Assembly (NCBI GenBank): GCA_945862145.1
Contig: CAMAXE010000002.1
Coordinates: 136,284-200,283 of the forward strand
Direction: 5' to 3'
DNA length: 64,000 nucleotides
Origin: Klebsiella pneumoniae
GTDB taxonomy: Bacteria > Pseudomonadota > Gammaproteobacteria > Pseudomonadales > UBA5518
Part shown: positions 1-64,000 of the stretch, one piece after another
Layout of the letters: the number at the start of each line of letters is the position of its first letter
How positions within the stretch are numbered: position 1 is the stretch's first letter
Translations under genes and position numbers: made by a program
Notes under the pieces: generated by a model
The model's database searches: none
Seen by the model: only the letters and a program-made list of their open reading frames with translations
Told to the model about the DNA's origin: nothing

Positions 1-1
1 G

Positions 2-85
2 CGCCGCGTGTTTTGCCCGAGCTGTGGCCCCCGGCGCATGGCCGAGACGGCTACGTTCCTTGCCGACGAGGTGCTGCCCGCGCGG
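2..85 (+). pseudogene. IS91-family transposase fragment (Zn-binding N-terminal segment)
   Basis: Frame reads RRVFCPSCGPRRMAETATFLADEVLP, resembling the conserved FCPSC.ARRMA(D/E)TAA.L.D.VLP block of IS91/IS801-type transposases; similarity stops after DEVLP. Left side is cut by the window edge. Confidence 0.6.
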
Positions 86-404
86 TTCTTGGCGCCGGGC
101 ACGCCGAGACAGTATCCGCACGTCGAGCTTCCCCCGGCAAAACCCGGCTGGCAAGACACGTTTTCTGATGAGGCGAGAGGGCGCGGCTGTCCTTGCGCAG
201 ACACAGAGTCCGGGCGCAGTGATCGCTGAAGAAACCTAACCAGCGGCTGAAAGATCCGCCACCTTGCGATTGGCGTATATCCGTTCGTGTGTGGTGAAGC
301 CTAGAGGCTAAACACCAGGCACCAAAGCCAAAGCCCTGTTGCGACAAGCTTTATGTTTGCAACTCAGGCCTAGCATCCCCCGCAAGACCACTGAGGCATT
401 AAGT

Positions 405-899
405 ATGAAGACTGTTTACGCACTGTTCTGCGCCGCCATGATGGCGCTCCCGATGTCCGCTGCGTTCGCGGAACACCACGAGGTGACGAAGGATATCGTT
501 GATACCGCCGCAGCCGCAGGCACATTCACCACACTCGTCACAGCCGTCCAGGCCGCTGGGCTTGTGGACACGCTCAAGGGAGTAGGTCCGTTCACGGTAT
601 TTGCCCCAACCGACGAAGCATTCGCCAAGCTGCCTGCGGGCACCGTGGAAAATTTGCTGAAGCCGGAAAACAAGGCGCAACTGGCCGCAGTCCTTACCTA
701 TCACGTCATTCCTGGCCGGGTAATGGCAGCTGATATCTCCGGCAAGACACTCAACGTGAAAACCGTCCAAGGTAGCGAGCTCGCCATCGACGCCACCAGC
801 GGCGTAAAGGTAAATGACGCCACCGTCGTGACAGCCGACATCGCCACTTCCAATGGCGTCATCCATGTCATAGATACGGTCTTGATGCCCAAAATGTAA
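405..899 (+). CDS. Fasciclin (FAS1) domain secreted protein
   Basis: Signal peptide [25 protein letters not shown]1 motifs [25 protein letters not shown] and [13 protein letters not shown]. Start chosen at ATG 405. Confidence 0.9.
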
Positions 900-931
900 G
901 CTGGCAGCTCTGCTGACGGCGTTTGGTTTAT

Positions 932-966
932 AGCCCCGGTGAGCCTGGCTCACTGGGGTTTTTTTA
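932..966 (+). terminator. Rho-independent terminator of the fasciclin gene
   Basis: CCCCGGTGAGCC-T-GGCTCACTGGGG near-perfect stem followed by TTTTTTTT. Confidence 0.85.
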
Positions 967-1057
967 TCCGGGAAGAACAGACTTCAGGAAATAGGGTGTA
1001 CGGGGCTTTCTGAAGAGAAAGACCGCGACTTAGCCCGCTCTATTCTATTTTCGACGC

Positions 1058-1410
1058 ATGCACCCAAGCGAAACTGATCCGAACGTCAGCCGGGAGGCCA
1101 TCTACACGGCCATCTACGCAATGCCGCGTGAGGAGTTGCGCACCGAGATGATCCGGCTGCTGCGCCAAGCCCGGCGAGCGCGAAAGCCTCGTGCCCGGAG
1201 CGAAGATCGGCGCGGACAGATCCCAAGCATGGTCTCGATCCACGTGAGGCCGCCGGAGATCGACGAACGCGGCGTGCCCGGACACTGGTCAGCCGTGTCC
1301 TCTCGCAGAACGATCTCGACGACATCACGTTCGACCTCAACGTCAGACCGAGAAAATCGCTAGGCTGGAAATGTCCTCACGAGCTGTTCATGCCCGAGTC
1401 TTTTAACTAG
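1058..1410 (+). pseudogene. IS30-family transposase, internally deleted remnant
   Basis: N-terminal part VSREAIYTAIYAMPREELRTEMIRLLRQARRARKPRARSEDRRGQIPSMVSIHVRPPEIDERGVPGHW fits the IS30 family. After a frame change near 1300 the DNA encodes LSQNDLDDITFDLNVRPRKSLGWKCPHELFMPESFN*, an IS30 C-terminus. The central catalytic region is missing. Confidence 0.85.
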
Positions 1411-1578
1411 GGCGTAATCTACGCCGCATCCAATCGTGGGAGACGCGTGGCCCGCCCAAAACCCCATCGCTACGATTTCCTGCTAACCTCTCCCGAGGCC
1501 AACGCACCGCTCCGCCTCCCGTTACCACGCCTTGCCACTTAGGCACATGCCTGAAATACCCACGAAAAAAGGAAGCCC

Positions 1579-2064
1579 ATGAAAAACTTTGCCGCCGCAA
1601 CAGTCGCTGGATTGCTCACTGTGCTGGCCCTTACGGGTTGCACCCCGGGTCCAGAAGTACTCATTCTGACTCAAGCAACCGACGGGTCGAAGCTGATCTC
1701 GCTCAACACAAACGTCGATGGCGACCTTGGGGACGAGTTCGTATTCGAATCTCCCATGCTCAAAGACGGAAAGCCCTATGGCGAGATGTTTGGCACGATG
1801 ACGAAGGTCGGTGAACTGGGACACGGCACTCATCCCGATCGTGAAGATCGCCTGCTCAACGCTGTGTTCGATCTACCCGACGGCGAAATAGTCGTGATGG
1901 GGATATCGTTCTATGTTCCGTTGCATCCTGTCCTTGAGAAGCAAGAGCCCGTAGCGCGCGCCATTGTCGGCGGCACGAGAGCTTATGCGGGCATTCGCGG
2001 CGAAGTGATTACGATACACAACGACGATGACACGTACACGCAGGAGATCCGCTACTGGAAGTAG
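1579..2064 (+). CDS. Putative lipoprotein with allene-oxide-cyclase/dirigent-like barrel motif
   Basis: Lipobox LALTGC; C-terminal ARAIVGGTRAYAGIRGEVIT resembles the GGTG.YAGARG.V motif of dirigent/AOC barrel proteins. Confidence 0.6.
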   Translation: MKNFAAATVAGLLTVLALTGCTPGPEVLILTQATDGSKLISLNTNVDGDLGDEFVFESPMLKDGKPYGEMFGTMTKVGELGHGTHPDREDRLLNAVFDLPDGEIVVMGISFYVPLHPVLEKQEPVARAIVGGTRAYAGIRGEVITIHNDDDTYTQEIRYWK

Positions 2065-2080
2065 TCTCTGCGCGTCCGGC

Positions 2081-2827
2081 TCAGTACTCCTCCATCAGGG
2101 CGCCGAATCCCTCGACGCGGTCTTTGATGCCGTTCCTGCGCAATGCATGCCAGTAGGTGGCGGTGTTGATCGCGATCACGGGTTTGCCCAGCCAGAACTC
2201 CGCCATGGGCGCCACGTCCGCGAAAGCGAGGTTGGTGCCCACCTGCACGATGGCATCCACGTCCGGCCCGTCGATGGCCTTGACCGCGTCTCTCAGTTCC
2301 TGCCGCGAGACATGCGCGATCAGCATCGGGCTCGCGCATTTCAGACCCGTGAGCCGCACCACCTCGTATCCCGTCTCGGTGAAATAGCGGTGCACGTTGC
2401 GGTCACCCACTGGCATGTAGGGCGTGATGACGGCGATGCGGCGGATGCTGCCATAGGCGCGCAAGGCAGCCTCCACAGCCTCTGAACCCAATGTCACTCC
2501 TACGCCGGCCCGCGCTTCCAGCGCGGCTTTCAACTTGTCCGCGCCGTCCGCGCCGTCCCAGAAGGTTTCCGCCGACATGCCGAGGATCAGGTGCTGCGGG
2601 CTGCAACTCATGGCGGCGTCCACAGCCGCGCCGGTGGCGTCTCGGATGTTGTGCAACATCGCGAGGAAGCTGGCGTCGTCGGTGACGCGCGTGTCGGGGA
2701 TGATCGCGCGTGAGAAGTGGTTGGTGACGCCACGCGGGCGCATGGCATCGTATTCGGGCTGTACCGAGGTGTTGGTGGAGGGCGCCACCACGCCGAACTT
2801 GCAGCGCCAGCCGAGTGAGTCCGTCAT
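2081..2827 (-). CDS. Maleate isomerase / arylmalonate decarboxylase (Asp/Glu racemase superfamily)
   Basis: FGVVAPSTNTSVQPEYD, AAMSCSPQHLILGMSAETFWDG, IAVITPYMPVGDRNV and VQVGTNL motifs. Confidence 0.8.
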   Translation of the reverse strand: MTDSLGWRCKFGVVAPSTNTSVQPEYDAMRPRGVTNHFSRAIIPDTRVTDDASFLAMLHNIRDATGAAVDAAMSCSPQHLILGMSAETFWDGADGADKLKAALEARAGVGVTLGSEAVEAALRAYGSIRRIAVITPYMPVGDRNVHRYFTETGYEVVRLTGLKCASPMLIAHVSRQELRDAVKAIDGPDVDAIVQVGTNLAFADVAPMAEFWLGKPVIAINTATYWHALRRNGIKDRVEGFGALMEEY

Positions 2828-2836
2828 GTGCGCTCC

Positions 2837-3925
2837 TCAGCGCGGTCCGCCCATCCGTCCCTTGCGTGACGCAAGGCGGGGGTGAATGTGCTGCTGGAAG
2901 AGATCGATGTCGTGCTCGAAGTCCGGGAACGCGAACATGCAGGCTTCGAGTTTTGCCTCGTCATGCAGGCGGTCGAGGTAATTGGCGACTGTCGCGTAGC
3001 CGCCCACCAGCGTAGGCAGGCCCATGAACATGGATTTCTTCTTCAGGCTCTCGGACATACCCTCGCTCTTGTCTAGCTCGGCCTGCCCGACCAGCGTGCG
3101 GATCGCGGCTTCGTCCGCGCCATCCACGATGTGCTGGAAGCGCGCGGCCGCGGCGGCGTCCGTGTCGGCGGCGATGATGTTGAAGAGCCCGATGGTGCCT
3201 ACGTTGCGGCCCACCTTCGCAGCCTCTGCCTGCAGGTTTGCCGTGATGCCCCCGAGAGCGGCGATGTCGGCTTCGATGTCGTTCACGTTGCCGCCCGCGA
3301 TCACAAAATTTCTCTCGCCGCACTCGGCCGTGAAACGGAGCCCGCGCCCGGATTGTCCTGCGCAGACCAGCGGTATGAAAGTGGAGGGCATCGGCTTGAT
3401 GCGCGCGTCGTGGAGCTGGAAAAACTTGCCCTCGAAGCTGCAGGTGCCCGTGCTCCAGAGATCGCGCAGCACGCGCACGTATTCCGTGGCGTAGTCGTAG
3501 CGTGTCTCGAAGTGCTGGTCGCCGGGCCAGAGGCCCATCTGGTTAAACTCGTCCTTGTACCAGCCCGACACGATATTCAGCCCGAAGCGCCCCGGGCATA
3601 TGGCCTCGATGGTGGCGGCCATGCGTGCGGCAACCGCGGGGTGCAGAGCCAGGTTCGTCACGGAGGGGATGATCTGGATGCGGCTTGTGATGGGCGCAAG
3701 CGCTGCCGCGAGCGTGAAGGAATCGAGCGAGTAGTCCCAGTACTCGGTCTCGCCGCCGAAGCCGCGGAACTTCACCATCGAGAGTGCAAAGTCGAAACCG
3801 AAGGCCTCGCATTTCAGCGTGACGTCGCGGTTCAGTTCCCAGGTGGGCCAGGTGGGCGGCACGTTCTTCGAGACGATGAAACCGCCCTTTGCGATGGGCA
3901 GGAAGACGCCAATATCCATGTGCAC
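2837..3925 (-). CDS. LLM-class flavin-dependent oxygenase, RutA (pyrimidine oxygenase)-like
   Basis: FDFALSMVKFRGFGGETEYWDYSLDSFTLAAALA, RFGLNIVSGWYKDEFNQMGLWPGDQHFETRYDYATEYVRVLRDLW and CAGQS closely follow the RutA pattern. Confidence 0.85.
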   Translation of the reverse strand: MHMDIGVFLPIAKGGFIVSKNVPPTWPTWELNRDVTLKCEAFGFDFALSMVKFRGFGGETEYWDYSLDSFTLAAALAPITSRIQIIPSVTNLALHPAVAARMAATIEAICPGRFGLNIVSGWYKDEFNQMGLWPGDQHFETRYDYATEYVRVLRDLWSTGTCSFEGKFFQLHDARIKPMPSTFIPLVCAGQSGRGLRFTAECGERNFVIAGGNVNDIEADIAALGGITANLQAEAAKVGRNVGTIGLFNIIAADTDAAAAARFQHIVDGADEAAIRTLVGQAELDKSEGMSESLKKKSMFMGLPTLVGGYATVANYLDRLHDEAKLEACMFAFPDFEHDIDLFQQHIHPRLASRKGRMGGPR

Positions 3926-4019
3926 TCCTGATCTGTCGTGTGATGCGCAGGCCGAACATCAAGGCTATACCTTAACCGCGTCCCGAACGTAGACTCAATC
4001 CTCGGTTTGGAGTAAGCCC

Positions 4020-4793
4020 ATGACTGACGAACCGCTGGTCCTGTACGACGCGCTGAACAGCCCCGCGGGCAGGCGCGTACGCATCACGCTTCTCGAGAAA
4101 AACCTCCGTGCCGATGTGCATTGGCTGAATCTCGCGCACATGGAACAGAAACGCCCGGAGTTCCTGCGTATCAACCCGAACGGCACGGTGCCGGCACTGC
4201 GCCACGGTGAGGAGACTGTTTTCGAATCCGCCGTCATCTGCGAATATCTCGACGCGCTCGGCAGTGGTCTGCGGCTGGTGCCGCAGGACCCACGCCTGCG
4301 CAGGCGCATGCGCGAGTGGATCGCCTACGAACAGGAATGGGCAAGGCCCTTCCGTGATGCGATCTACGAGACCTATGCACGGGCGCGTTTGCGGGCTTCC
4401 GGTATCACGGCCGACGAACTGCCCGCGCGTATCGGCGCCAACACTGTCAACCCCGCATGGCTGCACGTCGCGCAGTCGCTGCTCGCGCGGGGAACCGACC
4501 ATGCCGCGCTGGCTGACCGCGTGGCGATCCTGATGGAGCGGCTTGGCTGGATGGAGGAGCAACTCGGCGACGGGCGCCCGTGGCTGTTGGGTGATCATTT
4601 CTCGCTGGCCGACATCACTCTCGCGCCGCGCATCGAGATGTTTCCGTTCATCGGCGTCACCGATATTGCGGAGCGGTTCCCGCGGATCGGCCGCTTCATG
4701 TCCGGGATGCGCGCGCGGCCGAGCTGGGAGCCCTCGGGGCAGATGCCGGTGCCCGGCGTCAGCATGACGTTCATCGGCACAGGAGACCCCTGA
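4020..4793 (+). CDS. Glutathione S-transferase family protein
   Basis: Thioredoxin-like N-domain with NPNGTVPALRHGEETVFESAVICEYLD; C-domain GDHFSLADITLAPRI. Confidence 0.85.
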   Translation: MTDEPLVLYDALNSPAGRRVRITLLEKNLRADVHWLNLAHMEQKRPEFLRINPNGTVPALRHGEETVFESAVICEYLDALGSGLRLVPQDPRLRRRMREWIAYEQEWARPFRDAIYETYARARLRASGITADELPARIGANTVNPAWLHVAQSLLARGTDHAALADRVAILMERLGWMEEQLGDGRPWLLGDHFSLADITLAPRIEMFPFIGVTDIAERFPRIGRFMSGMRARPSWEPSGQMPVPGVSMTFIGTGDP

Positions 4794-4795
4794 GC

Positions 4796-5569
4796 GTGTT
4801 CATCCAGCCAAATCGCACGCGGCTTGCGCTGGCGGCGGGTAAGACTGTCCGCGGTGTGATCTCGACCTCCGACGATCCGCAACTCGCGGAGCTCTGCGGC
4901 ATTGCGGGCTTCGATTACTACCTTCTTGATGCAGAGCACGGCCTGATCGATGCCGCGCAGGCCGTGAACGTGGTGCGCGCCTGCGAGTGCGCCGGCATCA
5001 CGCCGCTGGTGCGCATCGGGCCGAAGGATCCCAAGCTCGTGTTGCAGTACCTCGACGCCGGCATGATGGGCGTGATGATGCCCGGGCTCACGGATGCAGC
5101 CGAGGTGCGCATGCTGGTGGATGCGGTGAAGTACCCGCCGTTTGGCAAACGCGGTGTGGGTGTTTCGCGCGCATCGGGCTACATGGCCTACGGCGCCGAT
5201 GCACCGGCCTACCTCGAGGCCGCCAACCGCGAGACGCTGGTGATCGCGCAGTTCGAGGATGCGGCGCTGTTGCCGCATCTTGATGCCATGCTCGCAGTGC
5301 CGGGGTTGGACGCGATCATGATCGGTCCGCGAGATCTTTCGCTCGCTATGGGCCATCCCGAAGGCCCTGCGCATCGGGCTGTGCAGGCGGTGATCACCGA
5401 GGTCATCAGCCGCTGCAACGCTGCAGGCATTGCGGCGGGTATCACTGCAGGCAGCCATGCAGATGCCCGAGCAGAGGCATCCCGCGGCGCACGCATGTTG
5501 TTGGTCACGGTGCAGGGGCTGCTGCTGGCGGGTGCGCGCAGTTACCTCGGAGAGCCGGCGCAGGGCTGA
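4796..5569 (+). CDS. HpcH/HpaI-family aldolase
   Basis: FDYYLLDAEHGLID, VRIGPKDPKLVLQYLDAGMMGVMMPGL, YPPFGKRGVG, MIGPRDLSLAMG. GTG start at 4796. Confidence 0.88.
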   Translation: MFIQPNRTRLALAAGKTVRGVISTSDDPQLAELCGIAGFDYYLLDAEHGLIDAAQAVNVVRACECAGITPLVRIGPKDPKLVLQYLDAGMMGVMMPGLTDAAEVRMLVDAVKYPPFGKRGVGVSRASGYMAYGADAPAYLEAANRETLVIAQFEDAALLPHLDAMLAVPGLDAIMIGPRDLSLAMGHPEGPAHRAVQAVITEVISRCNAAGIAAGITAGSHADARAEASRGARMLLVTVQGLLLAGARSYLGEPAQG

Positions 5570-5623
5570 TCGTAGGGCTGTGGCGGGTGGCGCCGCGGAA
5601 ACGCCACCGGGACGCTGCCGCGG

Positions 5624-7156
5624 TCAGCGGGTTTTCGATGGTGTCTCCACCGCATGCGACGCCAGCACGCCGATGCAGTGGCGCCCACGCAGTGCATACC
5701 ACCCGAGGCCGGTACCAAGTATCACGCCGATGTACACGAACGCACCCCAAGTGTTGTACCAGGGCGTGCCGTACACGGCCTCGCGCGGCCAGGCGAGGTT
5801 GATCGCCATCAGCGCACCCCATAGAACGGCCACGATATTCACGGCCATGCCGTAGCGCCCCATCGAGAAATACCCGTGCCCGCTCAGTTCTGCCGGCGGC
5901 CAGTCGCCACGCAGACGCCGCCGCAGCATCGGCGCCGTGACCATCAGGTAGGCGAGATAGATCATGATGATCGCGATGGACGTGAGCACCGTGAAGATCT
6001 TCGGCTGCCCCACATTCACCACCAGTATCGCGGCGGCGATGACGCCGGTCAGCACCGCGGGGACGATGGGTGTCTGGGTTTTCGGGTTCACCCGCGCGAG
6101 CAGTTCGCCGAAGGGCAGTGCATTGTCACGGGCCATCGCGAAACTCAACCGGATCGCGGCGGTGTGCACCGCAAGCGAACACACGGACACGGCAACCACG
6201 ATGCACGCGAGGAACAGTTTGCCGAAGGGCCCCCACATCACCTGCTCGACGATGAACTGCAAGCCGCCGCTGCTCTGGCCGATGCGCGGGTCCGAGAGAT
6301 CCGGCGCCGCAAGCACGGCACCGAAGAGGATCGCGCCACCGATCACGAAGGAGGCGAGCACGGCGTGGAGTATCGCCTTGGGGGCCGTATGCCGCGGATC
6401 GTGGGTTTCCTCGCCGAGCGAACTCGCCGTGTCGAAGCCGTACATGACGTAGCCGGACGCGAGCGCCGCGATGAGGAAAGCGCCCATGTAACCGCCGGGT
6501 GTATCGGCGCCGTAGCCATTGCTCGAAAAAAACACCTCTGGGCCACGCTCCATGTTCATCAGCAGCACCGCGCCAATCAGGCAGGCCGCGGTGAGTTCGA
6601 TCACCACGCCCGTGCTGTTTATCATCGCCATCAGCCGCACGCCGAGCGCGTTGATAAGCGTGGTCAGTACGATGAGTGCCGTGCCCAGCACCACGGCGTT
6701 CGTCGCGTAGTCGTAGGGCCCGCTGCCGTCACCGATCACCTGGAAACCACTCGAGAGCCGCGGCAAGTTGAGTTGTAGCGCGAGCACCGTGGCGGAGAGT
6801 GAGACGATCGATGCGGAGAGCATCAACCAGCCGGCGGCCCAGCCAACGAAGCGGCTGCCCAGCACTTTTGACCAGTTGTAGACGGATCCCGCGATGGGGT
6901 ACATCGCGGCGAGTTCCATGAAGCACAGCGCCACCGCGAGTTGGCCTATCAGCACGAGCGGCCAGGACCACAGGTACGCCGGTCCCGCTGTACCGAAGCC
7001 GAAGTAGAAGAGCTGGAAGGTGCCGGTCAGGATCGAGATGTAGCTAACCCCCGCGGCAAAGCTGCCGAAGGTGCCGATGCTTCGCTGCAGCGATTGCCGG
7101 TAACCGAAGTGACTCATGCCGTGGTCGGCGCTGTTCTCGTTGCCGCGTTTGGTCAT
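5624..7156 (-). CDS. APC-family amino acid/amine permease
   Basis: Multiple TM segments; FGFGTAGPAYLWSWPLV, MELAAMYPIAGSVYNWSKVL and GFDTASSLGEETHDPRHTAPKAI are typical of APC permeases. Confidence 0.88.
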   Translation of the reverse strand: MTKRGNENSADHGMSHFGYRQSLQRSIGTFGSFAAGVSYISILTGTFQLFYFGFGTAGPAYLWSWPLVLIGQLAVALCFMELAAMYPIAGSVYNWSKVLGSRFVGWAAGWLMLSASIVSLSATVLALQLNLPRLSSGFQVIGDGSGPYDYATNAVVLGTALIVLTTLINALGVRLMAMINSTGVVIELTAACLIGAVLLMNMERGPEVFFSSNGYGADTPGGYMGAFLIAALASGYVMYGFDTASSLGEETHDPRHTAPKAILHAVLASFVIGGAILFGAVLAAPDLSDPRIGQSSGGLQFIVEQVMWGPFGKLFLACIVVAVSVCSLAVHTAAIRLSFAMARDNALPFGELLARVNPKTQTPIVPAVLTGVIAAAILVVNVGQPKIFTVLTSIAIIMIYLAYLMVTAPMLRRRLRGDWPPAELSGHGYFSMGRYGMAVNIVAVLWGALMAINLAWPREAVYGTPWYNTWGAFVYIGVILGTGLGWYALRGRHCIGVLASHAVETPSKTR

Positions 7157-7240
7157 GGGCTCTCTGCTGCGTTCGTGAGGGTCCCGGTGATTCTAGCTGC
7201 GAGAACGTACCGCGGTCACGGACCGGAGCGTTCGTTGAGG

Positions 7241-7339
7241 TAGGAGCGGGCCATGCCCGCGACAAGAGCAGAGCACCAGTGCAGTGTCGCGGGCATGGCC
7301 CGCTCCAACGGGGGATGTCGCGGGCATGGCCCGCTCCTA
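7241..7339. repeat. REP-like palindromic element cluster (three copies)
   Basis: TAGGAGCGGGCCATGCCCGCGAC at 7241-7263; inverted copies GTCGCGGGCATGGCCCGCTCC at 7286-7306 and GTCGCGGGCATGGCCCGCTCCTA at 7317-7339. Confidence 0.85.
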
Positions 7340-8152
7340 CTTGAGGGCGAACTCCACCACGGCGGCGCCGCTGCCGTAGGTCGGACCGTAGGCGTGCACT
7401 TTCGCGCCCGCATAACGCTTGCCGATCCCGCCCAGGATCCACGCCAGATGCTTGAAGCCCATGTCGACGCGCGCCTCTTGCGCATAGGCGGGCAGCGCCT
7501 TGTCGATGGCGCGGCGATTGCCGGATTCGAGCAGCGCCAGCATGCGGCGGTTCCACGCATCGTCTGATTCAGAGGCGATATGGTCGGTGGCCACGTCGAT
7601 CTCCTCGCGGATGATGCTGCCCGAGAGCCCCCCCACTGCCACCAGCGCCACACGACGCCCTAGCTTGTCGGCGCAGCGCACCACGGTAGACGCGAGCTTC
7701 GCCGTGGTGCCGGCGTCGTGGTAGACGTTGTTCGAGGCGATCACCAGCGGCAGTTCCCCGCGCGGGTTGAGATAGCGGCTCGCCACGATGGTGCCCGTGT
7801 CGATCGGGAAGCCGTCGTAGTCCACCGGCTTCGAGCGCACGCCGAAGGCCGGCGTTGCGCGGATCACCGCGTTGGTGAGTTCCACATCGGCACGGATATC
7901 GAACTTCAGATCCCCCTGGTCGTGCCAGTTCTCGTCGACGTGCACGCCCTTGCTGCGCGCGCGCGTTTGCCAGAGCTGGTCGAGCACCGCGATCCATTGC
8001 GTGGAATACACGGCGATCACATCGGGTTTGGAGTCTGCCAGCGCTTTCGCGGCAGCGCGGTAGCCCGCGTGCAGCCGCTTCCACGGCGGATTTTTGGGTT
8101 GCAGCAACGGCAGCGGGTTGCCGTGGACGAGGAAGGCGGATACGACAGGCAT
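7337..8152 (-). CDS. amnA: 2-aminophenol 1,6-dioxygenase alpha-like subunit (LigB superfamily)
   Basis: MPVVSAFLVHGNPLPLLQPKNPPW...ASNNVYHDAGTT...LVAVGGLSGSI...LAWILGG; adjacent to a beta-like subunit and amn pathway genes. Start trimmed to MPVVSAF. Confidence 0.78.
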   Translation of the reverse strand: MPVVSAFLVHGNPLPLLQPKNPPWKRLHAGYRAAAKALADSKPDVIAVYSTQWIAVLDQLWQTRARSKGVHVDENWHDQGDLKFDIRADVELTNAVIRATPAFGVRSKPVDYDGFPIDTGTIVASRYLNPRGELPLVIASNNVYHDAGTTAKLASTVVRCADKLGRRVALVAVGGLSGSIIREEIDVATDHIASESDDAWNRRMLALLESGNRRAIDKALPAYAQEARVDMGFKHLAWILGGIGKRYAGAKVHAYGPTYGSGAAVVEFALK

Positions 8153-8181
8153 GGTGCGTGACCTCGGTATGTGGTGGCGCT

Positions 8182-10132
<1,951 letters not shown>

Positions 10133-10184
10133 GCCGGGTCGTCCTCTTTTCTGGTGTGTAAACAGGTGATGAGTGAGCGGGATT

Positions 10185-10625
10185 TCAGTCGCGATGTCCG
10201 CCATCGGTGGGTTGCAGCGGTTTCCAAGCAACTGCTTTCATTTCCACGAGCAGGTGCGGGTGTGGCAACTGGTGTACCGCCACGGTGGTACGGGTGGGGC
10301 CGCTGACGTCAAAGTATTCTCCATAGGTCTCGTTGTAACCCGGGAAGTCCCGCATATCCACCAGGAAGGAAGAGATCTCCACCACGTCGGCGAGGTCCGC
10401 GCCCGCAGCCTGCAGGATGTCCCGGATATTCTCGATCACGGCACGGGTCTGGGCGCGGATGTCCAATTGCACCGTGCCCTCGGGTCCTGTCTCGACGCCC
10501 ACGTAACTGTTGTCAGGGCGGCGCGAACTGGTGCCCGAAACGAAGATGAAATCCCCCGCGCGGCGGAAGTGCGGAAAGCGCCCCAGGGGCTTTGCCTTGC
10601 CGCTCACGACCTCGCTCTGTTTCAT
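10185..10625 (-). CDS. amnD: 2-aminomuconate deaminase (RidA/YjgF-like)
   Basis: [38 protein letters not shown]...[53 protein letters not shown]...[25 protein letters not shown] at 10625 overlaps the upstream gene by 4 bp. Confidence 0.87.
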
Positions 10626-11428
10626 GCTCGCGTCTCCCGCGTGCCGGAAACGATAAAACCGGTCTCGCCCAGCATGCCGGCCCGTGTGCTCACCCGCATG
10701 CCGGGCGCGAGCGCGTGTGCCGCCGTGGCAGCACCTGCCAGCACGATCCAGCCAGCGGCGAGCCCGGAGCCGTCGACGGAAGCCAGACGTGCGGCTTCGA
10801 TCAATGATTCCCATGGATTGCCGAGGATCGCGGCCGATGTGCCACTTTCGACCACCTGCCCGTCCACCAGCAGCGCCATGTCGAGTTCGTTGCTGCCGAG
10901 CAGGGAGGGATCAACCCACGTGCCGGTCACAAAGGCCGAGGACGAGGAGTTGTCGGCCACCACATCGGTGAGCGAGAAGCGGAAATTCGCGTAGCGCGAA
11001 TCGATGATCTCTATTGCGGGCGCGACGGCATCCACCGCCGCCATTGCCTGCGCAAGGCTCACGCTGCCCGCGAGTGGGCGCGCAAGGCGAAAGGCGATTT
11101 CAGGCTCTGCGCGCGGATGGATGAAGCGCCCGAAGGGCAGTTCTGCCCCTGCGTCCAGATGCATGGCATCCGTGAGCCGCCCCCAGATCAGGTCCGAGAC
11201 ACCCATCTGCAGCATTTTGGCGCGGCTGGTGAAGCCCATCTTCACGCCAACCTGCCGTTCGCCGCGTGCGAGCCGGCGACCTATCGAGGCGGCTTGTACC
11301 GCGTACGCGGCCTCGAGGTCGAGCGCGGTGTCTGCCGAGAGCTGCGCCACGGCCTGCGCCTCGCGCGCTGCGCCGTCGAGGCGAGCGGCGAGCGTGTCGA
11401 TGTCTGCTGTATTCAGAGCTTGATGCAT
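10622..11428 (-). CDS. amnE: 4-oxalocrotonate decarboxylase / 2-keto-4-pentenoate hydratase family
   Basis: [75 protein letters not shown]; amn operon context. Confidence 0.85.
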
Positions 11429-12918
11429 ATGGTCGAGGGTTCCGCAAAGAAATCGAGCGAGTGCATGCCGCCCTCGCGTCCGAAGCCGGAGAGTTTAACG
11501 CCGCCGAATGGTGTGCGCAGGTCGCGCAGGTACCAGCAGTTCACCCACACCATGCCGGCCTGGATGCGCTCGGCCACGCGGTGCGCGCGGGACAGGTTGC
11601 TCGTCCACACCACGCCGGCAAGGCCGAAGTCGCTGTCGTTGGCGAGCGCCACGGCCTCGTCTTCTGTGTCAAAGGGGGCGATATGGCAAATCGGCCCGAA
11701 GATCTCCTCGCGCAGCGCCTGCGCGTGCCGGGCTAGCCCTGTGATCACGGTTGGCTCCACCCAAGCGCCGTCATCGCGGGCATCACCGAAGCGCGGCACG
11801 CCGCCGCCGCACGCAAAGCGGGCGCCGTCCGCGCGCGCCTGTTCATAACACCCCAGCACCTTGTCGCGGTGCGCGGTGGAGATCATGGGGCCCATATCGG
11901 TGTCTGCCTCCGAGGGCCAGCCGAGCCGCAGTGCCCGTGCGTGCGCTGCCACGCGCTCCACGAAAGCCTCGAACACGGAGCGTTCGACGTACACCCGCTC
12001 GGTGCACATGCACACCTGGCCACCATTGGTGAACGAGGATCGCGCCACACCCGCCGCCGCGGCCTCCAGATCGGCATCCGCGAAGACCAGCGCCGCGTTC
12101 TTGCCGCCGAGTTCGAAGCACAGTTTCTTCAGCGTGGGCGAAGCGCTTTTCATGATGGCGGTGCCGGTGCGCGATTCGCCCGTGAAGCTCACGCCCGCAA
12201 TGCCCGGATGTGTGCACAGGAACTCGCCGGTAGCCCCCGGCCCGCCCCCGTGCAGCAGGTTGAAGGCGCCAGGCGGAAAACCCACGCGGTCGATCACCTC
12301 GGCGAGCAGCGTGGCCGTGGAGGGTGTTTCCTCCGAGGGCTTGGCGATCACCGCGTTGCCGGTGGCGAGCGCGGGTGCGACCTTCCAGGTGAGCAGCAGA
12401 AGCGGCAGGTTCCACGGCGCGATCACCGCCACCACGCCGAGCGGCCGGTGAACGGTGTAGTTCAGTGCGCGCTGGCCGTCTGCGGTATGCGTGTGAAAGC
12501 ACTCACCGGCGCGTGCCTGCGCCAGCTCCGCGAAGGCACGGAAATTGGCGGCCCCACGAGGAATGTCGATACTGCGGGCCTGTGTGAGCGACTTGCCGGT
12601 GTCGGCCATCTCGGCGGCCACGAAATCGTCGAAGCGCTGCTCGATGCCATCGGCCACAGCGCGCAGCAGGCGCAAGCGCTCCGCTGGCGCCATCGCGCCC
12701 CAGTCGCCCGCAAGAGCTGTCTGGGCTGCCGCCACGGCCGCATCGACCATGGACGCATCTGCGGCCAGCACTTCGCCCACCAAGCGGCCATCCACCGGAC
12801 TCAGGTTGGGAAAGGGTGTCCCGGCGTCAATGAAGCGCCCGGCGATGTAGTTGCGCGCGATCCTCGGGGGCGTGTCCTTGCTCCCGACGGGAGGCGGGCT
12901 GTGGCTTTTGCCTGTCAC
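11413..12918 (-). CDS. amnC: 2-aminomuconate 6-semialdehyde dehydrogenase-like ALDH
   Basis: VVAVIAPWNLPLLLLTWKVAPALATGNAVIAKPSEETPSTATLLAEV, FELGGKNAALVFADADLE, NGGQVCMCTERVYVE, EEIFGPICHIAPF; amn operon context. Confidence 0.85.
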   Translation of the reverse strand: MTGKSHSPPPVGSKDTPPRIARNYIAGRFIDAGTPFPNLSPVDGRLVGEVLAADASMVDAAVAAAQTALAGDWGAMAPAERLRLLRAVADGIEQRFDDFVAAEMADTGKSLTQARSIDIPRGAANFRAFAELAQARAGECFHTHTADGQRALNYTVHRPLGVVAVIAPWNLPLLLLTWKVAPALATGNAVIAKPSEETPSTATLLAEVIDRVGFPPGAFNLLHGGGPGATGEFLCTHPGIAGVSFTGESRTGTAIMKSASPTLKKLCFELGGKNAALVFADADLEAAAAGVARSSFTNGGQVCMCTERVYVERSVFEAFVERVAAHARALRLGWPSEADTDMGPMISTAHRDKVLGCYEQARADGARFACGGGVPRFGDARDDGAWVEPTVITGLARHAQALREEIFGPICHIAPFDTEDEAVALANDSDFGLAGVVWTSNLSRAHRVAERIQAGMVWVNCWYLRDLRTPFGGVKLSGFGREGGMHSLDFFAEPSTICIKL

Positions 12919-13094
12919 GGGCGAGTCTCGAGGGTGGATCGTTGGTGCGGGTCGAACCCTAACCGCTTTGATCTGCTCAGTCCACGGCGAGCATAAAATA
13001 GAGCGTAGCGGTCAGCGCTGGGTGATCACTGCAGCGATTGCGCGCACCGGCCATGGCTGGCCTAATCCCGGCGCCACACACGCGGGAGAATTGC

Positions 13095-13862
13095 ATGGGC
13101 AGGGTAGACGGCAAGGTCGTGATCATCACCGGGGCACTGGGCGGTATCGGCCGCGCGGATGCCGCGCTCTTTGCCCGCGAGGGCGCGCGCCTCGTGCTCA
13201 CCGACATCACTGACAAGGGCGCGGATGATCTGCTGGGGTCACTGGGCGCCGAGGCGGTGTTCCTGCGCCAAGACGTGAGCAGCGAGGACGACTGGGCCCG
13301 TGTGGTGGCTACCGCCGAGCAACGCTTCGGGCGGCTCGATGCGCTGGTAAATAACGCCGGGATGATGGTGCTCGGCAACGTGACCGATACTTCATTCGCC
13401 GACTGGCGCCGCGTGATGTCGGTGAATCTGGACGGCGTGTTCCTCGGCTGCCGTGCGGCACTTCCCGCGATTGAGCGCGCAGGGGGCGGATCGATCGTGA
13501 ACATCTCCTCGATCGCGGCCATGCACGGCATGCCGTACGTTGCCGCCTATTGCGCCAGCAAGGGCGGCGTGCGCTCGCTTACCAAGGCGGTGGCGGTGCA
13601 GTGCCGTCAGGCCAAGAACAACGTGCGCTGCAACTCCGTGCATCCCGATGGCGTGAAGACGCCCATGGTGGTCAAGGTTGCCACCGGGCAGGATTCCGCC
13701 ACGCGGGAAGAGATCGAGTCCATCACCGGCTTCAGTGATCGCTTCTGCGAGCCAGAGGACATTGCCGCGGTGGTGCTGTTCCTGGTCTCGGACGAGTCGC
13801 GCTACGTGAACGGCGCGGAGATCCTGGTCGACAACGCGGCTCTCGTGACGGGGCCTGCCTGA
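13095..13862 (+). CDS. SDR family oxidoreductase
   Basis: GKVVIITGALGGIGRADAALFAREGARLVLTDI, LVNNAGMMVLG, YVAAYCASKGG. Start at ATG 13095. Confidence 0.85.
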   Translation: MGRVDGKVVIITGALGGIGRADAALFAREGARLVLTDITDKGADDLLGSLGAEAVFLRQDVSSEDDWARVVATAEQRFGRLDALVNNAGMMVLGNVTDTSFADWRRVMSVNLDGVFLGCRAALPAIERAGGGSIVNISSIAAMHGMPYVAAYCASKGGVRSLTKAVAVQCRQAKNNVRCNSVHPDGVKTPMVVKVATGQDSATREEIESITGFSDRFCEPEDIAAVVLFLVSDESRYVNGAEILVDNAALVTGPA

Positions 13863-13956
13863 TCCCGGGGGGGCAGCGCAACGCCCGGTAGCCGCGGGTA
13901 TGCCAGCGCGATGGCGCCAGTCGCCTCACGTCTCTCCCGGTTCGCTGCAGCTCCCG

Positions 13957-16900
13957 TCAGGCCCGCGGGAACTGCACCAGCCGGGCCGTGGGTGAACGGC
14001 GCAGGAACAGCCGCTCGATGTCCGCTGCCGGCACGGCCTTGCTGAGCAGGTAGCCCTGCAGGTAATGGCACTGCATGTCTTTCAGGAGCTGGCGTTGCAT
14101 GGTGGTTTCCACGCCCTCGGCGATCACCTCCACTTCCAGCGCCTGCGCCAGCGCGATGATCGTTCGTACGATGTCGGCATCGATACGGTTGCTCATCACC
14201 TCGGAGATGAATGCCCGGTCGATCTTGATGTAGTCGAGCGGGAAGCGCTTCAGGTAGCTCAACGAGGAGTAACCGGTACCGAAATCGTCGATCGCGAGCC
14301 GTGTGCCCATCGCTTTCAGATCGCGCAGCATCCCGATCATCTCGTCGGGCCGCTCCATGATCGCGCTCTCGGTGATTTCGAACTCGATGTACTCGGGCGC
14401 GATGCCGGCATCGGCGATCACCTCGCGGAAGTCCTCGACCAGTCCCGGGTTGGACAGCTGCCGCGCCGAGAGATTGATCGCGACCCGGGGCGTCTCGAAG
14501 CCGCGCGCCGTCCAGTCCGCCACCTGCGTGCAGACCGTGCAGAGCACCCAGCGGCCGATCTCGCTGATCAGCCCGGTGCGCTCGGCGAGTTCGATGAACT
14601 CCGCCGGCGGCACCAGTCCGCGGGTCGGGTGCTGCCAGCGGATCAAGGCCTCGTAGCCCGATACGACGCCGGTGCGCAGGTCCTCCTGCGGCTGGTAGTA
14701 GACCACCAGTTCCTCGCGGTCGATGGCGTTGCGCAACTCGTTCTCCGTCTCGAGTCGCGCGAGGCTCTCGGACTCGAGCCGCGCCTCGTAGAACTCCCAG
14801 GATTTTTTCCCCGTCTTGGCGTGGTACATCGCCATGTCGGCCGAGCGCAGCAGCGTGCCCGCGTCCCTGCCGTGCTCGGGATACACGGCTATGCCCATCG
14901 AACTGCCGAGCAGCATCTCGCGACCGAGGAGTACGAAGGGGCGGTTCACGTGATCGTGGATCTTGTCGGCGATGTTGCGGATCATTTCGTAGGAGCGCAC
15001 GCTGTCCAGCACGATGCAGAACTCGTCGCCCCCGAAACGGCCCACGAAGTCGCCCTTGCGCACGCAGTTGACGAGGCGCTCTGCGACGTACTTCAACAGC
15101 AGGTCGCCGGCCTCGTGGCCCAGCGTGTCGTTCACCAGCTTGAAGTCGTCGAGGTCGAGGAAGAGCAGCGCGAACTGTTTGTCGCTTCGCACGGCCTCGG
15201 CGAGAAGCGTCTCCATGTGCTCATTGAACTTGGTGCGGTTCGGGCGCCCGGTGAGCGAATCGACATAGGCCAGTTGGTGCACCCTGGCCTCGGCGCTGCG
15301 TGCGGCGAGCAGGTGCTCGATGCGGCGTCGCAGCACTGAGTAGTTGATCGGCTTGGCGATGTAGTCGGTGGCGCCGGCGCTGAAGGCCTTGTCGACCGCG
15401 CCGTCGTCGTTCAGGCCGGTGACCAGCAGCAGCGGTATCCCGGCGCAGCCGGGCATGGCGCGAATCAGTGCGCAGGCGGTGAATCCGTCCATCACCGGCA
15501 TCATGCCGTCCATCACCACCAGATCGGGCGCCGTTTGGCGACAGATTTCCACTGCCTGCTGGCCATTGGCGGCCTCGGCTACCTCATAGCCCTCACCCAA
15601 CAGCGTCTCGCGCAGCGCGAAGCGCGATGCGCGGTCATCATCGACCACCAGTATCCGCGACTGTCGCGCGTCTGCTGCCTTCAATTCATCGCCGGGCGCC
15701 GGGCGGGACGTGCTGCTGCCTTCAAGCACGTGCCGCACGAGGTTGGCCTCGTAGACCAGCGACGAAACGAGATTCTCGCAGGCCGAGCGCACGCCGCTGC
15801 GGGCCTCCTGCTCGAGTGCGAGCGCGCGCTGGGCGAGGCGGTTTGCGCCAACATTGCCGGCCGCGCCCTTCAGGGTGTGCGCCACGCGCGTGATCCCGCT
15901 CATGTCGTGGGTTCCGGCGGCGGCGCGGAGTTCGTCGATGTAGCCGGGCAGATCCTCCAGGAACAGTCCCACCATCCGGTCCGCGGCAGGGCCGATCTGC
16001 TGGCGCAGATCGTCGAGGAACGCCTTGTCAACCACGGTGTTCGAGTTGCTGCGCGGGGGCAGCGATACCGTCGGTGCGGGCGCTGCCTCCTCGGGCGTAA
16101 GCCAGCGCCCGAGCGCTTCGCGCAGGACACCGAGCTTGATCGGCTTGGACAGGTAATCGTTCATGCCGGCCGACTGGCACTGTTCCATCGCACTCTTTTG
16201 CACGTTCGCGGTCATGGCCACCACGGGCACGGCCGAGAAGGCCGCGTTCATCTCGCGGATCCGGCGCGTCGCCTCGAAGCCGTCCATGCGCGGCATGTGG
16301 CAGTCCATCAGGATGAGGTCGAAGCGCTGCTCGCGCAGGCGCTCGAGGCACTCCAGCCCATCGGCCGCCAGCACGGCCTCGCAACCGAGGCGCTCCAGCA
16401 TGCCGATAGCCACTTCCTGGTTGGCGCGGTTGTCTTCGACCACAAGCACGCGGTTTCCCGAGAATGTCTCGCGTGAGGACGGAGCCGGAAAGCGGTTTAC
16501 GGCGCGCGCGGCAGGCTGCTCGGCGAGCAGGCTCCGGATGCAGTCATGCAGCATGCCGCGGCGCAGCGGCTTGGCCAGCGCCTGCGCGATGCGGATCCCC
16601 GGTAGCCAGACGCCGTCCGGGCGCGGCCGCACGCCGAGCCGGACCACGTGACGTGCCCCAGCGGCGAGCGCGGCAGCGATCTGCTGGGCCTCGTTGCCGA
16701 TCATGCCCTCGTCGATGATCGCGATGTCGAAGCGCTCCTGGCCGGCTGCATGACCGAGCGCGGCGAGCGTTGACTCGAGCGTGCCGGTGGCGGTGAGGCG
16801 CACGCGCTCGCCGAGCAGCATGCTCGCCACCGAACGGCGTACCAGCGGGTTGTCGTCGCAGAGCAGCACCGAGGCCACCTGCGCCAGCGGCAAGCTCGAG

Positions 16901-18459
16901 CGGTTGCCGAGTGAGTCGCCCTCGGCGCGTATCACGCGCAGTTCGAAGTGAAAGCAGCTGCCTTGGCCGGGCGTGCTGTCGACGCCGATCTCACCACCCA
17001 TCAGCCGCACCAGTTCGCGCGAGATCGAGAGGCCCAGCCCCGTGCCCCCGAAGCGGCGCGTGGTGGAGCTGTCGGCCTGCGAGAAGGGTTCGAAGATGCG
17101 CTTCTGCGCCGCCTGCTCGATGCCGATGCCGGTGTCACTCACCTCGAAACGCAGCCGCAGCCACTTGCCGTCTTCCTCGACCAGGCTGACCGCCAGGCCG
17201 ACACTGCCTTGTTCGGTGAACTTGATCGCATTGCCGAGCAGGTTGCACAGCACCTGTCCCAAGTGGTGCATGTCGCCCTGCACCTGGGCGGGGATGTTCT
17301 CGTCGACCACGCAGGCGAGCTCGATGTCCTTCGCCTGCGCCTGCGGTGTCACCAGTGCCAGCAGGTCCTCCAGCCGCTCGCGCGGATCGAAGGCGGACAC
17401 CTCCAGTTCCTCCTTGTCTTTCTCGACCTTGGAGAAGGTGAGGATGTCGTTGATCAGGCTGAGCAGCATGTCGGCGCTCGAGCGGGCTGTGCGCACGTAC
17501 TCGTGCTGCTTGTTGCCGAGCTCCATCTCGGAGACGAGGTCGAGCATCCCGATGACGCCGTTCAGCGGCGTACGTAGCTCGTGGCTCACGGTGCTGGCGA
17601 ATTCGTCCTTGGCCTTGGCGAGCTCGATTGCGCTGCGCAGCGCCTGGTCGAGCGCCACGCCCTGTTCGAGGGCGCGGTCGCGCGCCTCGGCGATCGCCTC
17701 GCCGCGGCTCTGCAGCACCTCCATCATGGTGTTGAAGGCGCGCTGCATCGCCACGATCTCGCGGGTTCCCGCAAGCGCGGCGCGCTCGTCGGGCGAGCCG
17801 TCCTGGGCCCGCCGCATGATGGCGGCAAGCTGGCGTATCGGCACGGTGAGCCGCGAGGTGATCGCCAGCAGCACCAACAGCATCAGCCCGGAAAGCAGCA
17901 CCGCCACCGTTAGGCTCGAACGCACGATCTCCGAGCGCATGCTGGAGAGCGTCTGGCGTGACATCACCAGTCGCACGCTGCCGAGCAGTTCGCGCGCGCT
18001 GCTGCCACTCGCGTCCGCGAACGGCGAGCCACCCTCGGCCGCACCCGACCAGACCGGCGCCTCGAAGGTCCAGGTATCGGCGTCGGAGCCGGTCAGCGTG
18101 GCGGTGGTGGGCGCGCGGGCGGGGTTTTCCTGGGCGGTTGCGCCTTCGCTCGCGTAGATCCTCTTGCCATCGGTATTCAGCAGTTCGACCGCAATCACGT
18201 CCGGAAAGCCAAGAAATCGCGTGGCGGCCTGGGAGGCGGATTCGGTGTCGCCGTAGAGGAGGGCGAGCGTGGACTGTGCGGCCAGCGAGCCGACCAGCTG
18301 CATGCCCTCGTCCTGCAGGCGACGCTGCACCGTCTCGCCGGACTGCTGCGAAATCACCAGACTGGAGGTGATGGCGAGCAGCAGCACGCAGGCGGTGAAG
18401 CTCAGTCCTATCAGATGCTGCAGGCTGAGCGAGCGAATCGGGCTTGGTTCATGAGGCAT
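13957..18459 (-). CDS. Multidomain hybrid sensor kinase: TM/sensor-HAMP-HisKA-HATPase-REC-REC-Hpt-REC-GGDEF-EAL
   Basis: 1500 aa; H-box VSHELRTPLNGVIGML; G-box GGTGLGLSISRELVRLMGGEIGVDS; RECs LLCDDNPLVRR..IAIIDEGM, LVVEDNRANQEV..LILMDCHMPRMDGFEATRRIRE and LVVDDDRASRFAL..LVVMDGMMPVMDGF; Hpt RVAHTLKGAAGNVGA; RFGGDEFCIVL; SGYEALIRWQHP. Confidence 0.95.
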   Translation of the reverse strand: MPHEPSPIRSLSLQHLIGLSFTACVLLLAITSSLVISQQSGETVQRRLQDEGMQLVGSLAAQSTLALLYGDTESASQAATRFLGFPDVIAVELLNTDGKRIYASEGATAQENPARAPTTATLTGSDADTWTFEAPVWSGAAEGGSPFADASGSSARELLGSVRLVMSRQTLSSMRSEIVRSSLTVAVLLSGLMLLVLLAITSRLTVPIRQLAAIMRRAQDGSPDERAALAGTREIVAMQRAFNTMMEVLQSRGEAIAEARDRALEQGVALDQALRSAIELAKAKDEFASTVSHELRTPLNGVIGMLDLVSEMELGNKQHEYVRTARSSADMLLSLINDILTFSKVEKDKEELEVSAFDPRERLEDLLALVTPQAQAKDIELACVVDENIPAQVQGDMHHLGQVLCNLLGNAIKFTEQGSVGLAVSLVEEDGKWLRLRFEVSDTGIGIEQAAQKRIFEPFSQADSSTTRRFGGTGLGLSISRELVRLMGGEIGVDSTPGQGSCFHFELRVIRAEGDSLGNRSSLPLAQVASVLLCDDNPLVRRSVASMLLGERVRLTATGTLESTLAALGHAAGQERFDIAIIDEGMIGNEAQQIAAALAAGARHVVRLGVRPRPDGVWLPGIRIAQALAKPLRRGMLHDCIRSLLAEQPAARAVNRFPAPSSRETFSGNRVLVVEDNRANQEVAIGMLERLGCEAVLAADGLECLERLREQRFDLILMDCHMPRMDGFEATRRIREMNAAFSAVPVVAMTANVQKSAMEQCQSAGMNDYLSKPIKLGVLREALGRWLTPEEAAPAPTVSLPPRSNSNTVVDKAFLDDLRQQIGPAADRMVGLFLEDLPGYIDELRAAAGTHDMSGITRVAHTLKGAAGNVGANRLAQRALALEQEARSGVRSACENLVSSLVYEANLVRHVLEGSSTSRPAPGDELKAADARQSRILVVDDDRASRFALRETLLGEGYEVAEAANGQQAVEICRQTAPDLVVMDGMMPVMDGFTACALIRAMPGCAGIPLLLVTGLNDDGAVDKAFSAGATDYIAKPINYSVLRRRIEHLLAARSAEARVHQLAYVDSLTGRPNRTKFNEHMETLLAEAVRSDKQFALLFLDLDDFKLVNDTLGHEAGDLLLKYVAERLVNCVRKGDFVGRFGGDEFCIVLDSVRSYEMIRNIADKIHDHVNRPFVLLGREMLLGSSMGIAVYPEHGRDAGTLLRSADMAMYHAKTGKKSWEFYEARLESESLARLETENELRNAIDREELVVYYQPQEDLRTGVVSGYEALIRWQHPTRGLVPPAEFIELAERTGLISEIGRWVLCTVCTQVADWTARGFETPRVAINLSARQLSNPGLVEDFREVIADAGIAPEYIEFEITESAIMERPDEMIGMLRDLKAMGTRLAIDDFGTGYSSLSYLKRFPLDYIKIDRAFISEVMSNRIDADIVRTIIALAQALEVEVIAEGVETTMQRQLLKDMQCHYLQGYLLSKAVPAADIERLFLRRSPTARLVQFPRA

Positions 18460-18489
18460 GTGCGTGACTCCGTGCAGCGGCGGTTGCCA

Positions 18490-19419
18490 CTAGCGACTGG
18501 GGAAAACCATTTCAAATCGTTGATCCGCCGCGTTCAGGCCAAGGCCCAGGTGGTTCGCGGTGCGGATGTTGATGGCCGTGTGCAAATGCTCGAGCGGCTC
18601 CAGCGTATTGCCGCCCGCAGGCGGGTGTGCGGCGAGGCGTCCCAGCGCCCTGCCCATCGCCGTGTTGTCGGGAAAGAGCGCGAACAACGCGCCCTTCGGA
18701 ACATGCGCGATATTGCTCGAGAAAACTACGATGTTCCGATCCCATGCGGTGCGCAGGATCATCTGCAGCACCGAACTCTCGGCAAGGAAGGGCGAGCCTT
18801 GCGGGAGCCACAGCGCCTCGGTGGCCGGATCCATCTGCGCAAGGCGTTCACGATAGGCATTGGCGCCATCGCGCAGCGTGTCGCGGCGCAGCGCCTCGAG
18901 TGTGATGCCCTGGCTTTTCGCGGCGCTCTGGCCGAGCTCCACCAGCCAGTCGTTGTTGTCCGCGCCGTGCACCAGCGTCACGCGGGTCACCGTGGGCGCC
19001 AGTTCGTGCAGTGTGGCAAACAGGCGCGCCGGGGCGGGGACCATCGAGATGCCGCGCACGCCGTCGGGCAATTCCCCGGGACGCGCGAGCACCGCGCCAA
19101 CCACCCGGTCGAGGGGTGTTTTCAGGTCGCGCATCACATCAAGGCCGTACTTGCCAAGCAGCAGCACGCGCTGTGCGTCGCGTCCGGCGAGGCGTGCGGA
19201 GATGTCGTTCGCGTTCTCGGTGGTCGCCACCTCCTGCACGTCGGCGCGCTCGCCGAGTTCCTCCGTTATGCCTGCAACGATGGCGAGGAACGCCGCCCGG
19301 TAAGGCTCGCGCACGGTGGGGTAGATCACGGCAACCGGCCCGGTCTCGGCGGCCTGCGTGGTTCTGCATGGCAACAGGCTCAGGATGCATGCAAGGGCGA
19401 TCAGGGCCAGCCGCGTCAT
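18490..19419 (-). CDS. ABC_sub_bind-type periplasmic substrate-binding protein (no ABC partner nearby)
   Basis: Signal peptide MTRLALIALACILSLLPCRTTQAAE; VAVIYPTVREPYRAAFLAIVAGI; VTLVHGADNNDWLVELGQSAAKSQGITL; GALFALFPDNTAMGRALGRLA. Start at 19419 overlaps the upstream gene by 4 bp. Confidence 0.75.
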   Translation of the reverse strand: MTRLALIALACILSLLPCRTTQAAETGPVAVIYPTVREPYRAAFLAIVAGITEELGERADVQEVATTENANDISARLAGRDAQRVLLLGKYGLDVMRDLKTPLDRVVGAVLARPGELPDGVRGISMVPAPARLFATLHELAPTVTRVTLVHGADNNDWLVELGQSAAKSQGITLEALRRDTLRDGANAYRERLAQMDPATEALWLPQGSPFLAESSVLQMILRTAWDRNIVVFSSNIAHVPKGALFALFPDNTAMGRALGRLAAHPPAGGNTLEPLEHLHTAINIRTANHLGLGLNAADQRFEMVFPSR

Positions 19420-20240
19420 GGCGGCCACACATCGGGCAACGGGCGTGCCGGCGCTCCGCGGTACTGCACATCGGCGCAGGACAGGGGCAGGAAACCTCCG
19501 GCGGGCGCGGAGGCCGCTTCTGCGTAACAGGCGTGTACACCCGCGTTCACGGCCAGCGCATACAGGCATTCCCCGTCCTCGATCTGCATGTCGCCGTGAT
19601 CGAGCAGGAAGGCGGCCAGATAGCCCAGCATGTTCAGGCCTGCGTCGCCGGCAGGCGCCAGAAGCGCATCGATCTCCAGCGCGAGCCCGAGGTAGGTGCC
19701 ATTCACGAAGCCGAGTTCCGCGGCCAGTCTGGCGAGTGCCGGCACGCGATCATCGCCGTGGGCGATGGGGCGCGTAAAACCAGGTGCGCGCACGCGCCCG
19801 CCGGGGCGTGTCCGGCTCGCGATGAATGCCTCGAGGCTTATGCCACCGAGGCGCGCGGTCTGTGCCGACACCAGGAAATCGTGCGCCGCGCGTGTGCTGC
19901 CGGGGCCGTAGAGCGTGGATTCGCTGGCCATCACGCCAGCGCTGATGCCCACGGTGGGGGTGAGGCGCGCGCTGCCCGCCAGCGCCCCGATCTGGTTGCA
20001 CCAGATACGCGGGTCGGGAAAGGCAAGGCACAGGAAACTCGCCTCTAGCCAGCGTGCGAGGCGTGGATCGGGCAGCTTGCCGGCCACTTCGAGGTACAGC
20101 ACCTCGAAGAAACTACGGCGACCCACCAGGTCCTCGAGCAGTGAGTATCCGTGCACGCTGATGCCGCCGCCGATGCGCCAGCCACCCTTGCGGGTGCGAA
20201 TGCGGTTGCGGCGCTGGTCCCAGAACGTGGTGTCGTTCAT
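19416..20240 (-). CDS. Citrate synthase / citryl-CoA lyase-like protein, divergent paralog 1
   Basis: VHGYSLLEDLVGRRSFFEVLYLEVAGKLPDPRLARWLEASFLCLAFPDP and GFTRPIAHGDDRVPALARLAAELG echo citrate synthase-fold patterns. ATG at 20240 chosen over the extended ORF. Confidence 0.68.
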   Translation of the reverse strand: MNDTTFWDQRRNRIRTRKGGWRIGGGISVHGYSLLEDLVGRRSFFEVLYLEVAGKLPDPRLARWLEASFLCLAFPDPRIWCNQIGALAGSARLTPTVGISAGVMASESTLYGPGSTRAAHDFLVSAQTARLGGISLEAFIASRTRPGGRVRAPGFTRPIAHGDDRVPALARLAAELGFVNGTYLGLALEIDALLAPAGDAGLNMLGYLAAFLLDHGDMQIEDGECLYALAVNAGVHACYAEAASAPAGGFLPLSCADVQYRGAPARPLPDVWPP

Positions 20241-21055
20241 GCGCGGGCACCCGGACCCGCATCGAGGTACTCGTAGCGTTCCTCGGCTACGAAGGGCATG
20301 GCGGTGATGCCGCGTCCGGCCGTCTCGAGCGCGTGCGCGAGCAGCCCCGGCAAGCCCGCCAGTTGGTAGAGAAGGCCCGCTGCGCGCGGCGTGAAGCCCA
20401 ACTCCAGCGCGGTCGCGGCGGCGAGGCCCGGTTGCAGCCAGCCGCAGCCAGTGCCTGCCAGCGCCGCCGCAAAGCGCGCGGACCAGGCGAGTGGGCCTTC
20501 GGGTCTTGCCAGCTCGCACAGCGGGGCAGCAAGGCTCAGGCAAAAACTGTCGATGTTGCCGTGGAGCGTGCCGAAGCCCGGCGCGATGCGACGGTCTCCC
20601 GGTGCCAGCGGAGGCTCCAGTGCCACAAGCTGCGCGGCGAGATCGGCAGGCTCTGCGCTGCGGCGCGCGGCGATGAATGCGGCGGCATTTTCCACCTCGG
20701 TGCTTCCCAGGTGTTCGCCGCCCAGCAGGGCAAGGCCGATCGCCGGCAGTGCCGCATTGCGTGTTCCTGATGCCGCGGCGTGCATGATGCCCCGCGAAGC
20801 CGCGTGCCGCGGGCCCGGATTGCAGAAGCTCACCAGGAATCGTGACATCAGCCGGCGTTGCGCGGCGTTCGGCAGTTCGCCGCGAAGCAGCAGAAAGATG
20901 GTGTCGTCAAAAGACAGCCGGCGCGCCATCTCATCGAGCGCGTAGCCGTGACAGCGCACCCCCGTGGCAAGCCAGGCGTTGTCGGGGTCGGGTAGCTCCT
21001 CCCACACGCGCGTGCGCACGTGATCGGGAAAAGCGGTGTCGCGGCTTTGCTCCAT
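20237..21055 (-). CDS. Citrate synthase / citryl-CoA lyase-like protein, divergent paralog 2
   Basis: CHGYALDEMARRLSFDDTIFLLLRGELPNAAQRRLMSRFLVSFCNPGP; PGFGTLHGNIDSF; LELGFTPRAAGLLYQLAGLPGLLAHALE. Confidence 0.75.
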   Translation of the reverse strand: MEQSRDTAFPDHVRTRVWEELPDPDNAWLATGVRCHGYALDEMARRLSFDDTIFLLLRGELPNAAQRRLMSRFLVSFCNPGPRHAASRGIMHAAASGTRNAALPAIGLALLGGEHLGSTEVENAAAFIAARRSAEPADLAAQLVALEPPLAPGDRRIAPGFGTLHGNIDSFCLSLAAPLCELARPEGPLAWSARFAAALAGTGCGWLQPGLAAATALELGFTPRAAGLLYQLAGLPGLLAHALETAGRGITAMPFVAEERYEYLDAGPGARA

Positions 21056-21069
21056 CGCCCGTCAGCCGC

Positions 21070-23244
21070 TCAGAACCGCAGTCGCGCCGTGACGTGGACA
21101 CTGCGCTCTTCCAGCGGGAAGTCATCGGGCATCAGCGAGCCCGCAGGCACCGCCTCGGTGGGGCTCGGTTCCCGCGCGTTCTCGTCGAAGAGATTCTTCA
21201 CGCGCAAGGCGAGGTCGAGATGTCCGGCGATGCGACTGCGCTCGATGTTGAGGTTCACCAGCGTGTAGTCATCGAGCGGGTCGCGGGGATCGAGCGGCTC
21301 GCGGTTGCGGTCGGCAACCCAGCGCAACTCGCCCGTGGCCGACCAGTCCTCCGCCAGACGCCAGTGCGCCCGCAGATAGGCGGTGCGCTCCGGGGCCCGG
21401 GCGCCGTCCTCGCCCATGCTTTTGTCTTCGGCACTCTGCGCAGCCACGTTGGCCACCACGCGTAGCGATGCCAGCGGCTTCCACTCGGCTTCGAGCTCGA
21501 GGCCGCGCCCTTTCTGCCTGCCCACGTTCTGCGCCACCTGCGCGCCGGAGCCCATTGCGACGAAGTCGATCAGGTCATCGATGTCGTACTGGAATAGGTT
21601 CAGGCCGAGGCGCCACTCGAAGCCCGGTCGCCAGTCGAGTGCGAGCTCATAGGTGTTGACGGTCTCCGGATCAAGGTCCGGATTTCCGAGCGCTACGGGG
21701 TTATTGACGATGAATAACTCCGCGAAGGAGGGGGCGCGGAAGGCGCGACCGTAGAGCAGCTTGGCGGTGAGATCGGTGTTGACGTCCCAGACCAACGCGA
21801 GCCTGGGGTTTACCGTGCTGCCGAAATCCGAGTAATCGTCGAAGCGCACACCGGTGGTCAGGTTCCAGTCGTTGGCGATCTGCCACTGGTCCTGCAGGGA
21901 GGCGTAGGCCACGTCGCGATCCTGGCCCTCGATGAAGGCGTTGGCTGTCCCGCTGACATTGGTGAGCGTGCCGTCCACCGTGCAGATGCCCGGGCCGCAG
22001 TTGCGGCTCGCGAGATCAAGCGCGCCGGGGCCGAAGTTCTTGGTCTCCTTGCCGGATTCTTTCTGCGAGCTGAGGCCCGTGGCGAAGCGCAGGCTGTGCT
22101 TTTCGAGCCCGTCCCACGTGAGTACGGCCTCGGCGCGGGCGTGCTCCTCGTAGAACTCGGGATTGCCACGGTAGCCATCGGTGAAACGGAACAGACGGAA
22201 CGGGGCGGTGATCCTGATGTTGCCGTCATCGCCGATCGGCAGCACGGTGCCTGCAGGGAATAGCGTCTGGCGGGTCTTGATGTTGATATCCATGTACGAG
22301 GCGCGCAGTTCGAGCGTCGTGTCGGGCGCGAGTGATTTCGTGCTCCAGCCGATATCGAAGAGATAGTTGTCGCCTTCTGCGCTGCCCGAAGGATCCAGCG
22401 CCAGCGCGAGTCCGGGTCCGACGCCAACGTCGTCCTGACGCCAGTTCCAGGCGCGCAACTGGAAGTCGTGGTACTTGAGGTCCAGTCGTACGTCCATCGA
22501 TTCGGGGTTGCGTGTGGCGAGTGCGCCGGGCGCGAGCGAGGCGGGCTGAATGCCAAGAGGCGCCAGCACCGCGTCGAAGACCGATTGCGCATCGCTGCTG
22601 ACGCGTCGTGAGTTGTCGCCATCGGTGCTCGACGCCTGGGCGGAGAAGCTCACATCCACCTCGCCCCAGCGCGTGCCGTGCAGGAGCCAGCCTTCAGTGG
22701 TATCGAAGGAGCCGCCGCGCACGCCCGCTTCGGTGCCGCCAATCTGTGCCGCGCTTTTGGTGATCACGTTGATCACGCCCGCGAGCGCGTCGGCGCCGTA
22801 GATTGCCGAGCCCGGGCCGCGGATCACCTCCACGCGTGCGATGTCGCGCACGGGGAATGAGCGTCCGCCGCGATCGCCAAAATGCAGCTGGGTGATCGGC
22901 ACGCCGTTCACCAGCATCAGGACCTGGGGGTTTTTGTCGGTGTAAATGCCGCGTACCGAGACCACGGGCGAGAGATAGGTGCTGGAGAGCGAGACATGCA
23001 CCCCGGGTACGGTTTCGAGGATCTCCTCCAGCGTGGTAGCACCCAGCGCGGCGATGTCCTCGGCGGTTATGACAGAGGCCACGGCAGGTGCCTTGGCGAT
23101 CAGCTGTTTTTGTCCCGTTGCGATACTGAGGAACTCTTCATCTCCGAAGGACGCTGCAAGGTCCTCCTCGGACGACGCCGCGAGACAGTGCGAAGAGGCG
23201 GCCACGGCAGCCGCCAACAGTGCAGGGATGAAGCGCTTGTTCAT
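21070..23244 (-). CDS. TonB-dependent receptor
   Basis: Signal peptide; plug VASVITAEDIAALGATTLEEILETVPGVHVSLSSTYLSPVVSVRGI, RVEVIRGPGSAIYGADALAGVINVITK; C-terminal LRVKNLFDENAREP...VTARLRF. Confidence 0.94.
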   Translation of the reverse strand: MNKRFIPALLAAAVAASSHCLAASSEEDLAASFGDEEFLSIATGQKQLIAKAPAVASVITAEDIAALGATTLEEILETVPGVHVSLSSTYLSPVVSVRGIYTDKNPQVLMLVNGVPITQLHFGDRGGRSFPVRDIARVEVIRGPGSAIYGADALAGVINVITKSAAQIGGTEAGVRGGSFDTTEGWLLHGTRWGEVDVSFSAQASSTDGDNSRRVSSDAQSVFDAVLAPLGIQPASLAPGALATRNPESMDVRLDLKYHDFQLRAWNWRQDDVGVGPGLALALDPSGSAEGDNYLFDIGWSTKSLAPDTTLELRASYMDINIKTRQTLFPAGTVLPIGDDGNIRITAPFRLFRFTDGYRGNPEFYEEHARAEAVLTWDGLEKHSLRFATGLSSQKESGKETKNFGPGALDLASRNCGPGICTVDGTLTNVSGTANAFIEGQDRDVAYASLQDQWQIANDWNLTTGVRFDDYSDFGSTVNPRLALVWDVNTDLTAKLLYGRAFRAPSFAELFIVNNPVALGNPDLDPETVNTYELALDWRPGFEWRLGLNLFQYDIDDLIDFVAMGSGAQVAQNVGRQKGRGLELEAEWKPLASLRVVANVAAQSAEDKSMGEDGARAPERTAYLRAHWRLAEDWSATGELRWVADRNREPLDPRDPLDDYTLVNLNIERSRIAGHLDLALRVKNLFDENAREPSPTEAVPAGSLMPDDFPLEERSVHVTARLRF

Positions 23245-23251
23245 GCGGTAC

Positions 23252-25099
23252 TCACATGGCCTGCAGTGCCTGGATCCGCCGCCCGATCGGAGGTACCTCG
23301 CTGGCATCGATGCGGATATCCAGAAGGGTGGGGCTCTTCTGCATGCAGATTGCGGGGATGTTGAGGTTCAGGAGGTCCTGTGGGGTCTGGATAAGGTAGC
23401 CGCGGATCCCCATGGCCTCGGCCATGCGGCGGAAATCGACCTGCGGCAGCTCCGCGCCGATCCGCTCCCCGCCGCCCAGGATCTGGCCGTGCGCCACCAT
23501 GCCGAGCCTGGCGTCGTTCAGCACGATGAACACCACCGGCAGGCCGAGCTGTTGGGCAACGGTGATTTCCTGGCCGCTCATCAACATGCTGCCGTCGCCG
23601 GTGATGCACACCACCGGGTCGCCCGGACGCGCGAGCGCCGTGCCCACGGCATTGCCTATCGCCCAGCCCATGGGGGCGAACTCGAAGCCTGCCTGGAAGA
23701 GCCCGCCGCAGTTACTGCGCCGGTCGCGCTCGCCGCGCTCGCCGCGTTCGCGGTGGCGGCGATCGAGCAGGCGGCGGTCGAAGGGGTGCAGGTAGTGCGT
23801 GCTCCACGCAAAGCTGTTGCCGGCATCGGCGAGGTAGCGGGTGCTGGGCGGGAACAGCTGCGTCAGCTTGGTCATGAGCCACTGCGGCTTGACGGGGCTG
23901 GAGGCATCGAGGCATTTGGCGAAGTCCGTCACCTCGAAGGGCAGCAGTGATTGCCCGCTGCTCACGTGCTCATCCGTGTCCTGGCGCTCGATGCTGCCAA
24001 GGTGGCGCCCGGCCTTGCCGAGTTCGACGATCACGCTCTCGAAGATGGTGTCGATCGCCCCGCGCACGTGCAGGCGCGCCATCGGCGAGCGGGTGAGGTT
24101 GCCTTCGTTGGAGTCCACGTGAACCAGCTGGCTGTTCAGCAGGCCATCGCTGTCCCAGTTGTTGCTGCTCCACTCGCTCAACAGGTTGCCGATGGTGATC
24201 ATCAGATCGACCTCGGGGTCCCGCAGGGTGCGCTCGGCGCTGACATGGCCAGCAAAGGAGACCACACCGTCGTAGGTGGGGTGGAAGGGGCTGATCAGTC
24301 CCTTGCCGTCAGGCGTGGTGACCACGCGGGCGCCGACCATCATGGCGGCACGCAGTATGAGCCCTGCCGCATCCTGGCAGCCGCCGCCCAGCACGAACAC
24401 CGGTTTCTTCGCCGCGAGCAGCAGCTCGACCATGGTGGCCAGCGCGCTTTCGTCCTTCCACGCCGGGCGCGCGAGCAGCGAGATGAGGTTGTAGGCGGGG
24501 CCCGCGCTGGACACCACCGAACGCATCACATCTAGCGGTACGCTGACATGCGCCGGGCCGCTCGCGTTGAAGGCCGTCATGATGGCCGAGGTCAGCTTGT
24601 GCTCAAGCTGATCGATATGGCTCACCAGGGTGTTGTAGTGGGTGCAGTGCTGGAACATGCCCACGGTGTTCACCGCGGTGTCGCTGGATTCCTGGAAGGC
24701 CTTGCGACCGAAGTGGCTGAGCGAAGTCTGTGGGGTGATGACCAGCATGGGGATCTGGTTCTCGTAGGCTGAGGCCACGCCGGTGATCAGATTGGTGGCT
24801 CCGGGGCCGGTGGTGCTGCAGCAGACCCCAAGGCGGCCGGTGTTGCGGGCATAGCCCTCGGCCATGAAGGCGGCACCCGTTTCGTGGCGGGCCACCACGG
24901 CCCGCACCGAGCCGCGGCGCTGGCTGCGGGCAAGCGCGTTGTACAGCGGCTCTATGGCCCCACCCGGGATACCAAAGACGTACTCCACCCCGAGCTGTTC
25001 CAGGTAGCCGAGAATCAGGTCCCCGCCCTCGTAAATCCGGGGCGAGCCTGAAGGCTCCGCGCTGACAGCGGGGTAAAGCGTGCGGACTTGAGCAACCAC
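23252..25099 (-). CDS. Thiamine-diphosphate-dependent enzyme, acetolactate synthase large-subunit-like
   Basis: LGVEYVFGIPGGAIEPLYNAL, RHETGAAFMAEGYAR, STTGPGATNLITGVASAYENQIPMLVIT, ITGDGSMLMSGQEITVAQQLGLPVVFIVLNDARLGMV. GTG start with upstream AAGGAG. Confidence 0.9.
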   Translation of the reverse strand: MVAQVRTLYPAVSAEPSGSPRIYEGGDLILGYLEQLGVEYVFGIPGGAIEPLYNALARSQRRGSVRAVVARHETGAAFMAEGYARNTGRLGVCCSTTGPGATNLITGVASAYENQIPMLVITPQTSLSHFGRKAFQESSDTAVNTVGMFQHCTHYNTLVSHIDQLEHKLTSAIMTAFNASGPAHVSVPLDVMRSVVSSAGPAYNLISLLARPAWKDESALATMVELLLAAKKPVFVLGGGCQDAAGLILRAAMMVGARVVTTPDGKGLISPFHPTYDGVVSFAGHVSAERTLRDPEVDLMITIGNLLSEWSSNNWDSDGLLNSQLVHVDSNEGNLTRSPMARLHVRGAIDTIFESVIVELGKAGRHLGSIERQDTDEHVSSGQSLLPFEVTDFAKCLDASSPVKPQWLMTKLTQLFPPSTRYLADAGNSFAWSTHYLHPFDRRLLDRRHRERGERGERDRRSNCGGLFQAGFEFAPMGWAIGNAVGTALARPGDPVVCITGDGSMLMSGQEITVAQQLGLPVVFIVLNDARLGMVAHGQILGGGERIGAELPQVDFRRMAEAMGIRGYLIQTPQDLLNLNIPAICMQKSPTLLDIRIDASEVPPIGRRIQALQAM

Positions 25100-25290
25100 G
25101 GAGGGCTCCTTCCATTACAGATAGCTTCAGTATAGAAGGCTAAACCATTGTTGCTTGTGAATTTTCCCGCTTTGAAGGTGGCTTCGAAAAGATGGTCTAC
25201 GAGCCCGCGCTCCAGAGGGGGAGGGGTGTGCCCGGCTCGCGCCCGCTGGCATCATGGACGCCGCCCCGATCCAGCCCCCGGAGAGCCGTC

Positions 25291-25989
25291 ATGGAAAAAC
25301 TGATCTACCCCCTCTGGAGCCACCCCGGCGAGAGCCCCTCGGCGCTTCGCGAGCGCCTGCTCGAGGTGTCCACGGAACTGCTGCGGGCCGGCGCGCATCA
25401 GGTGCGGCTCAGCGTGGTTGACGAGGACGTGGCGGCCGCAGCACCGCTCAGGCAGGCCAACACGAATCCCACCTGCGACGCCCTGTTGAGTCTCTGGGTG
25501 GACACGGCGGTGTGGCATCAGCGCTACGAGGCGCTTATCGCACCCCATGTCTCCCGCTATAACGGCTACCTAGTGTGTGAATCCGAGCCCATCCGTCATG
25601 CCGAGCGCGCCCCGGGCGACGGCAGCCGGGTGGAGGGGATGTGCCAGGTGGTATTCCTCCAGCGCCCGCCGCGTCTGCCCGCCGAGGAATGGATCCGGAT
25701 CTGGCAGGGGAGCCACACGCAGGTGGCGATAGACACCCAGGCGACCTTTGGTTATCGGCAGAATGTGGTCATCCGGGCCGTGACCTACGCCGCGCCGCGC
25801 TACGACGCGATCATCGAGGAGAACTTCCCCGCGGCGGCCATGAGCAGCCAGAATGCCTTCTACGACGCCGTGGGAGATGATGCCAAGCGCGAGGCCAACC
25901 TCAAGGCCATGATCGAGAGCTGCGTGCGCTTCATCGATTTCGACTGCATCGACGTGATCCCCACCAGCGAGTACAACCTGCACCGCTGA
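25291..25989 (+). CDS. EthD-domain protein
   Basis: MCQVVFLQRPPRLPAEEWIRIWQGSHTQVAIDTQATFGYRQNVV and PAAAMSSQNAFYDAVGDDAKREANLKAMIESCVRFID fit EthD-type proteins. Confidence 0.65.
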   Translation: MEKLIYPLWSHPGESPSALRERLLEVSTELLRAGAHQVRLSVVDEDVAAAAPLRQANTNPTCDALLSLWVDTAVWHQRYEALIAPHVSRYNGYLVCESEPIRHAERAPGDGSRVEGMCQVVFLQRPPRLPAEEWIRIWQGSHTQVAIDTQATFGYRQNVVIRAVTYAAPRYDAIIEENFPAAAMSSQNAFYDAVGDDAKREANLKAMIESCVRFIDFDCIDVIPTSEYNLHR

Positions 25990-26031
25990 GAGCTGCCGCC
26001 CCTCACCGCTGTTCCACTAAAGGACCCACTC

Positions 26032-26961
26032 ATGCCGCTGCACCCGCAGGTGATCCCGATTCTTGACGCATTGAACGCCAATATGGCGGCCATCCCCCAC
26101 GTGCCGGTGGAGCAGATCGGCCTGCTCCGGCAGGGGCCGATGGCGCCGCCGCCGGAGCAGCCGACACCAGTGGCTCGGGTGGAAGACCGCGCTATTCCCG
26201 GGCCGGCCGGCGATCTCACGGTGCGGATCTATTGGCCGGAGGCCTCGGGGCCCCGCCCGCTGGTGGTGTTCTTTCACGGTGGCGGCTTCGTGCTCTGCAG
26301 CCTGGATACGCACGATGAACTCGCCCGCGGATTCTGCCGTGAAGCTGAAGCGGTTGTGGTGTCGGTGGACTACCGGCTGGCACCCGAGAACCCGTACCCG
26401 GCAGCGGCCGACGACTGCTACGCGGCGCTCGTCTGGGCCGTGGCCAACGCCGAAAGCCTGGGAGCGGATCCGGCCAGAGTGGCGGTGGCCGGTGACAGCG
26501 CCGGCGGCAATCTGGCAGCGGTTACGGCGCTGCGGGCCCGGGATCTGGGTGGTCCGGCGCTGCGGCATCAATGTCTTATTTATCCGGTCACGGATTCCCG
26601 TTGCGACACGCCGTCATTCGCGGAAAACGCTGACGGCTACTTCCTCTCGGCCGAGGCCATGCGCTGGTTCTGGTCACACTATCTGCAGGATGCGGCCCGG
26701 GGTGATGAGCCCTACGCCTCGCCGCTGCGGGCGCCGGATCTTTCGGGTTTGCCGCCGACGCTCGTGATCACGGCCGAGTACGACCCGCTGCGCGACGAGG
26801 GTGAGCGCTACGCCGCAGCGCTTGCCGCTGCTGGTGTCGTCACCGAGCTGCGCCGCTATGACGGGATGATCCACGGCTTTGTCACGCTCGCCGTGCCTCT
26901 AGAAGATGGCGGCCACGCGCTCCGGTTGGCTTCGCGGCATCTGCGCGAGGCGCTTGCCTGA
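26032..26961 (+). CDS. Alpha/beta hydrolase, HSL family esterase
   Basis: FFHGGGFVLCSLDTHDE, VSVDYRLAPENPYPAAADDCYAAL, VAVAGDSAGGNLAAV, YDGMIHGF. Confidence 0.93.
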   Translation: MPLHPQVIPILDALNANMAAIPHVPVEQIGLLRQGPMAPPPEQPTPVARVEDRAIPGPAGDLTVRIYWPEASGPRPLVVFFHGGGFVLCSLDTHDELARGFCREAEAVVVSVDYRLAPENPYPAAADDCYAALVWAVANAESLGADPARVAVAGDSAGGNLAAVTALRARDLGGPALRHQCLIYPVTDSRCDTPSFAENADGYFLSAEAMRWFWSHYLQDAARGDEPYASPLRAPDLSGLPPTLVITAEYDPLRDEGERYAAALAAAGVVTELRRYDGMIHGFVTLAVPLEDGGHALRLASRHLREALA

Positions 26962-27340
26962 GATTGGCGCTGGTGATGGTCGCGCGCATTCACGGTAATT
27001 TTGGAGATGCGCGCGGCGTGGGCACCGGGAGCCTCCTATCTTTTGCAGTCAGACCCGGCCGCCAGAGCGGGGTACGCGGAGGTAGGCATGACGAAGTTCA
27101 TCACGGCCATTCCAGGGGCCAAACCGCCGCTCACGGCCCGGCCAGAGCGCCGCAAGGCGCCGCGCGGGCAGACCGAACTCCGCATGGGCAAACCGCTCTA
27201 CCGGCCCGCATTCAGCGTGAGTGCAGGGGACTCCTTTGAGGCCGCCGTTCCCGGGTACAACTGAGCCGCATGAGGCCGCTCGCTTGAGCTTGCGGGGAGC
27301 CGAACGTATCCTTCGCCTCTTTACGCCCCGGAGTGTTCCG

Positions 27341-28231
27341 ATGGTCTCGGGCAGTGTTGTTGCGCTCGCGACCCCGATGCACCCATCGGGCTCGATCGAC
27401 TGGGATTCCCTGGACCGTCTTGTCCACTGGCACGTGGCAGAAGGCACGCGCGGTATCGTCTCGGTGGGCACCACCGGCGAGTCCTCCACCGTGAGTGTCG
27501 ACGAGCACTGCGAGATCGTCCGCCGCACCGTGGCGGCTGCGGCCGGGCGCATTCCGGTCATCGCCGGCACCGGCGCCAATTCCACGCGCGAGGCCATCGA
27601 GCTCACCGCCGCCGCCAAACGCCTTGGCGCCGACGCCGCACTGCTCGTCACCCCCTACTACAACAAGCCCACGCAGGCAGGCCTCTACCTGCACTACCGA
27701 GCGCTTGCCGAGGCCGTGGATCTGCCGCAGTTCCTCTACAACGTGCCCTCGCGCACCGCCTGTGACCTGCTGCCCGATACCGTCTGCCGCCTGGCCGAGG
27801 TGCCGGGTATCGTCGGCCTCAAGGACGCTACCGGCAATCTCGACCGGGCCCGCGAGCTGATCGCCCGCGTGCCACAGGGTTTTGCCCTGTATTCCGGCGA
27901 TGACGCCACCGCCGCGGAGTTCATGCTGGCGGGGGGGCAGGGCACCATTTCGGTCACGGCCAATATCGTGCCGGCGCGTCTCGCTGCTGTGTGCCGTGCC
28001 GCGCTGGCGGGGCAGGGGGCGCTTGCCCGCAGCCTCGATGCGGAACTTGCCGAATTGCACCGTGTGCTGTTCCTCGAATCGAACCCCATTCCGGCAAAAT
28101 GGGCTCTTGCCGAAATGGGCCTGATGGAAGTGGGCATCCGCCTGCCGCTCACGCCGCTCTCTGCCACACACCAGCCGCGCCTGCGTCGGGCGCTGGCCGA
28201 CCTCGGACTCCTCGCCGCCTGCGAGGCTTGA
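27341..28231 (+). CDS. dapA: 4-hydroxy-tetrahydrodipicolinate synthase
   Basis: GTTGESSTVSVDEHCEIVRR, VIAGTGANSTREAIELT, PYYNKPTQAGLYLHYRALAEAVDLPQFLYNVPSRT, GIVGLKDATGNL. Confidence 0.95.
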   Translation: MVSGSVVALATPMHPSGSIDWDSLDRLVHWHVAEGTRGIVSVGTTGESSTVSVDEHCEIVRRTVAAAAGRIPVIAGTGANSTREAIELTAAAKRLGADAALLVTPYYNKPTQAGLYLHYRALAEAVDLPQFLYNVPSRTACDLLPDTVCRLAEVPGIVGLKDATGNLDRARELIARVPQGFALYSGDDATAAEFMLAGGQGTISVTANIVPARLAAVCRAALAGQGALARSLDAELAELHRVLFLESNPIPAKWALAEMGLMEVGIRLPLTPLSATHQPRLRRALADLGLLAACEA

Positions 28232-28235
28232 AGGA

Positions 28236-29372
28236 ATGACACGAATGCGTTTTCTGCCGCTGTTGCTGATCGCCTCGACCCTCTCCATGTCTGGCTGCGG
28301 CTGGCTCGTGGGCGAGAAGGGTTACTTCCGTGACCGCGGGGACGACTACCGCAAAGCCACCTCCATCCCGGCCATGCAGCCGCCCGAGGGCAAGAAGCCG
28401 CAGGCCGTCGAGCCGCTCTACCCGATCCCCGTGGAGCGCACCGACGCGCTGCTCGGCAAGGAGTTCGAGGTGCCCCGACCGGCGCCGCTGGTGGCGGATC
28501 CCGAGCAGGGTGTGGTGCGCATCCAGAAGCTTGGCGAGCAGCAGTGGATCCTGCTCGACGGCGCCCCGGGCGAGATCTGGCCGCGTCTGCGTGCTTTCCT
28601 CGTCTCCAACCAGATCGGGCTTGATCGCGAGGAGGCTGCCAACGGGGTGATGGAAACCAGCTGGCTGCAACTCAAGGGCTCCGATAACCGCCGCGAGAAG
28701 TACCGCTACCGCGTTGACCAGGGCGTGCAGCGCAACAGCACCGAGATCTATATCACGCAGATTTCCTACGCCCATATGCCCGGCGCCGATGACAAGCCGC
28801 CCGAGTTCAAGGACACCTCCATGAGCGCCGAGCGCGAGAGCTGGATGGTCAAGGAGCTCGCCGGCTACCTGGCAAACACCACGGAGCAGGCCTCGGTTAG
28901 TCTGCTGGCGCAGGGAATCAGTACGGCCAACAAGGTCTACATCATCCGCGGTGCCGACCAGACCCCCATGATCGACCTGCGACTGCCCTTCGAGCGCGCC
29001 TGGGCATCACTGGGCCGCTCGCTGCCGCGGGCCGGATTCACGGTGCAGGATCTGGATCGCAGCGCCGGCATCTACTACGTGAACTACGAGCCGTCCCAGA
29101 AGAAAGATGACGCTGAGGCGGGCGAGGGCGAGGTGGAGATCAGCAAGGAAGAGCCCAAGAGCAGCGGCAAGGGCTTTTTCAAGCGGCTCTTCAGCTGGTG
29201 GGGCGATGACGATGAAGACGACGACAATCCTGCGGTGGGCCGGGCTTACCGCCTGCAGATGCGCGAGGCACCCGGGGGCGCGACCATCGAGGTACGCCGC
29301 GAGGACGGTACACCCTTCGAGGACGGCGAGAACGAATTCCTGCTCGGGGTGATCAAGGCCAACCTCGCCTGA
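28236..29372 (+). CDS. bamC: Outer membrane protein assembly factor BamC
   Basis: Lipobox SMSGCGWLVGEKGYFRDRGDDYRKA; directly after dapA, as in many gammaproteobacteria. Confidence 0.9.
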   Translation: MTRMRFLPLLLIASTLSMSGCGWLVGEKGYFRDRGDDYRKATSIPAMQPPEGKKPQAVEPLYPIPVERTDALLGKEFEVPRPAPLVADPEQGVVRIQKLGEQQWILLDGAPGEIWPRLRAFLVSNQIGLDREEAANGVMETSWLQLKGSDNRREKYRYRVDQGVQRNSTEIYITQISYAHMPGADDKPPEFKDTSMSAERESWMVKELAGYLANTTEQASVSLLAQGISTANKVYIIRGADQTPMIDLRLPFERAWASLGRSLPRAGFTVQDLDRSAGIYYVNYEPSQKKDDAEAGEGEVEISKEEPKSSGKGFFKRLFSWWGDDDEDDDNPAVGRAYRLQMREAPGGATIEVRREDGTPFEDGENEFLLGVIKANLA

Positions 29373-29379
29373 GCCGGAC

Positions 29380-30135
29380 GTGGAGTTCTGTTCGCTGGGA
29401 AGTGGCAGCGCGGGCAACGCGCTGCTGGTGCGCACCGGCAACGCCTGCCTGATGCTCGACTGCGGCTTCGGGCCGCGAGAGTTCGAGCGCCGTATCGCCA
29501 GCCGGGCCATGGACCCCAGAGACATCGATGCCATCGTAGTCACGCACGAGCACTCTGATCACGTGGGCGGTGTGGCGGCAGTGGCCCGGCGCTTTGGTAT
29601 AGCCGTGTACGCCACGGCAGGCACCGCCAAGGCCTCGCGCCTCGACCAGCAGCCCTTCGGTGTGCTCGAGTCAGAGCGCACGCTGCGCATAGGCGATATC
29701 GACGTGCTGCCCGTCACCGTTCCCCACGATGCCCGCGAGCCCTGCCAGTTCCTGTTCGCGCATGCTGGCAAGACGCTCGGCGTGCTGACCGATCTGGGGC
29801 ATGTCTCGAAGCTGGTGCGTGACCGTTTTGCCGCCTGTGATGCCCTGGTGCTGGAGTGCAACCATGACGAGCAGATGCTGGAGCAGGGGCCTTACCCCTA
29901 CCCCCTGAAGCGCCGCGTGGGTGGCAACCTCGGGCATCTCAGCAATGCACAGGCCGCGGGCTTCCTGGCCAGCGTGGAGCAGGGGGTGCTGCAGCATCTT
30001 GTCGCGGCCCACCTGAGCGAACAGAATAACGCTCCCCGCATGGCCCGGGAGGCGCTGGCGGCGGTGCTCGGACACGAGCGCGGCCTGCAGGTTGCCGATC
30101 AGTCAGCGGGCTTCGGGTGGCTCGAAATCCTCTGA
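29380..30135 (+). CDS. MBL-fold metallo-hydrolase (YycJ/WalJ-like)
   Basis: FCSLGSGSAGNALLVRTGNACLMLDCGFGPREFERR, VVTHEHSDHVGGV, LECNHDEQML, HLSEQNNAP. Confidence 0.9.
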   Translation: MEFCSLGSGSAGNALLVRTGNACLMLDCGFGPREFERRIASRAMDPRDIDAIVVTHEHSDHVGGVAAVARRFGIAVYATAGTAKASRLDQQPFGVLESERTLRIGDIDVLPVTVPHDAREPCQFLFAHAGKTLGVLTDLGHVSKLVRDRFAACDALVLECNHDEQMLEQGPYPYPLKRRVGGNLGHLSNAQAAGFLASVEQGVLQHLVAAHLSEQNNAPRMAREALAAVLGHERGLQVADQSAGFGWLEIL

Positions 30136-30171
30136 GCCGCGTAGACCTTTTTTTGTATCACGGAAAGGACC

Positions 30172-30885
30172 ATGGAAAAGCGCGATCTGTTGGTGAAAGG
30201 CAAGGCAAAGTCGATGTACGCCACGGATGACCCGGGCTACGTGATCATGCACTTCCGCGATGACACCTCGGCCTTCGACGGCAAGAAAGTCGAGCAGCTC
30301 GAGCGCAAGGGTCGCGTCAACAATATCTTCAACGCCTTCATCATGGAGACGCTCGCCGCCGCGGGCATCCCGACCCACTTCGTGAAACGCATCGACGACC
30401 GCGATTCGCTGGTGCGGCGCTTGAGCATGATCCCCGTGGAATGCGTGGTGCGGAACATCGCCGCCGGCAGCATCTGCCGCCGCCTTGGCGTGACGGAAGG
30501 CATCGATCTCGAGCCGCCGACCTTCGAGCTGTTTTACAAGGACGATGCCCTCGGCGATCCGATGATCAACGAGTACCACATCGCCGCCTTCAAGTGGGCG
30601 CGGCTGGAGGATGTGAATACGGCGCGGGAGCTCACTTTCAAGGTGAACGATGTCCTGAAAAAGCTGTTTCTGGACCACGGGATGCTGTTGGTAGACTACA
30701 AACTGGAGTTCGGGACCTGCGATGGGCAAGTGCTGCTCGGTGACGAGTTCACACCAGACGGTTGCCGACTCTGGGACGTCGAAACCCGCGAAAAGCTCGA
30801 CAAGGACCGCTTCCGCCAGAGCCTCGGCAACGTGGTGGAGTCCTACGAAGTGGTGGGTCGCAGACTGGGCCTCAGCTTCGATTGA
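30172..30885 (+). CDS. purC: Phosphoribosylaminoimidazole-succinocarboxamide synthase
   Basis: [71 protein letters not shown]. Confidence 0.96.
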
Positions 30886-30934
30886 TGTGTGTTCCGGTTG
30901 CCGCGCTGACCGCTCGCGACAACCTGCCTTCTCC

Positions 30935-31024
30935 GGAGAGGTGCGAGAGCGGTTGAATCGACTTGACTCGAAATCAAGCGTAGGTGAAAGCCTACCGTGG
31001 GTTCGAATCCCACCCTCTCCACCA
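30935..31024 (+). tRNA. tRNA-Ser (anticodon CGA)
   Basis: GGAGAGG/CCTCTCC acceptor; anticodon arm CTTGA-CTCGAAA-TCAAG (CGA); long variable arm GTAGGTGAAAGCCTAC; T arm GTGGGTTCGAATCCCAC; encoded CCA. Confidence 0.95.
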
Positions 31025-31143
31025 ATTACCCCGTATCACGCTTTGATGGAGCGAAACGGAAGCAAGTTTGCACCAATCCAATCAGGCCGAGCGGACGTGC
31101 GGCTTTTTGTTGACAGTAAAATCAAACTAAGTGGAGGAATTTT

Positions 31144-31437
31144 ATGAAAGAACTCGGACTCCGAATTTACGAAGCCTATCAGTACATTTTTGACTCCACT
31201 AAAAACCCGCTACGACACATTCCTGATCCCACCAGCAGGATGTTCATCATGACGATCTTGGCATTTATGTGGAGCGGCGCCTTCGCCGTGTATCTCGGCA
31301 GCATTTTCTATTTCGGGATAAGCCTGGCTGCACATATTGCATTGATTCTGATGTTTTTCTTCACCGTAGCGATATTCTACGACGCCGAGAGAAGCCAGAG
31401 CTCCTGGCTGCTCAAGCTGCGCAGGGACCGCCGGTAA
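31144..31437 (+). CDS. Small membrane protein, unknown function
   Basis: 97 aa with two hydrophobic segments; GTGGAGGAATTTT ribosome-binding region directly upstream. Confidence 0.6.
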   Translation: MKELGLRIYEAYQYIFDSTKNPLRHIPDPTSRMFIMTILAFMWSGAFAVYLGSIFYFGISLAAHIALILMFFFTVAIFYDAERSQSSWLLKLRRDRR

Positions 31438-31509
31438 CAAGCTGCGGTAACCCGTCACGGCTTGGGAGCAGTCGGCAAATCAGCTTTGTGACGCGTGCCA
31501 GCTAAGGGA

Positions 31510-32259
31510 TCACCAAGGTACCCGCTGGCCACGCCAGTCGAAGAACTCGCCGCTGGCGTTCGCTGTGAGCTGATCGACGACGGCGAGAAGATGTAGTGCC
31601 GCGGCGGCCGGAGAATGAACCTCCAACCCGGTCGCCGCGAACGGAGCCGATAGAGCCGTGGCGACGGTGCCGGGATGCAAGGCGATGCAAAGTGCATCAG
31701 GAGACCGGCGGGCCAATTCGATAGCTGCTGTCCGAACAAGTTGATTGAGAGCGGCTTTGGAAGCGCGGTATGCATACCAGCCACCGAGCCTGTTATCGCC
31801 GATGCTTCCGACCCTCGCAGACAGCGTCGCAAAGACGGCTTTCCCCGATCGCGGCAATCGCGGCAACACATGCTTCATGATCAGCGCCGGACCGATCGCA
31901 TTAAGCGCGAAGGACCGCGTGAGCTTAACCGCGTCGATTTGCCGCCAGCTCTTCTCTGGCGCTTGGCGATCATCGTGCAGAAACCCCGTCGCATCGATTA
32001 CAAGGCGAAGCTCACCCAAGTCGGCTGCAAACGCTGCGGCGCGTTCCAGACTGGTCTCGTCCAGCAGGTCGATCGGTGGAGACGTGCTGCGACTGAGCGC
32101 CACTACATGCTCAAATTTTGAGGTGGCCCGGATCGCTTCGACCAATGCCGCTCCGATACCGCCGCCGGCGCCGAACACGACTGCCACACCGGACTGGGGA
32201 GACGATCCGAAGTCAACCCCGGCAGGCGCCGCGCCCTCAGGTTTTGATTGCTCTATCAT
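31510..32259 (-). CDS. SDR family oxidoreductase (CsgA/C-factor-like)
   Basis: VAVVFGAGGGIGAALVEAI, GYK-type active site as WYAYRASKAALNQLVRTAAIEL, LHPGTVATALSAPF. Start trimmed to MIEQSKPEG. Confidence 0.82.
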   Translation of the reverse strand: MIEQSKPEGAAPAGVDFGSSPQSGVAVVFGAGGGIGAALVEAIRATSKFEHVVALSRSTSPPIDLLDETSLERAAAFAADLGELRLVIDATGFLHDDRQAPEKSWRQIDAVKLTRSFALNAIGPALIMKHVLPRLPRSGKAVFATLSARVGSIGDNRLGGWYAYRASKAALNQLVRTAAIELARRSPDALCIALHPGTVATALSAPFAATGLEVHSPAAAALHLLAVVDQLTANASGEFFDWRGQRVPW

Positions 32260-32446
32260 CTGCTTTTGCGTCCGCCGATAACGACCTGAAGCCCTAGAAG
32301 TTGCCCGAACACATGTGAGAGAAATGGCCCGATCTGCCATGTCTCATGGGATCGCGGGCACCGCCTGAGTATCGCCTTTTCGACATTACCACTACCACAG
32401 GTTTCCGAGCCGCCAGAGCTGGATGTGGGTCATGCTCGCTGGGAAA

Positions 32447-34654
32447 TCATTGGCAGATCGCACCCATATTGGATTCAATAATTGCTTTGTCATCAGTATC
32501 AGTTAAGCCGTCATGGTTAAAATCATACCAACTGGACTGACCGCCACCATTCGGGGTGGTTTTTCCAGTTGTTGCACTGAACTTTGCCCATTCAGTAATA
32601 TCTTTTTCGTTTACTATTTTATCTAAATTGCCGTCGCCGGGGCACTCATTAAAACTACTTTCGAGTGCTCCAAGTTTTTTCAACAGCGCATTGTAATGCT
32701 GACTCTGTTGGGTAGTGAGTGGCTCGGTCAGGCTAAGGAGATCGTCTTCAGCGCGATCCAATTTTGGCGTTGGCAGAGCCTCATCTATTTCATAAAACTC
32801 ATTTACTTTTTGACTCTCGCCACCACTGCAGTTTTCTATTTCGTTCTGAACTATTTTGTATTTGTCATCCCGGATAGCTCTTTGGCTCAAATTGTTAATG
32901 ACTTCAGGCTGGCCTTGTGAAGCCATATAGTCATTCACTTGACAGCAAGAGGTATAACCAGTGGCGCCAACAACACCATTCGGGCCATACCATTGACCGC
33001 TTTGCGACTCACAGGCTCCTTGCGTGGGAAGAACCATGGTACATGCGTTCATAGTGGGAACCACGCAGGGGTACTGCGGGGTCGTAACAGAACGGAGATT
33101 GTTTCCTACGACCGTATAGTTAGTCTTGCGGATGGGTCCATGGCTTGGATCAAGGAGGTAAGGCATTAACCGTTTTGAATCTAGCGTGTGTGAGTCGGGA
33201 ACGACCTTGCTTACATTAATTCCTGCGGCTTCGCCGAAAAAACGATACAAGTCGACGGTATTTGTCATGTGAGAAACTTCACGGCCTGGATTTTGAACCC
33301 TGGGGCCGGCGATAACTAGAGGTACCCAGACACCAGTCTGATAAGGCGTTCCTTTTGCACGTGCAGGGTCAAACGGCTCCCTAACGCTGGTTGTCCACGT
33401 GCCGTTATCACCCAGGATCACCACGACAGTGTTGGAATTCTCAGGATGGTAATTCAACGAGCCATCACTATTAAAATTCGCCAGCCCCGTCTCTACTAAT
33501 AATCGGCCAAACTCGTGATCCATGGCCTCCAGCATTTGAGTGGCAAGTTCTTCGTTCTCAGCAGAAGTAGTGCATTTAGAAGCGCTAGTTGAGGGAGAAC
33601 CTTCTGGCACTAGCGCAACTGGAGATGGTTGAATGGGAGCATGCATTGCAGAAAAACCGATACTGGCCATCCAGGGCCTCTCGTTCGACTGCTGATTAAT
33701 CCAGCCTATCGCTCGATTGGCTTCCTGTATTGTTCTATAACCGCGACCGCGAGCATCTTCTGGCGCCAGTATAGTTGTGCTGCCATCCTCACGATTGATT
33801 ACCCAGTCACCCGTGTAATACGCATTCTGGGTGTTGAAATTGATATAGGAGGGCAGTTCTGCCTTTGATTTGCAGGTTTTTTCAGGATCAAAGATACCGC
33901 CTTTTTCCAGGCAGGTACGGCCCGGGCTGGCTTCGGTTTGAGTTGATAGCACGGCACAGGTTGCCCCTTGATGGGTATAGCAGGCGCCTGTGTCTGCACC
34001 AACTGTAGCGTTGTCGGCTTTACTGGGGACAAAGCCGCAGCCGTACGTTCCGGTTGAGCCAACACCTCCTGCAGTTGTGTCAATAGGATAGGGATCTCCA
34101 TCGAGAAAGCCTTCAAAGTGGTTCCAGCCCAATTTTCGCATCACCTTATTTCCGAAAGGATTGAGAGCCGGGTTGAGCTGTGAACCTGATAGATGCATTT
34201 TTCCAAAGAGGGCACTAGTATAATTTTTTCTCCGCAACATTTTTGGCGTTGTATATTCATGCGGTGAGACGGCAGAGTTAGCTAGATCACTTGTAGAGGC
34301 GATGGCCGTTAGCATGTTTGTTCTGATCGGATAATGACCGTCAAAAATGCTGGCCCGAGTAGGGCTGCATGTTGGTTGCGACCAAGTATTACGAAAGCGA
34401 ACGCCGGCGAGGGCGACAGCGTCAATATTTGGCGTTTGGGGTGGATTTTCGCCGCCATAACCGAAGACTTTCATCTGATCAATGCCAACGTCGTCCATTA
34501 CGACGAGCAAGATATTCGGGGGTTTCGAAGGCGCAGGATCAGTATTCGGTGGAACATTGCTTACACTCTGTGCATTCGAAGTCAGGAGTGTGCAAAGTAG
34601 GAAAACACCCAGCGCTTCGAATATATATGGCGCTACAGAATTAGATTTCTTCAC
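32447..34654 (-). CDS. Secreted type-I sulfatase with C-terminal dockerin-like EF-hand repeats
   Basis: NILLVVMDDVGIDQMKVFG; FGly motif CSPTRAS; GKMHLSG; VVVILGDNGTW; C-terminal DGNLDKIVNEKDITEWAKF and DFNHDGLTDTDDKAIIESNMG repeats. Confidence 0.9.
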   Translation of the reverse strand: MKKSNSVAPYIFEALGVFLLCTLLTSNAQSVSNVPPNTDPAPSKPPNILLVVMDDVGIDQMKVFGYGGENPPQTPNIDAVALAGVRFRNTWSQPTCSPTRASIFDGHYPIRTNMLTAIASTSDLANSAVSPHEYTTPKMLRRKNYTSALFGKMHLSGSQLNPALNPFGNKVMRKLGWNHFEGFLDGDPYPIDTTAGGVGSTGTYGCGFVPSKADNATVGADTGACYTHQGATCAVLSTQTEASPGRTCLEKGGIFDPEKTCKSKAELPSYINFNTQNAYYTGDWVINREDGSTTILAPEDARGRGYRTIQEANRAIGWINQQSNERPWMASIGFSAMHAPIQPSPVALVPEGSPSTSASKCTTSAENEELATQMLEAMDHEFGRLLVETGLANFNSDGSLNYHPENSNTVVVILGDNGTWTTSVREPFDPARAKGTPYQTGVWVPLVIAGPRVQNPGREVSHMTNTVDLYRFFGEAAGINVSKVVPDSHTLDSKRLMPYLLDPSHGPIRKTNYTVVGNNLRSVTTPQYPCVVPTMNACTMVLPTQGACESQSGQWYGPNGVVGATGYTSCCQVNDYMASQGQPEVINNLSQRAIRDDKYKIVQNEIENCSGGESQKVNEFYEIDEALPTPKLDRAEDDLLSLTEPLTTQQSQHYNALLKKLGALESSFNECPGDGNLDKIVNEKDITEWAKFSATTGKTTPNGGGQSSWYDFNHDGLTDTDDKAIIESNMGAICQ

Positions 34655-34972
34655 GATGGGCTCCTGTCAGTTTTTTATTTGACTGTTTTCAAGGCTTATT
34701 TTAGCTGCGGCCCTTTTACCCGTTTTAGAACCGTCATGCGCCGAGACAGTAACACGGCGCGCTGCTGACATGTCAAACGGTTCAAGTGACCGAGCGATAC
34801 CTCAAAAAACGGAATCCCTGACCCGACTGATCGCGCTGATCGTAACGTAGAACAAATGACTGGTTGACGCCACAAACGTCAGAATTGCTCCTCAGCGTGA
34901 TCCCCCAGTGTGGAGCGCGGCGCTAAAAAGAGCAGCGCTTTGTTGCAACCCTGCGGCGCGAACCGCTGTGGG

Positions 34973-36043
34973 CTAGTTCAGCTCGTTCCCGGAGATGTCG
35001 GTTGATGCCGCTGAGTCCACCGGTGGCCATGTCGGGAATCCATGGGAATGCTTGACATTATCCGCCCTGCTTGAGGGCTTGCCGCGGTAACAGCCAGGCC
35101 CGTAGGGAAATTTGTTGTTCAGATGGTAGTGGTACATGGTTTGCCACTCACCGTCCCACTTGATGCGCCCAAAGTGGCCGTGGCATTCGTCCAGGTCTTC
35201 ATTGCGCACCACCTTGCCATCGACTCCGCGTGGGCCGTACACGCCAAAACCGTCCATGGCATAACCAAATAGTGGCGAATGCTTTTTGACGTCCCCTTGG
35301 CGGGGAAAGCACTTCCACGAGTAGCCATGGTAGTGATACTCCTCGTTGTAAGGATGCCCCCAGCACTTATCGACGGGCAGGGCAGCGATGGGGTCTACCC
35401 AGACGCCTGCATAGGCAATTTGAGCGTGCCAGGCGGCGCCGGTTTGCGTCACCACACCGGTCATCAGTTCAGAAATACAATATGGGGTCTCTGAATACAC
35501 TGGATTTGCGGGGACAGTAATGTCGAGGTCCCAGGGTTTGATCGGAATCTCTGCAGCGCTCGAGTACCCCTCCGCAGGAGCCGCCGCATAGTACGAGTAC
35601 GCGGCCGTGCCAGCCTGCACCGGAAACACGCCGGTTGGGTGGTTCGGGATTCCATTGCCCTTGAAGTGGCGCTGGCCATCTTGAACCCAGGTCCGGAACT
35701 CAGGGTGCGCATTCGGAACATTGTTCCAATCCACTTCCCCTTCAACATATGCCATTTTCGACACAATCACTCTCTTGCCTTGAACCCACGGCGTTGTTGA
35801 CGCGGTGAAATTGATGTCGGCGGGCGCCAGAGGTATCGCTGAGAGACATAGGAACTGCAGATTTCTTTTGGGAGCATCAGTTCTGGTGCCGGTGCTCGGG
35901 GTGACAAAGAACTCCGGCTCTGTACTGCGCGGCTCGTCTCTTTTATCGGCCATTGCGATAGGTGCAGCCAGGAGCAGGGTGCCGCCGATTGCGGACACCA
36001 AGACGATCAAACGATGAAACAACGATTTCGGTTCCGGGCTCAC
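34973..36043 (-). CDS. YHYH-domain secreted protein
   Basis: Signal-like N-terminus; EEYHYHGYSWKCFP, HSPLFGYAMDGFGVYGPRG, DECHGHFG, MYHYHLNNKFPYGPGCYRG. Confidence 0.87.
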   Translation of the reverse strand: MSPEPKSLFHRLIVLVSAIGGTLLLAAPIAMADKRDEPRSTEPEFFVTPSTGTRTDAPKRNLQFLCLSAIPLAPADINFTASTTPWVQGKRVIVSKMAYVEGEVDWNNVPNAHPEFRTWVQDGQRHFKGNGIPNHPTGVFPVQAGTAAYSYYAAAPAEGYSSAAEIPIKPWDLDITVPANPVYSETPYCISELMTGVVTQTGAAWHAQIAYAGVWVDPIAALPVDKCWGHPYNEEYHYHGYSWKCFPRQGDVKKHSPLFGYAMDGFGVYGPRGVDGKVVRNEDLDECHGHFGRIKWDGEWQTMYHYHLNNKFPYGPGCYRGKPSSRADNVKHSHGFPTWPPVDSAASTDISGNELN

Positions 36044-36366
36044 GGAGTATGGTTCTCGAGTAGTAGAGGGGAGGTATGTTCGCTAAGCCCCACAATTATC
36101 TCAATTCTAGGTGTAGGTTCTGTTACGCTAAATCAGCATTTTTCACGGACTTGAGTCATAGGTTCGACGGCAGCGGTGTTAGGTACCGGTACCCCCATAT
36201 CGGGGCTTGAGAACTCTGAGGTTTCTAGCCTGCTGGAATGGTGAGAGCGGGCGCTGCTCCTGACGGGGCTGCCTGGATCCGATAAAGCTGCATGAAAAGC
36301 GCGAGTGTGTCTTTGGAACTAATGCCATCAAGACTGATGCCGAAAAACCTGCGAAGTCTCATGGGT

Positions 36367-38748
36367 TCATGGTGTGAATTTCGAATTGTCCATTCCGTAA
36401 CCCAGCCTGATTCGGTGCTCTTGAGCGAGGTTCATCAGATCAACCAGAAGGGCATGTCTTGCCACGGATTCATCCCGGTCGGTGCTGACATTGAGGTGGC
36501 CCGTGAACGCGAGAGTGACGCCATCCTTGCCTATATCGGCAATGCCGATTTCCGTAAGTTCAGAGACAAACGCGGCACTGCCTGCAACTCGCTGTTCAAG
36601 TGAGTCGATGTAGGCCTGCAATTTTTGTGATGTAGCGCCGTCGGTGACGAGGATATTCATCTTGATGACGCGGTGACGTCGTGTCCCGAGATTGTTGATC
36701 GTGGCATCGGCAAGCTTGCCGTTAGGAACGATGGAGACACTGTCGTGCGCCGTGCGGATACGCGTCGAACGAATACCCACGGCCTCAACCGAGCCTTCCA
36801 CGAATCCGGCATTGATCCAATCGCCGCTGCGGAAGGGACGATCAGTCACGAGAATCCCGGCCCCGAAAACGTTCGAGAGCGTATCGCGTGCCGCGATCGC
36901 GAAGGCAAACCCCCCAATGCCCAGGGCAGCGAGGATGTTCTGCGTCGGAATGGACAGCAAATGTGCAATGCTGATGGCGGTGCTGAAGGCAATAACGGCA
37001 CGCACGGCTGTCAGGAAAAAGTTCACCAGGATGTCATCGATTTCGCCTGAAGTCAGCTGCGCGCGTCGGCTAAGAAATCTGCCCAGGATGGAGCAGAGAT
37101 GCCACGCTGCGACTCCGGCAGACAGCAGGATCAGACTGCCGATGATGGGGCTGGCGTGCGCGCGTTGCCGCTCGGGCAGTCCGAGTAAGGGAGGCGCAAA
37201 TTGGATAATTGCCGCACTGAAAAGGATCGTCAAAGCCCAGATGAACAAGCGTGGCCGCCCGGGTGCAGCCCCGTGTACCGATTGCACGAGTCCACCAATG
37301 AAATTCGCGATAGTGCGGCCCAGGAACAATGCTGACGGGATCACGAACAACAGCGCGAGCATCTGCCAATACTCCAGCCGCCGCACTCTGCCGAGCAACG
37401 AGGGTGCATTCTCGGCAACGTATTGCCGCAAATTGAAATACGTGCTGGGGGGAATCGCGCCATAAGGAGCCAGTTTTGCTGCCGGTAGGTTGGCCGTGGC
37501 GAAATACAGGTCTGGAATCTCGTCAAGGGTTTCGCGCGTAAACATCCAGGGCGAATCCGGAGCGGGACTAGTCGGCGCGATGACTATAGAGCCGAGTCCG
37601 TGGACGAAGTGGACATAGGGGTCGCGATTCATTCCGTCATTGGGAATGGTCTGTAAGCCGGCCATCCCGATCGTCTGTAGGGTCCGGCGCAGGTATTGGG
37701 CTACCAGCGCACCATCGGATTGCCTGAGAAAAGCCGGCAGTGCAGTCAAATCCAGCGTGGACAAAGTCAGCGAGCGTCCATCGCCTTTCCAATCATCCAT
37801 GCCTTCGAGAAAGGCGCGCATGGTGTCTCGCGGATTCTGCAGGTGGCGAAACGCTTGTGGGGTAGGGGGCGCGGCACCATGGATTGCAAGCAGCGACTTG
37901 CGTGCGCTCGCTACGTCGCCCTCGGTCGGGATCACGAGGTGCCATTCGCCTGTGCCATTGCGCTGCAGCGTTACCGGCAGTGTCAGCCCTGAACGCAATT
38001 GCTCTAACTGCACCGAGACCGGTGTTGTTCCCTGGTCTGTCGGAAAAGCCCCCTCCCGCACGAGCGTGAGATCGATGACATCGAAATAGCGTTGTACCCG
38101 TCGCAACGATTCCGCGGGCGACGTCGGCTGGTCTGAGTTGGCGAAGCCCGCTGCGGCCGCTGCATCCGCCCAGGCTTCCAGCTGACCACCTCGGGCACGG
38201 TTGGCCGCCGCGATGAATGTCAAGAAAGCTGAGCGAGGCGTTTGGAGGTTGATGGATGGTGTCGAACTTTGCGTGGTGCTTCGCCTGCCTGTCCACCAGA
38301 TTGACCCATCCTGCCGCCCGGTGAACGTTCCGCGGTCGTGGCTTATAGCCAACAGAAGAGTTCCCGATTGCTCGCCTTCGAACCATCGCCCCTCGATGCG
38401 AGAGCCCTTTACATGCGCCTCAATGCGACCGTTCTGCGGCGCGTAGGTGCCGGTCACCAACTCGCCCTGTTGTCTGAGAACAAGCCGCCCACCGCCGTCG
38501 TGCGAACTCAGCTCCCACTCACCATCCCAGTCTGCAGCGACGGTTGTTCTGGGTGCGGCGGCAAAGATCGCTAGCAGCAGAAAAAGGCGCGTTATGCAGC
38601 GAACCCCGTTCCCGCCGAGCAACAGCGCACCGCCGTAGGTACTGCTACCCCTGCTGGTGAGTCTCTGCATGCGGAGTCTGCGAAAACCCCACTGCGTGGT
38701 TGGGCATGGCTCCGCAGACATCCCCATGGGGGACGAGGGATTTTTCAT
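36367..38748 (-). CDS. Mechanosensitive ion channel (MscS family) with large N-terminal region
   Basis: C-terminal IPTQNILAALGIGGFAFAIAARDTLSNVFGAGILVTDRPFRSGDWINAGFVEGSVEAVGIRSTRIRTAHDSVSIVPNGKLADATINNLG is MscS-like. Exact start uncertain. Confidence 0.9.
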   Translation of the reverse strand: MKNPSSPMGMSAEPCPTTQWGFRRLRMQRLTSRGSSTYGGALLLGGNGVRCITRLFLLLAIFAAAPRTTVAADWDGEWELSSHDGGGRLVLRQQGELVTGTYAPQNGRIEAHVKGSRIEGRWFEGEQSGTLLLAISHDRGTFTGRQDGSIWWTGRRSTTQSSTPSINLQTPRSAFLTFIAAANRARGGQLEAWADAAAAAGFANSDQPTSPAESLRRVQRYFDVIDLTLVREGAFPTDQGTTPVSVQLEQLRSGLTLPVTLQRNGTGEWHLVIPTEGDVASARKSLLAIHGAAPPTPQAFRHLQNPRDTMRAFLEGMDDWKGDGRSLTLSTLDLTALPAFLRQSDGALVAQYLRRTLQTIGMAGLQTIPNDGMNRDPYVHFVHGLGSIVIAPTSPAPDSPWMFTRETLDEIPDLYFATANLPAAKLAPYGAIPPSTYFNLRQYVAENAPSLLGRVRRLEYWQMLALLFVIPSALFLGRTIANFIGGLVQSVHGAAPGRPRLFIWALTILFSAAIIQFAPPLLGLPERQRAHASPIIGSLILLSAGVAAWHLCSILGRFLSRRAQLTSGEIDDILVNFFLTAVRAVIAFSTAISIAHLLSIPTQNILAALGIGGFAFAIAARDTLSNVFGAGILVTDRPFRSGDWINAGFVEGSVEAVGIRSTRIRTAHDSVSIVPNGKLADATINNLGTRRHRVIKMNILVTDGATSQKLQAYIDSLEQRVAGSAAFVSELTEIGIADIGKDGVTLAFTGHLNVSTDRDESVARHALLVDLMNLAQEHRIRLGYGMDNSKFTP

Positions 38749-38954
38749 TTTAGTGCCCAGTTCGCATCCACGGGTGCCTGAACTATAACCAGATTCGGAT
38801 GCTCATGGTCGGCGAATGACCGGCAGCTCGGAAGTGAGGCGTCGGGTTTTCAACACGCCAAGTGATTGAAGGACGGCATGAAAGATGGAAGACCTGACCT
38901 CTCCGTGCTCTGTGCTTTTGCTCCGTGCTCTCCGCGATGCCTCTGCGATACGAA

Positions 38955-39500
38955 GGTCTCCCTTACTGGATCACGCCTGAGCGCTAGCGGCTGTATTCGA
39001 TGACGGTGCCTTACTACACGCGCGGTGGTGTTGGTGCCATGTGGCGCAAGGGCAGTGGACCGTTCGCGTCGCTCGACAGCCTGGCCGGCAAGCGGGTCGC
39101 CGTGTTCAAGGGAACCTACGCTGCGAGCCTCGTGCGCGAGCGCGTCCCGTCGGCGATGATTTTGCCCGTGGACAGCACATCAAGCGAGCTGGACGACATG
39201 CTGCGCAACGGGCAGCCAGACGCGGAGCTGGGCTTTTTCACCCGGCAACGCGACGCGATCCGCAAGCCAGCGGCTGTCGGGGTCTTCGAACAGGCGATGA
39301 TTCAGCCGATGCAATCAGCCTTCGCCCTGCGCAAGGGCAGTGACGAATTGCTTGCTGCCATCGACCAAGCCTTGAATGGTATGTGGGACGACGGCTCCCT
39401 GTACAACATCAAGCTCAAGTATCTGGAGCCACTGGGTATCGAGCCTGCCAAGACGAGGCATCCAGAGCCGCCGGCGATCGCGCCCGCAGCCCAGTCCTGA
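38955..39500 (+). pseudogene. Extracellular solute-binding protein (SBP family 3) 5'-truncated remnant
   Basis: The same frame reads PYWITPER-stop-RLYSMTVPYYTRGGVGAMWRKGSGPFASLDSLAGKRVAVFKGTYA; ITPER...PYY is an SBP3 pattern interrupted by TAG, and the N-lobe is absent. Confidence 0.6.
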
Positions 39501-39688
39501 AGCGCTGCGGGTCCGGGGAGCTGAGCTGCCGAAGGGCCTAGTCCGCGCTGTTTGGATTTCAGCGTAGTGAGCCTCGATGAGAGCGCGTGCGGAGCCAAGC
39601 TGTCGTGGGGTCAGCACTGCTGTCGTCCATCCACGGCGGTTACCATAGGCCGTCAACTTTGCTCGCTCTGCTCCAGGCCCGATCCTCA

Positions 39689-41215
39689 ATGCCCAGTTCC
39701 CCCACGTTCTCCGCAGACGAACTCGCCACGGCGCTGCGCGTACTCGAGGTCGTCGTTGCCGACCGCGGCGCACTGGCCGCCTGCGACAGCGATGACCGCG
39801 CGCGTTTGCTGCGGCTGGCAGGGCAGGTGGCGATGCCTGATCCTGCGGCCAAGTTGCGGCTGCGGCGGCAGATGCGCCAGCGTGACCTGAACGAACGGCG
39901 CGATGCCGACGAAGCCCTGCGCGCCGGCACCGGTATTCGCGCGCTGCGCGCGAAGCCCGTGTTTCTCACCCCGCCCATGCCGCCCTTGCTGACGTCGAGG
40001 GATGTGCGGGTCGTGGATGAGGCGACGGTCGAGCAAGCTGCCGCCTCCACGCAGGAGAGCCTGCACAAGGCCCGCACTTGCTACACCTGCAAGGCAGAAT
40101 ACACAACGCTGCACGGGTTCTACGATCAGCTCTGCCCGGCCTGCGGCGACCTGAATTTCAGGAAGCGTGCGCCCGCACATGATCTGCGCGGTCGGGTGGC
40201 GATCATCACCGGTGCGCGGGTCAAGATCGGTTATCACGCGGCCATCCTGCTGCTGCGCAACGGTTGTCGCGTCGTGGTCACTACGCGTTTTCCGCGTGAC
40301 TGCGCGGCGCGCTACGCCCGTGAGCCGGACTTCGCGAACTGGCGCGAGCGGTTGTGCATTTACGGACTCGATCTTCGCCACACCCCCTCGGTCGAGGCCT
40401 TTGCCCGCCACATGGGCGATACGCTCACGCACCTCGATTTCCTGATCCAAAACGCCTGCCAGACGGTGCGGCGTCCGCCCGAGTTCTACGCGCACATGAT
40501 CGCCGCGGAGGAGGCGGGGCACGCGCTACTGCCGGCCGCCGAGGCCGCGCTGGTAGCAGACTACGAAGCGCTGCGGCGCTGCTCGGGTAGCGCGGGCCTG
40601 GTGGCGCCGGCGCAACTCTCGCAGATCGCGCCCGATGATCCGCAGGCACTGGCCGATCCGGGTAGCGCGCTGGTCGAGCTCTTTCCGCGCGGCCTGCTCG
40701 ACGCGGACCTGCAGCAGGTCGATATGCGCGACCACAACTCCTGGCGCCTCAGCCTGGACGAAGTGCCTACGCGTGAACTGCTGGAGGTGCTGCTGGTGAA
40801 TGCGGTGGGGCCCTTCGTGCTGTCGGGCCGTCTGAAGCCCTTGATGCTGCGGACACCGAGCCGTGACAAGCACATCGTGCAGGTAAGCGCGATGGAGGGG
40901 CAGTTCAACCGCAACAAGACCGCCAAGCACCCGCACACCAACATGGCCAAGGCCGCGCTCAACATGCTGACGCGCACCTCGGCGCAGGAGTATGTGCGAG
41001 ACGGCATCCACATGAATTCTGTCGATACCGGCTGGATCACCGATGAAGACCCCGCCCATCTCGCGCAGCATAAGATCGACATGCACCGCTTCTCGCCGCC
41101 GCTCGACGTGGTGGATGGCGCGGCCCGCATTGTCGACCCTATTTTTGCCGGCCTCGCCAGCGGCGAGCACGCGTGGGGCCAGTTCTTCAAGGACTACCAG
41201 CCCACTTACTGGTGA
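39689..41215 (+). CDS. SDR oxidoreductase with N-terminal extension and CxxC...CxxC zinc-ribbon-like module
   Basis: CYTCKAEYTTLHGFYDQLCPACGDLNF followed by LRGRVAIITGARVKIGYHAAILLLRNGCRVVVTTRFP and NTGW-like SDR C-terminus. Confidence 0.85.
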   Translation: MPSSPTFSADELATALRVLEVVVADRGALAACDSDDRARLLRLAGQVAMPDPAAKLRLRRQMRQRDLNERRDADEALRAGTGIRALRAKPVFLTPPMPPLLTSRDVRVVDEATVEQAAASTQESLHKARTCYTCKAEYTTLHGFYDQLCPACGDLNFRKRAPAHDLRGRVAIITGARVKIGYHAAILLLRNGCRVVVTTRFPRDCAARYAREPDFANWRERLCIYGLDLRHTPSVEAFARHMGDTLTHLDFLIQNACQTVRRPPEFYAHMIAAEEAGHALLPAAEAALVADYEALRRCSGSAGLVAPAQLSQIAPDDPQALADPGSALVELFPRGLLDADLQQVDMRDHNSWRLSLDEVPTRELLEVLLVNAVGPFVLSGRLKPLMLRTPSRDKHIVQVSAMEGQFNRNKTAKHPHTNMAKAALNMLTRTSAQEYVRDGIHMNSVDTGWITDEDPAHLAQHKIDMHRFSPPLDVVDGAARIVDPIFAGLASGEHAWGQFFKDYQPTYW

Positions 41216-41285
41216 GGCGATGCGTGATGATGCGTCCGTTGTCCGGCGACGGGGTGTATGGCAGAGGCTTTTCGGGGAGCACCGT

Positions 41286-42182
41286 ATGATCCGACGTTTC
41301 AAACCCACCGACTCGCAGGAGGCCGTCGCTGCGGCAATCAAGGAAGACGGCGCCGCGATCATCGATCAACTTGTTTCCGCGGATGTGATGGATCGGCTTC
41401 AGTGCGAGGTCGATCCTTGGCTTGCCCGCGTGCCCTTTGGCTCCTGCGATGCGGGCGGGCTCCGTACGCGTCGTGTCGGCGGGCTCGTCGCGCGCTCGGC
41501 AACGGCGCGCGAGCTGATCGTCCATCCCGCGATCCTCGGCGTCGCGCGCCGCGTGGTGCATATCCCCACCACGATCCAGCTCCACCTGACCCAGATCATG
41601 GCCCTCGATCCGGGCGAGAAAGGCCAGCCGATCCACCGCGATCAACAGGGGTTGGATCTTTTCACGTTTCCGGCGGGCTACGAGGTGCTCTGCAATGCGC
41701 TCTGGGCGGTGACGGACTTCACAGCGCGTAATGGCGGCACTCGCATCATTCCGCGCAGCAATCACTTTGCCGACAACCTGAGCGAGAGTTTCCGCGAAGA
41801 GGACACGCAGGCCGCGGAGATGGTGCGGGGTTCCTGCCTGATCTACTCCGGTAGCATCTATCACGGAGCGGGCGCAAATCGCAGCGAGCAGACCCGCACG
41901 GGCATGCGCATCCTCTACTCTGCCGGGTGGCTGCGGCAGGAAGAAAACCAGTATCTCTCGGTTCCGCCCGATATCGCCCGCCAACTCGATCCCGCGATGC
42001 TGCGCCTCATCGGCTACCAGCGAGGCGCCTTTGGTCTGGGCTACATCGATGATATGCGCGATCCGATCGCGGCCATTCGCCCGGAGCTTGCCGGGGAGCC
42101 CGGATTTGGCAGCGAGGAGTTGTTAGGCGAACAGTTCGCGAAGATGCGGCGGTTCGCAGCCGGCAGCGATGACGGGAATTGA
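41286..42182 (+). CDS. Phytanoyl-CoA dioxygenase (PhyH) family protein
   Basis: IHRDQQGLDLFTFP (HxD), ALWAVTDFTARNGGTRIIPRSNH, GSIYHGAGANRSEQTRTGMRILYSAGW. Confidence 0.9.
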   Translation: MIRRFKPTDSQEAVAAAIKEDGAAIIDQLVSADVMDRLQCEVDPWLARVPFGSCDAGGLRTRRVGGLVARSATARELIVHPAILGVARRVVHIPTTIQLHLTQIMALDPGEKGQPIHRDQQGLDLFTFPAGYEVLCNALWAVTDFTARNGGTRIIPRSNHFADNLSESFREEDTQAAEMVRGSCLIYSGSIYHGAGANRSEQTRTGMRILYSAGWLRQEENQYLSVPPDIARQLDPAMLRLIGYQRGAFGLGYIDDMRDPIAAIRPELAGEPGFGSEELLGEQFAKMRRFAAGSDDGN

Positions 42183-42282
42183 AATCCGCGGTGTGCATGC
42201 ACGGCGTACACCGAGTCCTTGGCACCCCGTTTTTCCGATATGCTTGCGCCGAATCAGGCACGATAAAAAACAAGGAGCCTTT

Positions 42283-42828
42283 ATGGACGCGCATCTCGAA
42301 TCCCGCTTGCAGGAACTGCTCGACAAGCAGGCGATCCACGAATTGGTGTCCGCCTACTGCAACGCGGCTGACCGCCACGACAACGAGAAGATGCGCGCGC
42401 TCTACCACGAGGACGCTCTCGACGATCACGCCTCGTTTTTCAAGGGGCTGGCGATGGATTTCATCGACAAGCTCCCCGCGATCCAGGTGCCGATGGAAAT
42501 CCTCCATCACAACGTCACCACCGTGAACCTCAAGCTCGATGGCGATAACGCTGAGGGTGAGGTCTACATCATCGCCTTCCACAAGATACGCACCGACGAA
42601 GGCTCCTTCGATCTGCTGATCGGGGGACGCTATTTCGACAAGTACCAGAAGCGCGACGGTGTCTGGAAATTCGCCCATCGTGCCGTGGTGGCGGATTGGG
42701 CCAATCTGCACAATCCCTCGATCGTGAATCTCGACAACCCCATCATCGAAGGCGCGTACATCGGCAAGCCTGGCGTGGCCGATCCCTCATATGGGTTCTT
42801 CTCGATGTTCAAGCGCGGGCAACGTTGA
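42283..42828 (+). CDS. Nuclear transport factor 2/SnoaL-like protein
   Basis: LLDKQAIHELVSAYCNAADRHDNEKMRALYHEDALDDH...GGRYFDKYQKRDGVWKFAHRAVVADW. Confidence 0.85.
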   Translation: MDAHLESRLQELLDKQAIHELVSAYCNAADRHDNEKMRALYHEDALDDHASFFKGLAMDFIDKLPAIQVPMEILHHNVTTVNLKLDGDNAEGEVYIIAFHKIRTDEGSFDLLIGGRYFDKYQKRDGVWKFAHRAVVADWANLHNPSIVNLDNPIIEGAYIGKPGVADPSYGFFSMFKRGQR

Positions 42829-43013
42829 TCCTGGCGCGCGTCGCGGGTCAGGGTGCGAGACGGGTGCTGCTTCTCTTGCCGGCCTCTCTTGCCGGTTGCT
42901 TAAGCCTACGCCCCAACGCTATGGTCAGCGCGCGCGAGCAGCCAAACCTGCGCAGCCCGTCCTGCAAGGGCTTGTGATTCCATCTTTCCGGCCAGGCAGC
43001 TACGCACCGAGGA

Positions 43014-43700
43014 ATGCACCCTGTGAAACTCTACATGCACCCCATAGCCACCACCGCGCGCCCCGTGCGCTTGTTCTGCGCCGAAAGCGGTATCGCGCTT
43101 GAAGAGGAGGTGGTGGATCTGACGACTGGCGCGCATCACAAGGAACCTTTTGCATCGCTCAATCCAAGTCGTCAGGTGCCACTGCTGGTGGATGGCGACA
43201 TGCAGCTCACGGAGAGTTCGGCGATCCTGAAATACCTCGCCGACAAGCACGGCTCACCGGCGTACCCGAAGGACCTCCAAAAGCGCGCCAAGGTCAACGA
43301 GATGATGGACTGGCTCAACACCGGGCTCATGCGCGATCTGGGCTACAACCTTGTGTACCCGCAGGTCTATCCCCACCACAAGCGCCGCAGCGATGAAGCT
43401 CAGGCCGGCACTCTTGCCTGGGGGCAGGCGGGCGCCAAGCGGTGGCTGCTGTTGCTCGATCAGAATTGGCTCGGCGCTGGTCAGACGTATCTTTGCGGCG
43501 ACGAGATCACGATCGCGGACTACTTCGGCGCCTGCACGGTCACGCTGGCCGAGTTGATTGACTGTGACTTCAGCCAGTTTCCAAACCTCAGCCGGTGGTT
43601 GTCGACGATGAAAAGTCTCAAGAGTTGGGACGCGGTCAATCAGGTGTTTCAGGCCGCGGCGGCGGGCAACAAGGGCAAGCCATTCGAGGTGGTCAACTAA
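43014..43700 (+). CDS. Glutathione S-transferase family protein
   Basis: TARPVRLFCAESGIALEEEVVDL, NPSRQVPLLVDGDMQLTESSAILKYLADKHGSPAYP, DEITIADYFGACTV. Confidence 0.9.
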   Translation: MHPVKLYMHPIATTARPVRLFCAESGIALEEEVVDLTTGAHHKEPFASLNPSRQVPLLVDGDMQLTESSAILKYLADKHGSPAYPKDLQKRAKVNEMMDWLNTGLMRDLGYNLVYPQVYPHHKRRSDEAQAGTLAWGQAGAKRWLLLLDQNWLGAGQTYLCGDEITIADYFGACTVTLAELIDCDFSQFPNLSRWLSTMKSLKSWDAVNQVFQAAAAGNKGKPFEVVN

Positions 43701-45276
43701 TCCCGGACAGGCTCTCCCACTGCTCGCGCAATTCGCGTTTCAGGATCTTGCCGATTGCACTGCGCGGTAGCTCATCTACCGCCAGCACGGCGCTCAGGCG
43801 CTGGGTCTTGCCGAGCCGCGCGTTGCTCCAGTCGCGGATCCCGGCGGTGTCGTCAGGCGCATCTGCACGCAATACCACTGCAGCCACCGGCGTCTCGCCC
43901 CAGGCCGCGGAGGGCACGCCGATCACGGCACAGTCGAGTACGTCCGGATGTGCGCGCAGCACGGCCTCGAGATCGCTCGGGTGCACGTTGAAGCCGCCCG
44001 TGATGATCATGTCTTTTTTACGATCGAGCAGGGTCAGGAAGCCATCGGCGTCGAAGCGGCCGATGTCGCCGGTGCGTATATAGCGCTCACCGCCCTCGTC
44101 GTACCACTCGGCCTCGCGTGTTTTGCCGGGCTGCCCGTGATAGCCGATCATCATGCTGGCCGAGCGCCCCACGATTTCGCCCGTCTCGCCTTGCGCCACC
44201 GGCCTGCCGCTCTCGTCGATCAGCAGGATCACGTTGCCCATGGCGGGCTGTCCCACGGTGTGCAGTTTGTCCGGATGCAGGTGCGCGGCAAGGATGCAAC
44301 TCCCGCCACCTTCGGTCATGCCGTAGAGCTCGGTGAGTCCGCCCGGCCAGCGCTTCAGTACCTCGGCCTTCAGTTCCGCGTGGAAGGGCGCGCTTGAGCA
44401 GAACTTGGCCTGGGTGCAGGACAGATCGAACTGCCCGAAGGCCGGCAGCGCCATCAGCCGCGCGTACTGCACGGGCACGAGCATGGTGTGGGTCATCCGC
44501 AGTTCCTGGGCGCGCTCCAGGTAACGCAGGGCGTCGAATCTCGCCATCAAGGCCAGCGCGCCTCCCATCACCAGCGTGGGGATCACCACCACCAGCGTGG
44601 TGTTGGAGTAGAGCGGTGTGGAGATCAACGCGACGGAATCGGGCCCGTAACCTGAGCCTGCTGCACGCATGGCCTGCGCCCAGCGCATGCCGTGCGGCTG
44701 CACGATGCCCTTGGGCGTTCCGGTGGTGCCGGAGGAGTAAATGATATTGAAAGCCCAGGCAGGGTCGATCTCGACTGCCGTGGGTCGTGTGCCGGCCGCG
44801 GCAAGCCAGCCCTCGAAGGGCCGTGGGCCCTGGTTGTCCAGTGCTACTTGCGGCACGCCGCGCGCGCTGATTACGGGCTCGAGGGTGGCGGTGGTCTTGG
44901 CATCGACAAACAGCAGTTTCGCACCGCTGTCTTGCACCATTGCGGCTGTCTGGGCGGGCGTCGAGCCCGGCGCAATGGGCACTACCACCACGCCGGCGCG
45001 CAGTGCACCCACGAACACCGCGAGGTATTCGATGCGCGATGCGGCGCATATCGTGATGGCCTGTTGCGGGGCGATGCCGTCGCGCTGCAGTGAGGCGGCG
45101 ATCCGGTCGGCAAGATCATTTAGCTCGGCGTAGCTGATGCGCCGTTGGTCGTCGATGACAGCCGTTGCATCGGGCCGCTCGGCAGCATGCTTCGCGACGC
45201 GGCCCGCAACAGTCTCGAAGGGCAGCGGGGTCGGGGTGCCCAGGTGGGAGGTGAGGGCAGGCGGGGTCATGAGCAC
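43693..45276 (-). CDS. AMP-dependent acyl-CoA synthetase/ligase
   Basis: IIYSSGTTGTPKGIVQPH, ELYGMTEGGG, YIRTGDIGRFDADGFLTLLDRKKDMIITGGFNVHPSDLE, GKILKRELR. Overlaps the 3' end of the convergent GST gene by 8 bp. Confidence 0.94.
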   Translation of the reverse strand: MLMTPPALTSHLGTPTPLPFETVAGRVAKHAAERPDATAVIDDQRRISYAELNDLADRIAASLQRDGIAPQQAITICAASRIEYLAVFVGALRAGVVVVPIAPGSTPAQTAAMVQDSGAKLLFVDAKTTATLEPVISARGVPQVALDNQGPRPFEGWLAAAGTRPTAVEIDPAWAFNIIYSSGTTGTPKGIVQPHGMRWAQAMRAAGSGYGPDSVALISTPLYSNTTLVVVIPTLVMGGALALMARFDALRYLERAQELRMTHTMLVPVQYARLMALPAFGQFDLSCTQAKFCSSAPFHAELKAEVLKRWPGGLTELYGMTEGGGSCILAAHLHPDKLHTVGQPAMGNVILLIDESGRPVAQGETGEIVGRSASMMIGYHGQPGKTREAEWYDEGGERYIRTGDIGRFDADGFLTLLDRKKDMIITGGFNVHPSDLEAVLRAHPDVLDCAVIGVPSAAWGETPVAAVVLRADAPDDTAGIRDWSNARLGKTQRLSAVLAVDELPRSAIGKILKRELREQWESLSGIS

Positions 45277-45368
45277 TCCGGTAGGCGATACGCGCGTGAA
45301 CCCACTGTGCCGTGCCGACGCACAGCAGTCAGCAGCACAGGTTTCTCAGGGCAGGGTACCCTCCGGAT

Positions 45369-46271
45369 CTATCGCTCCCCTGATGCCAGCCAGCGTGCGC
45401 ACTCTGGACCGAGTTCCGCCAAGGCACGCTCTTCATAGGCCGCCGCTTCTTCCGCGGTGAGCGTGTCCCTCCAGCGTCCGTTCTGCCCCTTGTTGATGAA
45501 GACCTCTGCTCCCGCATCCCAGAAGGCGCCACCGAGAGGCACCGATTTGCTGGCGTTCCGCTTCATCCACTCGAACGAACACTGCTCGAGAATCATCTCC
45601 CATGTCGATTCGTTGATAGGGATTTGCAGAAACTCAGCGATCTTGCGGATCTCGCCGGGCATGTTACGTTTGAGGTCGGCGAAATGGACGAGCTTCACGT
45701 TGGGAAGATCGCGAATCTGCCACCAGGTGCGGATGTTCTCCCAGAATGGCCAGAAGGGATGTCCGTCTTGCTCCATCCAATCGTTCCAGTACTGCCTGAT
45801 ATCAGCGGGAGGACGCTCGATGGGTGGGCCGACCCGTCCGGGTGTCTCGTTCAGCGCGTCGTACCAGAGCTGATTGGCGTTGGCATGGTGGTTGTACATG
45901 CTCCAAACCACATCCCGGCCGTCCCGGCCGATATAGAGATAACGCGCCTGCGGCGAGAATACGAGCGCATCCACCGGCAGATGGGTCTTGAGGAAGCGGC
46001 GGTGGGTTTGTGCCTCCACGGCTGGGAGTTTGACCTCCTTCGGCGGCACGCGCAGGTCGAGCCAGGGGGACATTTCTGCGACCGCCAGATTCGGATCCGC
46101 ATTGAAGAGAAGCTGTCCGATGATCTGCTGCATCCAGGTCGTGCCTGACTTGGCGTAGGTGGCAATCACAATGTCGTCGTCGCGGAACACAAGATCGTTC
46201 CAGATCGTCGAGTCAAAGTGATGGTTATGAAGCTCCCGGGTCTTGCTCGGCCAGACGACGATATCGGTCAT
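45369..46271 (-). CDS. Sulfotransferase (Sulfotransfer_1, PAPS-dependent type)
   Basis: ATYAKSGTTWMQQIIGQLL, RFLKTHLPVDAL, YIGRDGRDVVWSMYNH, KGQNGRWRDTLT. Confidence 0.93.
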   Translation of the reverse strand: MTDIVVWPSKTRELHNHHFDSTIWNDLVFRDDDIVIATYAKSGTTWMQQIIGQLLFNADPNLAVAEMSPWLDLRVPPKEVKLPAVEAQTHRRFLKTHLPVDALVFSPQARYLYIGRDGRDVVWSMYNHHANANQLWYDALNETPGRVGPPIERPPADIRQYWNDWMEQDGHPFWPFWENIRTWWQIRDLPNVKLVHFADLKRNMPGEIRKIAEFLQIPINESTWEMILEQCSFEWMKRNASKSVPLGGAFWDAGAEVFINKGQNGRWRDTLTAEEAAAYEERALAELGPECARWLASGER

Positions 46272-46343
46272 AACTATCCCCTGTGGTGCGGTGCCTGATC
46301 ATAGCCCACTAACAAGCGCCGCCCCCGAGCAGCGTATGCCGTA

Positions 46344-47324
46344 TCACACACCACACAGCCGCTCGAGGGCGAAGTCGGGCAGTGCCAGGTCCGGCACCGC
46401 CACTAATGCGGCGCCAATGCGCTGGTGCCAGTAGGACTCGCTGCCGGCCGCTGCGCGCCAGGCATGTAACCGGCGTGTGCAGAGCTGCAGGTCGAATTCC
46501 TCGGTAATGCCGATGGCGCCGTGCACGGCATGCGCCACGCCGGTTACGGTTGTCACCGCGGCGCTGGTGCGTGCCTTGGCGAGTGCGCAGTGCAGCGGAT
46601 CGGGAAGCACCTGTTGCGTCTCGCAGCCCATGCGGGCCGCGGTGCGTGCGGCCGCCACATGCTCGGCCATCACGCTTAACTGGTGCTGTATGGCCTGGAA
46701 CTTGCCGATCGAGCGCCCGAACTGCGAGCGCTCGTTGGCAAAGCGCAGCGAGAGACCGAGCAGCCGGTTCATGGCGCCCGCCATCTGCGCGGCCAGGACG
46801 AGCGCCTGCAGGGCGCGTACATCGAGCGTGGAGGCGCAGGTCCACGCAGGCTCTGGAAGTGCTTGAAGCCTGACATCCAGGCTGCGCTCCGCGGCACGTT
46901 CGCGCGGAACATCGCGGATATCGAGCAGTTGCAGGCGCTCGCCATCGCCAAGCAACACCCAGTGGGCGGTGCTTCCTTCGTGGAGCAGGGCTCCCGCTCC
47001 CGTCCCGCTCACCCCGAAGACCATGGCGCCGGGGGGCGCTGCGTGGTCGTGCAGGGCGAGTACGCCGCGCGCCAGCATGGTTTGCGCCAGGGGAGTGGGC
47101 AGGAGGTGATGCCCGCAGAGCTCGAACAGGGCAAAAGCGTCCGCCAGTACTAGACCGGCACCGCCCTGCGACTCCGGAACCAGCGCATCGGCAAAGCCCG
47201 ATTCCTCGATCGCCGACCACAGCGCGGCGCCGGTGTCACCGGCCTCGATGTGGCGGATGGCATCGGGCGTGGAATGCGCGGCGAGCAGGCTCGCCAGGGC
47301 GTCTTCGAGCAGTGTTTCAGCCAT
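46344..47324 (-). CDS. Acyl-CoA dehydrogenase family protein (short, 326 aa)
   Basis: GFADALVPESQGGAGLVLADAFALFELCG; RFANERSQFGRSIGKFQAIQHQLSVMAEHVAAAR; HAVHGAIGITEEFDLQLCTRRLHAW. Confidence 0.88.
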   Translation of the reverse strand: MAETLLEDALASLLAAHSTPDAIRHIEAGDTGAALWSAIEESGFADALVPESQGGAGLVLADAFALFELCGHHLLPTPLAQTMLARGVLALHDHAAPPGAMVFGVSGTGAGALLHEGSTAHWVLLGDGERLQLLDIRDVPRERAAERSLDVRLQALPEPAWTCASTLDVRALQALVLAAQMAGAMNRLLGLSLRFANERSQFGRSIGKFQAIQHQLSVMAEHVAAARTAARMGCETQQVLPDPLHCALAKARTSAAVTTVTGVAHAVHGAIGITEEFDLQLCTRRLHAWRAAAGSESYWHQRIGAALVAVPDLALPDFALERLCGV

Positions 47325-47333
47325 GGTGGTGCA

Positions 47334-48488
47334 TCAGCGCAGTCCGAGTCCGCGGGCGATCATGCCGCGCAGCACTTCGCGCGTGCCGCCGCGCAGCGAA
47401 AACGAGGGCGAGATTTCCTGCGCATAGCGAAGCGTCGCCTGCAGTTCCTCGCCGGGGGGATGGTCCGGATCCGCGAACACGGTGTCGGCGATCAGAGCGG
47501 GCAGGCTCTGCTCGAACTCGGTGCCCAGATCCTTCACCAGTGCCGCCTCCACCACCGGGCTGTGGCCCGCGTCGAGGCGTGCGGTTACCGCCACGGCCAT
47601 CTGCCGCAGGGTGGCGAGTTGTGCGGCGATGGCGCCGGCCTGCGTCAGCAGCGCGGCCGTGGGTGCCGGGTGGCTGCGCAGCCACGCGAGCCAGGGCTCG
47701 AGCAGCACGATGCTGGAATAAAGCCGCTCGGGGCCGCTGCGTTCGAAAGCGAGTTCGGCGGTGACCTGCTCCCAGCCCTGGCCCTCGGCGCCGATCAGCG
47801 CATCGTCCCCGAGATCGACCTCGTCGAAGAACACCTCGGCGAAATGGGCGTCGCCGGCAAGGTCACGGATAGGGCGGATGGTGACGCCGGGCAGCGAGAG
47901 ATCCACCAGCACCTGCGAGAGTCCCTTGTGGCGGTCTTCGGGGGTGCCCGAGGTGCGGACCAGCGCGATCATGTAGTGGGCTTTTGCCGCGTGGGTGGTC
48001 CAGATCTTCTGCCCGCTCAGCCGCCAGCCCGACTCGCTGCGCACCGCCCGTGAGCGCACGGCTGCGAGGTCGGAGCCCGCGCCCGGCTCGCTCATGCCGA
48101 TGCAGAAAAACGATTCGCCACGGCAGATGCGGGGCAAGTGAAAGCGCCGCTGCGACTCGGTGCCGTACTTGAGGATCAACGGGCCGCTCTGGCGATCCGA
48201 GATCCAGTGCGCCGCCACCGGTGCACCGGCGATCAGGAGCTCCTCGACCAGCACGAAGCGGGCAAAGGCGCTGCGCCCGGCCCCACCGTACTCGGCCGGC
48301 AGCGTGATGCCTACCCAGCCGCGGGCGGCCATGGCACGGCTGAAATCGGCGTCAAAGCCGGTCCATGAGCGCGCGCGCTGCACCGCCGGGCGCTCGCCCA
48401 GATGCTCGCGCAGGAAGGCCCGCACCTCCGCCCTCAGGGCCGCGTCGTGTGCGGGGATGCGGGCTCCCGTGCCGAAGGTTTCGATCAT
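47334..48488 (-). CDS. Acyl-CoA dehydrogenase family protein
   Basis: ITLPAEYGGAGRSAFARFVLVEELL, FFCIGMSEPGAGSDLAAVRSRA, IWTTHAAKAHYMIALVRT, SFSLRGGTREVLRGMIARGLG. Confidence 0.92.
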   Translation of the reverse strand: MIETFGTGARIPAHDAALRAEVRAFLREHLGERPAVQRARSWTGFDADFSRAMAARGWVGITLPAEYGGAGRSAFARFVLVEELLIAGAPVAAHWISDRQSGPLILKYGTESQRRFHLPRICRGESFFCIGMSEPGAGSDLAAVRSRAVRSESGWRLSGQKIWTTHAAKAHYMIALVRTSGTPEDRHKGLSQVLVDLSLPGVTIRPIRDLAGDAHFAEVFFDEVDLGDDALIGAEGQGWEQVTAELAFERSGPERLYSSIVLLEPWLAWLRSHPAPTAALLTQAGAIAAQLATLRQMAVAVTARLDAGHSPVVEAALVKDLGTEFEQSLPALIADTVFADPDHPPGEELQATLRYAQEISPSFSLRGGTREVLRGMIARGLGLR

Positions 48489-48522
48489 GACGCCGGTACC
48501 TGCAGGGTCTCGCGGACCTGGT

Positions 48523-49689
48523 TCATCGGGGTAGCTTGAGGCGGTTGGCGATGTTGTTTTTCTGGATGGCCGAGGAGCCGCCGAGGATCGGCATCACCAG
48601 AATGTCGCGCACATAGCGCTCCATGTCGAAATCACCCACGTAGCCATAAGCGCCCATCACCTGCTGGCAGCTCAGCACGATGTCGCGCGCGGTATCGCAC
48701 ACGAAAAGCTTGGCCATCGAGGTCTCCACGGTGGCGGGGCGCTGCAGATCGACCAGTCTTGCCGCGTTGTAGGTCATCAGGCGGCAGGCCTCCCAGCGCG
48801 TTTTCGCCTCTGCAAGCATGTGGCGTATCGACTGAATGGTGCAGATCGGCTTGCCGAACTGGAGCCGTTGCTGCGAATAGTCCCAGGCGTCGTCGATGGC
48901 GGCGCGCGCGATGCCGAGCGCCATGGCGGCGACTTCGATTTTCTCGATATCGAGCCCGGCGCCAACCACTTTGGTCCAGCCGTTGTTCCAGCCTTCATCG
49001 CCGCCGACGATATTGGCCGCGGGGATCGCCACCTCATTGAAGGAAACGTCGTAGGTGCCACCACCCTTAAGGCCCAGGGTTTCCTGCGACTCTAGCGTTA
49101 CGCCCGGTGCATCCGGCGGAATCAACAGGATGCTGAGGTTGTGGTAGCGGTCCTCGACGGGGCCCGTGCGGACGATGGCATAGATGTACTCGGAGATCGC
49201 CGCCCCGGAGCAGAAGCGCTTGCTGCCGTTCACGATCACCGTATCGCCCTCGCGGCGGGCGGTGGTGCGCACGCTGGCGATATCGGCGCCCACGTCGGGC
49301 TCACTGAAGCCGTAAGCCACCATCAGACCTTCGTTGGCCACGCGTGGCAGCAGGCTGCGTTTTTGCTCCTCGCTGGCCACCTCGGCGATGTTGAGCGCCG
49401 CATAGCAGGCCGACTGGATATAGCCGCTGGCCACCGACATGCTGCGCGCGGACAGCTCCTCGATCACCACGATCATCGCCGTGATGTCGCGCCCCGTGCC
49501 GCCGTATTCCTCGGCGACGGTGAGGCCGGTCAGGCCGAGGGCGACCAGTTTGTCGTGAACATCGCGCGGGAAATAGACGTTCCGGTCCCATTGCCGGACC
49601 AGCTTGCGCGGCATCTCCTTGTCGATGAAGCGGCGCAGCGTGTCGCGCAACATCGCCACATGCTCGCTCTCGTCATGGTTTTGCATCAT
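48523..49689 (-). CDS. Acyl-CoA dehydrogenase
   Basis: VAEEYGGTGRDITAMIVVIEEL, YGFSEPDVGADIASVRTTA, YSQQRLQFGKPICTIQSIRHMLAEAKTRWEACRLMTYNAA, MGAYGYVGDFDMERYVRDILVMPI. Confidence 0.93.
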   Translation of the reverse strand: MMQNHDESEHVAMLRDTLRRFIDKEMPRKLVRQWDRNVYFPRDVHDKLVALGLTGLTVAEEYGGTGRDITAMIVVIEELSARSMSVASGYIQSACYAALNIAEVASEEQKRSLLPRVANEGLMVAYGFSEPDVGADIASVRTTARREGDTVIVNGSKRFCSGAAISEYIYAIVRTGPVEDRYHNLSILLIPPDAPGVTLESQETLGLKGGGTYDVSFNEVAIPAANIVGGDEGWNNGWTKVVGAGLDIEKIEVAAMALGIARAAIDDAWDYSQQRLQFGKPICTIQSIRHMLAEAKTRWEACRLMTYNAARLVDLQRPATVETSMAKLFVCDTARDIVLSCQQVMGAYGYVGDFDMERYVRDILVMPILGGSSAIQKNNIANRLKLPR

Positions 49690-49759
49690 GGGTATTCCGT
49701 TGCGGCGCGATGGATTCGGCAAGGCGCATTCATGGTTCCGGGCAGGGTGCGCCGGGCGT

Positions 49760-50056
49760 TTATCTGACCACGGCCTGCGCCAGCATCAGTTCCGTATCGC
49801 AACCGGTCTTGCGCAGTTCGATCATCGGGATGTAGTCCGGGTCCTGGTGCCAGGCGCGTGCGGCCTCGTCGGTCGGGAACTCGATCACCACCAGCGCGGT
49901 CGGCGGCTCGGCATCGCCTTCGAGCATCTCCACCTGCACGCCACGCCCCAGATAGACGCCGCCGTGGCGCGCCACCACACGCTCTGTTGTTGCCACGTAC
50001 TCGGCAAACCAGCCCCAATCGCGTACCCGCAGAAGTCCTACGACGTATACGGCCAT
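49760..50056 (-). CDS. DUF1330-family protein
   Basis: MAVYVVGLLRVRDWGWFAEYVATTERVVARHGGVYLGRG...LVVIEFPTDEAARAWHQDPDYIPMIELR. Confidence 0.88.
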   Translation of the reverse strand: MAVYVVGLLRVRDWGWFAEYVATTERVVARHGGVYLGRGVQVEMLEGDAEPPTALVVIEFPTDEAARAWHQDPDYIPMIELRKTGCDTELMLAQAVVR

Positions 50057-50399
50057 GTTGGCCCTCCGGATGATACTGGCGGTGGTTGCAATGGCTTGGA
50101 GGGGAGGCTACCCCCGTGCTCCAGCTGTTATGGGGCAGAGCTTATGGGATCGGTCGCTCACGTTCGACTCATTTCCGGAGTGTGCACTCAGGAGCCGCAT
50201 GCAGCGGCTTCAAGGACAGGCAAAAATGGCTGGTCTGGGGCCGCGCCAGCGTGGTAGCGTCGCGCCTGAAAAAGCCGTCGGCGGACGTGTTGGCTCATGT
50301 CCCGTGCCGCTGCGGCAAGAGCGTGATGCGCGCTCAGACCTCCGGGTGTTCCGGGGTGAGGCTCGGTTTGGAGGCGTTGATGCAGAGGAACAGCTACAG

Positions 50400-51047
50400 A
50401 TGAGACAGACCAGCGGCAGTTCCAAATCCCAGCCGCCCGCGCCGCTCTGGGAGCCGCGACGCATGCCCAGCCAGCAGCGGGCCCGTGCCACGGTCGATGC
50501 CATCCTGCAGGCAGCCCGTTCGGTATTCGCCGAGCGCGGCTACGCTGGCGCCACGACCAACCACATCGCCAACGCGGCCGGCGTCAGCGTCGGCTCCCTC
50601 TACCAGTATTTTCCCCGCAAGGAGGCCATCGCCGCGGCGATGCTCGAAGACGCCGTGTTCAAGGCGGGCGCGGTGCTGCGCGAGCGCATGCTCGATTGCA
50701 TGCATACGCCCCTGGAACAAGGCATCCCGCTGATCGTCAAGGCGGTAATGGAGCTGCGGCGGGCGAACGCCTTCTTTTTCATGGGGCTGCGGCGCGAGGT
50801 CCCCGGCCTGCGCGAGGGTTCGGGCAACCTGACCATCGAAAGCTTCATGACCAGCACCACCTACGCCTACTTCCAGCAGCATCGCGAGCAGATCCGCCTT
50901 CCCGATCTCGATGTCGCCATCACGATGGTCAAGTACCTCGTGGCGGGCGCCGTCGATTTTTATCTCGAAGACCCCAGCCCCCAGCTGGACGACGAGCAAC
51001 TGGTGGCCGAACTCTCCAACAGTGTGCTGCGCTACCTTACTGCCTGA
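50400..51047 (+). CDS. TetR/AcrR family transcriptional regulator
   Basis: RARATVDAILQAARSVFAERGYAGATTNHIANAAGVSVGSLYQYFPRKEAIAAAM. Start trimmed to MRQTSGSS. Confidence 0.92.
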   Translation: MRQTSGSSKSQPPAPLWEPRRMPSQQRARATVDAILQAARSVFAERGYAGATTNHIANAAGVSVGSLYQYFPRKEAIAAAMLEDAVFKAGAVLRERMLDCMHTPLEQGIPLIVKAVMELRRANAFFFMGLRREVPGLREGSGNLTIESFMTSTTYAYFQQHREQIRLPDLDVAITMVKYLVAGAVDFYLEDPSPQLDDEQLVAELSNSVLRYLTA

Positions 51048-51199
51048 GGGCGCCGGCGCCATGCGCCGTGTGTGTTCTATACTCATTGTGTGTCCGCCCC
51101 CGGGTAGCGCGCTTGAAACGCGAGTACAAGCCGAGGGGGTAGCATGAAAGACTCAACACTGCAGTCCGCCATCTCATGGGTTCGCAAAGGGGAATAACG

Positions 51200-53584
51200 A
51201 TGAAAATTGCTTCGACTACCACGCGTTTGGCTTTGGCCTCCGTCATCTCACTCATCATGTCGCCGGCACGCGCCCAACCCGACAGTAAGGAGGGGGGCGG
51301 CTTCGACGAAGTGATCGTGACCGCGCAAAAACGTGTCGAGAACATCCAGGACGTGCCGATCTCGATCAGCGCTATCTCGGCCGACCAGATCGAAGCCCGC
51401 GGGATCATGTCCCTGGACGATATCAACTCCCTGCCCAACGTGAAGTTCGAGCGGGCGCCCAGCTCCAAGTCGATCGCAGTGATCGCGATGCGCGGCTCGG
51501 TGACCTTCAACCCCTCCATCCTGTGGGAGCCGGCGGTCGGCTTGTACGTCGACGGGGTCTACATCGCCAAGGCCCAGGGCTCCATGTACGACGTGGTCGA
51601 CCTCGAGCGTGTCGAGGTGCTGCGCGGGCCGCAGGGCACCCTGTACGGACGGAACACGCTCGCCGGTGCGGTGAACCTGGTCACCAAGAAGCCCACCGGG
51701 GAGTTGGGCGGTTCTGCCGAAGTAGGCTACGGCAACTACAACGAAAACCGCGCCAAGGTCTCGCTGGATCTGCCGAAGGTGGGTGTTTTTTCGGCCAAGA
51801 TCGCCGGTTCCATGCGCCAGCGTGATGGCGTAGTGGATATCGAGCAAAACCCCTTCCCGCAGGTTGTCGCGGCAGGGGCGTCGCCGGACGACGAAACTGA
51901 CACCAAGGACCAAAGGAGCTTCTTGGGGCAGTTGCACGCTGACTTCAGCGAGGCCTTCACCGCTGACTACACCTACAACTACAACAAGTTCGACGAAAAG
52001 CCGCCGTTCAGCCAGACGAAGTCCGTACTCACCGACGGCGACCCGCGGGCGATGTTCGATCCGGGCTCGCCGGGGTACATCGGCTTCGGCCCCGTTCCGC
52101 CAAACGGTTTGTACTTCGGCTTCCCGCTTGACCTGTACGTGCAGCCTGACTACTCGGAAGAAGGCTCGATTAACGTGCCGACCTACGAGCGATCCAAAAC
52201 CGAGGGCCATGCCCTGGTGCTCACCTACGACCTCGGCGACCTCACCCTGAAGTCGACCACCTCCTATCGCGAGATGGTCTGGGGTGACCGGCTCGATCTG
52301 GACGGTTCCCCTCTGCCGCTGGCCGACACGCTCCGTGACACCGACTACGACGCCTTCAGCCAGGAATTGCAGATCGCCGGCAATGCCTTCGACGACAAAC
52401 TTAACTACGTGGGCGGCGTGTTCTACTTCGACGAGACAGCCGAAACCCTGGGGCCGCAGTCGTTCTTCGGGGGCGCGGCGCTCGGTGGGGCCAGCTACCA
52501 GAGCGACTACGGCGTGAAGACCAAGTCGTACGCGGTCTACGGGCAGGTCGATTTCGCCCTCACGGATGACCTCACCCTCACGTTGGGCGGGCGCTACACC
52601 GACGAAGAAAAAGAGGCGATGCGCTATCTGCAGGCAACGAGCGCCCAAACCGGTGGCCAACCGTTCGTGGTCGCGGATTTCGACTACGGCAGCGTCCCCA
52701 AGGCCAAGTTCCACAACTTCAGCCCGGCCATATCGCTGGCCTATGCCATCAACGACGACGTCAACGTTTACTGGCGCTTTGCCAAGGGTTACAAGTCTGG
52801 CGGCTACAACGGCGAGACCAACTCGTTCTTCGAGTTCACCGCCGATTGCCCCTCGGGCGCCACGGAACTCTGTGATCCCTACAAGGCCGAAGAGGTCGAC
52901 AGCTTCGAGTGGGGCATTAAATCGCGCCTCTTCGACGATCACATGATCCTCAACGTCTCGACCTTCTACGACAAGCACAAGCAGATCCAGGTGCCCGTGT
53001 TCAAGGCGAGCGGGGCGGTGTCCTCGGAGGTGTTGAACGCTGCCTCTGGCACGGTCTACGGCTACGAGGTTGAGATGAACATCAAGCCCGTCGACGCGCT
53101 CACGCTGAACGCCTCGCTCTCGTACCTGCATGCCGAGTACGACGAGTACAACGAGTTCGGCACCGACGTGGCCGACAACCGCGCCTACGTCCACGCACCC
53201 AAGTACTCTGCCTCGCTCGGTGCGGAGTGGCATGTCGCCCAGTGGGACTTCGCCGATCTGAACGTCTACGCCGATGTCAACTACGTCGATGACTACTACA
53301 CCTTTCCCTACGCGCTCCAGCAGCCCGCCGCGACCGACCCCGACTACGGTTCCTGGGCCGAGGACGCCCACGCGCAGTCACGCACCATCGTGAATGCGCG
53401 TGCGGCACTGTCGCAGATGAAGCTCGGCGGCATGGATGCGGAACTTGCGGTCTGGGCGCACAACCTGACCGACCAGAACCGCACCACCAACTTCATCCCC
53501 TTCGGTGCCGGTTTCGGCGGGATGTTGGAGGCCTACTACACCGAGCCGCGCACCTACGGTGTGACGCTCGGCGTGAAGTTCTGA
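51200..53584 (+). CDS. TonB-dependent receptor (Proteobacterial catabolic type)
   Basis: DEVIVTAQKRVENIQDVPISISAISADQIEARGI, RVEVLRGPQGTLYGRNTLAGAVNLVTKKP, C-terminal PRTYGVTLGVKF. Confidence 0.95.
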   Translation: MKIASTTTRLALASVISLIMSPARAQPDSKEGGGFDEVIVTAQKRVENIQDVPISISAISADQIEARGIMSLDDINSLPNVKFERAPSSKSIAVIAMRGSVTFNPSILWEPAVGLYVDGVYIAKAQGSMYDVVDLERVEVLRGPQGTLYGRNTLAGAVNLVTKKPTGELGGSAEVGYGNYNENRAKVSLDLPKVGVFSAKIAGSMRQRDGVVDIEQNPFPQVVAAGASPDDETDTKDQRSFLGQLHADFSEAFTADYTYNYNKFDEKPPFSQTKSVLTDGDPRAMFDPGSPGYIGFGPVPPNGLYFGFPLDLYVQPDYSEEGSINVPTYERSKTEGHALVLTYDLGDLTLKSTTSYREMVWGDRLDLDGSPLPLADTLRDTDYDAFSQELQIAGNAFDDKLNYVGGVFYFDETAETLGPQSFFGGAALGGASYQSDYGVKTKSYAVYGQVDFALTDDLTLTLGGRYTDEEKEAMRYLQATSAQTGGQPFVVADFDYGSVPKAKFHNFSPAISLAYAINDDVNVYWRFAKGYKSGGYNGETNSFFEFTADCPSGATELCDPYKAEEVDSFEWGIKSRLFDDHMILNVSTFYDKHKQIQVPVFKASGAVSSEVLNAASGTVYGYEVEMNIKPVDALTLNASLSYLHAEYDEYNEFGTDVADNRAYVHAPKYSASLGAEWHVAQWDFADLNVYADVNYVDDYYTFPYALQQPAATDPDYGSWAEDAHAQSRTIVNARAALSQMKLGGMDAELAVWAHNLTDQNRTTNFIPFGAGFGGMLEAYYTEPRTYGVTLGVKF

Positions 53585-53727
53585 CACAGAGCCACGACCC
53601 CGTGGCGGTCGCCGGATGCGGCGGCCGCCCGCGGTGGTGCAAGAGCGCAATGTCCCGGCAGCGAGCCGCAGCTGGCAAGGGTGCCAGCGGGAGCCTTGCC
53701 GCCTGAAAGCACAGGATTCCCCTCACG

Positions 53728-54795
53728 ATGGCCACGAGCATCGACTACAAGCTGGGCGCTTTCGCGTTTCCCCGCGGCTGGTTCATGATCGCCGAAGCAT
53801 CCGAAGTGGGCAAAGACCCGCTCGCGTTGCACTTTTTCGGCAAGGATTTCGTGCTGTTCCGCGGCGAAAGCGGGCGGCTGGTTCTGCTGGATGCCTACTG
53901 CGTGCACATGGGCGCCCACCTTGGCAGGGGCAAGAGCAGCTCGATCGTGATCCAGGGCCAGCAGATCGAGGGCGACTCCATTCGATGTCCTTACCACGCC
54001 TGGCGCTATGACGCCAACGGGCAGGTCGATGACATTCCCAATCTGCCGGGTCCCTGCCCGAAGAGCGCGAAGCTGCATTCCTACCCCGTGCAGGAGGTGC
54101 TGGGCGCGGTGATGATGTGGCATGACACGGAGTTCGGAGAACCCGGTTTTGCACCGCCAGCGCTCGTGGAGTGGGACGATCCGCGCTGGGTCAATGGAAC
54201 CTACGACCACCTCGGGGTGATACCGATTCACTCCCAGGAGCTCCTCGACAACATGGCCGACTCGAACCACTTCGGGCCGGTGCATGGCGTGCCGCCGGAT
54301 TATTTCTCCAACGAGTTCAGGGACCATCTGTACTTCCAGTACCAGGGTGGATTTCGCCTCGAGTACAACGCCTATCTCCGCACGAGCACGTTCTACACCG
54401 GGCCGGGCTTGCTGATTTCCCGGCAGCAGATCGGCGAGATCCATTCGATCGAGTTCATCTTCCACACCCCGTTAGACGACGGCTCCGTCAAGGTCTGGCA
54501 CAACGTGGTGATGCGTACCGATACCGACACGCCCGGCGATGCCGAGCGGGCCGCGCAAAAGGAAAATCAGAACGCAGTTCTGGCCGCTTTCGCGCAGGAT
54601 TTCGATATCTGGTCGAGCAAGGCGCCGGCCACCACCATCATGGTTCTCAAACACGAGAGAAACCTGCTGCTGGCGCGCGCGTGGTACCGGCAGTTCTTCA
54701 ACCCGCGCGAGAACGTCGCTGCCGTGCACGCGGAACTGAACGGCAAGTACCCGGTGGCGCATCTTGCCGCCCCCGACGAGAGTGCCTACATATGA
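53728..54795 (+). CDS. Rieske [2Fe-2S] oxygenase, 3-ketosteroid 9alpha-hydroxylase (KshA)-like
   Basis: Rieske CVHMGAHLGRG...CPYHAWRY; mononuclear Fe site DNMADSNHFGPVHG. Confidence 0.88.
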   Translation: MATSIDYKLGAFAFPRGWFMIAEASEVGKDPLALHFFGKDFVLFRGESGRLVLLDAYCVHMGAHLGRGKSSSIVIQGQQIEGDSIRCPYHAWRYDANGQVDDIPNLPGPCPKSAKLHSYPVQEVLGAVMMWHDTEFGEPGFAPPALVEWDDPRWVNGTYDHLGVIPIHSQELLDNMADSNHFGPVHGVPPDYFSNEFRDHLYFQYQGGFRLEYNAYLRTSTFYTGPGLLISRQQIGEIHSIEFIFHTPLDDGSVKVWHNVVMRTDTDTPGDAERAAQKENQNAVLAAFAQDFDIWSSKAPATTIMVLKHERNLLLARAWYRQFFNPRENVAAVHAELNGKYPVAHLAAPDESAYI

Positions 54796-54870
54796 GCCAT
54801 GCCACCCGGGCATGGTCTTGCGCTGCCTGTGCCCCAGGCAGAATGTCCCCCGATCGAGGAGAGCGATGAC

Positions 54871-56010
54871 ATGCAGAACACGATAGCCCTGGACGTCCAG
54901 CCGATACTGGCCGATGTGGCGAGACTCGCGCCGCAGGCGCGGGCGCAGCGGCATATGACCCCTGAGGCCATCGAACTCCTCACCAAGGCAGGCCTGTTCC
55001 GGGCCATGTTGCCGCGCAAGTTCGGCGGTCTTGAGCTCGAGCCCACGGCGTTTTTCCGCGCGCTGATCCAGATCGCCGAGAGCGATATGAGCGCGGGCTG
55101 GATCGGCGGCGTGGTGGGTATCCACCCGTTCCAGATCGCGCTGATGGGTGATGCCGCCCTGAGTGACGTCTACGGCAGCAGCCCCGATGTGCGGGTGTCT
55201 AGTTCCTACAACCCCTCGGGCTCCCGCACCGTCACCACCAGCGATGGCTTGCTGCTCAGCGGGCGCTGGGCCTGGAGCTCGGGCTGCCAGCACTCCGACT
55301 GGCTGCTGCTTGGCGCGGTGGAGCAGGGCGATACGCTGCTCTCGACCTGCCTGGTGCCGATGTCGGCGTGCCGGATCGAGGACACCTGGCACACCATGGG
55401 CCTGCAGGGCACCGGCTCCAACGACATCGTGATCGCCGAGCCCATGCTGGTGCCGCGCTACCGCATCCACCGCCAGATCGACGGCTTCAACGGCGTCCAG
55501 AGCCAGGAAAACCCGATGTACGCCATCCCGTGGGGGCAGCTCTTCGCTGGTTGCGTCGCGGTGCCCACCATTGGTGCTGCGCGGCATGCGTTACGGGCCT
55601 TTGCAGCCAACGCCAACCCCAGCACGGTCGATGTCTCCAAGCTGCACGGCGACCCCGATATCCTGCGCCGGGTAGCCGAGGCCAGCGCGCTGATCGACGA
55701 GACCGAAGCTGCGTTCCTCCGCAATATCGCCGGCCTTGTCGCGGCGGCTGAGAAGGGTGAGGAGATACCGCTCCTCGAGCGTGCGCGGTGCCGCTATTTC
55801 ACCGGCTCGATCGTCTCGAAGATGATCACCGCCGTTGACCTGCTGTTCGATGCGGCCGGCGGTCGCAGTGTGTTCTCAGGTGCGGAGATCCAGAACATCT
55901 GGCACGACATCCACATCACCCGCGCGCACGTGGCGAACAACCCGGTGCCGCTCGCCCGCAACTACGGCAACATGCTGCTCGGCGGCGAGACCCGCGATTA
56001 CTTCATGTGA
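54871..56010 (+). CDS. Flavin-dependent monooxygenase of the acyl-CoA dehydrogenase fold (HsaA-like)
   Basis: LTKAGLFRAMLPRKFGGLELEPTAFFRALIQIAESDMSAGWIGGVVGIHPFQIAL, SGRWAWSSGCQHSDWLLLGA, WHTMGLQGTGSNDIV. Confidence 0.85.
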   Translation: MQNTIALDVQPILADVARLAPQARAQRHMTPEAIELLTKAGLFRAMLPRKFGGLELEPTAFFRALIQIAESDMSAGWIGGVVGIHPFQIALMGDAALSDVYGSSPDVRVSSSYNPSGSRTVTTSDGLLLSGRWAWSSGCQHSDWLLLGAVEQGDTLLSTCLVPMSACRIEDTWHTMGLQGTGSNDIVIAEPMLVPRYRIHRQIDGFNGVQSQENPMYAIPWGQLFAGCVAVPTIGAARHALRAFAANANPSTVDVSKLHGDPDILRRVAEASALIDETEAAFLRNIAGLVAAAEKGEEIPLLERARCRYFTGSIVSKMITAVDLLFDAAGGRSVFSGAEIQNIWHDIHITRAHVANNPVPLARNYGNMLLGGETRDYFM

Positions 56011-56069
56011 GTGTTTGAGCGTGACGGGCGGCGCAGGCCGCCCGAGGCGCTGCCCGTAGGGCGCTGCGA

Positions 56070-56930
56070 TCAGGCCGGGCGTTGCAGGAAGGCGAGCGCC
56101 GTGCTCTCGAATTCGGCCTTCCGTTCGATCATTGCCCAGTGGCCGCAGTCGTAGAACGTGTGCAGCTCGCAGCGCGGGATCAGGCGCATGGGCAGCAGGC
56201 CCATATCCACCGGCGTCACACGGTCATCGCGTCCCCAGGCAAGCAAGACCGGGCAACGGATCCGCGCGAGGTTTGCCCACAGCGGCGTGCCGTTCGCGCC
56301 CGTCAGGTTCGCGTACATCGCGGCAAGCGCCTCGTGCGAGTACATCTTGCGCGACCACGCGAGTATCTCCGGGCGCATGGCGCTCTCGAACCTCTCCTCG
56401 ATCAGGGCCTCGGTGATGATCGAGCGGTCGTAGACCATGGAGTGCAACCACCGCACCAGTGCCTCGCGGCTCGGGGATTCCGTGAAATCCGCGAGCAGCC
56501 GGATGCCTTCGGGGGGCATGGGGCTGAAGATGTTGATCCCGATGCCGCCGATGGACACGAAGCGCTCCACGAGATCCGGGTTAGCGAGCGCGATCATCAT
56601 CGCCACGCCACCGCCCATCGAGTTGCCGACGAAGCGCGCGCGGGTGATGCCGAGCGCGGCGCAGAAGGCCACGATCGCGCCTGGCGAGCTCATCATCGGG
56701 TGCCCGCCTTCGATCGCCTCGCTGGCGCCGAAGCCCGGCAGGTCGACGATATAGCAGCGGAAGTGCGCCGCGAACGCGGGCAGGTTGTTGCCGAAATTGG
56801 ACCAGCCGCTGACGCCTGGCCCCGAGCCGTGCAGGAGTATCAGGGGTTCGCCTGATCCGGCTACGTGGTAGTGGAGCGTGCCGGTGTCGAGTTTCAGGGT
56901 CCGGCTGGTAGCCTCGTAGCTCAGGTCCAT
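56070..56930 (-). CDS. Alpha/beta hydrolase, meta-cleavage-product hydrolase (HsaD/BphD)-like
   Basis: LILLHGSGPGVSGWSNFGNNLPAFAAHFRCYIVDLPGFGAS, FVGNSMGGGVAMMIALANPDLV, LLAWGRDDRVTPVDMGL, FYDCGHWAMIERKAEF. Confidence 0.88.
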   Translation of the reverse strand: MDLSYEATSRTLKLDTGTLHYHVAGSGEPLILLHGSGPGVSGWSNFGNNLPAFAAHFRCYIVDLPGFGASEAIEGGHPMMSSPGAIVAFCAALGITRARFVGNSMGGGVAMMIALANPDLVERFVSIGGIGINIFSPMPPEGIRLLADFTESPSREALVRWLHSMVYDRSIITEALIEERFESAMRPEILAWSRKMYSHEALAAMYANLTGANGTPLWANLARIRCPVLLAWGRDDRVTPVDMGLLPMRLIPRCELHTFYDCGHWAMIERKAEFESTALAFLQRPA

Positions 56931-57006
56931 CGTGCAGTCCTTTCAGGGTGGCCGGTGGCGGCGGCACGGTTGATCGTCTGGTTTGCGTGGTGGGCTGCGC
57001 GGAGCT

Positions 57007-58203
57007 TCATGCCTGGAAAGCGAGCCCCTGGTCGTGCAGCTCGCCGATCGCTCCGCTCGCGAGGCCGAGCACCTCGGCAAGCACCTGATCGGTGCTGCTG
57101 CCGAGCAGTGGGGCTGGCTGCGGTGGCTGGCGCTGCAGTTGCGGGATCGTGGCAAATGCGCCTGCGGCTGGGTAGTCGAGGCCGCTCGGATTGGCTGCGG
57201 ATCCGAAGATGGGGTTTGCGCCCACCATCTCGGGATCCTGTGCGGCTTCGAGCATAGTCTTGTAGGGTCCGTGGCAGGCGCCGGCGGCATCGAGTGCCGC
57301 TGCGAGTTCGGCGTGCAGCCAGGTGGCGACGCGGCCTTCGACCAGCGGAAACAGCCGGTCGCGGTGCTGGAAGCGCAGGCCCTCGTCGGTGGCGAAACTG
57401 ATCCCCAGTTCGGCCTCCAGCGCGGCAATCTCCGTGGCGATATCCAGCACCTTCACCAGCGCCGACCACTGCCGTGCGGTGATGGCCATCAGCATGAGGC
57501 GCTTGCCGTCGCGGGTGAGGAAATCCCGCCCGAAAGCCCCGTACACCGAGTTGCCCAGTCGCGGCCGGTTGGCGCCGGTGTAAAGCACCTCGGCCAGACT
57601 GCCCAGGTTCGCCACGGTTCCGATGGCCACATCGGCCAAGGGAATCCGCACTTCCTGCCCCAAGCCTGTGGCATCGCGGTGGCGCAGCGCGGCAAGCATC
57701 GCAAAGGCCGCATAGGCGCCCGTCAGCAGATCCCAGGCGGGCAGCACGTGGTTTACCGGCTCCGGACCGGCTCCGGTCTGGTCGGGATAACCGACCGCGG
57801 AGTTGACGGTGTAGTCGAGCGCCGGGCCGCCATCGGGCATGCCCATCACGCGCACCGTGATCAGGTCGGGCCGCCCTGTGGCGAGGCGCTCGTGCGCCAT
57901 GAAGCCTGCCACCGGGAAGTTGGTAACGCACTGGCCCGTGCAGCGCACCAGTTCCTGCAGCAGCTCGCGTCCCCGGGGTCTCGAGAGGTCGAGTGCCACG
58001 GATTGCTTGGCGCGGTTGAGGTTTTCCCAGTAGAGCGAGTGGCCGTTGGCGTGACGCGGCCAGCGATTGAAGTCAGGGCCGCCGCCGATCTGATCGACCC
58101 GGATTACCTCGGCACCCATCTGCGCCAGATACAGCCCCGCGGTGGGTGAGGCTACGAAGGAGGAGGCCTCGATCACGCGCAATCCCGAGAGCAGGCGATA
58201 CAC
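57007..58203 (-). CDS. CaiB/BaiF CoA-transferase family protein
   Basis: LLSGLRVIEASSFVASPTAGLYLAQMGAEVIRVDQIGGGPDFNRWP, LNRAKQSVALDLSRPRGRELLQELV, AWDLLTGAYAAFAMLAAL. Confidence 0.93.
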   Translation of the reverse strand: MYRLLSGLRVIEASSFVASPTAGLYLAQMGAEVIRVDQIGGGPDFNRWPRHANGHSLYWENLNRAKQSVALDLSRPRGRELLQELVRCTGQCVTNFPVAGFMAHERLATGRPDLITVRVMGMPDGGPALDYTVNSAVGYPDQTGAGPEPVNHVLPAWDLLTGAYAAFAMLAALRHRDATGLGQEVRIPLADVAIGTVANLGSLAEVLYTGANRPRLGNSVYGAFGRDFLTRDGKRLMLMAITARQWSALVKVLDIATEIAALEAELGISFATDEGLRFQHRDRLFPLVEGRVATWLHAELAAALDAAGACHGPYKTMLEAAQDPEMVGANPIFGSAANPSGLDYPAAGAFATIPQLQRQPPQPAPLLGSSTDQVLAEVLGLASGAIGELHDQGLAFQA

Positions 58204-58206
58204 GGC

Positions 58207-59373
58207 TCAAGTGCCCGCGGCCAGATCGCGCAGCACCTGCTTGGCGATCACGAGCTGCAGGATCTGGGTGGTGCCTTCGTAGATGCGGTAGATCCGCGAA
58301 TCGCGGAAAAAGCGCTCGGCCTCGTATTCGGCCAGATACCCGGCGCCGCCGTGGATCTGCACCACGCGGTCGGCGATGCGGCAGCAGGCCTCGGAGGCGA
58401 ACATCTTGGCGGCGGCGGCTTTGAGCAGGACTTTTTCGCCCGCATCGGCGCGACGGCAGGCATCGGCGATCATGCATTCGGCGGCGTAGAGCTCGGCCTC
58501 GCTGTCGGCGATCATGGCCTGGATCAGCTGGAAATTGCTGATCGGCTCGCCAAAGGCCTTGCGTTCGGTGGCATAGCGCACGCCGGTCTCCAGCGCGCGG
58601 CGTGCGTAGCCTGCGGCGGCACCTGCCACCGACAGGCGGCCATTGTCCAGGCTCAGCATGGCTTGCCGGAAACCCTTGCCCTCCACCCCGCCAAGCAGCG
58701 CATCGGCAGGCAGTTGCACGTTCTCCATAATGATGTCGGCGATGTGCGAGCCCGCCTGCCCCATCGTCTTGTCGGATTTGCCGACTGTGATCCCGGGCGT
58801 ATCCATGGGCACGATGAAGGCGCTGATATGCGCGTTGCCGGGCAAGGCCTCGGGGTGCGTGCGGGCCATGATGAGCGCGATCTTCGCGAAGGGCGCATTG
58901 CTGATGTAGCGCTTGGTGCCGTTCAGCACATAGCCATCGCCATTACGAACCGCGATGGACTGCATGCCGGCGCTGTCGGAGCCGCTCCCGGGCTCGGTGA
59001 GGCCGAAGGAGGCGATCTCGCCGGCGGCCAGTCGCGGCAGCCACTGCGCTTTCTGCGCCTCGGTGCCGGATTTCGCGATGGCCGAACCGGTCATGCCGAT
59101 GTTGATCGAGATGACTGTCTTGAAGCAGGGCATCGCGTAGCTCAGTTCGCGGATCGTCTCGACGTACTGGCTCACGTTCATGCCCGCGCCGCCGTAGGCC
59201 TCCGGCACGGTGATGCCGAAGAGACCCATCTCGCGCATCTCGGTGAGTATCGGTTCCGGGATCAGGCCCGTGGCGATGATCTCCTTTTCGGCCGGTATCA
59301 GGCGTTGCCGCACGTAGCCCTGAAGCTGCCTGATGAAGGCGGAAAACACATCCTGATCCATCCCGTCACGCAT
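58207..59373 (-). CDS. Acyl-CoA dehydrogenase
   Basis: FGITVPEAYGGAGMNVSQYVETIRELSY, SFGLTEPGSGSDSAGMQSIA, RKAFGEPISNFQLIQAMIADSEAELYAAECMI, RIYRIYEGTTQILQLVIAKQVL. Confidence 0.95.
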   Translation of the reverse strand: MRDGMDQDVFSAFIRQLQGYVRQRLIPAEKEIIATGLIPEPILTEMREMGLFGITVPEAYGGAGMNVSQYVETIRELSYAMPCFKTVISINIGMTGSAIAKSGTEAQKAQWLPRLAAGEIASFGLTEPGSGSDSAGMQSIAVRNGDGYVLNGTKRYISNAPFAKIALIMARTHPEALPGNAHISAFIVPMDTPGITVGKSDKTMGQAGSHIADIIMENVQLPADALLGGVEGKGFRQAMLSLDNGRLSVAGAAAGYARRALETGVRYATERKAFGEPISNFQLIQAMIADSEAELYAAECMIADACRRADAGEKVLLKAAAAKMFASEACCRIADRVVQIHGGAGYLAEYEAERFFRDSRIYRIYEGTTQILQLVIAKQVLRDLAAGT

Positions 59374-59424
59374 CTGCGAGCCCCACGATTACGATTGCCG
59401 ATAGAGTCTGATTGGGTCTGCCGC

Positions 59425-61050
59425 TCACGCCGGCGGTTCGAGCCCGAAGTGCGCGGTCATGGTCGCGCGCAGCTCGAATTTCTTGATCTTCCCGGAGGGT
59501 GTGAGCGGCATGGCCTCTACGAACACCACGTAGCGGGGAACCTTCCAGCGCGAGATCCGCTCACTCACCCAGGCACGGATGTCCTCAGGGCTCGCGTGCG
59601 CGGAGTGACTCGACCGCAGCACCGCGCAGACCTCCTCGCCGTAGTGCGCGTCCGGCAGTCCGATCACGGCCGCCTCGGCGATGTCGGGATGCATCAGCAG
59701 GTAGTTTTCTATCTCGACCGGAGAGAGGTTCTCGCCGCCGCGGATGATCATCTCCTTGGCGCGTCCGGTCACTCGCACATAGCCTTGGTCGTCCATGCTG
59801 GCGAGATCGCCGCTGCGCAGCCAGCCCGCGCTGTCGAAGCCGCTCTGGTCGGCCGCAACATTGGCGTAGCCCATCATCTTGCCGGGGCCTTCGTAGCACA
59901 GTTCGCCCACCTGCCCGCAGGGCACGATCCCGCCCTGCGCCTCGACGATCTTCACGCTCACCCCCGGTAGGGGCCGGCCGTTGGTGCCGGTCTTGCGTTC
60001 GGCTGTGTCCCGCTGGACCGTGCTGCAGGTGACGCCGCAGGTTTCGGTTTGTCCGTAACCGTTGATGATGTCGGCGCCGAAGGCCGATTCGCATTCGCGC
60101 AGGAGTTTGAGTGACACCGGCGCGCCACCGATGATGATCACCTTGAGCGCGCTGAGATCACGGTTACCGAAACCCGGCTCCTCCAGCATCTTGGTGAGCA
60201 TGGTGGGCACGCCGATAAAACCGGTGCAGCGCTCGCTCTCGAGGATGTCGAGCGTCTCGCGGGCCTTGAAGACGTAGAGGGGCAGGGTGGTGGCGCCGAC
60301 CATCATGGCCCCCGGCGTGGAGTTGCCCGAGCCGCCGACGTGGAACAGCGGAAACCCGTGACAGACACGATCCGTGCTGCCGAAACCCCAGAGTCGGTAG
60401 GAGTTGTGCGCGCTGGTTGCCACGGCCGCGTGCGAGAGTTGCGCGGCCTTGGGTGTTCCGGTGGTGCCCGAGGTGTACTGGATCATCAGCAGGCTGTCGG
60501 GGTCTACCGCGGGGAGCGCAATGCCCTCGTAAGCATGCTCCAGCATGGCCGCCACATCGGTAGTGAAGGAGAAGCGCTCGCGCAGCGTGGGCACCGAGAC
60601 GGCATCGATGACGTCGCCGAGCCTGATGCCCGAGACCATGTCGGCGTGGAATATAGCGACCGCGCCCGAGGTGTTCAGGGCAAATTCGAGCTCGCCCTGC
60701 CGGTAGGTGGGGTTCAGCGCCACGATGACCATTCCCGCCTTGGCGATGGCGTACTCGAGCGCGATCCAGTGCGGGTGATTGGGTCCCCATACTGCGATGC
60801 GGTCGCCGCTGCGGTAGCCGCGCGCGAGCAGTGCGAGGGCGAGTCGTGTGGAGCGCTCGTCCAACTCGCGGTAGCTCCAGCGCAGCTCGCCAATATCCGG
60901 CTGGCAGGTGTAGACCAGCGCGTCGTTTGCGGGCCAGTCGCGGGCGGCTGCGCCCAGTGCGGCGCCGAGTGATGTCGGCAGGCGCGCGGCGTCGCGCGGG
61001 TCGGCGCGCCACAGGGACATCGAAAGTACGGGGTCTGCTGGTCGTTCCAT
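59425..61050 (-). CDS. AMP-dependent acyl-CoA synthetase/ligase
   Basis: MIQYTSGTTGTPKAAQLSH, INGYGQTETCGVTC, WLRSGDLASMDDQGYVRVTGRAKEMIIRGGENLSPVEIENYL, PLTPSGKIKKFELR. ORF extends to 61107; start uncertain. Confidence 0.93.
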   Translation of the reverse strand: MERPADPVLSMSLWRADPRDAARLPTSLGAALGAAARDWPANDALVYTCQPDIGELRWSYRELDERSTRLALALLARGYRSGDRIAVWGPNHPHWIALEYAIAKAGMVIVALNPTYRQGELEFALNTSGAVAIFHADMVSGIRLGDVIDAVSVPTLRERFSFTTDVAAMLEHAYEGIALPAVDPDSLLMIQYTSGTTGTPKAAQLSHAAVATSAHNSYRLWGFGSTDRVCHGFPLFHVGGSGNSTPGAMMVGATTLPLYVFKARETLDILESERCTGFIGVPTMLTKMLEEPGFGNRDLSALKVIIIGGAPVSLKLLRECESAFGADIINGYGQTETCGVTCSTVQRDTAERKTGTNGRPLPGVSVKIVEAQGGIVPCGQVGELCYEGPGKMMGYANVAADQSGFDSAGWLRSGDLASMDDQGYVRVTGRAKEMIIRGGENLSPVEIENYLLMHPDIAEAAVIGLPDAHYGEEVCAVLRSSHSAHASPEDIRAWVSERISRWKVPRYVVFVEAMPLTPSGKIKKFELRATMTAHFGLEPPA

Positions 61051-61164
61051 GTCGGGTCTCGGCGCTGCGGGCGGTTCGCGGGCGATTCTACGGTGAGTGG
61101 GCATCATATTTGACTCGCGTCTGCGGGGCTTCCCGCCGCGTGGTCACGGTCCACGGGTCTGCGC

Positions 61165-62883
61165 TCAACGGCTCGCGTGATCGCGCTCCTGCGCTAGATC
61201 TGCCGCGGCCAGGCAGCCAAAGGTCATTGCCGCGCCCAGTGTCGCGCCTGCGCCGGGGTAGGCGCCTCCCATCACCGATCCGGCCGCGTTGCCAATGGCG
61301 TAGAGGCCCGGAATCGCGTGTCCGTCGGTGCCCATGACGCGTGCGTTCTCGTCAGTCTTCGGGCCGCCCTTGGTGCCGATATCGCCGAGGTCAAGGCGCA
61401 CGGCGTAGAAGGGCGCCGTGATCAGCTCGCCCAGTGTGCGGTTGGGCGTATGCCGGGCATCGCCGTAAAACAGGTTATGGAAATTGCCGCCGCGCCCGAA
61501 GTCCTCGTCGACACCCTGGCGGGCACCTGCGTTGAAACGCGCGACGGTGGCGGCAAGCGCATCCGCAGGAAGAGCGAGTTTTGCGGCGAGCCCGGCCAGC
61601 GTGTCGGCGCGATAGAGGAGGTTGTCGAGCCATTCGGGCGGGAGCTTGCTGTCGGGGACCATTTGGGCCGGCAGCAGCGAGCCGAGCGCGTAGTTGCGGC
61701 GGAAGGTGGCATCGAACACCAGCCAGCAGGGCATGTTCGCGCCCGTGGCGGCGTTGTCGCGCAGCATCGCCTGGCCGAACTGGTGGTAGGAGCAGGCCTC
61801 GTTCGCGAAACGCTTGCCAAGGCGGTTCACAGCGAGACTGTGCGGATAGCCGCGCTCGAGAAACATCGCGAGGTTGCGCACGGTGTTGGGCGCATGCGCC
61901 GAGGGCGTTGGCAGCGTGGGGGCCCACCAGGCTTCGTTCAGGAACTCGGTATCGGCGCCCACCTCGAGGGCCGCGAGCAGTCCGTCGCCGGTGTTGTTTT
62001 CCCGCGGTGTGGCACTCCATGAGGCCATGGTCGGCTGATCGAGGTAGCGCTCGCGCAGTGCCTGCGACTGTTCGAAGCCGCCGCAGGCGAGGATCACGCC
62101 GCGGGCGGCGCCGATGTGCAGGACCTGGCCTTCCTGCTCTGCTACGAGCCCCGTGACGCGGCCGTTCTCGGTTAGCAGCGTGCGCATGCGCGTCTTCAGT
62201 TGCAGGGGTATGCCGCGGTCGGCGAGTGCTTTGCGCAGCCCGCCGATCAGGGCGCCGCCGAGCTTCAATTGCCGGTCGCGCCGCGTGCGCAGCCGCCAGC
62301 GGATGTCGCTCCAGTAGTCGAAGATCAGTCGCGCCAGCGTGAGCTGCCAGCCTTTCGCCTGCGCGGCGATGGCAAGGCCCTCCTCGTTATCCATCGTGAT
62401 CCGGCCGAAGAGACGGTAGGAGGGATCAGCCTCGCGAAGCCGGAAGAATTCCTCCCCCAGCACGGCGCCGTCGGTAGAGGCGACGAACATGGTCCGGCCG
62501 GCGGCAAGCGCGCCGGGCGCAAAGGGGTAGTAGTCGGGATAGGACAGCTCCTGATGCGTGAAGTAGCGCACGCCGAGCGCTTTCAGGTGGGCGATCATTC
62601 GCGGTGCGTACTCGACGTAGCGCCGTAACTTGGCCTCCGGTACGGCGCCCTCGGTGACGGCGCGGAGGTAGTCGAGGGACAGTTCGGGCGAGTCGGGGTT
62701 CGGCGACTCGCCGTTAGCGGGGATCCACAGCGCTCCCCCCGACACGGCCGAGGTACCGCCGTAGCGATCGCTTCTTTCGATGAGCAGGGTTTTCAGGCCG
62801 AGGTCGTGCGCGCGCACCGCAGCAAGCATGCCGCCAGCGCCGGAGCCCACGACAATCACATCGTAATCCTGCGCATCACCCAT
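61165..62883 (-). CDS. FAD-dependent 3-ketosteroid Delta1-dehydrogenase-like flavoprotein
   Basis: YDVIVVGSGAGGMLAAVRAHDLGLKTLLIERSDRYGGTSAVSGGALWIP, APFYAVRLDLGDIGTKGGPKTDENARVMG, GLYAIGNAAGSVMGGAYPGAGATLGAAMTFG. Confidence 0.87.
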   Translation of the reverse strand: MGDAQDYDVIVVGSGAGGMLAAVRAHDLGLKTLLIERSDRYGGTSAVSGGALWIPANGESPNPDSPELSLDYLRAVTEGAVPEAKLRRYVEYAPRMIAHLKALGVRYFTHQELSYPDYYPFAPGALAAGRTMFVASTDGAVLGEEFFRLREADPSYRLFGRITMDNEEGLAIAAQAKGWQLTLARLIFDYWSDIRWRLRTRRDRQLKLGGALIGGLRKALADRGIPLQLKTRMRTLLTENGRVTGLVAEQEGQVLHIGAARGVILACGGFEQSQALRERYLDQPTMASWSATPRENNTGDGLLAALEVGADTEFLNEAWWAPTLPTPSAHAPNTVRNLAMFLERGYPHSLAVNRLGKRFANEACSYHQFGQAMLRDNAATGANMPCWLVFDATFRRNYALGSLLPAQMVPDSKLPPEWLDNLLYRADTLAGLAAKLALPADALAATVARFNAGARQGVDEDFGRGGNFHNLFYGDARHTPNRTLGELITAPFYAVRLDLGDIGTKGGPKTDENARVMGTDGHAIPGLYAIGNAAGSVMGGAYPGAGATLGAAMTFGCLAAADLAQERDHASR

Positions 62884-62994
62884 ATAGGCCTCGAGCGTGT
62901 CCCGACAGAGCGGCGGAGCGCTGATGATTTTTCATCACGGGAGGACTATAAGGGCGTGGCAAGCGTTTCTCCAAGGTCAACGTATCATGCAGCC

Positions 62995-63030
62995 CGAAAT
63001 CGTTTTTAGCCGGGGAAAAACGCGATTTCG
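62995..63030. promoter_or_regulatory. Inverted repeat in the divergent promoter region between two flavoprotein genes (candidate operator)
   Basis: CGAAATCG-TTTTT-agccgggg-AAAAA-cg-CGATTTCG, a 13-bp inverted repeat apart from a 2-nt bulge. Confidence 0.5.
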
Positions 63031-63154
63031 CCCAGCAGGAGGCGAATCGGATGCGAATTGAATGTGAGCAGTTTTCGCGCGCTTGTGCCGCTACTGGCGA
63101 ATACCGAAGCGCAATGTCTGCCGCGCGCCACGCGCCACGCACAGGACCCGATGC

Positions 63155-64000
63155 ATGAATGAGTACGCTGACACCGAGGCGCCGCTGCGCGTTGCCGATG
63201 CGGGCCAGATCCACTGGGACGGCGTTGCCGACGTGATCGTGGCGGGCTTTGGCGGGGCCGGTGCCTGCGCTGCGCTCGCGGCGAGTGAATCGGACGCCAG
63301 GGTGCTGGTCGTCGATTGCTTTGGCGGCGGCGGCGCCACTGCGCGCAGCGGCGGCGTCGTGTATGCAGGCGAGACCGAGTTGCAACGCCGGGCCGGGGTC
63401 ACGGACAGCACGGGCGAGATGTTCAAGTACCTCGTGCGGGAGTTGCAGGGTGTCGTTCCCGAGGACGTGGTGCAGCGCTATTGCATCGACAGCCCGGGCA
63501 GTATCGACTGGCTGGTCGGCCACGGTGTGCGCTACAACACAGAGGTCTGCCTCGACAAAACCGATTACCCGGCCGGTGGTGAGTCGCTTTACTTTGCGGG
63601 CAACGAGAAGCGTGCCGATCATGCGGCGATCGCGCGACCAGCGCCGCGTGGTCATCGTCCGGAGGGCCCGGGTTTCACGGGGCACGCCTATTTTTCCGCA
63701 CTGAGGAGCGCCGTCATCGCGCACGGGGCTGCGGTGATCACGCATGCAAGGGTGGTGCGCTTGGTCCAGGACGCGGCAGGCGCCGTGATCGGGGTCGAGG
63801 CGCTGGTGCTGCCCGAGCAGGCCTGGAAACGCCACGACAGGCTGTGTGCGCGGGTTGGCGTGCGGCCCTTCAATGCGGACGTGGCGCGACGCTCGCGCCT
63901 GGCTGCCCGCAGGCTCGAGGCGCAGTTTGGCGAGCGACGCCGGTTCCGGGCGCTTGGCGGAGTGATCCTCGCGACGGGTGGCTATGCGAGCAATCCGGAC
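63155..64000 (+). CDS. FAD-binding flavoprotein (fumarate reductase / 3-ketosteroid dehydrogenase-like), truncated by window end
   Basis: Continuous 282-codon open frame absent from the ORF track: MNEYADTEAPLRVADAGQIHWDGVADVIVAGFGGAGACAALAASESDARVLVVDCFGGGGATARSGGVVYAGET...GGVILATGGYASNPD. Confidence 0.88.
   Translation, partial: MNEYADTEAPLRVADAGQIHWDGVADVIVAGFGGAGACAALAASESDARVLVVDCFGGGGATARSGGVVYAGETELQRRAGVTDSTGEMFKYLVRELQGVVPEDVVQRYCIDSPGSIDWLVGHGVRYNTEVCLDKTDYPAGGESLYFAGNEKRADHAAIARPAPRGHRPEGPGFTGHAYFSALRSAVIAHGAAVITHARVVRLVQDAAGAVIGVEALVLPEQAWKRHDRLCARVGVRPFNADVARRSRLAARRLEAQFGERRRFRALGGVILATGGYASNPD

Follow-up and report, generated by a model that had tools for sequence, protein, structure and literature searches.

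The window, a 64,000-nucleotide stretch of DNA, harbors two adjacent genes, UP and DN, whose products represent a new family on the known fold of citrate synthase and lie in an undescribed cassette. The gene set points to a hitherto undescribed system for producing (or degrading) a small molecule and for sensing it. The explanation we prefer, to which we would assign a probability of about one half, is that UP and DN form an obligate heteromer and work with a thiamine diphosphate (ThDP)-dependent enzyme as one unit that makes a small molecule, with the products of neighbouring genes capturing and sensing it.

Organization of the UP/DN Pair

UP (P0002), a citrate-synthase-fold protein of 272 aa without the canonical catalytic residues and with a conserved NPGPR motif, is encoded at 20237..21055 on the minus strand and is translated first. 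It is followed on the same strand by DN (P0001), a second citrate-synthase-fold protein of 274 aa at 19416..20240, and the two frames share an overlap of 4 bp, ATGA, at 20237-20240. A previous sequence-only reading had described the pair with these coordinates, lengths and overlap, all of which are exact, and the motifs that it quoted were found in their places, with DN carrying GFTRPIAHGDDR and LNMLGY and UP carrying GFGTLHGNIDSF and GWLQPG. The two proteins are paralogs (BLASTP 2e-8; profile-profile probability 99.2%). A scan for promoters and terminators revealed nothing above chance, and the GC content is uniform around the cassette, which gives no sign of a recent foreign origin.

Fold and Family Assignment

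Both proteins match PF00285 weakly (6e-4 and 5.5e-5) and below the gathering score, and both match the PRK06224 citryl-CoA lyase models (6e-14 and 1e-17) far below the cut-offs, UP scoring at most 64 bits against a cut-off of 212 and DN at most 52 bits against 193. The best PDB chain for each was the citryl-CoA lyase 6HXP from Hydrogenobacter thermophilus, a member of the PRK06224 group. The AlphaFold2 models, which were built on 73-75 relatives, were confident (pLDDT 92.5 and 94.0), and their top Foldseek match was again 6HXP (E 9.8e-11 and 8.3e-11, TM 0.73-0.82), the first matches of both being citryl-CoA lyase and the citryl-CoA-lyase module of ATP-citrate lyase. The citrate-synthase-type fold claimed from the sequence was thus recovered for both proteins, rather than an unrelated one. 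Since the genome of the window has its own normal gltA and its own acetolactate synthase, UP, DN and the ThDP enzyme are not housekeeping copies, and that reading was rejected.

Loss of the Active-Site Residues

The active-site residues were compared in an alignment of 73 DN and 75 UP sequences with E. coli GltA, 6HXP and 19 outgroup proteins, using GltA numbering. His is present at H305 in all 19 outgroups, whereas DN carries Arg in 73/73 sequences, with one residue deleted directly after it, and His occurs in 0/75 UP sequences. Asp at D362 is absent from every sequence of either family (0/73 DN, 0/75 UP). The H264 position is Tyr in all 73 DN proteins and mostly Leu or Gly in UP, with His in 1/75 in this loosely aligned column; in several UP proteins, including that of the window, a His lies at the preceding residue (GGEHLG). 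H229 is replaced by Pro in 73/73 DN and 68/75 UP, and a new Arg three residues past this position is invariant in DN (73/73) and UP (75/75) and missing from the outgroups. R387, which is Arg in 19/19 outgroups, is kept in no DN and in 10/75 UP proteins, and R314 persists in every DN protein (73/73) and in few UP proteins (4/75). The residues P75, R78, W80, N82, Y111, R157, P158, D163, R165 and N203 are invariant in DN. The catalytic triad is therefore not intact in either protein, and the loss of catalytic residues first noticed in the window extends over 73-75 homologues of each. Of the features that define citryl-CoA lyase and citrate synthase, UP and DN share the fold and lack the others that were tested.

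The "citryl-CoA lyase" subfamily PRK06224.1-5, represented by loci L136-L141, served as a control. Like UP and DN, it has a short citrate-synthase fold without the equivalents of D362 and H264, yet it keeps H305, R314 and R387 and forms a clade separate from UP and DN, so what sets UP and DN apart is the loss of the whole set and not that of the Asp by itself. The L136-L141 proteins pass the NCBIfam PRK06224.1-5 cut-off without the catalytic Asp and the His at the H264 position, which makes their own annotation as citryl-CoA lyase doubtful.

In the FastTree tree UP forms one clade and DN another, and the two are sister clades, a topology to be read with caution given the long branches; the two families therefore probably originated from a duplication that followed the onset of the rewiring. 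UP and DN resemble 6HXP, the best structural match of both, in their short length (~270 aa) and their fold, and differ from it in lacking the catalytic His and Asp and H229 and mostly R387, in carrying a new conserved P-x-x-R, and in being two diverged, always-paired genes scoring far below the family cut-offs. That the two might be conventional citryl-CoA lyases or citrate synthases whose catalytic residues have moved is very improbable: the shared fold and the weak PRK06224 matches would fit such enzymes, but no His at H305 or Asp at D362 occurs in 148 sequences, H305 and R387 are kept in all the outgroups, every score falls far short of the curated cut-offs, and a normal gltA is present in the genome. 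Identity as an ordinary citryl-CoA lyase was accordingly rejected.

Distribution and Strictness of the Pairing

A scan with a DN profile yielded 315 related loci, the best 80 of which were fetched for locus analysis. The named loci are mostly from Gammaproteobacteria, and others come from Desulfuromonadales, Magnetococcales and Gallionellaceae, among others. In 77 of these 80 loci the gene immediately upstream of DN is UP, and the contigs of the remaining 3 begin at DN; the frames overlap in 66 of these 77 loci and are no more than 30 nt apart in 73. Among 369 evenly sampled genomes from the class of the window (Gammaproteobacteria), DN was detected in 42, UP in 43 and both in 41, with a single genome (G233) having DN and no detected UP. 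The pair is therefore present in about 11% of the sampled gammaproteobacterial genomes, besides other groups, with cultured hosts including Cellvibrio, Rheinheimera and Neptuniibacter, and its distribution is patchy even within the genus of the window (3/6 genomes). Plasmids were also searched and yielded no homologue. The pair recurs in hundreds of genomes and is not a chance arrangement.

An obligate heteromer had been proposed from the window alone. The genomic side of that proposal stands strongly (UP ahead of DN in 77/80 loci; both genes in 41 genomes and DN by itself in 1; joint retention of the genes when far apart), and its physical side stays a proposal. The composite active sites or the acyl-CoA-binding role suggested along with it are likewise conjectural. 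That reading did not take in the main context of the pair, namely the co-occurring ThDP enzyme and the surrounding TonB, binding-protein and c-di-GMP sensing genes. In one genome (G089:C1:3416811-3417526) DN is split into two matches with an internal TGA, next to an intact UP, representing either a pseudogene or a sequencing error.

Other arrangements of related proteins were also encountered. Two loci (L195:8407-10412 and L196:8201-10299) encode a weakly UP-like citrate-synthase-fold protein with a 4-bp overlap with the next gene, whose product appears by eye to be a class III (CaiB-type) CoA transferase, and these apparently represent a different short "citryl-CoA lyase" arrangement. Loci L150-L154, L156 and L157, from other Pseudomonadota, contain two nearby citrate-synthase-type ORFs of about 366-387 and 320-360 aa.

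The Cassette around the Pair

Six genes of the window form one run from 25099 to 13957, all on the minus strand. The run begins with an acetolactate-synthase-like ThDP-dependent enzyme of 615 aa (23252..25099), followed by a TonB-dependent receptor (21070..23307, given as the longest ORF, the true start probably lying slightly inside), UP and DN. A periplasmic substrate-binding protein of ABC_sub_bind-like type (18490..19419) follows, whose likely start, ATG at 19419-19417, shares 4 bp with the DN stop in a second ATGA. The last gene (13957..18459) encodes a hybrid sensor kinase of HAMP-HisKA-HATPase-REC-Hpt-GGDEF-EAL architecture, in which kinase and GGDEF-EAL modules are joined in a single protein of 1500 aa with a c-di-GMP output. 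An EthD-domain protein and a LipP1-type esterase, encoded upstream of the run on the opposite strand (25192-26961), are not recurrent neighbours.

Clustering of the neighbours at the 80 loci recovered a TonB receptor at 70, the ThDP enzyme at 66, a histidine kinase or GGDEF-EAL protein at 66 and a PF04392-type binding protein at 42, counts that are limited by contig ends. The recurrent neighbour families are few, their order and strand vary, and the identical neighbour set accompanies a further DN/UP subfamily of greater divergence. Rows of 240-270 aa assigned to DN beyond the pair were short-chain dehydrogenases drawn in by one DN-short-chain dehydrogenase fusion, and were excluded from the counts. 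This fusion is found in a Cellvibrio MAG (L065:10022-11584), and in other loci, the window (13038-13862) among them, separate short-chain dehydrogenases are encoded near the pair.

The recurrent neighbour families of the 80 loci include no conserved exporter or inner-membrane transporter. A siderophore-type synthesis and uptake cluster would combine synthesis genes, an exporter and a TonB receptor; here a TonB receptor and candidate synthesis genes were observed, and the recurrent families contained no exporter. Nor is a permease, a CoA ligase or a further catabolic enzyme conserved at these loci, which argues against a plain catabolic operon. We consider it unlikely that the genes form a catabolic unit in which a molecule imported by the TonB receptor is detected by the binding protein and kinase and is cleaved by the ThDP enzyme and UP-DN through retro-carboligation and retro-Claisen reactions. 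A TonB receptor and a binding protein do adjoin the pair in most loci, and the nearest structures to UP and DN are those of a lyase; against this, an inner-membrane permease and the other expected catabolic genes are not conserved, the lyase residues are gone, and the enzyme genes are located apart from the TonB and sensor genes in several genomes.

In gene content alone, the cassette has the feature expected of a system that synthesizes and senses a molecule, namely a binding protein and a histidine kinase adjoining the synthase genes. LuxPQ-type signalling consists of a periplasmic binding protein and a hybrid kinase, and the cassette resembles it in encoding a binding protein beside a membrane histidine kinase, together with c-di-GMP proteins; it differs in its unrelated binding-protein family (PF04392), its TonB receptor and its different synthase genes.

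The ThDP-Dependent Enzyme and Its Link to the Pair

The ThDP enzyme shares the full ThDP-binding domains, the catalytic Glu and the GDG motif with acetolactate synthase and the ScyA-related and BbmA-CsmA enzymes, and represents a distinct subfamily that co-occurs with UP and DN and falls below every NCBIfam cut-off (281 bits against 538 for TIGR00118). Its catalytic Glu73 and GDG...ND motif are conserved across the subfamily, with E73, G501-D502-G503 and N528-D529 maintained in at least 97% of 67 sequences. Of the 369 genomes, 43 contain the subfamily (profile A5) and 37 of these also have DN (Fisher 4e-39, relatedness ignored); the shared genomes span 24 families. Five DN genomes have no ThDP match over the threshold, 2 of which have the enzyme by local search.

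The co-occurrence persists when the genes are unlinked. The ThDP, UP and DN genes are located on three contigs amid unrelated genes in one genome (G251), DN lies about 0.5 Mb from ThDP and UP in another (G191), and the ThDP gene is apart from UP/DN in G126, G255, G360 and G399. In a single case (L122:6776-9436, genome G092) ThDP and UP are fused in an open frame of 886 aa, which is followed by DN. Tree-distance correlations were 0.18 for ThDP-UP and 0.33 for ThDP-DN, against 0.73 for UP-DN; the mirror-tree test therefore does not support co-divergence of the ThDP enzyme with the pair, and ThDP genes have accordingly been swapped between cassettes.

Variant Cassettes and the Possible Role of the Pair

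Two genomes hold the set of ThDP enzyme, TonB receptor, binding protein and kinase without UP and DN. A SAM methyltransferase takes the place of the pair in one (G187; L166:8506-9303) and a KAS III-like synthase in the other (G088; L169:4691-5683), and a search among the relatives of both genomes added no further replacement cassettes. The ThDP-UP fusion was seen once, as was each replacement cassette, in MAG-quality or single genomes. That enzymes occupy the position of the pair in these two genomes is a hint of an enzymatic role for UP and DN.

These arrangements bear on the idea, which we regard as rather improbable, that UP-DN is a non-catalytic regulatory or scaffold subunit that tunes the ThDP enzyme and binds acyl-CoA or a dicarboxylate. 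Regulatory subunits of this kind exist for acetohydroxyacid synthase, namely IlvN/IlvH, and the loss of catalytic residues from both proteins, the ThDP-UP fusion and the co-retention of the pair with an unlinked ThDP gene would all be in keeping with such a role. However, the invariant polar residues of DN (Y111, R157, D163, R165 and N203) exceed what a scaffold would be expected to retain, and the replacement of the pair by enzymes in two genomes suggests a catalytic step.

In the model that we favour, UP and DN would be the halves of an obligate heteromer built on the fold with which citryl-CoA lyase and citrate synthase dimerize, and would have given up the His/Asp Claisen chemistry of these enzymes. 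Judging from the alignment, an altered Arg-rich pocket (R78, R157 and R165 of DN; R83 of UP) might receive an anionic or acyl-CoA ligand. The heteromer and its dedicated ThDP carboligase would form a three-protein unit, acting in the same pathway and possibly in the same complex, and the unit would make a small molecule rather than break one down. Biosynthesis is also favoured over regulation because the methyltransferase and the KAS III-like synthase replace UP/DN in the two variant genomes. The TonB receptor, the binding protein and the kinase/GGDEF-EAL protein may then capture and sense the molecule, with c-di-GMP as the output, and since no exporter is conserved the product would have to be membrane-permeant or leave by a general exporter.

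Relation to Known Systems and Meaning

Among known systems, the CitA/CitB/CitC proteins of Caulobacter are comparable in that citrate synthase acts there in regulation independently of its enzyme activity (PMC7083601). These are Krebs-cycle citrate synthase paralogs, and the abstract of that article does not mention a ThDP/TonB cassette. A phrase-matched search of the open-access literature recovered no description of the present gene combination, an absence that is weak evidence.

On the evidence presented here, the pair that is automatically annotated as "citryl-CoA lyase" is not that enzyme and is instead a rewired pair of citrate-synthase-fold proteins. More tentatively, such cassettes might be widespread, undescribed synthesis-and-sensing systems, in which the ThDP enzyme and the rewired heteromer make a diffusible molecule that the TonB receptor captures and that the binding protein and kinase sense and turn into a c-di-GMP response, the exchangeable methyltransferase and KAS III-like enzymes giving chemical variants. 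If the proposed role is true, the family would show an old fold put to a new chemical use, possibly within a new kind of bacterial signalling or uptake cassette linked to c-di-GMP.
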